Of a DNA stretch of 33,362 nt, positions 1 through 33,362 are shown in pieces. Positions within the stretch are counted from its first letter, which is position 1, and each line of letters starts with the position of its first letter. A program made the position numbers and the translations under genes. Under the pieces are notes generated by a model. It made no database searches. It was not told the DNA's origin and was given only the letters and a program-made list of their open reading frames with translations. Source of the stretch: an uncultured bacterium (GTDB taxonomy: Bacteria > Cyanobacteriota > Vampirovibrionia > Gastranaerophilales > Gastranaerophilaceae); NCBI GenBank assembly GCA_902795965.1, contig CADBNI010000038.1, positions 1 through 33,362 on the forward strand, in the 5' to 3' direction.

Positions 1-12
1 AATTTTATTCTT

Positions 13-89
13 ACCCCTCACCCGAATTTCTAATATTCGAGCAAGCTCTCATATTGAAATTCTACCCTCTCCCGCAAGGGGCGAGGGGT
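13..89. repeat. Compound palindromic intergenic repeat
   Basis: Outer arms at 13-23 and 79-89 are complementary at 10 of 11 positions (acccctcaccc against gggcgaggggt). Nested inside is a second imperfect hairpin, 24-42 with 45-62, which carries gaatttc/gaaattc ends. A third hairpin, ccctctccc (65-73) with gggcgaggg (79-87) around a short loop, shares the right outer arm, so the folds are mutually exclusive. The C-rich/G-rich arms resemble a palindromic repeat common in many bacterial genomes, from memory. No T-run follows, so a terminator role is unsupported. No gene is seen in 1-257. Confidence 0.6.
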
Positions 90-275
90 GTATTCTCGTT
101 TTGAGATGCCGAAAGCATGACGGTTTTGGTGAGCTTTGCGAACTGATAAGTCTTATCGTACTTAATTTTTAGTGCTTTAGTAACTTTTATAACAGATATT
201 CTTCCTCACATCTGTTCTCCCACATTTCCACTCAAATTTTTTCATGTTAAAATAACCATGACGAAAGGAAGGGAT

Positions 276-1574
276 ATGAACAAGGTTGTTGTCGGTGCTC
301 AGTGGGGCGATGAAGGAAAAGCAAAAATTACGGATTTATTGGCACAAAATGCCGATTTAATCATAAGATATCAAGGGGGGTGCAACGCAGGACATACGGT
401 TGTTGCGCATAACAAAACTTTCAAATTTCACCTTATACCCTCAGGTATTTTATACGAAGGGAAAACCTGTTTTATCGGTGCGGGAACGGTTGTTTTGCCC
501 GAATATTTTGAACAGGAAATTCAAGGACTTATACAGGAAGGAATTGATGTTTCGGGATTAAAAATTAATCCTTTGGCATCAATTACAATGCCATGGCATA
601 CCGAAGTTGACGGATACTCCGAAAGTACTGCAACTAAAGGCAAAATCGGCACAACAAAAAAAGGTATCGGACCTACATACACCGACAAAATGGCAAGAAT
701 CGGCTTGAAAATCGGCGATCTTTACAACAAAGAAACTTTGTCCGAAAAATTGGACATAATTCTTCCTCTCAAAAACAAACAACTAAAAGGAGTTTACGGA
801 CTAAAAACTTATACAAAAGAAGAAGTTCTTGCGCTTTGCGAAAAATATGCGGAAATTTTCAAACCTTACGTATGTTTTGACTGGCAAAAGGTTTTGGAAG
901 ATGCCAAACGCGATAAAAAAGCCGTTCTTTTTGAGGGCGCGCAAGGTGTAATGCTTGACGTAGACTACGGAACGTATCCTTTTGTAACTTCTTCAAACCC
1001 GATTGGCGGAGGAGCAGCTACGGGTTCGGGTTACGGACCGACCATGATTGACGAAGTTATCGGAGTTGCAAAAGCATACGTAACTCGCGTTGGTGAAGGT
1101 CCTTTTGTAACCGAGCTTACCGACGAAACGGGAGATAAAATTCGTGAAATCGGTCATGAATACGGTGTAACAACAGGTCGCCCGCGCCGCTGCGGTTGGT
1201 TTGATGCCGTTACAATGACATATGCGGTACTAACCGGCGGACTTACCTCAATCGCATTAACAAAAATTGATGTATTTGATACTTTTGACGAAATAAAACT
1301 CTGTACTGCATACAAAGATACAAGAAACGGTCAAATTTATACAAATTATCCGACAGATGTATTTATCCACAAATACCTTGAACCCGTTTACGAAACTCAT
1401 AAAGGTTGGAAAACAGATGTTTCGGGAGTTCGTGAATATGAAAAACTACCGGAAAATTGCAAAAAATATCTCTCACGCCTTGAAGAAATATTGGAAGTTC
1501 CGATTTCAATCGTAAGTGTCGGGCCTGACAGAGAACAGACGATATTTAAAATAAACGCATTATTAAACAAATAG
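276..1574 (+). CDS. purA: Adenylosuccinate synthetase
   Basis: PurA joins IMP and aspartate using GTP, the first committed step from IMP to AMP, in the cytoplasm. The 432-residue protein has the family length. The N-terminal loop carries the catalytic Asp (GDEGK, residues 11-15) and the catalytic His of NAGHT (about residue 40). The IMP-binding stretch GTTKKGIGPTYTDK and the late TGRPRRCGW segment are also present. An upstream in-frame ATG at 258 has no ribosome site, while AAAGGA at 265-269 is well spaced for 276, so I chose 276. The loop reads GDEGKAK where the family usually has GDEGKGK. No other purine gene is nearby. Confidence 0.96.
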   Translation: MNKVVVGAQWGDEGKAKITDLLAQNADLIIRYQGGCNAGHTVVAHNKTFKFHLIPSGILYEGKTCFIGAGTVVLPEYFEQEIQGLIQEGIDVSGLKINPLASITMPWHTEVDGYSESTATKGKIGTTKKGIGPTYTDKMARIGLKIGDLYNKETLSEKLDIILPLKNKQLKGVYGLKTYTKEEVLALCEKYAEIFKPYVCFDWQKVLEDAKRDKKAVLFEGAQGVMLDVDYGTYPFVTSSNPIGGGAATGSGYGPTMIDEVIGVAKAYVTRVGEGPFVTELTDETGDKIREIGHEYGVTTGRPRRCGWFDAVTMTYAVLTGGLTSIALTKIDVFDTFDEIKLCTAYKDTRNGQIYTNYPTDVFIHKYLEPVYETHKGWKTDVSGVREYEKLPENCKKYLSRLEEILEVPISIVSVGPDREQTIFKINALLNK

Positions 1575-1589
1575 TTTATTGTAAAGTTT

Positions 1590-1618
1590 TTGCCATTTTT
1601 TGACAAAAATAGTATACT
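1590..1618 (+). promoter_or_regulatory. Predicted sigma70-type promoter for pilT
   Basis: TTGCCA at 1590-1595 and TATACT at 1613-1618 are separated by 17 bases. They lie just past the purA stop and 20 bases before the pilT ATG at 1638. The transcript would start near 1625, so the leader would be barely long enough to hold the GAGAGG ribosome site at 1626-1631. Confidence 0.45.
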
Positions 1619-1637
1619 CATAGGAGAGAGGTGCATT

Positions 1638-2726
1638 ATGGATAATAGTTTTGATATAGTTTCATTTTTGAAAAAAGCAGTTACAATCGGGGCTTCGGAC
1701 GTTCATCTGCAAGTGAATGAACACCCGGTTATCAGAATAGACGGTAAAATCACAAAAGTTGACATGCCTTTATTAACGGAAGAAAATTTGAAAGAAGCGT
1801 TTAACACGCTTGTTCCGCAAAATATTAAAGGTAAAATTGACAGCGTATTTGACCTTGACTTTGCATACGAAATTCCGAATTGCTCACGTTTCAGGGTTAA
1901 TTTAAGCAGGCAATTAGGTTATGCGGGACTTGTTATAAGAACAATTCCTTATAATATCAAAAATATTTCTGAATTAAATCTGCCGGAATCCATAGAACAG
2001 TTTGCAACGCTTAATAACGGGCTTGTTCTGATTACAGGGCCTACAGGTTCGGGAAAATCAACAACCATTGCATCTTTGATTGATTATATTAATATCAATT
2101 ACCCGAAACATATTATTACGATAGAAGACCCCGTGGAATTTATTTTCAACAACAAAAAATCTATAGTTTCTCAAAGGCAAATACAAATTGATACTCCGAG
2201 TTTTCCTGACGGTATCAAATATGCATTAAGACAAGACCCTGACGTTATATTTGTCGGTGAAATCAGAGATGAAGAAACAATTACCGCAGCATTAAAAGCC
2301 GCAGAAACAGGGCATTTGGTATTTGCAACAATCCATACAAATGATGCAATCCAAACTGTAAACAGAATTGTAAATATGTACAATCCTTCGGACAGAGATT
2401 TTGTCAGAACACAGTTAGCGCAAGTCTTGAGAGGAACGGTTTCGCAAAAACTTTTGCCGTTAAAAGCCGGTTCGGGTCGCCGTCCCGCATGCGAAGTGCT
2501 TGTCGTTACTCCAACGGTAAAAGATTTTATTCAAAAAGATAAACTTGAAGAAATCTACGAGCTTGTCAAAAAAGGTTCGTTTAACAATATGCTTACAATG
2601 AATTCTTCATTGTACAGATTGTATGAACAGGATTTGATTTCGGAAGAAACCGCATTGGAATACTCTGACAACAAAACCGAATTACAACAAATGTTCAGAG
2701 GGGTTTACCACGGTACGGGAATGTAA
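1638..2726 (+). CDS. pilT: Type IV pilus retraction ATPase PilT
   Basis: PilT is the hexameric ATPase at the inner-membrane base of the type IV pilus that powers pilin depolymerisation, hence twitching and DNA uptake. The 362-residue protein has the PilT/GspE core: Walker A GPTGSGKST near residue 134, the acidic stretch VGEIRDEETI near 208, and the PilT-like segment AAETGHLVF with a His box (HTNDA) near 225-235. The start at 1638 is preceded by GAGAGG; the longer frame from 1590 lacks a site. The C-terminal segment usually recognised as AIRNLIRE in PilT is diverged here, so a PilU-like or lineage-specific retraction ATPase cannot be excluded. A prepilin peptidase lies about 9 kb away at 11580. 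Confidence 0.9.
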   Translation: MDNSFDIVSFLKKAVTIGASDVHLQVNEHPVIRIDGKITKVDMPLLTEENLKEAFNTLVPQNIKGKIDSVFDLDFAYEIPNCSRFRVNLSRQLGYAGLVIRTIPYNIKNISELNLPESIEQFATLNNGLVLITGPTGSGKSTTIASLIDYININYPKHIITIEDPVEFIFNNKKSIVSQRQIQIDTPSFPDGIKYALRQDPDVIFVGEIRDEETITAALKAAETGHLVFATIHTNDAIQTVNRIVNMYNPSDRDFVRTQLAQVLRGTVSQKLLPLKAGSGRRPACEVLVVTPTVKDFIQKDKLEEIYELVKKGSFNNMLTMNSSLYRLYEQDLISEETALEYSDNKTELQQMFRGVYHGTGM

Positions 2727-2729
2727 TTT

Positions 2730-3491
2730 ATGAACAACTTTGTCACCGATGCAATCAATCTGAAATCCTACAATCTTAGCGAATCGGACAAAATTATCGT
2801 AATGTATTCAAAAGATAAAGGATTAATCAGAGGAGTTGCAAAGGGTGTTAAAAAACCAAAAAGCAAATTGGGCGCAAGAATGGATATGCTTGTCGCCAAC
2901 AAATTGATGCTTTACAAAGGCAAAAATTTGGACAGAATTTGTCAGGCAGAAGCTCTAAACACTTTTCAAAAAACCAGACAAAATATGGATAAAATTTTTT
3001 ATTCCATGTACATAACCGAGGTGGTCAATAATTTTGGGGTAGAGGATGATCCTTGTTCCAATGAAATCTATGAAATTTTATATAAAGCGTTGGAAAAAAT
3101 ATCTAACGCATCAAACAATGTAGAAATCTTACTTACGGTAATAAAATTCCAAATAAAAATGATGCAGATTTCGGGTTTTGGGATAGAACTCGAAACCTGC
3201 CTCTGTTGCGGAGAACATATAAAGGACGAAAATATGTATTTTTCACCGCAAACGGGGGGAATTATTTGCCCAAAATGTAACGAAACAAAGGGACTAAGAA
3301 CAATTCTGCATTACAAATTACGGGATTTTTTGAACGCATGCCTGCAATATGATTTTGATTACGTATCTGATTATGACAAAAAAGCAAACGAAAAAGTCTG
3401 CTCAGTTTGCTTTGAATTACTGAAAAATTACATCAATCTGCATTCGTCTAAAAAATTCAACACAACCGATATTTTGCAGGAAATAAAATAA
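2730..3491 (+). CDS. recO: DNA repair protein RecO
   Basis: RecO works with RecR to load RecA on SSB-coated single-stranded DNA in gap repair. The 253-residue protein begins with the OB-fold region (residues about 1-80, including GLIRGVAKGVKKPKS). It has a four-cysteine zinc site, CLCC near residue 157 and CPKC near 180, as in many RecO proteins. It starts three bases after pilT stops, so it probably shares the pilT transcript. A partial ribosome site (ggga) lies inside the end of pilT. The gene ends one base from the stop of the convergent permease, with no terminator visible between them. Confidence 0.93.
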   Translation: MNNFVTDAINLKSYNLSESDKIIVMYSKDKGLIRGVAKGVKKPKSKLGARMDMLVANKLMLYKGKNLDRICQAEALNTFQKTRQNMDKIFYSMYITEVVNNFGVEDDPCSNEIYEILYKALEKISNASNNVEILLTVIKFQIKMMQISGFGIELETCLCCGEHIKDENMYFSPQTGGIICPKCNETKGLRTILHYKLRDFLNACLQYDFDYVSDYDKKANEKVCSVCFELLKNYINLHSSKKFNTTDILQEIK

Positions 3492-3492
3492 T

Positions 3493-5025
3493 TTACTTCT
3501 TCAAAATCCTGCCGAGTTCTTCTTTACGTTTTTGGGAATAACCGTATCCCGCATAGATTAAAAATCCTATCAAAAGCCACAATGGAAAATAAAGCGAAGA
3601 AGTTGTCAAAAATTTCATGGAATAAACCATCAATCCGCCGCAGGTTAATATTCCCAAAACAGGAAACAGCGGTGAAAACGGAACTTTAAACGGACGATAT
3701 CTGTCGGGTTCTGTTTTTCGCAATATCAAAACCGCAATACAAATTATTATAAACGAAGTGAATGTTCCGAAATTGCACAACTCAGCAGAAATATTCAAAT
3801 CCATAAACAATGCGCATACAATTACCACAATACCCGAAATCCAGGTCAAAACGTGCGGAGTTCTGTATTTTCTGTGAATTAATCTCAAAGACTTCGGCAG
3901 AAATCTGTCCCTGCTCATTGCGTACAAAATCCTTGTCGTACCCAACTGATAAATCAAAAGTACAGACGTCAAAGCACACAAAGCACCTATCGAAATCAAT
4001 CCCGCAAACCAATCTTTACCGATTGCACGCATAGCATGCGCAATAGGAGCCTGAATATCAATCTGTCCGAGAGGAACATTCCCCGTCAAGACAAGCGCAA
4101 CACAAACGTACAAAACAGTACAAATTATCAAAGTTCCGAGTATTGCAACAGGCAAATCTCTCTGAGGATTTTCTGTTTCTTCGGCAGTAGTTGAAATCGC
4201 ATCAAATCCTATATATGCAAAAAAGATTAAAAACGCACCCATAAACACACCCTCAAATCCGTTAGGCGCAAAAGGTGTCCAGTTTTCGGGTTTTACATAA
4301 AACGCACCGACAATGATAAACGAAATTATCATAAACATATTTACGCCTACCATTACACTCGCAAACCTCGTAGATTCTTTTACCCCTTTAATCAGAAGAA
4401 TTGTAAGCAAAAAAACAATTATCATTGCAGGCAGATTTGCGGCAACGGGGATTTTATCAAACAAAAACGGCATCTGCGAATGCGGATCAAGCCCGAATTT
4501 GTCACAATATGCATACATAAATCTGTAATCGTTTCTGAGCCACAAAGGAAAATTCACGACAAAATCGGGTAAAATATGTTTAAACCCTTTCAAAAACTGA
4601 ACAAAATATCCCGTCCACGCACACGCAACGGTAATATTGCCGATTGCATATTCAAGCATCAAAATCCAACCGACCATCCAAGCCATAAATTCACCCATTG
4701 TAGCGTATGTATAAGTATAAGCACTACCCGCAACCGGTATCATAGCCGCAATTTCGGAATAACAAAGTGCCGAAAACACACACGCAACCGCAGCCAAAAC
4801 CATTGAAATAACAATAGCAGGCCCTGCACCGACACTTTCCGGTCCGCCCTGAATAGCCGAACCTATTATCGTAAAAATTCCCGTACCGACAACCGCACCA
4901 ATTCCCAGTACAATTAAGTCAAATACGTTCAAAGTCTTTTTCAACTCTGATTTTTTACTCACTGCAATCAGTTCATCGGGGCTTTTCTTTTTTAATGCGT
5001 TATTAATTATTGATTTTAATTTCAT
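3493..5025 (-). CDS. APC-family amino acid permease (second of tandem pair)
   Basis: This is a 510-residue inner-membrane transporter of the amino acid/polyamine/organocation superfamily, closest in appearance to cationic amino acid (CAT-type) permeases. The first membrane helix carries the substrate-binding stretch GIGAVVGTGIF. About 12-14 hydrophobic helices follow, with FFAYIGFDAISTTAEE, a conserved CAT-family segment. Its start overlaps the stop of the upstream permease by four bases (ATGA), implying translational coupling. It is clearly a paralogue of that neighbour: many blocks are near-identical, including YVRPENWTPFAPNG against YVKPENWTPFAPNG. The substrate cannot be read from sequence. 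It starts with ATG at 5025, with GGAAA weakly placed upstream. Confidence 0.88.
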   Translation of the reverse strand: MKLKSIINNALKKKSPDELIAVSKKSELKKTLNVFDLIVLGIGAVVGTGIFTIIGSAIQGGPESVGAGPAIVISMVLAAVACVFSALCYSEIAAMIPVAGSAYTYTYATMGEFMAWMVGWILMLEYAIGNITVACAWTGYFVQFLKGFKHILPDFVVNFPLWLRNDYRFMYAYCDKFGLDPHSQMPFLFDKIPVAANLPAMIIVFLLTILLIKGVKESTRFASVMVGVNMFMIISFIIVGAFYVKPENWTPFAPNGFEGVFMGAFLIFFAYIGFDAISTTAEETENPQRDLPVAILGTLIICTVLYVCVALVLTGNVPLGQIDIQAPIAHAMRAIGKDWFAGLISIGALCALTSVLLIYQLGTTRILYAMSRDRFLPKSLRLIHRKYRTPHVLTWISGIVVIVCALFMDLNISAELCNFGTFTSFIIICIAVLILRKTEPDRYRPFKVPFSPLFPVLGILTCGGLMVYSMKFLTTSSLYFPLWLLIGFLIYAGYGYSQKRKEELGRILKK

Positions 5026-6614
5026 TTATTCATTTCCAGTTTTTTTAATTCGACTGCTTCTTTGTGAAGTTTATTTTCATTAAGCCTGTTTTTTACAAAT
5101 CCGTACAACAAATAAATTATTGCACCGATACCGAGCCAAACAGGGAACAACAATGCCGAACTTGATTGCTGCATTGATTTATAAACCATCAAACCTCCGC
5201 AGCTCAATATTCCCAATATCGGTGTAATGGGAGAAAACGGAACTTTAAAAGGTCTTGGTCTTTCGGGGTCTGTTTTTCTCAATATCAATATAGCAACACA
5301 AACAATTATAAACGACGTAAACGTACCGTAATTACAGAGTTCTGCCGCAACATCAAGATTTAACGTCAAAATTCCGACAACCGCCAAAAGTCCGACAGTC
5401 CACGTCAATTTTGCGGGAGTTTTAAATTTCGGGTGCAATGCTTGAAATCTTTGAGAAATAAAATGATCTCTGCTCATTGCGTACAAAATTCTTGTAGAAG
5501 CCATTTCCAAAACGAGCAATACGGAAGTCAAACCCGCCAATGAACCTATTGAAATTAATCCTGCCGCCCAATTCATTTTCAGCATTGCCATACAATAAGC
5601 CATCGGAGCTTTCAAAAATGCCATCGGAACACTTGATGACGTATCCTGCAAACCCGTCAATACAAGTGCAACCGCGACATAAACTATCGTAGTCACTATT
5701 AAAGAACCTATAATTCCGACAGGTAAATCCTTTTGAGGATTTTTACATTCTTCCGCAGCAGTTGCAAGCGCATCAAAACCTATGTATGCAAAAAATATTA
5801 AAAATGCACCCGCAAATATTCCTTCAACACCGTTAGGTGCAAAAGGTGTCCAATTTTCGGGTCTTACATAAAACGCACCCGCAATTACAAACAAAGCTAT
5901 AACCGCAAGTTTTATAAATACCATTATACCCGCCATCTTAGCGGAATCTTTCGTTCCTTTTACCAAAATTGCCGTCATTAAAAGAACTATTAATATAGCA
6001 GGCAAATTTATACAAATCGGAATACCGAAAAATGTCGGTATTGTTACATCAGGATTATCAGCCGCAATTTTTGCCGCACTGAAAGCATCATTAACAAGCC
6101 AAACGGGAGGGTTTGCAAGCCAAGCAGGCAATACGTTTGAAAATCCGTTCATAAACTGTACAAAATGGTTTGACCACGCACAAGCGACCGCAATAAATCC
6201 GATTGCATACTCAAGCATCAAAACCCAGCCTACCATCCAAGCAGCAAATTCACCCAAAGTTGCAAACGTATACGTATAAGCTCCGCCCGCAACAGGAATC
6301 ATAGTCGCAAATTCCGAATAACAAAGAGCCGAAAAAACGCACGCAATCGCTGCTATTATCATAGAAACAACAAGCGCAGGCCCTGCACCCAATGCCGTTC
6401 CGTCAGCGTTTCCTGCTGCAGCAATTCCTACAACCGCAAAAATTCCCGATCCGATAATCGCTCCGACGCCCAAAATAATCAAATCCCAAACACCAAGAGT
6501 TTTTTCAAGTCCGCCTGATTTTGCTTCCGCAAGCATTTCATCAGGATTTTTAATTCTTGTTACGGTTTTTAAAAAATTGCGAGTAAATGTCGCACGGTGA
6601 AATTTTTCAGCCAT
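5022..6614 (-). CDS. APC-family amino acid permease (first of tandem pair)
   Basis: This 530-residue inner-membrane transporter is paralogous to the gene that follows it. Helix 1 contains GVGAIIGSGIF, the unwound substrate-binding helix of APC transporters. The central FFAYIGFDALATAAEE block is typical of CAT-type permeases, and the extra loop near residues 185-205 distinguishes it from its neighbour. AAGGA lies seven bases before the ATG. The gene starts 22 bases after glyQ ends, so glyQ and both permeases are probably one transcript. Cationic amino acids are the usual CAT substrates, but glycine or others are possible; only the family is firm. Confidence 0.88.
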   Translation of the reverse strand: MAEKFHRATFTRNFLKTVTRIKNPDEMLAEAKSGGLEKTLGVWDLIILGVGAIIGSGIFAVVGIAAAGNADGTALGAGPALVVSMIIAAIACVFSALCYSEFATMIPVAGGAYTYTFATLGEFAAWMVGWVLMLEYAIGFIAVACAWSNHFVQFMNGFSNVLPAWLANPPVWLVNDAFSAAKIAADNPDVTIPTFFGIPICINLPAILIVLLMTAILVKGTKDSAKMAGIMVFIKLAVIALFVIAGAFYVRPENWTPFAPNGVEGIFAGAFLIFFAYIGFDALATAAEECKNPQKDLPVGIIGSLIVTTIVYVAVALVLTGLQDTSSSVPMAFLKAPMAYCMAMLKMNWAAGLISIGSLAGLTSVLLVLEMASTRILYAMSRDHFISQRFQALHPKFKTPAKLTWTVGLLAVVGILTLNLDVAAELCNYGTFTSFIIVCVAILILRKTDPERPRPFKVPFSPITPILGILSCGGLMVYKSMQQSSSALLFPVWLGIGAIIYLLYGFVKNRLNENKLHKEAVELKKLEMNK

Positions 6615-6636
6615 TCATTTATCCTTTTTGTAAATA

Positions 6637-7509
6637 TTATTTGCAGAGAGGAAATCCCATTTCTTCTCTTTGAGCCACATACAATCTTGCAACGGCAGAA
6701 GCCATTGTTCTGACCCTGTTTATAAAATTAATTCTTTCGTCTTTGCTTATTACTCCGCGAGCATCAAGCAAATTGAATGTATGAGAGCATTTGAGAACGT
6801 AATCATAAGCAGGCAAAACCAATTTTGCACTAATACAATTATCAACCTCTTTTTGGAATAAATCAAACATAGTGAATAATGATTTTGCATCACTAACTTC
6901 AAAATTATATTTTGACTGTTCAATTTCATTTTGGAGGAAGATTTCACCGTATTTAAGTTTATCATTCCACATAATATCGTATACGGATTCTTTGTTTTGG
7001 AGATACATTGCAATACGTTCCAAACCGTAAGTCAATTCAAGCGCAACGGGCTTAACCTCAACCCCGCCGACCTGTTGAAAATACGTAAACTGAGTAATTT
7101 CCATACCGTCAAGCCAAACTTCCCAACCGACACCTGCCGCGCCGAGAGTAGGAGATTCCCAGTTATCTTCAACAAATCTCACATCATGCTCTTTCAAGTT
7201 AATCCCCATAGCCTCAAGACTTTTGAGATAAAGTTCTTGAGCGTTGTCGGGTGAAGGTTTTAAGATAACCTGAAATTGATAATAATGCCCCAATCTGTTG
7301 GGATTCTCACCGTATCTTGCATCGGTCGGACGTCTGCAAGGTTCAATCATAGCGGTGTTCCACGGTTCGGGTCCCAATGAACGCAAAAACGTTGCAGGGT
7401 TCATAGTGGACGCACCCTTTTCTATATCATACGGTTGTTGAATTATACAACCGTAATCCGACCAAAATTTTTGTAAATTAAAAACTAATTCCTGAAAATT
7501 AAGTGCCAT
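6637..7509 (-). CDS. glyQ: Glycyl-tRNA synthetase alpha subunit
   Basis: GlyQ is the catalytic alpha subunit of the bacterial alpha2-beta2 glycyl-tRNA synthetase and activates glycine for tRNA-Gly. The 290-residue protein matches the family throughout: [14 protein letters not shown] near the N-terminus, then [17 protein letters not shown] and [12 protein letters not shown] chose ATG at 7509, which gives the usual MALNFQELV start and has GGAA about seven bases upstream. An in-frame TTG at 7521 is less likely. The beta subunit gene glyS is not in this window, so the complex must be completed from elsewhere. A TATACT-like box at 7562-7567 on this strand could be its -10, but no good -35 is seen. 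Confidence 0.95.
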
Positions 7510-7609
7510 AACCTTTTCCAATAATTGTAATAATAACGCTTATACATCATATTACGGACATAGTATAATTGCAAACAAATGATAAAAAATATTAAGTGAA
7601 ATAAATTTA

Positions 7610-7618
7610 TGCTATAAT
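7610..7618 (+). promoter_or_regulatory. Extended -10 promoter for the P-loop kinase gene
   Basis: TGCTATAAT is a consensus extended -10 box (TATAAT at 7613-7618). It sits 20 bases before the ATG at 7638 and upstream of a strong AAGGAG site at 7625-7630. The -35 region is poor, as expected when an extended -10 is present. Confidence 0.55.
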
Positions 7619-7637
7619 ACGAATAAGGAGAAGTATT

Positions 7638-8153
7638 ATGACAATAATAATTTTTTCGGGAAAACAATATTCGGGCAAAGATACGGTTGCAAAGATTATG
7701 CTGAATGAAATGCCGGATTTCAGAAGATGTGCAATGGGTGATATTATAAAACTCACTTACGGCAAAGAAAAAGGTTTAACTTACGAAGAAATAGAAAAAA
7801 ACAAACCGCTTTACAGGCAGGATTTAATAAATTTGGGTAATTGGGGACGTGCGCAAGACCCTGATTATTGGCTGAAAAAGATTTTGGAACAAGACGGAAA
7901 TATTATGGTAACTGATGTACGCGTTCCGCACGAATACGAAGTTTTCAAAAAAGCGGGCGCGATTTCAATAAGAGTGGAAGCCTCACGCGAAACAAGAGCC
8001 TCACGCGGAGAACTTATCGGAGAAAACGATATCACCGAAGTCGGGCTTGATAACATAAAAGATTGGGATTACATAATCGAAAACAATTCGGACTACGAAA
8101 CACTGAAAGTTAAAGTGCTAAATCTTGTGGCAACAATAAAAAAAGAACTTTAA
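7638..8153 (+). CDS. P-loop kinase, phosphomevalonate kinase/dNMP kinase-like
   Basis: This is a 171-residue P-loop phosphotransferase. Walker A is GKQYSGKDT at residues 8-16. The middle segment (YRQDLINLGNWGRAQDPDYW) and a VTDVRVPHEYE stretch precede a lid-like RVEASRETRASRG. The tail EVGLDNIKDWDYIIENN closely recalls the end of animal-type phosphomevalonate kinase (PF04275), and the fold is also shared with phage deoxynucleoside monophosphate kinases. No mevalonate-pathway or nucleotide-salvage gene is adjacent, so the substrate is undecided. Start and ribosome site (AAGGAG, seven-base spacing) are excellent. Its stop overlaps that of the convergent regulator gene by three bases. Confidence 0.7.
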   Translation: MTIIIFSGKQYSGKDTVAKIMLNEMPDFRRCAMGDIIKLTYGKEKGLTYEEIEKNKPLYRQDLINLGNWGRAQDPDYWLKKILEQDGNIMVTDVRVPHEYEVFKKAGAISIRVEASRETRASRGELIGENDITEVGLDNIKDWDYIIENNSDYETLKVKVLNLVATIKKEL

Positions 8154-8365
8154 TCAAATTTCAACAATTCAGACAAAGAAATTCCCAACCCGTCGGCAAA
8201 TTTCTGTAAAACTTCAAGCCCGGGAACTCTTTCAAGTCGTTCTATTCTACCAATATGAGTTCTGTCGACCCCACAAAGCAATGCAAAATCTTCCTGCGAT
8301 AAATTGCGCTCTTTTCTAATGAGTTTTAACTTATTGGCAAATTTCTTTACGATATCGCTTGACAT
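8150..8365 (-). CDS. XRE-family transcriptional regulator
   Basis: A 71-residue single-domain DNA-binding protein. The helix-turn-helix spans about residues 10-65. The recognition region LSQEDFALLCGVDRTHIGRI and the following GLEVLQKFADGLGISLSELL are typical of Cro/C1-type repressors, and resemble controller proteins of restriction-modification systems. I chose ATG at 8365 because longer starts add a non-homologous tail. No Shine-Dalgarno site precedes it, so it may be translated from a leaderless or weakly initiated message. No restriction or methylase gene is adjacent. It diverges from a small unknown gene at 8432, and an inverted repeat spans the shared control region, which suggests autoregulation. 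Confidence 0.8.
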   Translation of the reverse strand: MSSDIVKKFANKLKLIRKERNLSQEDFALLCGVDRTHIGRIERLERVPGLEVLQKFADGLGISLSELLKFD

Positions 8366-8444
8366 ACAAATAAATTTATGCGAATATGTGCTTATAGTCG
8401 ACCGCCAACTGGCACACAAGATGAATACATAATGGACGTATGTC
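8361..8444. promoter_or_regulatory. Divergent control region with GACATAC inverted repeat
   Basis: GACATAC at 8361-8367 is mirrored exactly by GTATGTC at 8438-8444. One half-site covers the start codon of the XRE gene and the other lies just inside the small divergent gene. They could be paired operators for the XRE protein, but at seven bases each the match may be chance. Confidence 0.25.
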
Positions 8445-8659
8445 TTGAAATACTAACAGAACAAATTGATATAATAAAGGCAAACTACTACGAATTAATC
8501 GGACAATGCAGAAATATGTTTGAATTTAGTAATTATGCAGTTATTAGCAGTGAAAAGAAATCTAAAACAAGTCAAAAGAAAAACAAAATTATTAATGAAA
8601 GAACCAAAAACTTATATCAAACATTATTAGACTTACAAAGTACAATAGACGAACTGTAA
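8432..8659 (+). CDS. Small unknown protein
   Basis: I do not recognise this 75-residue protein. From ATG at 8432 it is hydrophilic and mostly helical in character, with a Lys-rich middle (SEKKSKTSQKKNK) and a heptad-like C-terminus (LYQTLLDLQSTIDEL) suggesting a short coiled coil. It has no signal peptide or membrane segment. The frame is open further upstream to 8378, but that part overlaps the control region. No clear ribosome site precedes 8432. It occupies the only frame here without a competing gene and diverges from the XRE regulator, so it may be that protein's target. Confidence 0.5.
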   Translation: MDVCLEILTEQIDIIKANYYELIGQCRNMFEFSNYAVISSEKKSKTSQKKNKIINERTKNLYQTLLDLQSTIDEL

Positions 8660-8698
8660 AGTCAATTTTGTTAATCAATTAATTTCATTATTTTTTCA

Positions 8699-10360
<1,662 letters not shown>

Positions 10361-10402
10361 CTACATAAACTTAATGTACTTATCAAACTTATAGAACTTC
10401 TT

Positions 10403-10684
10403 TTAGTTTATTTTCGGCACTTTAAAGAACCCGTTTTCTTCTTCGGGTGCATTCGCCATCAAATCTTCTTTGCTGATTTCCTGAACAACTTTGTCCTCTC
10501 TCATTACGTTGCAAAAATCTATAACCTGGGTCATAGGTTTAACGTTTGAGGTATCAACTTCATTCATTTGATCAACGTATTTCAAAACATCACCAAGCTG
10601 TTTTGTATAAAGTTCTTTTTCTTCTTCCGTAAGCTCAAGTCTTGCCAACTTTGCCACGTGTTCTACATCTTTTATGGTAATCAT
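10403..10684 (-). CDS. gatC: Asp/Glu-tRNA amidotransferase subunit C
   Basis: GatC is the small scaffold subunit of the GatCAB complex, which converts misacylated Glu-tRNA-Gln (or Asp-tRNA-Asn) to the correct amide. The 93-residue protein has the family pattern: VEHVAKLARLELTEEE at the N-terminus, then LGDVLKYVDQMNEVDTSNVKPM, and a short C-terminus ending FFKVPKI. ATG at 10684 is preceded by AAAGGAG with eight-base spacing; the longer frame is rejected. gatA and gatB are not adjacent, so the complex is encoded at split loci. Confidence 0.93.
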   Translation of the reverse strand: MITIKDVEHVAKLARLELTEEEKELYTKQLGDVLKYVDQMNEVDTSNVKPMTQVIDFCNVMREDKVVQEISKEDLMANAPEEENGFFKVPKIN

Positions 10685-10703
10685 ATTTCCTGCTCCTTTC
10701 ATA

Positions 10704-10731
10704 ATCGTAGCATGAAATTTTGGCATGCCAA
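10704..10731 (-). promoter_or_regulatory. Predicted promoter for gatC, -35 within a perfect palindrome
   Basis: On the minus strand, TTGGCA (10731-10726) is followed after 16 bases by TACGAT (10709-10704), with TG one base upstream as an extended -10. The -35 box is half of the perfect 12-base palindrome TTGGCATGCCAA (10720-10731), a possible protein-binding site between gatC and the divergent sigma factor gene. Confidence 0.4.
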
Positions 10732-10776
10732 CAAAATATTAAATAAATTTAAACATTTCAAAATTTTTATAAATTA

Positions 10777-10785
10777 TGTTATACT
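10777..10785 (+). promoter_or_regulatory. Extended -10 promoter for the sigma factor gene
   Basis: TGTTATACT gives an extended -10 (TATACT at 10780-10785) with only a weak -35. The first ATG of the gene is at 10792, where transcription would be expected to begin, so the message would be leaderless for that ATG. Confidence 0.5.
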
Positions 10786-10791
10786 GACTTT

Positions 10792-11577
10792 ATGGGAGAG
10801 AAATTTTTGAAAAACGTATCTGAGGACAATATCTTAGCTGCATATAAAACTTGTACGGACAAAAAGAAAAAAAGAATGCTCCACCTGAAAATAGTGGAAA
10901 ATTCAATGCCACTTGTCAAAAAAATAGCTTGCAGTATCGCTTTACAGGCAAATATGCCCAACGAAGATTTGGTACAAGTCGGTTCAATAGGGCTTATTAA
11001 AGCCATTGAATTTTTTAATCCCGACAAAAATACGAAGTTTAAAACTTATGCTTCATATTTTATAAAAGGTGAAATAAAGCACTATCTGCGTGACAAAACT
11101 TCCATGATAAAAGCACCGCGCGAACTTCAGGAACTCGTTTTCAAAATAAGTTCCGTTGTAAAAGAATTAAAAGCTCAAGGTTTTGAAGAACCGACGGAAG
11201 AACAAATTGCCCAAACTACCGGAATTAGTACGGAAAAAATCCACGAAGTTATGGAAATGGAGCTTTGCAAAACAACTCTTTCGCTCGATCAGGCAATAGC
11301 CTCGGTTGACGATGAGGATTTGACTCTTATTGATAAAATTCCCGCCGGTGATTACAATGAATTCTTAAATTCTTACGAAAACAGAATTATGCTTGCAACC
11401 GCGATAGACAAACTTCCGCCGGATTTAAAGCAGATTATTGAGTTGAGTTATTATCACGACCTAAATCAGCGTGAAATTTCCGAAAAAATCAATATTTCAC
11501 AAATGCAGGTTTCAAGAAGGCTAAAAAAAGCATTAAGCAAAATGTACGAAATTATCAAAAACAAAGATGAGGAATAA
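10792..11577 (+). CDS. Group 3 RNA polymerase sigma factor (SigB/SigF-like)
   Basis: This is a 261-residue sigma70-family alternative sigma factor that would direct RNA polymerase to a dedicated promoter set. Region 2 is clear (DLVQVGSIGLIKAIEFF, then KFKTYASYFIKGEIKHYLRD near residues 63-105). Region 3 follows, and region 4 ends with a helix-turn-helix (LNQREISEKINISQMQVSRR). The IKGEIKHYLRD and ISQMQVSRR segments are typical of the SigB/SigF/SigG group. It is followed two bases later by a prepilin peptidase gene; cyanobacterial SigF is known to control type IV pili. The start could be ATG 10792 (leaderless) or TTG 10807, which has GGGAGAG at a six-base spacing. No anti-sigma gene is seen. 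Confidence 0.92.
   Translation: MGEKFLKNVSEDNILAAYKTCTDKKKKRMLHLKIVENSMPLVKKIACSIALQANMPNEDLVQVGSIGLIKAIEFFNPDKNTKFKTYASYFIKGEIKHYLRDKTSMIKAPRELQELVFKISSVVKELKAQGFEEPTEEQIAQTTGISTEKIHEVMEMELCKTTLSLDQAIASVDDEDLTLIDKIPAGDYNEFLNSYENRIMLATAIDKLPPDLKQIIELSYYHDLNQREISEKINISQMQVSRRLKKALSKMYEIIKNKDEE
10794..10800 (+). promoter_or_regulatory. Shine-Dalgarno-like site inside the annotated sigma gene start
   Basis: GGGAGAG lies within the first codons if translation begins at ATG 10792, but it is spaced six bases before an in-frame TTG at 10807. It therefore competes with the ATG as the evidence for the true start. Confidence 0.4.
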
Positions 11578-11579
11578 AA

Positions 11580-12539
11580 ATGGAAGTATCACTTATGACA
11601 GCGGCAATAGCCGTATTATTATTTGTATTTATAATCGGATTGTGTATCGGAAGTTTTTTGAATGTGGTAATTTTGAGAGCATTGAGTAACGAATCAATAG
11701 TTTTTCCCGCATCAAAATGTCCGAAATGCCAAAACCCGCTGAAATGGTGGCACAATATCCCCGTTTTTTCATACATTTTTTTGCGCGGAAAATGCGCGTT
11801 CTGCAAAGCTCCCATAAGTATTCAGTACCCGATAATAGAGCTTTTAACAGGAATAATTTTTACGCTTTTATTTATTAAATTCAACCTTTTTACTTTAGAT
11901 ACTCTGTTTGCATGGATTATAGCCGCACTTTTAATCGTAATTGCAGGTACGGATTTGAAAGAAAAAGTAGTATTTGATGTTCACACTTACGCACTAATCG
12001 GAGTCGGAATTGTTTACGCATTGATTTCAACAAAAGTTTGGGATATACACAGCCTTTTGCAAATGCCTATTGTGTTGTCTATTTTGGGAGCTTTGGCAGG
12101 TGCTTTGATTATGGAAATTTTTGCAAGAGCAGGGTATATTTTTGTCGGAACAAGAGCGTTTGGAGAAGGCGATACTCTGATTGCCGCAGGATTGGGCGCA
12201 ATATTCGGACCGCAGAAACTTCTTTGGATATTGGTTTTGAGTGTCGTTATTCAGGTAATTTTATTTCTTCCTTCATTTATTAAAGGGCTTGTGCAAAACA
12301 AAGATTGGGCAACTTTGGGAACATTTTCGGCTTTTGTAATTTATGCGGTCGGATTTTGTGCTTTTCAAAGTTCAATCCCCGAAAAATTGTTTATCATAGG
12401 AGCGTTAATCCTTGCGATTTTAGGTTTGGCATCTTGCATTTTAATTCTTAAAGGTTTGAGAGAAAAACCCGAAAACAGGACTTATCTTCCCTACGGCCCC
12501 GCAATGGTAATCGCGGCATTTATAGGATTGATATTTTAA
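11580..12539 (+). CDS. pilD: Prepilin peptidase / N-methyltransferase
   Basis: This is the inner-membrane A24 aspartic protease that cleaves the leader of type IV prepilins and usually N-methylates the new first residue. The 319-residue protein has an N-terminal helix ending GSFLNVVILRALSNES. A cytoplasmic zinc-binding loop with two Cys pairs follows (CPKC near residue 47, CAFC near 77), which marks the bifunctional form. The catalytic Asp residues are in GTDLKEK (near 123) and FGEGD (near 199). Around eight hydrophobic segments are visible. It follows the sigma gene by two bases, and its stop overlaps the next start (TAATG), so it lies in a polycistronic unit with the sigma factor and glycosyltransferases. 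Confidence 0.93.
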   Translation: MEVSLMTAAIAVLLFVFIIGLCIGSFLNVVILRALSNESIVFPASKCPKCQNPLKWWHNIPVFSYIFLRGKCAFCKAPISIQYPIIELLTGIIFTLLFIKFNLFTLDTLFAWIIAALLIVIAGTDLKEKVVFDVHTYALIGVGIVYALISTKVWDIHSLLQMPIVLSILGALAGALIMEIFARAGYIFVGTRAFGEGDTLIAAGLGAIFGPQKLLWILVLSVVIQVILFLPSFIKGLVQNKDWATLGTFSAFVIYAVGFCAFQSSIPEKLFIIGALILAILGLASCILILKGLREKPENRTYLPYGPAMVIAAFIGLIF

Positions 12540-14203
12540 TGAAAAAAGTTTCCGTAATAATTCCCTGCTACAATCAGGGTGAATATCTTGACGAGGCGGT
12601 TCAATCCGTCCTCAAATCCGATTACGAAAACCTTGAAATCGTTATCGTAAATGACGGTTCGACAGACAAAATAAGCGATACGGTTACGGAATATTTTTCA
12701 TCAAATCCAAAAATCAAAGTTATAAAAATAAAAAATTCGGGAGTATGCACCGCAAGAAATGTTGCGGTTGAAAACGCAACAGGAGAATACATTCTGCCTT
12801 TGGACGCGGACGATAAAATTTATCCGGAATACATAAAAAAAGCCGTAAAAATCTTGGACAAAAACCAAAAAATCGGAATAGTTTATTGTGAAGCGGAATT
12901 TTTTGGAATTTCCGATAAAAAGTGGGATTTAAAACCCTCCACAATAAAGAATATGCTTGTGCAAAACAGAATTTTCCCCTGTGCAATGTTCAGAAAAAGT
13001 GATTTTGAAAAAGTAGGCGGTTACAATCCCAAAATGGAATCGGGCTGTGAAGATTGGGATTTGTGGCTTTCGTTAATGGAAAACGGAGCCGAAACGTACC
13101 AAATTCCCGAAACGCTTTTCTCTTACAGAAAATACCAAAATGAACGCACCGCAAGAGCTTTACGATTTAAAAATTATTTAAAAATACGAAAAAATATTAT
13201 CGGTTTTCATACGGATTTGTATAAAAAATATTGGTATCAGACAGTTTTGCCTTTGATGTTTATGATTGTGAAGAATTTAGGGTTCAATATTATTGAACAG
13301 CTTAAATATTTCAAAAAATTTTTGCGAAGGATTATTTTAAAAACAATAATTTCTTTGGGCGGATTTCCGAATATAAAAAGAATTAATAAAAAGAAAATTC
13401 AAAAAGAAATTGACCGATTTGAAGAAAAAGGAACGGACGAAAACTCTGACGTAATAGTAACTTTGACTTCAATTCCCTCAAGAATGTTTGATATACATTT
13501 TACGCTTTATTCGCTTTTAAATCAGAGCATAAAGCCGAAAAAAGTTGTTTTGTATTTGGACAAATTATCGACCCGCGAATTGCCCGACAACGTGACAAAT
13601 CTGATAAAAAACGGGCTTGAAATAAGATATGTTGAGGATTTGCGTTCGTTTACAAAACTTATTCCCGCACTTGAGGATTTTAGCGAAAATATTATTGTAA
13701 CTGCTGATGACGATATATTTTACGAAAAGGACTGGTTGAAAAATTTGGTTGAAACGCACAAAAAATTTCCGAATGATATCGTTGTACATAAACCTATGCG
13801 AATAACTTTTGATGAGAAAGGAAATCCTAAGCCTTATCAAAAATGGATTAAATCTGCACAAGGGGCGAATTTTGCAAACTTTTTGATGGGAGTTGGGGGT
13901 GTTTTGTATCCTCAAAATTCGCTTTATAAAGACGTTAAGGACAAAACCCTTTTTTTACGGCTTTGTCCGCATAATGATGATGTTTGGTTTTGGGCAATGG
14001 CTGTAATGAACGGGACAAAAATTCGGCTTGCCGAAAACAATATCCCCGTTCAAACCCTCGTCAATCCGATGCGCGAGCTGAATTTAAACACCGAACCCAC
14101 ACTTTATAAACTAAACAGAATTTATAGAACAGACTTGCAATTCCGCAATGTTTGGAATTACTATAAAGAAATAAGAGAGAATTTATATGGACAAGAAGAT
14201 TAA
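12539..14203 (+). CDS. Two-domain glycosyltransferase (GT2 fused to a second GT-A-like domain)
   Basis: This 554-residue protein has two apparent glycosyltransferase modules. Residues 1-245 are a classic GT2: VSVIIPCYNQGEYLDEAV at the start, VNDGSTD near 40 and the metal-binding DADD near 88. After a basic helical linker (about 250-300), residues 305-554 form a second GT-A-like domain. It begins VIVTLTSIPSRMFDI, has an acidic ADDDIFY motif near 389, and carries the conserved-looking CPHNDDVWFW late. Sugar donors and acceptors cannot be read. It overlaps pilD by one base and the next glycosyltransferase by 17 bases, so translation is coupled. A role in surface glycan or pilin glycosylation is inferred from context only. 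Confidence 0.85.
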   Translation: MKKVSVIIPCYNQGEYLDEAVQSVLKSDYENLEIVIVNDGSTDKISDTVTEYFSSNPKIKVIKIKNSGVCTARNVAVENATGEYILPLDADDKIYPEYIKKAVKILDKNQKIGIVYCEAEFFGISDKKWDLKPSTIKNMLVQNRIFPCAMFRKSDFEKVGGYNPKMESGCEDWDLWLSLMENGAETYQIPETLFSYRKYQNERTARALRFKNYLKIRKNIIGFHTDLYKKYWYQTVLPLMFMIVKNLGFNIIEQLKYFKKFLRRIILKTIISLGGFPNIKRINKKKIQKEIDRFEEKGTDENSDVIVTLTSIPSRMFDIHFTLYSLLNQSIKPKKVVLYLDKLSTRELPDNVTNLIKNGLEIRYVEDLRSFTKLIPALEDFSENIIVTADDDIFYEKDWLKNLVETHKKFPNDIVVHKPMRITFDEKGNPKPYQKWIKSAQGANFANFLMGVGGVLYPQNSLYKDVKDKTLFLRLCPHNDDVWFWAMAVMNGTKIRLAENNIPVQTLVNPMRELNLNTEPTLYKLNRIYRTDLQFRNVWNYYKEIRENLYGQED

Positions 14204-15503
14204 AATTTTATATTATGCCGATACACTGTCATGTTTTTATCAAAAAACTTCTTCAAGGAGCGGAATTTTTTTCGCCGCTTTGAATATCTTAAAAGAATTG
14301 GTTAAGCGAGATGATATTGAAGTCACTCTGTTTCCGACATCTTCTAAGGCATTTATGCTAAAAAAATTTACGGAACATTATTCCGAATTTAATAATTTAA
14401 AAATTTTGTGTACTTTCACAATTATTGACTATATTATGGGGTATTTGGAATATTACAAATTTCAATGCAGAAAAATTGACCAAAAAGATAATCTTTATAA
14501 AAAAACAGTCAGATTTTTTACAATCAGATTATTAAAAATATTTAACAGGATAAAATATATTGACAACGATATTAAAGATAAATTACCCGAATTTGACATA
14601 TTTCTATCGCCATGTGATGCCCCGCCAAAGTTTATTGCAGAAAATAAGAATATAAAAAAATTTACACTTTTACATGATGTTACTCCTATTGCTCTTAATG
14701 ATTATTTTAAAGAAATGGATATTGCAACAAGCGGATTTAAAATTCTTTTTAACTCGCTAAACAAAGAAGATTACTATTTTGCAAATTCAAAATATACAAA
14801 ACAGGATTTTCTGAAATATTCTTCCAACCTTAACCCCGAACATGTTATTCCTTTAATTTTGGGGGCTGATGAGCGATTTAAGCCTGAAACCAATGAAGAA
14901 AAAATAAAATCAATTAAACAAAAATACAATATACCTTTAGATAAAAAAACAATTTTCAGCCTTTGCACGCTTGAACCGCGCAAAAATCTTATTTTTGCAA
15001 TCAAAAATTTTATAAAATTTATAGAACAATATAATATTGAGGATTTGGTTTTTGTCATGGGGGGAGGACACTGGCAAAAGTTTCTTGAAATTCTAAACAA
15101 AGAATTAAAAAATGAAAAATATAAAGATAAGATTATCAAAACGGGTTATATTGATGATGAAGATTTGCCCGTATTGTACAGTGCATGCGAAATTTTTGTA
15201 TATCCTTCTATTTATGAAGGTTTTGGGACTCCCGTTTTGGAAGCAATGAAATGCGGTTGCGCGGTTATAACTTCAAACGTAACTTCAATGCCCGAAGTAA
15301 TTGGAGATACAGGTATTCAAATTAATCCAAAATCTGATGAAGATTTGATTGAAGCATACAGAAAAATGTATTTTGACAAAGAATTTCAAACAGAATGCAG
15401 ACAAAAAGCATTTGAGCGTTCAAAACAGTTTCGCTGGGATACTTGTGTAGAAGAAATGGTTAAAAGCATGAAGAATATAATAGGAGAACATAATGCCATT
15501 TGA
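14187..15503 (+). CDS. Family 4 glycosyltransferase (GT-B fold)
   Basis: A 438-residue GT-B enzyme probably transferring a sugar from a nucleotide donor to a surface glycan. The C-terminal donor-binding half is diagnostic: FSLCTLEPRKNL near residue 255, then PSIYEGFGTPVLEAMKCG near 338-355 (the E-x7-E type motif), followed by TSMPEVIGDTG. The N-terminal half is less conserved, with Phe/Lys/Asn-rich composition. AAGAGAGA lies six bases before ATG 14187, inside the end of the previous gene. Its end overlaps rfbC by 11 bases, so it probably belongs to the rhamnose gene transcript; a rhamnosyltransferase is plausible but unproven. Confidence 0.88.
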   Translation: MDKKIKILYYADTLSCFYQKTSSRSGIFFAALNILKELVKRDDIEVTLFPTSSKAFMLKKFTEHYSEFNNLKILCTFTIIDYIMGYLEYYKFQCRKIDQKDNLYKKTVRFFTIRLLKIFNRIKYIDNDIKDKLPEFDIFLSPCDAPPKFIAENKNIKKFTLLHDVTPIALNDYFKEMDIATSGFKILFNSLNKEDYYFANSKYTKQDFLKYSSNLNPEHVIPLILGADERFKPETNEEKIKSIKQKYNIPLDKKTIFSLCTLEPRKNLIFAIKNFIKFIEQYNIEDLVFVMGGGHWQKFLEILNKELKNEKYKDKIIKTGYIDDEDLPVLYSACEIFVYPSIYEGFGTPVLEAMKCGCAVITSNVTSMPEVIGDTGIQINPKSDEDLIEAYRKMYFDKEFQTECRQKAFERSKQFRWDTCVEEMVKSMKNIIGEHNAI

Positions 15504-16041
15504 ATTTGAAAGACAAAAAATTAAAGATGTTATTCTTGTTAAGCCGAAAGTCTTTGGCGACAACAGGGGTTTTTTTCTCGAAAGCTACAAAAAATCAGAT
15601 TTTTTTGCCAACGGGATTGACGTGGAATTTAATCAGGACAACCACTCAAAATCAACCGCACACGTCCTTCGAGGACTCCATTTCCAAAAAGAACCATACG
15701 CGCAGGCGAAACTTGTCAGATGTTCCAAAGGAAGAATTTATGACGTAGCCGTCGACATAAGACCAAATTCCCCAACATTCAAGCAATACGTGAAAGTTGA
15801 ACTCTCGGAAGAAAACAAATACATGCTCTATATCCCGAAAGGATTTGCACACGGATTTGTTGTTTTGTCTGATGAAGCCGAGCTTTTGTACAAAGCCTCG
15901 GGTGAATACGCTCCCCAAGCCGATTGCGGTATTATATGGAACGACAAAGACATAAATATCGACTGGCAAATTGACTTTGAACCGATTTTATCGGATAAAG
16001 ATAAAGGACAGCTAACGCTGAAAGAAAGGGGCATACAATGA
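15493..16041 (+). CDS. rfbC: dTDP-4-dehydrorhamnose 3,5-epimerase
   Basis: RfbC (RmlC) epimerises dTDP-4-keto-6-deoxyglucose at C3 and C5, the third step to dTDP-L-rhamnose. The 182-residue protein has the cupin core: FNQDNHSKS, VLRGLHFQ with the catalytic His near residue 60, YDVAVDIR, and IPKGFAHGFVVLSD. The Tyr of the GEYAPQ segment is near 139, and the C-terminal IWNDKDINIDW is typical. The family usually has a longer TDYYAP-like segment where this has SGEYAP. It overlaps the preceding glycosyltransferase by 11 bases and the next gene by four (ATGA), which indicates coupled translation. Confidence 0.95.
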   Translation: MPFEFERQKIKDVILVKPKVFGDNRGFFLESYKKSDFFANGIDVEFNQDNHSKSTAHVLRGLHFQKEPYAQAKLVRCSKGRIYDVAVDIRPNSPTFKQYVKVELSEENKYMLYIPKGFAHGFVVLSDEAELLYKASGEYAPQADCGIIWNDKDINIDWQIDFEPILSDKDKGQLTLKERGIQ

Positions 16042-17024
16042 CCACAACACTCGTAACCGGCGGTGCGGGATTTATAGGAAACTGCTTTATAAGATTGTAT
16101 CTGAAAAAACACCCGCAAGATAAAGTAATCAACCTTGACGCACTTACTTACTGCGGAAATTTGGAAAATCTTGATGACGTCAAAGACAATCCGAATTATA
16201 CTTTCGTACACGGCAATATCTGTGACGGGAAATTGGTGCGCGAACTTGTCGAACAAGCTGATACAGTCGTAAATTTTGCAGCAGAATCACACGTTGATAA
16301 TTCGATTAAGCACCCCGAAATCTTTGTAGAAACAAACGTTCAAGGAACATTAAATCTCCTGCAAGCATGCAAAGAATTAGGTATTGAAAGATATTTGCAG
16401 GTTTCGACAGATGAAGTGTACGGAACTTTAGGAAAAACAGGCTATTTTTACGAAACAACTCCGCTTGCGCCAAACAGCCCTTATTCCGCAAGCAAAGCGG
16501 GAGCAGATATGCTCGTCAGAGCTTATCACGAAACATACAAGCTCCCGACACTTAACACAAGATGTTCAAACAACTACGGACCTTACCAATATCCCGAAAA
16601 ACTTATACCGTTCTTTATTTCTCAACTCTTAAAAGGTGAAAAAGTTCCCGTATATGGTGACGGATTGAATGTTCGCGACTGGTTATACGTCTATGACCAT
16701 TGCGAGGCAATAGATACGGTTCTTCACAAAGGCAAAATCGGCGAAGTCTACAATATTGGCGGACATAACGAAAAAACTAACCTTGAAATTACGCACCTTA
16801 TCCTTGATGCAATGGGAAAAGACGAAAGCTCAATAAAATATGTAGAAGACAGGTTGGGACATGACAGACGCTATGCAATTTCCAACGATAAAATTACCGC
16901 GGAATTGGGCTGGAAACCTTCCATAACTTTTGAAGAAGGGATAAAACTCACTATTGATTGGTATTTGAATAATCAGGAATGGATAAATTCCATCGAAAAT
17001 AAAAAACGAGGTATGGAGGTATAG
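16038..17024 (+). CDS. rfbB: dTDP-glucose 4,6-dehydratase
   Basis: RfbB (RmlB) oxidises and dehydrates dTDP-glucose to the 4-keto-6-deoxy sugar using bound NAD, the second step to dTDP-rhamnose. The 328-residue extended-SDR protein has GGAGFIG near residues 8-14, STDEVYG near 123 and the catalytic Tyr-Lys pair in YSASKAG near 149. RCSNNYGPYQYPEKLIPFF follows. The last four residues before the stop (GMEV) and the stop itself are encoded by the left inverted repeat of an inserted element, so the original C-terminus was probably slightly different. Confidence 0.95.
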   Translation: MTTTLVTGGAGFIGNCFIRLYLKKHPQDKVINLDALTYCGNLENLDDVKDNPNYTFVHGNICDGKLVRELVEQADTVVNFAAESHVDNSIKHPEIFVETNVQGTLNLLQACKELGIERYLQVSTDEVYGTLGKTGYFYETTPLAPNSPYSASKAGADMLVRAYHETYKLPTLNTRCSNNYGPYQYPEKLIPFFISQLLKGEKVPVYGDGLNVRDWLYVYDHCEAIDTVLHKGKIGEVYNIGGHNEKTNLEITHLILDAMGKDESSIKYVEDRLGHDRRYAISNDKITAELGWKPSITFEEGIKLTIDWYLNNQEWINSIENKKRGMEV

Positions 17025-17040
17025 ATGTATAGAGGTATAG
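17007..17040 (+). repeat. Left inverted-repeat arm of the IVP-type element
   Basis: A 34-base arm made of GAGGTAT-type units. It encodes the last codons and stop of rfbB, and contains the AGAGG site (17031-17035) nine bases before the ATG of the four-helix-bundle gene. Pairing with the distal arm in RNA would bury that site. Confidence 0.75.
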
Positions 17041-17044
17041 CTTT

Positions 17045-17401
17045 ATGTATCAAAAATTAAAAATTTGGCAAAAATCATTAATTCTTATTAAAGAAATATA
17101 TAAATATGCTGATAAATTACCTAAAAATGAAGAGTATAATTTAAAAGCACAAATTAAAAGAGCAATAATATCAGTAACATTAAATATAGCAGAAGGCAAA
17201 TGTCGAAAGACATCAAAGGATTTTGCTCATTTTTTAAATGTTGCATCAGCTTCATTATCTGAAGTTGAATGTATATTGTTAATATGTGAAAGTTTAAATT
17301 ATTTTAATGTTGATACAAAATTGTATAATGATATTAAATCTTTAAACAGGCAAATAAACGCTTTATGCACAAAATTAATAAAGGAAACAAAATATGAATA
17401 A
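17045..17401 (+). CDS. Four-helix bundle protein (23S rRNA intervening-sequence protein family)
   Basis: A 118-residue, strongly helical basic protein. The opening YQKLKIWQKSLILIKEIYKY, the central SVTLNIAEGKCRKTSKDFAHF and SEVECILLICESL are typical of the S23/IVP four-helix-bundle family (PF05635, TIGR02436). Relatives occur inside 23S rRNA intervening sequences and, as Avd, with diversity-generating retroelements, where Avd binds nucleic acid. No reverse transcriptase, template repeat or rRNA is present here. The gene is more AT-rich in codon use than the flanking rfb genes, supporting separate ancestry. Its end overlaps the rfbD start by eight bases. Biochemical function is unknown for most members. 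Confidence 0.9.
   Translation: MYQKLKIWQKSLILIKEIYKYADKLPKNEEYNLKAQIKRAIISVTLNIAEGKCRKTSKDFAHFLNVASASLSEVECILLICESLNYFNVDTKLYNDIKSLNRQINALCTKLIKETKYE
17380..17385 (+). promoter_or_regulatory. rfbD ribosome binding site supplied by the inserted element
   Basis: AAAGGA lies eight bases before the rfbD ATG at 17394, inside the four-helix-bundle coding region. It shows that current rfbD translation starts from element-derived sequence. Confidence 0.6.
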
Positions 17402-18281
17402 TACTAATTCTATACCTCCAGACCTCCAGACCTCTATACCTCGTATTTTGGTTACGGGCGCAAAAGGCATGTTGGGGCAGGATTTATGCCCGATATTGGA
17501 AGATAGCGGATATGAAGTTATTGAAACTGATGTCGATACCCTTGATATCACGGATTTTGAATGTGCAAAAAAAGTTTTGACGGAGCAAAAACCCGATATA
17601 GTAGTGCATTGTGCCGCATATACAAATGTCGATAAAGCGGAAGAAGACATAGAAACCGCAAGGCTGATAAATTCCAAAGGTACGGAAAATTTAGCAAAAA
17701 TTTGTGCGGAACTTGATATTACACTTGTTTATATTTCAACGGATTACGTGTTTGACGGAACAAAAAATGAGCCGTACAAACCCGATGATACCCCAAATCC
17801 GATTAATAACTACGGTTTAACAAAACTTGAAGGAGAATTGGCGGTTCAAGAGTATTGCAAAAAGTATTATATAACAAGGACTTCGTGGTTGTACGGTCAT
17901 CATGGCAAAAACTTTGTTGAAACAATGATTTCTCTTGCAGACAGAGCGGAACTGAAAGTTGTTGATGATCAAACAGGTTGTCCTACCTGGACTTGCGAGC
18001 TTGCAAACGGAATTGTAAAACTGCTTGATGGCAAACCGTACGGAATTTATCACGTATGCGGAAGCGGATTTACAACTTGGTACGGCTTTGCAAAAGAGAT
18101 ATTTAAAATATATTTGTCATTGCGAGGAGGCGAAGCCGACGTAGCAATCCCATTAACCCCCTGCACTACATCAGAATTTCCCCGTCCCGCAAAACGTCCG
18201 ACATACAGTGTTATGGACAATGACGGTATTTGCAGAAAATGGCAATCCGCCTTAAAAGATTATTTAACGTTGAGAGATTAA
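17394..18281 (+). CDS. rfbD: dTDP-4-dehydrorhamnose reductase
   Basis: RfbD (RmlD) performs the final NAD(P)H-dependent reduction to dTDP-L-rhamnose. The 295-residue SDR has GAKGMLG near residues 22-28, STDYVFDG near 123 and the Tyr-Lys pair in YGLTK near 140. TSWLYG is followed by [13 protein letters not shown] near the C-terminus. Two insertions stand out. Residues about 5-16 are encoded by the right arm of the inserted IVP-type element, ahead of the usual ILVTGAKG start. Residues about 241-253 ([13 protein letters not shown]) are encoded by a palindromic repeat placed in frame in a surface-loop region. All core motifs remain, so the enzyme is probably functional. Confidence 0.93.
17410..17443 (-). 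repeat. Right inverted-repeat arm of the IVP-type element
   Basis: This 34-base arm is complementary to 17007-17040 at 28 positions. It is translated as part of RfbD, giving [12 protein letters not shown], which is not part of the normal RfbD fold. Confidence 0.75.
18114..18151. repeat. In-frame palindromic repeat inside rfbD
   Basis: Begins tttgtcattgcgag and ends gtagcaatccc. Arms attgc (18119-18123) and gcaat (18144-18148) enclose a small ggc-gaa-gcc hairpin (18129-18137). It matches, from memory, the widespread bacterial palindrome of the form GTCATTGCGAG...GCAATCC. Here it is read through as protein sequence without a stop. Confidence 0.75.
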
Positions 18282-18299
18282 TTATTTTTATGCTACAAT
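18270..18299 (+). promoter_or_regulatory. Predicted promoter for rfbA and the MsbA-like gene
   Basis: TTGAGA (18270-18275) lies 18 bases before TACAAT (18294-18299), with TG upstream as an extended -10. The -35 box overlaps the last codons of rfbD. AAGGAG at 18309-18314 then precedes ATG 18322 by seven bases. Confidence 0.55.
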
Positions 18300-18321
18300 A
18301 TTCGTACGAAGGAGTGTTACT

Positions 18322-19194
18322 ATGAAGGGTATTGTATTGGCAGGCGGAAGCGGAACGAGGTTGTATCCCTCTACCGTTGCGGTTTCAAAACAGTTATTAC
18401 CTGTGTATGACAAACCGATGATTTATTATCCCGTATCAGTTCTTATGCTTGCGGGAATTAAAGATATACTAATTATTTCAACTCCGCACGACCTGCCGAA
18501 TTTTGAAAAAGTTTTGGGTTCGGGCGAACAATTCGGAGTGAAATTTTCGTACAAAGAACAGCCGAGTCCTGACGGATTGGCGCAGGCTTTCATTTTGGGT
18601 GAAGAATTTATCGGAAATGATTCCGTTGCGCTGATTTTGGGAGATAACATTTTTTACGGCCAATCTTTTTCAAAAATGCTGAAACAGGCGGTTTTTGATG
18701 CAGAAAAAAATAATCTTGCAACGGTTTTCGGATATAATGTCAAAGACCCTGAAAGGTTTGGGGTTGTTGAATTTGACAATAACGGAAAAGCGATTTCAAT
18801 AGAAGAAAAACCAAAAAATCCAAAATCCAATTATGCGGTTACAGGGTTGTACTTCTACGATAATTCCGTTGTCGAGTACGCAAAAAATCTGAAACCTTCG
18901 GCAAGAGGCGAACTTGAAATTACGGATTTGAACAGAATTTATCTTGAACAGGGAAAATTAAACGTTCAGCTTTTTGGACGCGGGTTTGCCTGGCTTGATA
19001 CGGGAACACACAGTTCGCTTTTGCGTGCGGGACAATATGTCCAAACAATAGAAGAAAATCAGGGCATAAAAATAGCCTGTCTTGAAGAAGTTGCTTACAG
19101 AATGGGATTTATCGACAAAGAAAAATTGCAAAAAATAGCACAAAACTACAAAAATAACGAGTATTATACATACGTGAAAAATATAAAGGAATAA
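18322..19194 (+). CDS. rfbA: Glucose-1-phosphate thymidylyltransferase
   Basis: RfbA (RmlA) makes dTDP-glucose from glucose-1-phosphate and dTTP, the first step to dTDP-rhamnose. The 290-residue protein has the nucleotidyltransferase signature [20 protein letters not shown] at residues 8-27. [18 protein letters not shown] and the late [11 protein letters not shown] block follow. It completes the four-gene rhamnose set with rfbC, rfbB and rfbD, but has its own promoter, so dTDP-glucose supply could be set separately from the later steps. The stop lies six bases before the MsbA-like gene. Confidence 0.96.
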
Positions 19195-19200
19195 ATAATT

Positions 19201-21027
19201 ATGAAACTGGAAGCTACAACGGCAAAAAATTCATTCAAATACAGTTGGTTATTAAAAAGGGTTTTCCCTTTTATCAAGCCGTTTTTGGGCAGGGTAATTT
19301 TGGGATTTTTGGTGGCAATTCCCGTCGGAGCATTGGACGGGGTTGTGGCATTTGCCCTAAAACCTTATATGGACTACGTTGTCGGACAGAAAGATTTGGT
19401 TTTTAACCTGTTTAATCATACATATACGATAAGTTGTTCAACGATGGCACTTGCAATACCTTTTGCAGTAATATTTTTTGCGGTATTTCAAGGTGTTTTG
19501 AGATATCTTAACAGTTATTTGACGGATTGGACAAGCCAAAAGATAACAAACACAATAAAAATCGCGCTTTTTAACAAATTGGTTTATATGGACACATCAT
19601 TTTTTGATGAAAATTCGTCGGGTGTAATTATTACAAGATATTTAACCGATACGGAAACCGCATCAAAAGGTATAGTCGATTATGTAAAAACATTTATAAT
19701 CAGCTTTTTTGGGGCTGCAAGTTTGATTGCCGTAATGCTTTTCAGTTCCTGGAGGCTTGCGGTTATCGGGGTCGTTGTTTTGTGCTGTGCGTTTTTACCT
19801 GTTGCATTAATCAGAAAACGTATCAAATCGGCTTCAAACAAAAACATGGTAATAGGCGGAAACATTACAACAAACTTTAACGAAACTTATGCGGGTAACA
19901 AAGTTATGAGAGCATATTGTTTGGAAGAAAGACAGAAAGAAATATTCAAAACACAAATTTGGAAAAGTTTTGATGTAAATATGTCATTAATCAAACGCGC
20001 GGGTTGGATGAGTCCGATTATGTATTTGATTGCATCTTTCGGTATTGCAATAGTTTTGTGGTACGGAACAAGCCTCATAACCTCGGGTGTAATGACTGCA
20101 GGAAGTTTTGCGTCTTTTGTAACTTCGCTTTTACTTCTTTACAAACCCGTCAAAAATCTCGGAAACACTCTGACGAATTTGCAAACACTGTTTGTTGCGC
20201 TCGGACGTGTGTTTGAACTTTTTGATATTGAACCCGAACTTAACAATAAAAAGAGTGCAAAAACTATGAACGGTCTGAATGACGGAATTGAGTTTGAGCA
20301 TATTAATTTTGAATACATTGAAAATCACCCTGTTTTGAAAGATATAAGTTTAAAAATTAATAAAAATGAAACTCTTGCTATCGTAGGTAATTCCGGAGGC
20401 GGAAAATCGACAATCGTAAACCTTATTCCGAGATTTTATGATGTAACTTCGGGTTCTGTGAAAATTGACGGAATTGACGTAAGGGATTACGATATGAAAA
20501 GTATCAGACAAAATATCGCAATGGTTTTTCAGGATAATTTTCTTTTCTCGGGAACTATACGCGAAAATATTATGATGGGCAAACCTGATGCAACGGAAGA
20601 TGAACTCCAAAACGCAATTCAATCGGCTCATTTGGACGAAATGCTTGAGGAAATGCCTGAAGGACTTGATACATATTTGGGTGAGCGCGGAACAACACTT
20701 TCGGGCGGTCAAAGACAACGTGTAGCGATTGCAAGGGCAATTATAAAGAATACGCCTATTGTAATTCTTGATGAAGCAACCTCTGCACTTGATAACAAAT
20801 CGGAAGCCATTGTTCAAAAAGCACTCGATAACCTTATGAAAAACAAAACCGTAATCGTAATTGCGCACAGACTTTCAACCATTCAAAACGCTGACAGAAT
20901 AGCTGTTTTGAACGAAGGTGAACTTGTTGAAACAGGTACTCACGAAGAATTGATGAATATTGAAAACGGTCAGTATAAAGCGTTATACGAGATGCAGTTT
21001 AAAAAACAGGAAACGGTACAAGTTTAG
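19201..21027 (+). CDS. MsbA-like ABC lipid/glycolipid exporter (first copy)
   Basis: A 608-residue half-transporter with the six-helix membrane domain (about residues 20-330) fused to an ATPase. It has Walker A GNSGGGKST near 396, a Q-loop in VFQDNFLF, the signature LSGGQRQR near 500 and Walker B VILDEATSALD near 522, followed by the AHRLS switch His. The arrangement and membrane-domain sequence are those of MsbA-type flippases that move lipid A or lipid-linked glycans to the outer leaflet. The location after rfbA suggests an envelope-glycan substrate. A paralogue lies at 28404-30164 on the other strand. The ribosome site AAGGA is unusually far from the ATG (about 11 bases). Confidence 0.9.
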   Translation: MKLEATTAKNSFKYSWLLKRVFPFIKPFLGRVILGFLVAIPVGALDGVVAFALKPYMDYVVGQKDLVFNLFNHTYTISCSTMALAIPFAVIFFAVFQGVLRYLNSYLTDWTSQKITNTIKIALFNKLVYMDTSFFDENSSGVIITRYLTDTETASKGIVDYVKTFIISFFGAASLIAVMLFSSWRLAVIGVVVLCCAFLPVALIRKRIKSASNKNMVIGGNITTNFNETYAGNKVMRAYCLEERQKEIFKTQIWKSFDVNMSLIKRAGWMSPIMYLIASFGIAIVLWYGTSLITSGVMTAGSFASFVTSLLLLYKPVKNLGNTLTNLQTLFVALGRVFELFDIEPELNNKKSAKTMNGLNDGIEFEHINFEYIENHPVLKDISLKINKNETLAIVGNSGGGKSTIVNLIPRFYDVTSGSVKIDGIDVRDYDMKSIRQNIAMVFQDNFLFSGTIRENIMMGKPDATEDELQNAIQSAHLDEMLEEMPEGLDTYLGERGTTLSGGQRQRVAIARAIIKNTPIVILDEATSALDNKSEAIVQKALDNLMKNKTVIVIAHRLSTIQNADRIAVLNEGELVETGTHEELMNIENGQYKALYEMQFKKQETVQV

Positions 21028-21055
21028 TTTTTAAATGTATTAATTAAAGTGAAAC

Positions 21056-21185
21056 TGTCATGCCGAACTTGACAAAGCGAACATTCGAGCTTGCGAGAAT
21101 TGTGAGCCTGTCTGCCTTGTGCTGTTTCAGCATCTATCCGTTTTGATAGATTCCGAAACACGAAAATCCGACATTCGGAATGACA
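21056..21185. repeat. Palindromic intergenic repeat with terminal inverted repeats
   Basis: The ends tgtcatgccgaa (21056-21067) and ttcggaatgaca (21174-21185) are complementary at 11 of 12 positions. Inside lies a hairpin with gtttc...atctatc paired to gatagat...gaaac around a cgtttt loop (about 21125-21158). The ends resemble a palindromic repeat common in many bacterial genomes, from memory. It fills the 200-base gap between convergent genes and may end transcription from both sides; it encodes no protein. Confidence 0.65.
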
Positions 21186-21229
21186 TATGACTGAATTTGA
21201 GATATAGCTACCGTAAGTTTATAGCTACC

Positions 21230-24200
21230 TTATTTTTTATTGATTTTTAGTATTCGTTTTATTTTGTTTTTAAGTTTTGCATCTTCTTTTGCCTGTTCTT
21301 CCTGCGCTTTTAGAATATTTTCGACCGTTGCTTCGTTCGGATCTTCAACAAGCGAAGGATCAGGCAATGAGTTTACAAAATTTTGCGCCTGTTCAATTTC
21401 GGAAGCAAGAGCGAGCCACTTAAACGATTTTACAAGCGACATGGGTTTGGAAACATCTCCGCGCAATACAATTTGGAATTTTGTTGCCATCTTGTCATCA
21501 AGCTGAGTTTGAAGATGAGGAAGTTCGGCAGTTTCTTCCGGAGTAAGAGTTTCGCAGAACAAGAAGAACGTTTTTGCCATAACGACATTCAATCCCGGAG
21601 TTGATTGTATCAGGTTTATAGGATTTAACTGCGACAAAGGCCCTAAAAGGTTTGCTACAACAGAGCCTAATTTTGCTTTTACTTTCATATCGGCTTTGTT
21701 ACCCAAAAGATCAAATTTTCCCGCTATATGAAGGCTCAAAACATTTCCCTCGGTTGTAATCGGTACAATATATGCAATACCGTCTTTAAATTCGATAATA
21801 CCGTTCATTTCGCTAAAATGAGAAGTATCAATCGTTGCAAGATTGTTTATAATTCCGCCGAGTGCGGTTTGGAAGAATTGAGATTCTCTGATATTTTCAG
21901 CCATAATCATGTTTTCCAATTTACCGAAAGGTCCGAGTTGACCGTCAGTCATTGTAAATTTAACCGCACCTTTAAGGTTTTTCATCATTTCTTCCTGAGT
22001 TTGACCGCTGATTGTCAGGTCGGTGTCAAACTTCAAAGTCCCCGCCAAAGTATCTTTCATGCCCGCCAAATCATAAAGAGCTTTTTCAACATTCAGCCCC
22101 GAGCCTTTGGTTTTAATATCAATAAGCATAGAAATCAAATTGACCGTGACATCTCCGCTGACTTTTCCGTCAAATACAGATGTATCAAGATTTTGGAGGA
22201 AGAAATTATTATCGTGCAATGAAATTCTGCCCGTCGTGTTTTGGGTCTTAATAGTTCCCGATTTAAGTTCTCTGATATTTATCGAACCGTTTCTGAGCAG
22301 AACGGGAATATCCTGCGCGGGTTCACCGCTTGACGGAGCGGTAAAATGAGCCAAACGTTCGGGAACTTTAAGCAGTTTGTCAACATCTGTCAGACGAGAA
22401 CGGATATTCAAGCCCCAAACGGTAAACACAGGGTGCGGATTTATATCGGTTCTTGCCGTAATATCAAAATCCGAACCGTTTAACAACAATCTTTTTATAT
22501 CAAGAATAATATTTTTGCCCGATAAATTTATATTTGCTTCATTTAAATTCGTTAAAATTTCAGGTATACGCAAGTCAAAAATTCTGAAATTTCCGCGCAT
22601 AAACGGGGATTCAGTTTTGCCGAAAACAATCAGATGTCCGTCTGCTTTGAATGCGGAATTTGCAAAAGCCGTAAATTTAGCCTGAATTTCTTTAGGAATT
22701 TCAACTTTTACTATATTGATAAACGGCTTTACGGTATTCAAGTTTACCAACGTACCCGAAACCTCGGCAACTCTTGAAGTTCCCATCAAATTATCTTCAA
22801 GATTATCGGTAAATCTTGAGACATTGGTATAAAATCCGGTTTTTCTTATATGCAGTTTGTCACCGCTGTAATCAAATTTTGCCTGCAAAATACTTTGATT
22901 TCCCTGCATTGCCTGAACATGAACGGGCGTAATATAATTCAGCGCGTCGGATTTCACCTGCAAAGTGACGGATTGTTTTTTATCCGTACCCGAAACCTCC
23001 GCTTTCAAAGGCAACGTTCCGACAGCTTCAATAAAAGGAGCTGCGGCACTGCCTGCAAATTTTTTCAAATCGTTTGCATTCAAATCACCTGCCGCATTAA
23101 ATTTCAAAACAGGTGAAAGAGAATGGTCTTTTATATCGCCTTGTATAACAATTTTTGATTGATTATTAACAAGCAATGACATTGGTAAAACATTTATATC
23201 ACGTTCGTTTAATTTTATGTTCAAAGACGGATTTTTAACGATTGAATTTGTTTGAGGCAATCTCAAAACAAGATTTTTGTTTGAAATATTTCCGTCAATT
23301 TTACTCAAATCCGTAACCACACCCGCAACAAGTTTTTCATCAGTAACAACAACGGACTCGTTACGCAAAGTCAAATTATTCAAAATAACGTTTGCAAAAG
23401 CAACGGGAGTTTTCAACTGACCGTTAATCTTCGCATCAACGGACAAATCCCCCGTTGTCAAAGATATCGAGCGTTTCAAGTCCGAAGGAGCAAATGCCAA
23501 AAACAGTCCGGGTAAAGGAAGTTTTTCGGAATGAACCGTAATATTTGAATATGCATCAGTGTCAATCAAACCGTCTACATTCAAAACATGCCCGTTTATC
23601 AACATACCGGTATCGGAAATTTTCAACACATCATCAGAAAAAAGCAAATTGGCATGAATTTTATCAAAAACCAAATTGGTTTTTCCGTTAGCAATACTTC
23701 CGCCTCTTGCAATTATACAACCATCGGAGGCAAGTTTTTTGAAATCGGTTTTAATATGAGTTTTTGCAATCCAATAACCGTTTGCCTTCAGATATCCGAG
23801 ATTGTTTTTTACGTTAACGGAATCGAGATACGCTTTTGCAAGAATTATAAGATCATTAAAGTAAATTTTGTCGGTAAAAATATCCAAATCCAAATTCGGA
23901 TTTTTTCCGTAATTTACCTTACCCAAAAGATTTATTTTCTGAGTTTGAGTAACCGCGAGATTTGTATCAATATCCGCCGAATCCCCTTTAAATTTTGCAT
24001 GAATATAAGAATAAGGAAGCTGTAAACCCGAAAGTTTTAAAGTCGTATTATCGGCATTTGCATAACCGTTTATTACCAATTTTCCGTATTCATCAAGACG
24101 GAGTTTGAGTTTTACGTCCGCATCAGATTTCAAATCATAATTTCTGTATACCAATACAGGATTGACAAACGGAAGTTCAATTTTTTCCGCGGGATCGTCC

Positions 24201-24901
24201 TCCGTATCTTTTTCTTTCATTTTCGGGATATATGAATTTATATCGATTTTTGCGGTTATATTTGTATTCTCGTCATTCAAAACCCTTGCTTCGGTCTTAA
24301 CTTTTGCAGTTTTTCCGTTATTATAGCCCGCAGTGAGCTTATCACCGGCAAGTGTCAATTTATGTCCCGATTTCAAATCGTTTACGAGAATTTTGTAATC
24401 ATAAAGTTTTGCATTCGGAACTTTTATCTTTATAATCGATATATCAAACGGCAAAGGTTCAGCCTCGACTTTCGGTTCGTTTTTCTTTTTGTTTAGAATA
24501 TCTTCAACAAGCCTTACGAATTTGTACTGCTCACCGTCTGCAATTTCAAGGTTTACAAAAGGCGATTTAACCTCAAAGCAGGAAACTTTTACCGTCAGCA
24601 AAAGAAGATTAGGTAAAGATATTCTTGCTCTAATACCGTCAGTTTCAAATATATTCGTGCCGTCAGGAAGTTTCGCGGTAATTTTTCCCGTTTTTATGCC
24701 CGCCTGCAACCTAAAATCCGTATCAATTTGAGGATTTTCTATAAACAAATCAATATTTGCCTGCTCCTTTACAATTTTTTGCAATTCGGGCAAATACACG
24801 TTCAAGTCAAACGCTCTCGGCAAATAAAACAGAAATGCCAAATACACGCCAACCAATATAATTGCGATTGTTCCCGTAAAATATAACAAAAATTTCTTCA
24901 T
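21230..24901 (-). CDS. AsmA-like envelope protein, very large
   Basis: A 1223-residue protein with a single N-terminal membrane anchor (about residues 5-25) and a long periplasmic body rich in beta-type repeats of the kind IxGxAxLxxxx. The C-terminal third (LKGAVKFTMTDGQLG, then the DTSHFSEMNGIIEFKDGIAYI segment) looks like the AsmA C-terminal region. Related AsmA/TamB/YhdP proteins form hydrophobic grooves that carry phospholipids between membranes. The tail ends in a Lys-rich segment (KLKNKIKRILKINKK). I chose ATG at 24901 because AAGGG lies about nine bases upstream and the signal anchor follows directly. It is a single-gene unit convergent with the MsbA-like gene. Confidence 0.8.
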   Translation of the reverse strand: MKKFLLYFTGTIAIILVGVYLAFLFYLPRAFDLNVYLPELQKIVKEQANIDLFIENPQIDTDFRLQAGIKTGKITAKLPDGTNIFETDGIRARISLPNLLLLTVKVSCFEVKSPFVNLEIADGEQYKFVRLVEDILNKKKNEPKVEAEPLPFDISIIKIKVPNAKLYDYKILVNDLKSGHKLTLAGDKLTAGYNNGKTAKVKTEARVLNDENTNITAKIDINSYIPKMKEKDTEDDPAEKIELPFVNPVLVYRNYDLKSDADVKLKLRLDEYGKLVINGYANADNTTLKLSGLQLPYSYIHAKFKGDSADIDTNLAVTQTQKINLLGKVNYGKNPNLDLDIFTDKIYFNDLIILAKAYLDSVNVKNNLGYLKANGYWIAKTHIKTDFKKLASDGCIIARGGSIANGKTNLVFDKIHANLLFSDDVLKISDTGMLINGHVLNVDGLIDTDAYSNITVHSEKLPLPGLFLAFAPSDLKRSISLTTGDLSVDAKINGQLKTPVAFANVILNNLTLRNESVVVTDEKLVAGVVTDLSKIDGNISNKNLVLRLPQTNSIVKNPSLNIKLNERDINVLPMSLLVNNQSKIVIQGDIKDHSLSPVLKFNAAGDLNANDLKKFAGSAAAPFIEAVGTLPLKAEVSGTDKKQSVTLQVKSDALNYITPVHVQAMQGNQSILQAKFDYSGDKLHIRKTGFYTNVSRFTDNLEDNLMGTSRVAEVSGTLVNLNTVKPFINIVKVEIPKEIQAKFTAFANSAFKADGHLIVFGKTESPFMRGNFRIFDLRIPEILTNLNEANINLSGKNIILDIKRLLLNGSDFDITARTDINPHPVFTVWGLNIRSRLTDVDKLLKVPERLAHFTAPSSGEPAQDIPVLLRNGSINIRELKSGTIKTQNTTGRISLHDNNFFLQNLDTSVFDGKVSGDVTVNLISMLIDIKTKGSGLNVEKALYDLAGMKDTLAGTLKFDTDLTISGQTQEEMMKNLKGAVKFTMTDGQLGPFGKLENMIMAENIRESQFFQTALGGIINNLATIDTSHFSEMNGIIEFKDGIAYIVPITTEGNVLSLHIAGKFDLLGNKADMKVKAKLGSVVANLLGPLSQLNPINLIQSTPGLNVVMAKTFFLFCETLTPEETAELPHLQTQLDDKMATKFQIVLRGDVSKPMSLVKSFKWLALASEIEQAQNFVNSLPDPSLVEDPNEATVENILKAQEEQAKEDAKLKNKIKRILKINKK

Positions 24902-25047
24902 AAATAATATCCCTTCTTTAATTGTCATATTAATATAACCATAAGACTAATTCAACAAATTGTGAAAATTTGATAATAATAAATTATGCTTGCAATATTC
25001 CTGTACAACAAAGTTATGCTAATAATTTCGGGGTTGTTGCCGAAGAT

Positions 25048-25091
25048 AATTACATTTTTACAAATAGCCCAATCGGGCAATGTAATTTTTT
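25048..25091 (+). terminator. Hairpin with T-run in the leader of the histidine kinase gene
   Basis: aattacat (25048-25055) pairs with atgtaatt (25080-25087), with an inner gccc-aatc-gggc hairpin (25067-25078), and is followed directly by a T-run to 25091. It lies upstream of the histidine kinase start at 25129 and not behind any gene on the same strand. It could be an attenuator or the end of a small RNA. Confidence 0.45.
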
Positions 25092-25128
25092 GGCACTTAA
25101 CTTAATATACATTTGAGGATAGCAGGAA

Positions 25129-25860
25129 ATGATATTAAACGAAACACAAGATTTTGAACACTTAGCCTTTAAACAGCGTGAAACTTACATCTCAACAATA
25201 AATCACGATTTAAAAATTCCCGCGTTGGCGCAGATTAGAGCGTTGGAACTTTTGATTAACGAAAAATTGGGAGGATTGAACGAGGAACAAAAAGAGATAA
25301 TAAAGCTCACACTTGATTCCTGCCGTTCAATGTATGAGATGTTGAGCGTGATACTTTCTTCATACAAATTTGAAAACGGGGATATAAAACTCGATTTTGA
25401 AATAATTGAACTTTCCAAAATTTTTGAAGAATGCTTTTCAAACTTTCCCAAACACATGAAAGAAAAACATCTGAAAATCCAAATAGAAAGCAACAACCGC
25501 TTGACATCAATTTTTGCGGACAGACACCTTTTGGCAAAAGCATTTAAATACATAGCGGAAAATTGTTTCAGCAATGCTGAAGAATATTCTCAGGTTAAAT
25601 GCGAAACTCAAAATAACGGTGAAAAAATTACCGTTTCGGTGACGTTTAAAAACCCGTATATCAGAAAAGAAATACTTGAAGATATGTTTAATCTTTATGC
25701 TGCATCATCACTAAAATTCGATACGGTCGGCTCAAGTATTAAACTATATCTTGCAAAACAGATAATTCATGCACACAAAGGCACCATCTTTGTTGAAAAA
25801 GACGGTGCCTTTAATACTTATAAAATTGAACTTCCTATACTATACCCTGAGCTTTCATAG
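25129..25860 (+). CDS. Orphan soluble histidine kinase-like protein
   Basis: A 243-residue cytoplasmic protein with a HisKA-like helix pair and an HATPase_c-like domain, but no sensor or membrane segment. The H-box is INHDLKIP with the phosphoacceptor His near residue 26. The N-box is ENCFSNAEEY near 143-150. A diverged ATP-lid region leads into GSSIKLYLAKQIIHAHKGTI near 207. The DxGxG G1 motif that normally follows the N-box is not visible (NPYIRKEI stands there), so kinase activity is doubtful; it may act as a phosphotransfer or scaffold protein. No response regulator is adjacent. GAGGA sits nine bases before the ATG. Its last 26 bases overlap the end of the convergent gdhA. Confidence 0.75.
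   Translation: MILNETQDFEHLAFKQRETYISTINHDLKIPALAQIRALELLINEKLGGLNEEQKEIIKLTLDSCRSMYEMLSVILSSYKFENGDIKLDFEIIELSKIFEECFSNFPKHMKEKHLKIQIESNNRLTSIFADRHLLAKAFKYIAENCFSNAEEYSQVKCETQNNGEKITVSVTFKNPYIRKEILEDMFNLYAASSLKFDTVGSSIKLYLAKQIIHAHKGTIFVEKDGAFNTYKIELPILYPELS
25777..25812. terminator. Hairpin inside the histidine kinase gene, likely gdhA terminator
   Basis: aaaggcaccatcttt (25777-25791) pairs with aaagacggtgccttt (25798-25812) at 14 of 15 positions around a six-base loop. It starts 23 bases past the gdhA stop on the minus strand while lying in codons of the kinase gene. The T-run on the gdhA side is short, so strength is uncertain. Confidence 0.55.
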
Positions 25861-27187
25861 CTTTGGCAAGTTTTCTGAATGCGGCAATATTTGCACCCGC
25901 AACATAGTTATTACCTAAACCGTATTCTTCCGCAGCGGTTTTGCAGGCATTAAATATATTTACCATAATATTATTTAATTTTGCATCAACTTCTTCAAAA
26001 GTAAGATAATATCTCATGCTGTTTTGGCTCATTTCGATTGCGGAAGTCGCTACGCCGCCCGCATTTGAGGCTTTTGCGGGAGCAACAAGAACTCCTTTTT
26101 CAAGCAAATATTCCGTAGCTTCTTTTGTACAAGGCATATTTGCACCTTCACCAACCGCAATAACACCGTTTTCAACCAACTTTTCGGCTGATTTTAAGTT
26201 GAGTTCGTTCTGAGTTGCGCAAGGAAGTGCGATATCGGCTTTTATATTCCAAATCGGTGAATTTTCATCAACACGTTCAAAATATTCCGCTTCGGGGTGT
26301 TTTTTCAAATATTCCGAAATTCTTCCGCGTTCAACTTCCTTAATTTGTTTTATAAGTTCCAAATCAATTCCGTTTTTATCATAAATACAACCTTTAGAAT
26401 CGCTCATTGCAACTACTTTCGCTCCGTAAGCAAAGGCTTTTTCGCAGGCATAAATTGCAACATTTCCCGCACCCGAAATAGTAACGGTTTTACCCTGCAA
26501 CGACTGTCCGCCGTTAGCATTTAGCATTTCTCTCATAAAATAAATCAGTCCGTAGCCCGTTGCTTCTTTTCTTGCAAGCGAACCGCCGTATGAAAGCCCT
26601 TTACCCGTCAACACACCGCCTTCATAAGTATCTTTTATACGTTTATACTGCCCGAAAAGATAACCTATCTCACGTTCGCCGACACCGATATCACCTGCGG
26701 GAACATCTACATCATGCCCGATATGACGTTGAAGCTCCGTCATAAAACTCTGACAAAATCTCATAATTTCGCCATCGGATTTTCCTTTCGGGTCAAAATC
26801 ACTTCCGCCTTTACCGCCGCCTATCGGCAAGCCGGTCAAAGCATTCTTGAAAATTTGTTCAAAACCCAAAAACTTCATTATACTTTGGTTTACACTTTCA
26901 TGAAATCTCAAACCGCCCTTATAAGGTCCTATAAGACTGCTGAACTGAACTCTGTAACCTCTGTGAACTATTGTTTTACCTTCATCATTCACATAAGGAA
27001 CTCTGAAAGTAATAAGCCTTTCAGGCTCAACCATACGTTCCAAAAGTGCCATTTTTTCGTATTCACCGTGTTTGTTCACAACGGGTTCAAGCGAAGTCAA
27101 AACTTCCTCAACCGCCTGAATAAACTCAGGTTCGTTATAATTCTTTTTTCTTACTTCTTCCAATACTTTTTCCAAATAATTGTTCAT
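25835..27187 (-). CDS. gdhA: Glutamate dehydrogenase (NADP-type, hexameric family)
   Basis: GdhA interconverts 2-oxoglutarate plus ammonia and glutamate. The 450-residue length and sequence match the small hexameric, usually NADP-dependent family. Substrate segments include KGGLRFHESVNQ (residues 90-101) and the catalytic Lys in PIGGGKGGSDFDPKGK near 126. VPAGDIGVGEREIG follows near 161, and the dinucleotide-binding GAGNVA lies near 240. ATG 27187 is preceded by AGAGGTG with five-base spacing. It has a strong predicted promoter back to back with that of the SIMPL-domain gene, and its 3' end overlaps the histidine kinase by 26 bases. Confidence 0.95.
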   Translation of the reverse strand: MNNYLEKVLEEVRKKNYNEPEFIQAVEEVLTSLEPVVNKHGEYEKMALLERMVEPERLITFRVPYVNDEGKTIVHRGYRVQFSSLIGPYKGGLRFHESVNQSIMKFLGFEQIFKNALTGLPIGGGKGGSDFDPKGKSDGEIMRFCQSFMTELQRHIGHDVDVPAGDIGVGEREIGYLFGQYKRIKDTYEGGVLTGKGLSYGGSLARKEATGYGLIYFMREMLNANGGQSLQGKTVTISGAGNVAIYACEKAFAYGAKVVAMSDSKGCIYDKNGIDLELIKQIKEVERGRISEYLKKHPEAEYFERVDENSPIWNIKADIALPCATQNELNLKSAEKLVENGVIAVGEGANMPCTKEATEYLLEKGVLVAPAKASNAGGVATSAIEMSQNSMRYYLTFEEVDAKLNNIMVNIFNACKTAAEEYGLGNNYVAGANIAAFRKLAKAMKAQGIV

Positions 27188-27203
27188 ATTACACCTCTTT
27201 TTG

Positions 27204-27232
27204 ATAATAGCATATATTTTTTTTTAGCGCAA
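27204..27232 (-). promoter_or_regulatory. Predicted gdhA promoter
   Basis: On the minus strand TTGCGC (27232-27227) is followed after 17 bases by TATTAT (27209-27204), with TG one base upstream as an extended -10. Its -35 is two bases from the -35 of the divergent promoter at 27235. Confidence 0.6.
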
Positions 27233-27234
27233 TA

Positions 27235-27262
27235 TTGATTTTTATAAAATATTAGCTATAAT
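27235..27262 (+). promoter_or_regulatory. Predicted promoter for the SIMPL-domain gene
   Basis: TTGATT (27235-27240), a 16-base spacer and consensus TATAAT (27257-27262) precede AAAAGGAG and ATG 27286. It is back to back with the gdhA promoter. Confidence 0.6.
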
Positions 27263-27285
27263 TTAAGTTATAAAAGGAGAAAAAA

Positions 27286-28005
27286 ATGTTAGAAAAATTT
27301 GAAAAATTTCAGTTGGTATTATTAGGATTAATCTTAGCTTGCGGTTTGGTTTTTGCGGTTAATGCAGGAACTCGCAACCTTTCTAACGACAAAATTACCG
27401 TAACGGGTTCCGCATTCAAAAACGTAAAATCCGATTCTGCAAGGTTGGAATTTGAAATAAATACAAGACGCCCCGACAGACAACAGGCTTTTAATGCGGT
27501 AAAAAACCAATTACCCGTTGTGAAACAATATTTGCAGGATAAAGGTTTTACGGATATTGAAATTCCCGCATCAGGCGGTTACAATTCATATAAATACACC
27601 GCAAACGGCAACATGACAAACGATATCGCATACTACAATTTGTCACAACCCGTTATCGTAAAATCAAATGACGTTGAAAAAATCAAAGAATTATCCGCCG
27701 ATATTCAAAACCTTTTGGACAAGGGAATTGATATAAATATAATTTCTACGGAATATTTTTATTCAAAATTGAGCGATTTGAAAGTTGAGCTTTTGCAGGA
27801 CGCAACAAAAGATGCAAAAGAGAGAGCCGCTGCAATGCTTAAAGCAACAAACAACCACCCCGGAAAAATTCAATCCGTACAAATGGGTGTATTCCAAATC
27901 ACTCCGGTAGATTCGACAAACGTATCCGATATGGGTATAAACGACACATCGACTATTGAAAAGAAAGTTACGGCGGTTGCAAACGTTGTATTCCGCATAA
28001 AATAG
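27286..28005 (+). CDS. SIMPL-domain (DUF541) membrane-anchored protein
   Basis: A 239-residue protein with one N-terminal hydrophobic segment (about residues 8-26) and an exported SIMPL/DUF541 domain. Typical family features are the VTGSAFKNVKSDSARLEFEI start and the middle region with alternating strands (QPVIVKSNDVEKIKELSADI). The helix DATKDAKERAAAMLKA is followed by a closing KKVTAVANVVFRI strand. Relatives are periplasmic (for example BP26/YggE-type proteins, linked to oxidative stress), with no firm biochemical role. It is followed 12 bases later by a small secreted protein in the same unit. Confidence 0.88.
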   Translation: MLEKFEKFQLVLLGLILACGLVFAVNAGTRNLSNDKITVTGSAFKNVKSDSARLEFEINTRRPDRQQAFNAVKNQLPVVKQYLQDKGFTDIEIPASGGYNSYKYTANGNMTNDIAYYNLSQPVIVKSNDVEKIKELSADIQNLLDKGIDINIISTEYFYSKLSDLKVELLQDATKDAKERAAAMLKATNNHPGKIQSVQMGVFQITPVDSTNVSDMGINDTSTIEKKVTAVANVVFRIK

Positions 28006-28017
28006 GAGAAATAAACC

Positions 28018-28350
28018 ATGAAAAAATTATTGGCTTTGACTTTTGTATTTTCAATGTTACCTGCATTCTCATTTGACGGCTTGCCTGATGTTCCCATAAA
28101 TCCCGTCACTCCGATGAATGACATGCAGACAATGCAGGAAGCAAAATTCCGACACGAAGAACTTGATTACTACAATGATGATGTTCAAGAGGCGAAGGCT
28201 AAGTTTAAAAAACGCAACGCAAATCCGGAAGAACAGGCTCAACAAATAAAAGATCAAATTAACCAAGCCGTTGAACAAAAATACAATAAGGTTAAACGTA
28301 TTCAATTTGTCAAAGAAAACGGCCAACTCAAAATTAAATATGCGCAGTAA
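28018..28350 (+). CDS. Small secreted protein of unknown function
   Basis: I do not recognise this 110-residue protein. It has a clear signal peptide (MKKLLALTFVFSMLPAFSF, likely cleavage after about residue 18), then a Pro/Asp-rich stretch. A charged helical region follows (EEQAQQIKDQINQAVEQKYNK) that could form a coiled coil. No Cys is present in the mature part and no lipobox is seen. It follows the SIMPL-domain gene by 12 bases with a GGAG ribosome site in between, so the two are probably co-expressed and both act in the periplasm. A hairpin terminator follows. Confidence 0.7.
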   Translation: MKKLLALTFVFSMLPAFSFDGLPDVPINPVTPMNDMQTMQEAKFRHEELDYYNDDVQEAKAKFKKRNANPEEQAQQIKDQINQAVEQKYNKVKRIQFVKENGQLKIKYAQ

Positions 28351-28375
28351 CGTTTAAGTTTACTAAACTTCTCGG

Positions 28376-28404
28376 AAAAACAGTTCCAAAACGGAACTGT
28401 TTTT
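28376..28404. terminator. Bidirectional intrinsic terminator
   Basis: aaaaacagttcc (28376-28387) pairs perfectly with ggaactgttttt (28393-28404) around a five-base loop, with A and T runs on both sides. It lies between convergent genes, ends the SIMPL operon and reaches the stop of the MsbA-like gene on the minus strand. Confidence 0.85.
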
Positions 28405-30164
28405 TATACCGGTTGTTTTTTAAACTGCATTTCGTACAATTTTTTGTATTCACCGTTTTCGATTTTCATCAATTCTTCGTGATTACCCAATTCCACAAGA
28501 TGCCCTTCATTTATCACCGCAATTTTGTCGGCATTACGAACGGTTGACAGTCTGTGCGCGATTACAAACACCGTTTTATCTTTCATAAGATTATTAATAG
28601 CTTCCTGCACAATAGCCTCAGACTGATTGTCAAGTGCAGATGTCGCCTCATCAAGAACAACAATGGGCGCATTCTTTATAAAAGCACGAGCAATGGCAAT
28701 CCTCTGTTTTTGCCCGCCCGAAAGCAATACTCCGCGTTCTCCGATATAAGTTTCCAACCCCTGTTCCAATTCATCAATAAAATCACTCAAACAAGCATTA
28801 TGAATTGCTGTCTGCAATTCTTCCTCCGTAGCATCAGGCTTACCCATCATTATATTTTCACGAATTGTACCCGCGAAAAGAAAATTATCCTGCAAAACAA
28901 TAGAAATACCGTTCCTAAGCGAATTTATCTTATAATTTTTGATATTTATATCGTCAATAAGAATTCTGCCCTCTTTAATTTTATAAAATCTCGGCAAAAG
29001 GCTTACAATCGTTGATTTTCCTCCGCCCGAATTTCCGACCAGCGCAAAAGTTTCACCTTTCTTAACCTTAAAACTGATATTATTCAAAACGGGGGTTTCT
29101 TTTTTATATTCAAAACTTACGTTCTCAAATACGATAGAATCTTCAAAACCTTTAAATTCTACCGCATCAGGCTTATCGACAATAAATTCTTTCGCCTCCA
29201 GATTATTTACAACCCTTTCAAGAGCCAAAAGCGAAGTCTGCATACCTTTTACATTGTTCCCAAGCCCCTTAATCGGAGTGTAAAGCATTATCAAAGCAGT
29301 AATAAACGAAACAAAATTACCGCTTGAAATAGCACCTGTAGCAATCAAATGACTTCCGTATCCTATCGCAAACCCTATCCCTACCGAAACAATAACGTGC
29401 ATCAAAGGTGAAATACTGCCCGTACGCTGAGTAATTTTTATTCTCAGCTTAAACAATCCGTCAAGAAGTTTTGAAAACTTTTTATTCTGAATACCGTAAA
29501 GATTATACGCTTTAATAACCTTATGTCCGCTGTATACCTCATTATAAGAAGTAATAATCAAAGCATTTTCGGCTTCGGATTGATTTGTAACCGACTTAAT
29601 CCTTGATTTCATCTTTGTTAACGGTACAATGGCACACCCGAGCATAAATATCGCAACAATCGACAACTGCCAAGAGTTATAAATCAAAACCCCGATTAAA
29701 GATATTGAAGAAAAAACTCTTGATATTATAAGTTTTATACCGCCCAAAAGTCCGTTACACGAAGAATCCGCATCGTTATTAAACCTCTTTAGAGCGTCAC
29801 CCGAAGTCTTTTTGTCAAAATATGTCGAGCCTTTATGCATCAATTTGTTATACAAAGCCCTTTTCAAATCATTGGAAACTTTGAGTTTTACCCAATCATT
29901 CATATAAGTGGAAACATAGTTCAAAATTCCTTGTAATGAAGTAAAAAGAATAATCAAAAGCGGAATATACCATGGTGATTGAACATTCTTTTCCACCATA
30001 ACAACATCCATATAAGGTTTCAAAGAAAGCGCAATAACCGCATCCAAACACCCTATCGGAATAGCAAGACCGAGTGCCAAAACCGTCCTTGCCCAATACG
30101 GTTTTACAAACGGAATTATCTTCTTATATAAATTTATATTTTCGTTATCTTTTATATTTAGCAT
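28404..30164 (-). CDS. MsbA-like ABC lipid/glycolipid exporter (second copy)
   Basis: A 586-residue half-transporter paralogous to the protein at 19201. The membrane domain is followed by Walker A GNSGGGKST near residue 376, a Q-loop in VLQDNFLFAGTIRENIMMG, the signature LSGGQKQR near 480 and Walker B VVLDEATSALD. Shared unusual stretches with the first copy (MMGKPDATEEEL, AIPIGCLDAVIALSLKPYMD) point to duplication. It ends a minus-strand cluster of envelope-glycan genes but has its own strong promoter. The substrate is likely lipid A or an undecaprenyl-linked or lipid-linked glycan. No good ribosome site precedes the ATG at 30164. Confidence 0.9.
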   Translation of the reverse strand: MLNIKDNENINLYKKIIPFVKPYWARTVLALGLAIPIGCLDAVIALSLKPYMDVVMVEKNVQSPWYIPLLIILFTSLQGILNYVSTYMNDWVKLKVSNDLKRALYNKLMHKGSTYFDKKTSGDALKRFNNDADSSCNGLLGGIKLIISRVFSSISLIGVLIYNSWQLSIVAIFMLGCAIVPLTKMKSRIKSVTNQSEAENALIITSYNEVYSGHKVIKAYNLYGIQNKKFSKLLDGLFKLRIKITQRTGSISPLMHVIVSVGIGFAIGYGSHLIATGAISSGNFVSFITALIMLYTPIKGLGNNVKGMQTSLLALERVVNNLEAKEFIVDKPDAVEFKGFEDSIVFENVSFEYKKETPVLNNISFKVKKGETFALVGNSGGGKSTIVSLLPRFYKIKEGRILIDDINIKNYKINSLRNGISIVLQDNFLFAGTIRENIMMGKPDATEEELQTAIHNACLSDFIDELEQGLETYIGERGVLLSGGQKQRIAIARAFIKNAPIVVLDEATSALDNQSEAIVQEAINNLMKDKTVFVIAHRLSTVRNADKIAVINEGHLVELGNHEELMKIENGEYKKLYEMQFKKQPV

Positions 30165-30184
30165 TATTTTAAATTCACTAAATA

Positions 30185-30214
30185 ATTATACCACATAAAT
30201 TTTAATCTTCCAAA
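30185..30214 (-). promoter_or_regulatory. Predicted promoter for the second MsbA-like gene
   Basis: On the minus strand TTGGAA (30214-30209), an 18-base spacer and consensus TATAAT (30190-30185) with TG upstream form a strong match. The -35 lies within the 3' end of the upstream gene. The leader would be only about 14 bases. Confidence 0.6.
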
Positions 30215-31512
30215 ATGCTTTGAATATAATTCACAATTTTTTCGGACACATTTTGCCCTATAAACGGAAATTTTTTCGTCATCAAATCAATTCTTATATC
30301 TTTCTTGTAATCATTATTTTTTTCCAACAACTGATATATTAACTTTTCAGTTTCCTCATTATTCTCGGCTTTGTAATATCCTGAAACTATCTGTTGTCCG
30401 AAAGGATTCAAACCAACCGAAAACAAGCTCACTAATTGTATTAAAGGCTTTTTTGAAGGCAAATATTCATACAGAAAAGAATTGCTGTCCGTAATCATCA
30501 AATCGGAAGTTCTGAACATATCAAAATAATCACCCCTGTCACATACTTGAGCATTTTCAAGTTCTTCCCATGCTTGAAAATATCTGTCTGCCTCGTCTTT
30601 TGTCATCAAAGAAGTTCGTACAATCTCACTTTTCAACTTCGGATGCGGTTTAAAAATAAACTCGTATTCCTGATGCGCCTTAGCATATTCGTAAAAGAAT
30701 TTGTAATTCAAATTAAATGTTCCAAAAGACAAAGTGCTGTTTTTATCAAAAGAATGATGCGGAGCGTAAATTATTCTTTTTTTATTTGTTTTCCAAATAA
30801 TATTATCTTCTCTAATCGGTAAAAAATATGCATCATTTTTTATCTGACCGGCCACCGCAAGATGAGTTTTGCAATATCCTTTTCGTATCAAGAAATTTTT
30901 TGTGTACTCATTATCGACAAAATACGTAAAAATATCCCTGTACATAGACGAAATATATTCATTTTCACCGTTTGATGTACAAGAACCGTAAGAACAATAA
31001 AACCCGAGCGAATATTTTGAAGTCTTTAAAAGCGAATATTTATCAGGCAACCCCCAAGGTTGCTCATAAAAAACTATATCAGGCGAAAAATTTCTTAAAT
31101 CCTTAAATTTTTTACTTTCAATATCAAATAAGAAGTCAACATTCATCCCGCGATTTTTAAAAAAATTATAGTTTTGTATCAAATTTTCCCTGCATTCGTC
31201 AGTAAAATTTTTTCCTTTAAACTTTCTCAAAACAGAAACAAGAACCTGAACATCAAATTTTGGGTTTTCAGCAAAACGTTTATACAAACTTTGATACTGC
31301 CATTTTGCATTTTCGGTATTTAAAAACACGACTTTGAGTTTTCGTTTTTTTATCTCGTTTTTTAAAATATTAACAACCCGTTCTTGATTTTTATAAATTA
31401 TTTTTCGGTCTTTTCTTTCGTCAATACCTTTGCAAAATTTCCTAAACTCACGTCTGTCAGACGCTTTTGGAAATAACCAAGCCAACAAAAAACTCAAAAC
31501 TTTATAACTCAT
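30202..31512 (-). CDS. CDP-glycerol glycerophosphotransferase-like protein
   Basis: A 436-residue protein resembling the glycosyl/glycerophosphotransferase family of PF04464 (TagB/TagF-type, GT-B-like fold). The C-terminal half shows the diagnostic blocks: IIYAPHHSFD near residue 248, EFIFKPHPKL near 285, and DLMITDSNSFLYEYLPSKKPLIQ near 338-360. The N-terminal half is Lys/Phe-rich and less conserved. Relatives add polyol-phosphate or related units to surface polymers. Its start overlaps the stop of the upstream GT2 by four bases (ATGA), so the two are coupled. Whether the transferred group is glycerol phosphate is not readable from sequence. Confidence 0.75.
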   Translation of the reverse strand: MSYKVLSFLLAWLFPKASDRREFRKFCKGIDERKDRKIIYKNQERVVNILKNEIKKRKLKVVFLNTENAKWQYQSLYKRFAENPKFDVQVLVSVLRKFKGKNFTDECRENLIQNYNFFKNRGMNVDFLFDIESKKFKDLRNFSPDIVFYEQPWGLPDKYSLLKTSKYSLGFYCSYGSCTSNGENEYISSMYRDIFTYFVDNEYTKNFLIRKGYCKTHLAVAGQIKNDAYFLPIREDNIIWKTNKKRIIYAPHHSFDKNSTLSFGTFNLNYKFFYEYAKAHQEYEFIFKPHPKLKSEIVRTSLMTKDEADRYFQAWEELENAQVCDRGDYFDMFRTSDLMITDSNSFLYEYLPSKKPLIQLVSLFSVGLNPFGQQIVSGYYKAENNEETEKLIYQLLEKNNDYKKDIRIDLMTKKFPFIGQNVSEKIVNYIQSILED

Positions 31513-32516
31513 AATGACCTCTTATGTCCGAATATAGTGACATATTTAACTTTTTTCCCAAATTCTCTGCAATTTTTTATTGAAAACAACCATTCAAACA
31601 TATTGTTTACACCGTTTGAACGCAAAAGCATCTTTTTATATCCCTTTTCTCCCAATAGATTTAGGCAAAAATTTTCATATTTTTTTCTGCTTTCCTTAGG
31701 GACATGCGTATATCTTTTTGCCAACAATGCTATTTTATAATTTTCAAATTCTTTCAACAAACGCTCTCTGTCGTTCAAACCGTCAACAAATTCAGACAGT
31801 AAGCTGATTATATCAAACACACAAAAATTTTCATCAGACAAATTTTCTACAGAAGAACCTTCACGAACTCTGTAATTGTAAAAATATTCATTTATAAAAA
31901 ATATTTTTGGCGCAAGCAATACATTTTTTACCGTAAACAAATGATCTTCCGCAATCCTGTATGGCGCAAACCTTACATTATTCTTATTCAAAAATTCTCT
32001 TTTAATAAAATAAGTACAACAGGAGATATCAAGGTCAACCAAAAAATTTTTGCCCATATTTTTATACGAATAATACAAATTTTTTAAAACATTATACTTG
32101 TATTTTTTCAAAAATTTTTTTGATAAATCTTTGTATTTATAATTACCGTTTAAGTATTCTTTGTAGTTGAAATGGGTAATCTCGGCACTATTTTTAACGG
32201 AAAAATCATAAAGTTTTTCAAATGCATCAACTTCAATCCAATCATCAGGATCGACAAATGCAATATATTCACCCTTTGCGTTTTCAATCCCCTTGTTTCG
32301 CGCAACTCCTTGCCCTTGATTTGATTGAGAAATAATAACAAATCGTTTGTCATTTTGAGCGAATTCTCTCAAAATATCCGGCGAACCGTCTGTAGAACCG
32401 TCGTCAACGCAAATTATTTCAATATCTCTAAGTGTTTGCCTCACAACACTTTCAAGACACTCTCTCAAATATTTTTCCACGTTATATACAGGAATTATAA
32501 CCGATACCTTAGTCAT
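31509..32516 (-). CDS. Family 2 glycosyltransferase
   Basis: A 335-residue GT2 enzyme. The start KVSVIIPVYNVEKYLRECLE, then VDDGSTDGS near residue 40 and the metal-binding DPDD near 92 are classic. The C-terminal part (TYFIKREFLNKNNVRFAPY and YNYRVREGSS) matches capsule/LPS GT2 proteins. Donor and acceptor are unknown. I chose ATG 32516; AAAGGA directly abuts it, an unusually short spacing, and TTG at 32525 is an alternative. It follows a frameshifted HAD-type gene by 10 bases and overlaps the next gene by four. Confidence 0.88.
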   Translation of the reverse strand: MTKVSVIIPVYNVEKYLRECLESVVRQTLRDIEIICVDDGSTDGSPDILREFAQNDKRFVIISQSNQGQGVARNKGIENAKGEYIAFVDPDDWIEVDAFEKLYDFSVKNSAEITHFNYKEYLNGNYKYKDLSKKFLKKYKYNVLKNLYYSYKNMGKNFLVDLDISCCTYFIKREFLNKNNVRFAPYRIAEDHLFTVKNVLLAPKIFFINEYFYNYRVREGSSVENLSDENFCVFDIISLLSEFVDGLNDRERLLKEFENYKIALLAKRYTHVPKESRKKYENFCLNLLGEKGYKKMLLRSNGVNNMFEWLFSIKNCREFGKKVKYVTIFGHKRSL

Positions 32517-32525
32517 TCCTTTCAA

Positions 32526-32534
32526 ATTATATCA
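32526..32534 (-). promoter_or_regulatory. Extended -10-like box immediately upstream of the GT2 gene
   Basis: On the minus strand TGATATAAT gives TATAAT at 32531-32526, only nine bases before ATG 32516. A transcript from here would be nearly leaderless. The box overlaps the last codons of the preceding frame, so it may be coincidental. Confidence 0.35.
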
Positions 32535-32873
32535 TAAACTTATACCAAACTTCAAAACTTTCAATTTTGTTTTTTAAATCGCTGTAGTCACCGTTAAAAT
32601 TAATGCACCTGTCATCTATTATTAAATATGCAGGCTCTTTTACGTTTGTAACATTCTCTACATATTCATCCCGTTTTCTATAATCCATTTTGATGCAAGC
32701 AATGAATTTCTTGTTGTAAAAATCACAATCTTATAACCATTTGACAATTCTTTTAATAATTCATAAGCCCCCTCTTTTATAGGTGGTATATAGTTTTTGT
32801 CGTATTTTCCATCATACGTGTTCAAAACACCGTCTAAATCTAATAGTATTGTTTTCTTAAATTTTCCTGCCAT
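32527..32873 (-). pseudogene. HAD-type hydrolase gene, frameshifted
   Basis: The first frame (32873-32658) encodes 71 residues with the HAD motif I nucleophile pattern (LLDLDGVLNTYDG) and a motif II-like IVIFTTRNS. It stops at 32658 right after IIENGMN. The continuation lies one frame over: from about 32670 it reads DEYVENVTNVKEPAYLIIDD (the motif III/IV acidic pair) and runs to a stop at 32527. Adding one G to the GGG at 32672-32670 would join the frames into a complete protein of about 115 residues. Possible explanations are a true mutation, a sequencing or assembly error, or frameshifting. The ribosome site (AAGAGGA) is good. It heads the second glycan cluster. Confidence 0.75.
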
Positions 32874-32915
32874 TGTTATCCTCTTGTCGTGCTATATGCC
32901 TGTTAATTTAAACTC

Positions 32916-32944
32916 ATTGTAACATTAAAATCTAACTATGGCAA
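32916..32944 (-). promoter_or_regulatory. Predicted promoter for the HAD/glycan cluster
   Basis: On the minus strand TTGCCA (32944-32939), a 17-base spacer and TACAAT (32921-32916) with TG upstream form a near-consensus promoter. Its -35 overlaps the start codon of the divergent XRE gene, and the XRE -10 lies within its spacer. Confidence 0.55.
32926..32931 (+). promoter_or_regulatory. -10 box of the XRE gene (leaderless arrangement)
   Basis: TAAAAT ends six bases before ATG 32938 and no ribosome site is present, so transcription would begin at or next to the start codon. The -35 region is weak. Confidence 0.4.
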
Positions 32945-33150
32945 ATAGCACGATAGATATATTTAGAAATAATTTAAGGTGTTATAGAATCGAACAAGGC
33001 TTAACTCAAGAAAAGTTGAGTGAATTAACAGGCATTAGTACTGATTATTTGTCGGAAATCGAAAGAGGTAAGAAGACTCCAAGTTTTAAAAGAATGGAGT
33101 TAATAGCAAAAGCACTTAATTTAGAAGTTTATAAATTATTTTTGCCTTAA
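32938..33150 (+). CDS. XRE-family transcriptional regulator
   Basis: A 70-residue single-domain Cro/C1-type DNA-binding protein. The helix-turn-helix is clear: YRIEQGLTQEKLSELTGIS, then DYLSEIERGKKTPSFKRME and ALNLEVYKLF. It has no ligand or dimerisation domain beyond this. It diverges from the HAD/glycosyltransferase/MsbA cluster with overlapping promoters, so repression of that cluster and of itself is the natural inference. Translation is probably leaderless, because no Shine-Dalgarno site precedes the ATG. A second small XRE protein at 8150-8365 belongs to the same broad family but is not closely similar. Confidence 0.85.
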   Translation: MANSTIDIFRNNLRCYRIEQGLTQEKLSELTGISTDYLSEIERGKKTPSFKRMELIAKALNLEVYKLFLP

Positions 33151-33183
33151 CAAAATTTTAAATCAATTAAAGAATTTTCCGTC

Positions 33184-33203
33184 GTAAAAATCATTATTTT
33201 TAC
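33184..33203. repeat. AT-rich perfect hairpin
   Basis: gtaaaaat (33184-33191) and atttttac (33196-33203) are perfectly complementary around a catt loop, 34 bases after the XRE stop. It could be a weak terminator for the XRE gene; the T-run is within the arm itself. Confidence 0.35.
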
Positions 33204-33250
33204 AATATCGCAAAAGCATAAATGTCGATATTTGCGAATTATTTAAATAA

Positions 33251-33278
33251 AAAAGGAGTTCCGATTGGAACTCCTTTT
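33251..33278. terminator. Intrinsic terminator of tRNA-fMet (bidirectional)
   Basis: aaaaggagttcc (33251-33262) pairs perfectly with ggaactcctttt (33267-33278) around gatt. On the minus strand it starts five bases after the tRNA CCA end and is followed by a T-run. On the plus strand it could also stop XRE transcription. Confidence 0.88.
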
Positions 33279-33283
33279 TAAAA

Positions 33284-33360
<77 letters not shown>

Positions 33361-33362
33361 AT

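What the first reader, a model, noticed from the sequence alone, without database searches (positions are those of the whole stretch)
17380..17443. Inserted element supplies the ribosome site, start codon and N-terminus of RfbD
AAAGGA at 17380-17385 and ATG 17394 lie inside the end of the four-helix-bundle gene, and the right repeat arm is translated as [12 protein letters not shown] before the normal ILVTGAKG core of RfbD. The insertion is therefore not disruptive: it replaces the host gene's translation start with its own and couples rfbD translation to the cassette gene through an eight-base overlap. The left arm likewise supplies the rfbB stop.
Basis: seen in the sequence. Interest (0 to 1): 0.65.

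Follow-up and report, generated by a model that had tools for sequence, protein, structure and literature searches.

The report
Mobile-looking cassette replaces rfbD's start
A small inserted gene cassette, flanked by paired short repeats that differ from genome to genome, has replaced the natural boundary between two sugar-pathway genes and now provides the stop of one and the start of the next; the same kind of cassette sits between operon genes in many unrelated bacteria.

Summary
In the window (a Gastranaerophilales-type genome) a four-helix-bundle (23S rRNA-IVP, PF05635) gene with inverted octamer arms sits between rfbB and rfbD. It supplies RfbB's last five codons and stop, and RfbD's ribosome site, ATG and first 17 residues. 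None of 29 same-genus RfbD proteins has the extension: all start 0-2 residues before the ILVTG core. Twelve relatives show the empty rfbB-rfbD junction. Initiation itself is unproven, but the only other in-frame starts lack a ribosome site.

Start replacement is rare: two clear cases, this one and an unrelated aminotransferase gene in genome G147. What lies behind it is broader. Among 60 related cassettes in the bacterial family all have inverted arms of 7-8-nt tandem repeats, and nearly all lie between co-directional genes, in operon orientation, starting at a stop codon. Arm sequence differs between cassettes, yet the two arms of one cassette match. In genomes tested, the arm repeat is also a dispersed, genome-specific hairpin family. 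About half of 102 relatives from other phyla and viral contigs show such arms.

Best reading: an IVS-like element of mRNAs, related to 23S rRNA intervening sequences. Mobility and RNA processing are inferred.

The parts
16038..17024 (+). rfbB (dTDP-glucose 4,6-dehydratase); last five codons and TAG stop (17007-17024) come from the cassette's left arm
   Evidence: empty-site relatives end ...KKELV*
17008..17039 (+). left arm: four octamers GAGGTATG/GAGGTATA/GATGTATA/GAGGTATA; supplies the rfbB stop; its last GAGG doubles as the likely ribosome site of the cassette gene
17045..17401 (+). cassette gene: four-helix-bundle / 23S rRNA-intervening-sequence protein (PF05635, TIGR02436), 118 aa
   Evidence: E 4.4e-30 Pfam, 3.5e-29 TIGR02436; PDB 2gsc E 5.2e-17
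17380..17385 (+). AAAGGA ribosome-binding site for rfbD, inside the cassette gene
   Evidence: 8 nt upstream of the ATG
17394..17444 (+). rfbD start codon and 17-residue N-terminal extension ([17 protein letters not shown])
17411..17442 (+). right arm: TATACCTC CAGACCTC CAGACCTC TATACCTC, inverted relative to the left arm, translated as part of RfbD
17394..18281 (+). rfbD (dTDP-4-dehydrorhamnose reductase), core from 17445
   Evidence: rmlD TIGR01214 E 5.5e-95

Best explanation
The cassette is an IVS-like element that lives in the mRNA of an operon: one four-helix-bundle gene between two inverted arms made of about four 7-8-nt tandem repeats. It lies at the stop/start junction of adjacent co-directional genes. 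The left arm usually carries stop codons in all three frames, because its repeat length is not a multiple of three, so it can end the upstream gene in any frame. The right arm often lacks stops and can be read through. In most sites the downstream gene keeps its own start beyond the right arm. In this window, insertion or a later deletion removed about 20 nt holding rfbD's own ribosome site and ATG. RfbD is now started from an AAAGGA-ATG inside the cassette gene, coupled to its translation by an 8-nt overlap, and reads through the right arm into the normal core. Shown from sequence: anatomy, empty sites, replacement, generality, concerted arm change, dispersed cognate repeats. Inferred: initiation at 17394, pairing of the arms in the mRNA, and that the four-helix-bundle protein recognises or spreads the repeats.
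For: 29 relatives without the extension. 12 empty and 8 occupied rfbB-rfbD junctions. A second independent case, G147: an aminotransferase starts in frame from the cassette (MSIHNSQLTIHN-IPVCEP), while same-genus relatives at 94-95% identity start MT(T/A)ETKKQIFVCEP with the empty junction. 60 of 60 cassettes have inverted arms, self score median 50 against 16 across cassettes. Median 4.4 units per arm, period 7-8 in 55 of 60. Neighbouring genes are co-directional and in operon orientation. Left arms have stops in all three frames in 42 of 60 against 26% in shuffles. Arms change in concert and diverge faster than the protein. Arm repeats are genome-specific dispersed repeats. A deletion derivative keeps the arms without the gene (G250).
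Against: No transcript, protein or excision data. No target-site duplication was seen. Independent insertion was not established by a tree: G000 and its relative G240 share GAGGTATA-type repeats and may share one insertion. The protein has no known catalytic activity. About half of the distant relatives show no clear arms by this test.
Confidence: 0.72

Rival explanations
1. RfbD starts at the TTG at 17448 or the ATT at 17445 next to ILVTG, and the N-terminal extension is an unused open frame.
For: A TTG codon is in frame at the core, and relatives start within 0-2 residues of it.
Against: No ribosome site precedes it; ATG 17394 has AAAGGA at good spacing; the frame has stayed open through both the arm and the cassette end; an independent second case has the same layout.
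Confidence: 0.12
2. The four-helix-bundle gene is an ordinary operon member or regulator; the arms are an mRNA hairpin that tunes expression and nothing is mobile.
For: In operon orientation between co-directional genes; the left-arm GAGG doubles as the cassette gene's ribosome site and can pair with the right arm.
Against: Patchy presence (53 of 239 genomes over the cut-off), empty and decayed sites, and arm repeats dispersed dozens of times in the same genome.
Confidence: 0.2
3. The octamer hairpins spread by other machinery (a REP-type Y1 transposase or a reverse transcriptase), and the four-helix-bundle gene is a passenger in one of them.
For: Hairpins without the gene are common; 7 of 16 genomes carry Y1 transposases and 6 of 16 a reverse transcriptase; G099 has GACGTTAA-type repeats without a detected cassette gene.
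Against: The window's own genome and several other repeat-rich genomes have no Y1 transposase; many cassette genomes have no reverse transcriptase.
Confidence: 0.25
4. Assembly chimera or pseudogene.
For: The genome is in 85 contigs, and its repeats often lie at contig ends.
Against: The junction is internal to a 33-kb contig, with the neighbouring rfb genes in place; frames are intact; the substitution pattern shows constraint; an independent second case exists.
Confidence: 0.04

Closest known systems
23S rRNA intervening sequence (IVS), e.g. Coxiella burnetii (PMC4990558)
   Same: A 0.4-kb insert with inverted ends around a gene of the same protein family (S23p / PF05635); patchy distribution; the stem lies in a transcript
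   Different: Here it sits in protein-coding operons, at stop/start junctions; the arms are 7-8-nt tandem repeats that differ from one cassette to the next; in Coxiella the stem is 28 bp and RNase III cuts it in vitro, which is untested here
Avd of diversity-generating retroelements (PMC10053308)
   Same: Homologous four-helix-bundle fold
   Different: No reverse transcriptase at this locus; the genome's separate Avd-like match at C48 does sit next to a reverse transcriptase
REPIN / RAYT and MITE systems (own knowledge)
   Same: A single-copy gene with many short dispersed hairpins that share its flanking sequence
   Different: No Y1 transposase in this genome; repeat units are 7-8 nt and differ between element lineages
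TAACTGA direct repeats of Beggiatoaceae and cyanobacteria (PMC4679880)
   Same: Short tandem heptamers next to start codons and overlapping gene ends
   Different: One fixed heptamer, direct rather than inverted; that paper does not mention S23 or four-helix-bundle genes

Membership tests
23S rRNA-intervening sequence protein (PF05635 / TIGR02436) | profile match above the curated cut-off | tested here: met
   104.5 bits against 33.8; 101.2 against 24
23S rRNA IVS element | located inside a rRNA gene | tested here: not met
   lies between rfbB and rfbD
23S rRNA IVS element | terminal inverted repeats forming a stem | tested here: met
23S rRNA IVS element | excised from the transcript by RNase III | not testable with these tools
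   needs RNA data
DGR accessory protein Avd | match to the Avd equivalog model and adjacent reverse transcriptase | tested here: not met
   24.6 bits against cut-off 80; no RT hit on the window contig
REPIN / RAYT | Y1 transposase (PF01797) in the genome | tested here: not met
   no match in G000
MITE / insertion-sequence derivative | target-site duplication | tested here: inconclusive
   none seen against the empty sites read; sites also show deletions
MITE / insertion-sequence derivative | dispersed short copies sharing the ends of an autonomous copy | tested here: met
   TAGTCTTTTACATG is shared by four G000 hairpins and the G240 cassette and absent from the other 10 genomes searched

The most novel reading that the evidence does not exclude
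PF05635 four-helix-bundle proteins are the dedicated partner of a bacterial mobile element class: ring-forming proteins that bind tandem 7-8-nt repeats, perhaps one unit per subunit, and drive spread and concerted renewal of lineage-specific repeat hairpins at gene boundaries, where they can rebuild stop and start codons of host genes.
Probability: 0.33. Interest if true: 0.88.

Novelty: new variant of a known kind. Interest (0 to 1): 0.68.

Why it matters
PF05635 proteins are widespread and have no known function outside the Avd branch. Paired, lineage-specific repeat arms around their genes in many phyla give a direct handle on what the protein recognises. The two start-replacement cases show how an element can take over a gene boundary without breaking either gene, and so how N-termini can change in one step.

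Tried and rejected
Reverse transcriptase in trans as a general driver: absent from 10 of 16 genomes tested. Y1 transposase: absent from the window's genome and eight others. Known RNA families: only a tRNA in the window. Literature searches found the 23S IVS work but nothing on these arms; subscription papers and preprints are not covered. G136 may be a third start-replacement case but its frame is ambiguous. In some searches one pseudogene locus (G059) and the short or sub-threshold matches were left out, giving 60 cassettes.

Full report
WHAT WAS CHECKED. The window is contig C38 of a 1.81-Mb draft genome. The coordinates in the finding are right: AAAGGA 17380-17385, ATG 17394, four-helix-bundle ORF 17045-17401, 8-nt overlap with rfbD 17394-18281. 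The cassette gene is PF05635/TIGR02436, the 23S rRNA-intervening-sequence or S23 protein, with a solved homologue 2gsc. Its arms are four octamers each, 17008-17039 and 17411-17442, inverted.

THE RFB JUNCTION IN RELATIVES. RfbD was found in the 33 genomes of the genus searched (32 full-length, one weak hit only). In the 29 relative loci read, the protein starts 0-2 residues before the [IV]LVTG core. Only the window has 17 extra residues. Twelve relatives have the empty junction, with rfbB and rfbD overlapping or a few nt apart (for example ...EAKKELV* then ATGAAA); in the rest another gene precedes rfbD. Eight genomes, the window included, carry a cassette or its remains between rfbB and rfbD. 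In each of those the RfbB stop lies in or just after the left arm. In the G006 group the gene is intact (G006, G248), internally deleted (G155, G196) or wholly lost with arms kept (G250). Outside the window, rfbD keeps its own ribosome site and ATG after the right arm. In the window the right arm abuts the ATT codon of the core, so about 20 nt with rfbD's own start are gone. The core is under constraint: differences at codon positions 1, 2, 3 are 0.17, 0.10, 0.48 against the closest relative, similar to other pairs. Competing starts, TTG 17448 and ATT 17445, have no ribosome site.

A SECOND CASE. Among 60 family cassettes one more clear start replacement was found: in G147 a DegT-type aminotransferase (named from its sequence) reads MSIHNSQLTIHN-IPVCEP, with the start next to the cassette stop and the right arm translated. 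Same-genus relatives with 94-95% identical protein have an empty junction and start MT(T/A)ETKKQIFVCEP. About 35 nt, including the upstream gene's stop and the downstream start, are replaced. So the event has happened at least twice at unrelated genes.

THE ELEMENT CLASS. In 239 genomes of the family 53 carry a PF05635 match over cut-off. For 60 cassettes the best match between the left flank and the reverse complement of the right flank has median score 50, against 16 for flanks of different cassettes; every cassette has recognisable repeat arms, weakest in G155. The repeat period is 7 or 8 in 55 of 60 and arms hold a median of 4.4 units. Units differ widely: GTGACTAA, GTGAATA, GGCGATAA, GACGTTAA, GGCACTAA, GATGCAAA, GAGGTATA and others. 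Arm similarity falls close to background by 50-60% protein identity, while the two arms of one cassette stay alike; across 276 cassette pairs 1354 columns changed on both arms with pairing kept and 1155 were broken in one cassette. These pair counts are not independent events. Wherever both neighbours can be read, they appear co-directional with the cassette gene. The upstream gene ends from about 30 nt before to 44 nt after the start of the left arm in all but two (one contig edge, one locally duplicated element), and the next gene's ATG usually lies within about 60 nt after the right arm with its own ribosome site. Common sites are groES-groEL, rimP-nusA and the rfb genes; the first two are named from their sequences, not by profile. 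Left arms have stops in all three frames in 42 of 60 against 26% in shuffled arms.

BEYOND THE FAMILY. A scan of bacterial genomes and viral contigs gave 102 relatives; 50 show arms at z >= 6 against shuffles, mostly period 7, in Bacteroidota, Planctomycetota, Acidobacteria, Anaerolineae, Clostridia, Kiritimatiellaeota, candidate phyla and viral contigs. Where neighbours were callable, the commonest layout is again between co-directional genes. A published genome table of Flavobacterium columnare lists a four-helix-bundle gene between guanylate kinase and nicotinate-nucleotide adenylyltransferase (PMC5524665), which fits.

DISPERSED REPEATS. The window's octamer pair occurs 63 times in its own genome, 21 times in its relative G240 and not in 14 other genomes; GTGACTAA- and GACGTTAA-type arms behave likewise, each enriched in genomes whose cassette carries them, with some sharing. 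Many copies are compact hairpins without the gene. The 14-mer TAGTCTTTTACATG occurs in four window-genome hairpins and in the G240 cassette, where its ATG is the cassette gene's start, and nowhere else in 12 genomes. In the window's genome three pilin-like genes read the right arm as part of the leader before FTLAEV / FSLAEL. These links suggest that short hairpins are gene-less relatives of the cassettes, though the direction is not proven.

MECHANISM. Most likely an IVS-like mRNA element at gene boundaries, with arms that pair in the transcript (the cassette RNA folds at z = -6.25). The four-helix-bundle protein is the best candidate to recognise the repeats: it is the only gene shared by the cassettes, Y1 transposases and reverse transcriptases are missing from many of these genomes, and element lineages with different proteins in one genome have different repeats. 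That a homologue forms pentamers is reported for the Xanthomonas protein (PMC4990558); binding one unit per subunit is speculation.

VERDICT. Observation and interpretation are right for this locus, with initiation still to be shown. The start replacement is unusual; the paired, lineage-specific arms are the larger result. I file it as a new variant of the IVS / S23 kind, not as a 23S rRNA IVS. No description of these arms turned up in the held papers, which do not cover most subscription journals.

Noticed in passing
window 18115-18160: A palindromic repeat (ATTGCGAGGAGGCGAAGCCGACGTAGCAATCC) lies in frame inside rfbD, read as [13 protein letters not shown]; most aligned relatives lack it, and G099 has a different insert at about the same place.
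   Followed up: partly
L115, L131, L134 (own genome C8, C46, C52): Pilin-like genes whose leader before FTLAEV / FSLAEL reads the right-arm octamers (TSIPPYLYTSKK); in L131 a second palindromic repeat is also in the leader.
   Followed up: partly
G000:C48:52429-53953: A reverse transcriptase next to a weak PF05635 match, probably a diversity-generating retroelement with its Avd.
   Followed up: no
L109, L111, L114, L117, L118, L128, L129, L148: A larger composite repeat: GTAGGTAAGTAGTCTTTTGGGGCTAAAGCCCCAAAAG joined to the octamer array.
   Followed up: no
G162:C51:1-311 and C58:10029-10251: Long direct arrays of the GTGAnTAA octamer, tens of units, at a contig end and inside a contig.
   Followed up: no

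What the first reader, a model, noticed from the sequence alone, without database searches (positions are those of the whole stretch)
18114..18151. A second, unrelated palindromic repeat inserted in frame within rfbD
The gtcattgcgag...gcaatcc palindrome is read through as [13 protein letters not shown] between FAKEIFKIY and the conserved EFPRPAKRP block. In-frame intragenic palindromes are known in Rickettsia (RPE elements). Here the same operon carries two different tolerated elements, one of them inside an enzyme, which makes rfbD an unusual insertion-permissive spot.
Basis: partly seen in the sequence, partly recalled or inferred. Interest (0 to 1): 0.6.

Follow-up and report, generated by a model that had tools for sequence, protein, structure and literature searches.

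The report
Mobile DNA hairpins inside enzyme loops
In a gut bacterium of the group Gastranaerophilales, a short repeated DNA hairpin has landed in frame inside a sugar-making enzyme and become part of a surface loop, and sister species carry different repeats in the same loop; similar events hit the same loops of three other enzymes.

Summary
A 35-nt palindromic repeat (18116-18150) is read in frame as residues 241-253 of RfbD; full palindromes of this type occur 9 times in the genome (control 0). Relatives' record titles place it in Candidatus Gastranaerophilales. Most relatives have a shorter loop without it. Three relatives (two congeners, one of another genus) carry an apparently unrelated CCCTC..GAGGG palindrome in the same loop; on a 101-protein tree the four repeat-bearing loops need four gains. 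A model (pLDDT 90) puts the segment between a helix and a strand. It gives 13 residues but nets +8, so it overwrote native residues. The same unit sits in frame in RlmD-like, SpoU, PrmA and GlcF-like genes, and in PrmA, RlmD and GlcF congeners again carry different repeats in the same loops. It works like Rickettsia palindromic elements and resembles CGTC-type REPs, but two tested features of those (stem/loop size, CCA tail) are not met in this copy. In-gene REPs, and different REPs at about one site of Xanthomonas recB, are published, so the kind is known; recurrence of unlike families in the same loops of four enzymes examined is the new part. No mobilising enzyme was identified.

The parts
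18116..18150 (+). REP-like palindromic unit GTCATTGCGAG...GCAATCC; preceded by T, giving the tag TGTC at 18115-18118
18119..18123 (+). left arm ATTGC of the outer stem
   Evidence: fold
18144..18148 (+). right arm GCAAT of the outer stem
   Evidence: fold
18129..18137 (+). inner variable hairpin GGC-GAA-GCC
   Evidence: fold; inner part differs between genomic copies
18114..18152 (+). codons 241-253 ([13 protein letters not shown]) read from the element; loop 244-253 between helix 229-243 and strand 254-257 in the model
17394..18281 (+). rfbD, dTDP-4-dehydrorhamnose reductase, 295 aa (RmlD_sub_bind 327.6 bits); the only full-length match in the genome
17405..17456 (+). right arm of a 52-nt imperfect inverted repeat, encoding part of the RfbD N-terminal extension (residues 1-12 have pLDDT below 50)
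17045..17398 (+). 23S rRNA-intervening-sequence-type protein gene (PF05635) between rfbB and rfbD; context, not part of the element

Best explanation
It is one copy of a dispersed, non-autonomous REP-like palindrome that entered rfbD in frame and is kept because its roughly 13 residues lengthen a surface loop between a helix and a strand without breaking the enzyme. Shown: it is repeated in the genome; the gene is open; most relatives have a shorter loop; unlike palindromes occupy the same loop in three other genomes, and the same happens in three more enzymes. Inferred: entry was by copy-in of a repeat, accompanied by replacement of a few native codons; in-frame, stop-free insertions survive only in a few tolerant loops, which explains most of the recurrence. 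An older insert may also relax the loop and so favour later replacement (inferred from RlmD, where five related species all have a longer loop, four of them with identifiable repeats of different types). The mobilising machinery is not known: the genome has no detectable Y1 (RAYT/IS200) transposase. No benefit to the host is shown, and that the loop is solvent-exposed is inferred from its place in the model.
For: Palindrome 9 against 0 control, 76 against 14 for the tag; 44 units with a 3' arm in 37 places, one of them (C29) probably a chance match. Loop lengths; inserts at the loop in the 101-protein alignment. Survey: 4 of 383 family genomes have a long loop by pattern, all four with repeats; 6 of 383 in the order sample with a slightly different gap, the two extra (G013, G263) being AT-rich without a recognised repeat. 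Four gains on the tree; close sisters without insert: G032 (92% identity to G021) and G028 (89% to G009). CCCTTGAGGGAGAGGG is itself repetitive: G000 68, G009 67, G300 32, G021 5, G013 0, controls 0-1. Model with helix-loop-strand, closest fold 1vl0, a solved RfbD orthologue. Other hosts. Same-loop recurrence: PrmA, RlmD, GlcF. The units are open in 2-6 of six frames (40 distinct units). No Y1 transposase in G000.
Against: No strain pair with a clean filled and empty rfbD site and target duplication was found; the G021/G032 junction (93.5% nt identity) is a replacement of about 15-20 nt rather than a simple insertion. Two of six long loops (G013, G263) have no recognised repeat. G009 and G300 share nearly the same insert, with similar 3' flank, so horizontal transfer of the loop is not excluded. 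hRUG901 has a 46-aa insert elsewhere in RfbD (position 169) and G009 an RlmD insert at position 405, so not every insert goes to the shared loop. Enzyme activity is not tested.
Confidence: 0.82

Rival explanations
1. Landing-pad turnover: a first repeat opens the loop, and later repeats insert into or recombine with the remnant, so recurrence reflects where repeats go, not only what selection tolerates.
For: In RlmD five related species (G000, G013, G023, G027, G029) all have longer loops at one position, with respectively a GTCATT[GA]CGAG dimer, no recognised repeat, a GTCATTCTGAACTTGTTTCAGAATCT-like unit, a GTCATTCTGAGC-type dimer and two C/G-rich palindromes (presence alone needs 2 changes for 6 rows). 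In PrmA G009 has a CCCTC composite followed by a GTCATTGCGAG-type unit.
Against: In RfbD and PrmA the close sisters of several carriers have ordinary short loops, so no earlier insert is visible there.
Confidence: 0.3
2. Target-sequence preference: the elements choose a DNA motif present in these loops.
For: Four of the six long RfbD loops (G009, G013, G021, G300) have TATAA just before the insert or at the matching position; G000 has TATAT and G263 neither.
Against: The families look unrelated in sequence, and flanks of other CCCTC copies show no common motif by eye; target sites in the four genes differ.
Confidence: 0.1
3. Selected new peptides: the inserts add a useful surface feature (binding, oligomer contact).
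For: Recurrence in the same loops; several hosts (RlmD, SpoU, PrmA) modify rRNA or ribosomal protein by family.
Against: Inserted peptides differ in sequence and frame between species; most relatives lack them.
Confidence: 0.06
4. Ordinary loop divergence that happens to look palindromic, or a MAG artefact.
For: The genomes are MAGs; the window alone does not make the 11-mer significant.
Against: Genome-wide copies against controls; similar insertions in separately assembled genomes; the gene is intact on both sides.
Confidence: 0.02

Closest known systems
Rickettsia palindromic elements (RPE)
   Same: Short dispersed palindromes read in frame inside conserved protein genes; predicted to be compatible with protein fold (PMC10969869, passages read; Ogata 2000 and 2002 cited there, not held)
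   Different: RPE are described there as about 150 bp; this unit is 35 nt, in another phylum, and unlike repeat types share one loop
CGTC-tagged REPs (Di Nocera and others 2013, PMC3733652; abstract passage, section 15, first part of the discussion and other passages read; author name recalled)
   Same: TGTC/CGTC tag, stem starting with AT, intragenic copies, no dedicated transposase; includes RPE-4 and RPE-6; different REPs at about one site in recB of two Xanthomonas species
   Different: This copy has a 5-bp outer stem with a separate inner hairpin and tail CCC; the paper lists CGTC repeats in five phyla, without Cyanobacteria
Bacterial MITEs
   Same: Non-autonomous, dispersed, sometimes fused in frame with genes (PMC10969869, passages read)
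   Different: No terminal-inverted-repeat and target-duplication structure shown for the single unit

Membership tests
CGTC-tagged REP | CGTC (or TGTC) tag at one end | tested here: met
   rfbD copy TGTC; 41 of 44 units TGTC or CGTC
CGTC-tagged REP | stem begins with A-T pairs | tested here: met
   ATTGC/GCAAT
CGTC-tagged REP | stem 8-9 bp, loop 4-5 nt | tested here: not met
   5-bp outer stem, unpaired stretches, inner 3-bp hairpin
CGTC-tagged REP | 3-nt tail, mostly CCA | tested here: not met
   rfbD copy has CCC after GCAAT; 27 of 44 units read AATC-TCA, 9 read AATC-CAG
CGTC-tagged REP | frequent opposite-orientation dimers | tested here: inconclusive
   7 of 37 places are opposite-orientation pairs; the paper's head/tail definition was not checked
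CGTC-tagged REP | no associated transposase | tested here: met
   0 Y1_Tnp matches in G000; other transposase classes not tested
RPE | described sequence family of Rickettsia, about 150 bp | tested here: not met
   35-nt unit, Gastranaerophilales; RPE sequences themselves were not compared
RPE | in-frame location inside protein genes | tested here: met
MITE | target-site duplication | tested here: inconclusive
   no clean empty rfbD site; junction with nearest relatives is a replacement

The most novel reading that the evidence does not exclude
Certain enzyme loops in Gastranaerophilales are recurrent landing pads through which many unrelated palindromic repeat families turn over, so that genomes keep rewriting surface peptides of housekeeping enzymes from repeat DNA; the rfbD loop is one of them.
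Probability: 0.35. Interest if true: 0.72.

Novelty: new variant of a known kind. Interest (0 to 1): 0.58.

Why it matters
In-gene REP and RPE elements have been known since 2000, but how they survive inside enzymes is mostly argued from single cases. Here sister species offer natural replicates: the same loop with no insert, with one repeat family, and with another. That makes tolerance, target choice and turnover separable with sequence data and simple enzyme assays, and shows a route by which mobile repeats supply new protein segments.

Tried and rejected
Chance or native loop: rejected by genome counts and relatives. RAYT mobilisation in this genome: no Y1_Tnp match in G000; 6 of 33 congeners have one, none of them G000, G009 or G021. 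Literature: the 11-mer GTCATTGCGAG as text gave 8 papers, which from titles and abstract starts look unrelated; Gastranaerophilales+repeat+palindromic gave 9, which look unrelated in the same way; Melainabacteria+REP sequences gave 0; repetitive extragenic palindromic / in-frame insertion / surface loop gave 7 papers, none on in-gene REPs from the listing. Ogata 2002 is not held.

mis-oriented three loci (L043, L047, L065); their rows there are invalid and were replaced. The order survey drew largely the same genomes as the family survey and is not an independent sample. In one search, 32 of 76 tag-like places were dropped because no 3' arm was found by my rule or the contig ended. In the repeat check three of 15 inserts (RlmD of G009, RlmD of G013, second GlcF site of G029) had no hit in other held loci; the G009 and G029 ones are called repeats only because they are palindromic by eye (the fold of the G009 insert is).

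The chance calculation is a rough yardstick with windows chosen after seeing the data. Counting every different repeat as an event, 11 of 13 events outside G000 lie within about 6 codons of a site used in G000; tree-only counting gives 8 of 10; counting only inserts with an identified repeat gives 9 of 10. For RfbD alone, 3 of 4: 4e-4 and 4e-3. The assignment of events to these counts was made by hand.

Full report
What is there. The unit GTCATTGCGAG...GCAATCC occupies 18116-18150 on the + strand within the rfbD ORF 17394-18281, and is read as residues 241-253. RfbD is an RmlD-family protein (327.6 bits) with solved relatives (best 1vl0, 3e-73; fold match TM 0.86/0.90). It is the only full-length match in this genome; the second match is the neighbouring dehydratase. 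The residues invariant in a 41-sequence alignment include G22, G25, G28, Y140 and K144; that these belong to the nucleotide-binding and Y-x-x-x-K motifs is recalled.

A genome-wide repeat. The pattern has 9 matches against 0 for the control, and the tag with one mismatch 76 against 14. Requiring a 3' arm leaves 44 units at 37 places, 7 of them opposite-orientation pairs; 38 of 44 carry TGTC and 3 CGTC. One of the 44 (C29:62101) sits in an ordinary-looking ORF and is probably chance. By my reading units at 10 places lie in frame in ORFs of 269 aa or more with further sequence on both sides: RlmD-like, SpoU, GlcF-like, RfbD and PrmA, each with Pfam matches on both sides of or across the unit (five places); an ORF of 327 aa without a Pfam match (one); and four prepilin-like ORFs in which the units lie upstream of the N-methylation motif (four; these could be untranslated if the start lies further down). 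The remaining places are intergenic, in small ORFs, or not assigned.

Relatives at the rfbD site. Record titles of relatives name Candidatus Gastranaerophilales. In 383 genomes of the family 283 have an rfbD match at 1e-60. Loops between EIF and FPRPA have 16 residues in 73 of 82 distinct sequences; those of 22 or more are six (20 loci did not fit that motif and were covered by the alignment). In the alignment of 101 distinct proteins, inserts of 4 or more residues at this loop occur in G000 (this element), G009 and G300 (PSPLEGEGWGEG, from a CCCTC..GAGGG palindrome), G021 (LSLSQGEG.., another such palindrome), G013 (YKKLSK, no repeat recognised) and G263 (KIYEKP, none recognised). A pattern for long loops found 4 of 383 genomes in the family sample and 6 of 383 in a largely overlapping order sample with a slightly different gap. 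The CCCTC palindrome is repetitive in G000 (68), G009 (67), G300 (32) and less so in G021 (5). On the tree, the four repeat-bearing rows need four changes, and all six long loops five. Junctions against close sisters show replacement of a short native stretch rather than clean insertion.

Structure. AlphaFold2 with 41 sequences: pLDDT 90.4, helix 229-243, coil 244-253, strand 254-257; the block 241-250 averages 71; residues 1-12 are below 50. The element therefore lengthens a helix-strand loop and supplies the two residues before the strand where relatives have the nearly invariant V-N. Solvent exposure was not computed.

Other enzymes. PrmA, 30 genomes of 33 matched and 30 rows aligned: at one loop, G000 has a dimer of this element; G018, G030 and G022 a CCCTC composite; G009 a CCCTC composite plus a GTCATTGCGAG-type unit; 25 rows have no insert. 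Presence needs four changes on the tree. RlmD, 32 of 33 matched and 30 rows aligned: one loop holds a dimer of this element (G000), a GTCATTCTGAGC-type dimer (G027), two C/G-rich palindromes (G029), a GTCATTCTGAACTTGTTTCAGAATCT-like unit (G023) and a CCCTCC palindrome without hits elsewhere (G009); G013 has a longer loop without a recognised repeat; G009 has a further insert at position 405. The consensus of the GTCATTCTGAAC type is recalled; its match to other held loci is. GlcF, 33 of 33 matched and 30 rows aligned, one of them partial: the first loop has a dimer in G000 and a repeat-like segment in G027; a second site has a remnant shared by G000 and G027 and a different, palindromic segment in G029. 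Alignments to solved RlmD and PrmA relatives break at the insert. So all four enzymes examined across relatives (RfbD, PrmA, RlmD, GlcF) show unlike repeats in a loop used by G000; the genes were chosen because G000 has an insert there, so this is not a random sample. SpoU and the other hosts were not examined across relatives.

How it works. Shown: repetitive element, in-frame coding, recurrence by other repeats. Inferred: copy-in by an unknown route, survival by tolerance of the loop, possible later turnover. The units are often open in several frames, which makes in-frame survival easier. No Y1 transposase was found in G000, in line with the published lack of a dedicated transposase for CGTC repeats (PMC3733652, passages).

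Known background. PMC3733652 (section 15, first part of the discussion, and passages including parts of the abstract) describes intragenic REPs in several species, equates RPE-4 and RPE-6 with CGTC repeats, suggests that insertions may be neutral in flexible linkers or loops, and reports different REPs at about the same site in recB of two Xanthomonas species. PMC10969869 (passages) summarises RPE. The general kind is therefore known; I found no report of it for this group in the searches named in Tried and rejected.

Noticed in passing
window 16994-17456: A 23S-rRNA-IVP-type gene between rfbB and rfbD is flanked by 52-nt inverted repeats (77% complementary) with 8-nt iterations; rfbD starts beside the right arm. 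18 of 134 rfbD loci held (duplicates included) have an IVP-like match nearby.
   Followed up: partly
L139 (hRUG901), RfbD position 169: A 46-aa in-frame insert flanked by direct repeats of about 22-25 nt (ATAGCGCTxGCCGATGTGAAxCCGGA), with internal palindromes; a possible duplication at insertion.
   Followed up: partly
L038, L177, L178, L199: Four prepilin-like ORFs of this genome carry units of this repeat in the leader before the N-methylation motif.
   Followed up: partly
window 65-80 (-) and other contig ends of the genome: Many contigs end close to a CCCTTGAGGGAGAGGG-type repeat, which suggests that these repeats break the assembly.
   Followed up: no
L202:262-2256:-: A glycosyl hydrolase family 38 ORF holds a GTCATTCCGAG-type palindrome in frame (HSEQSEKSVSETARND).
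   Followed up: no
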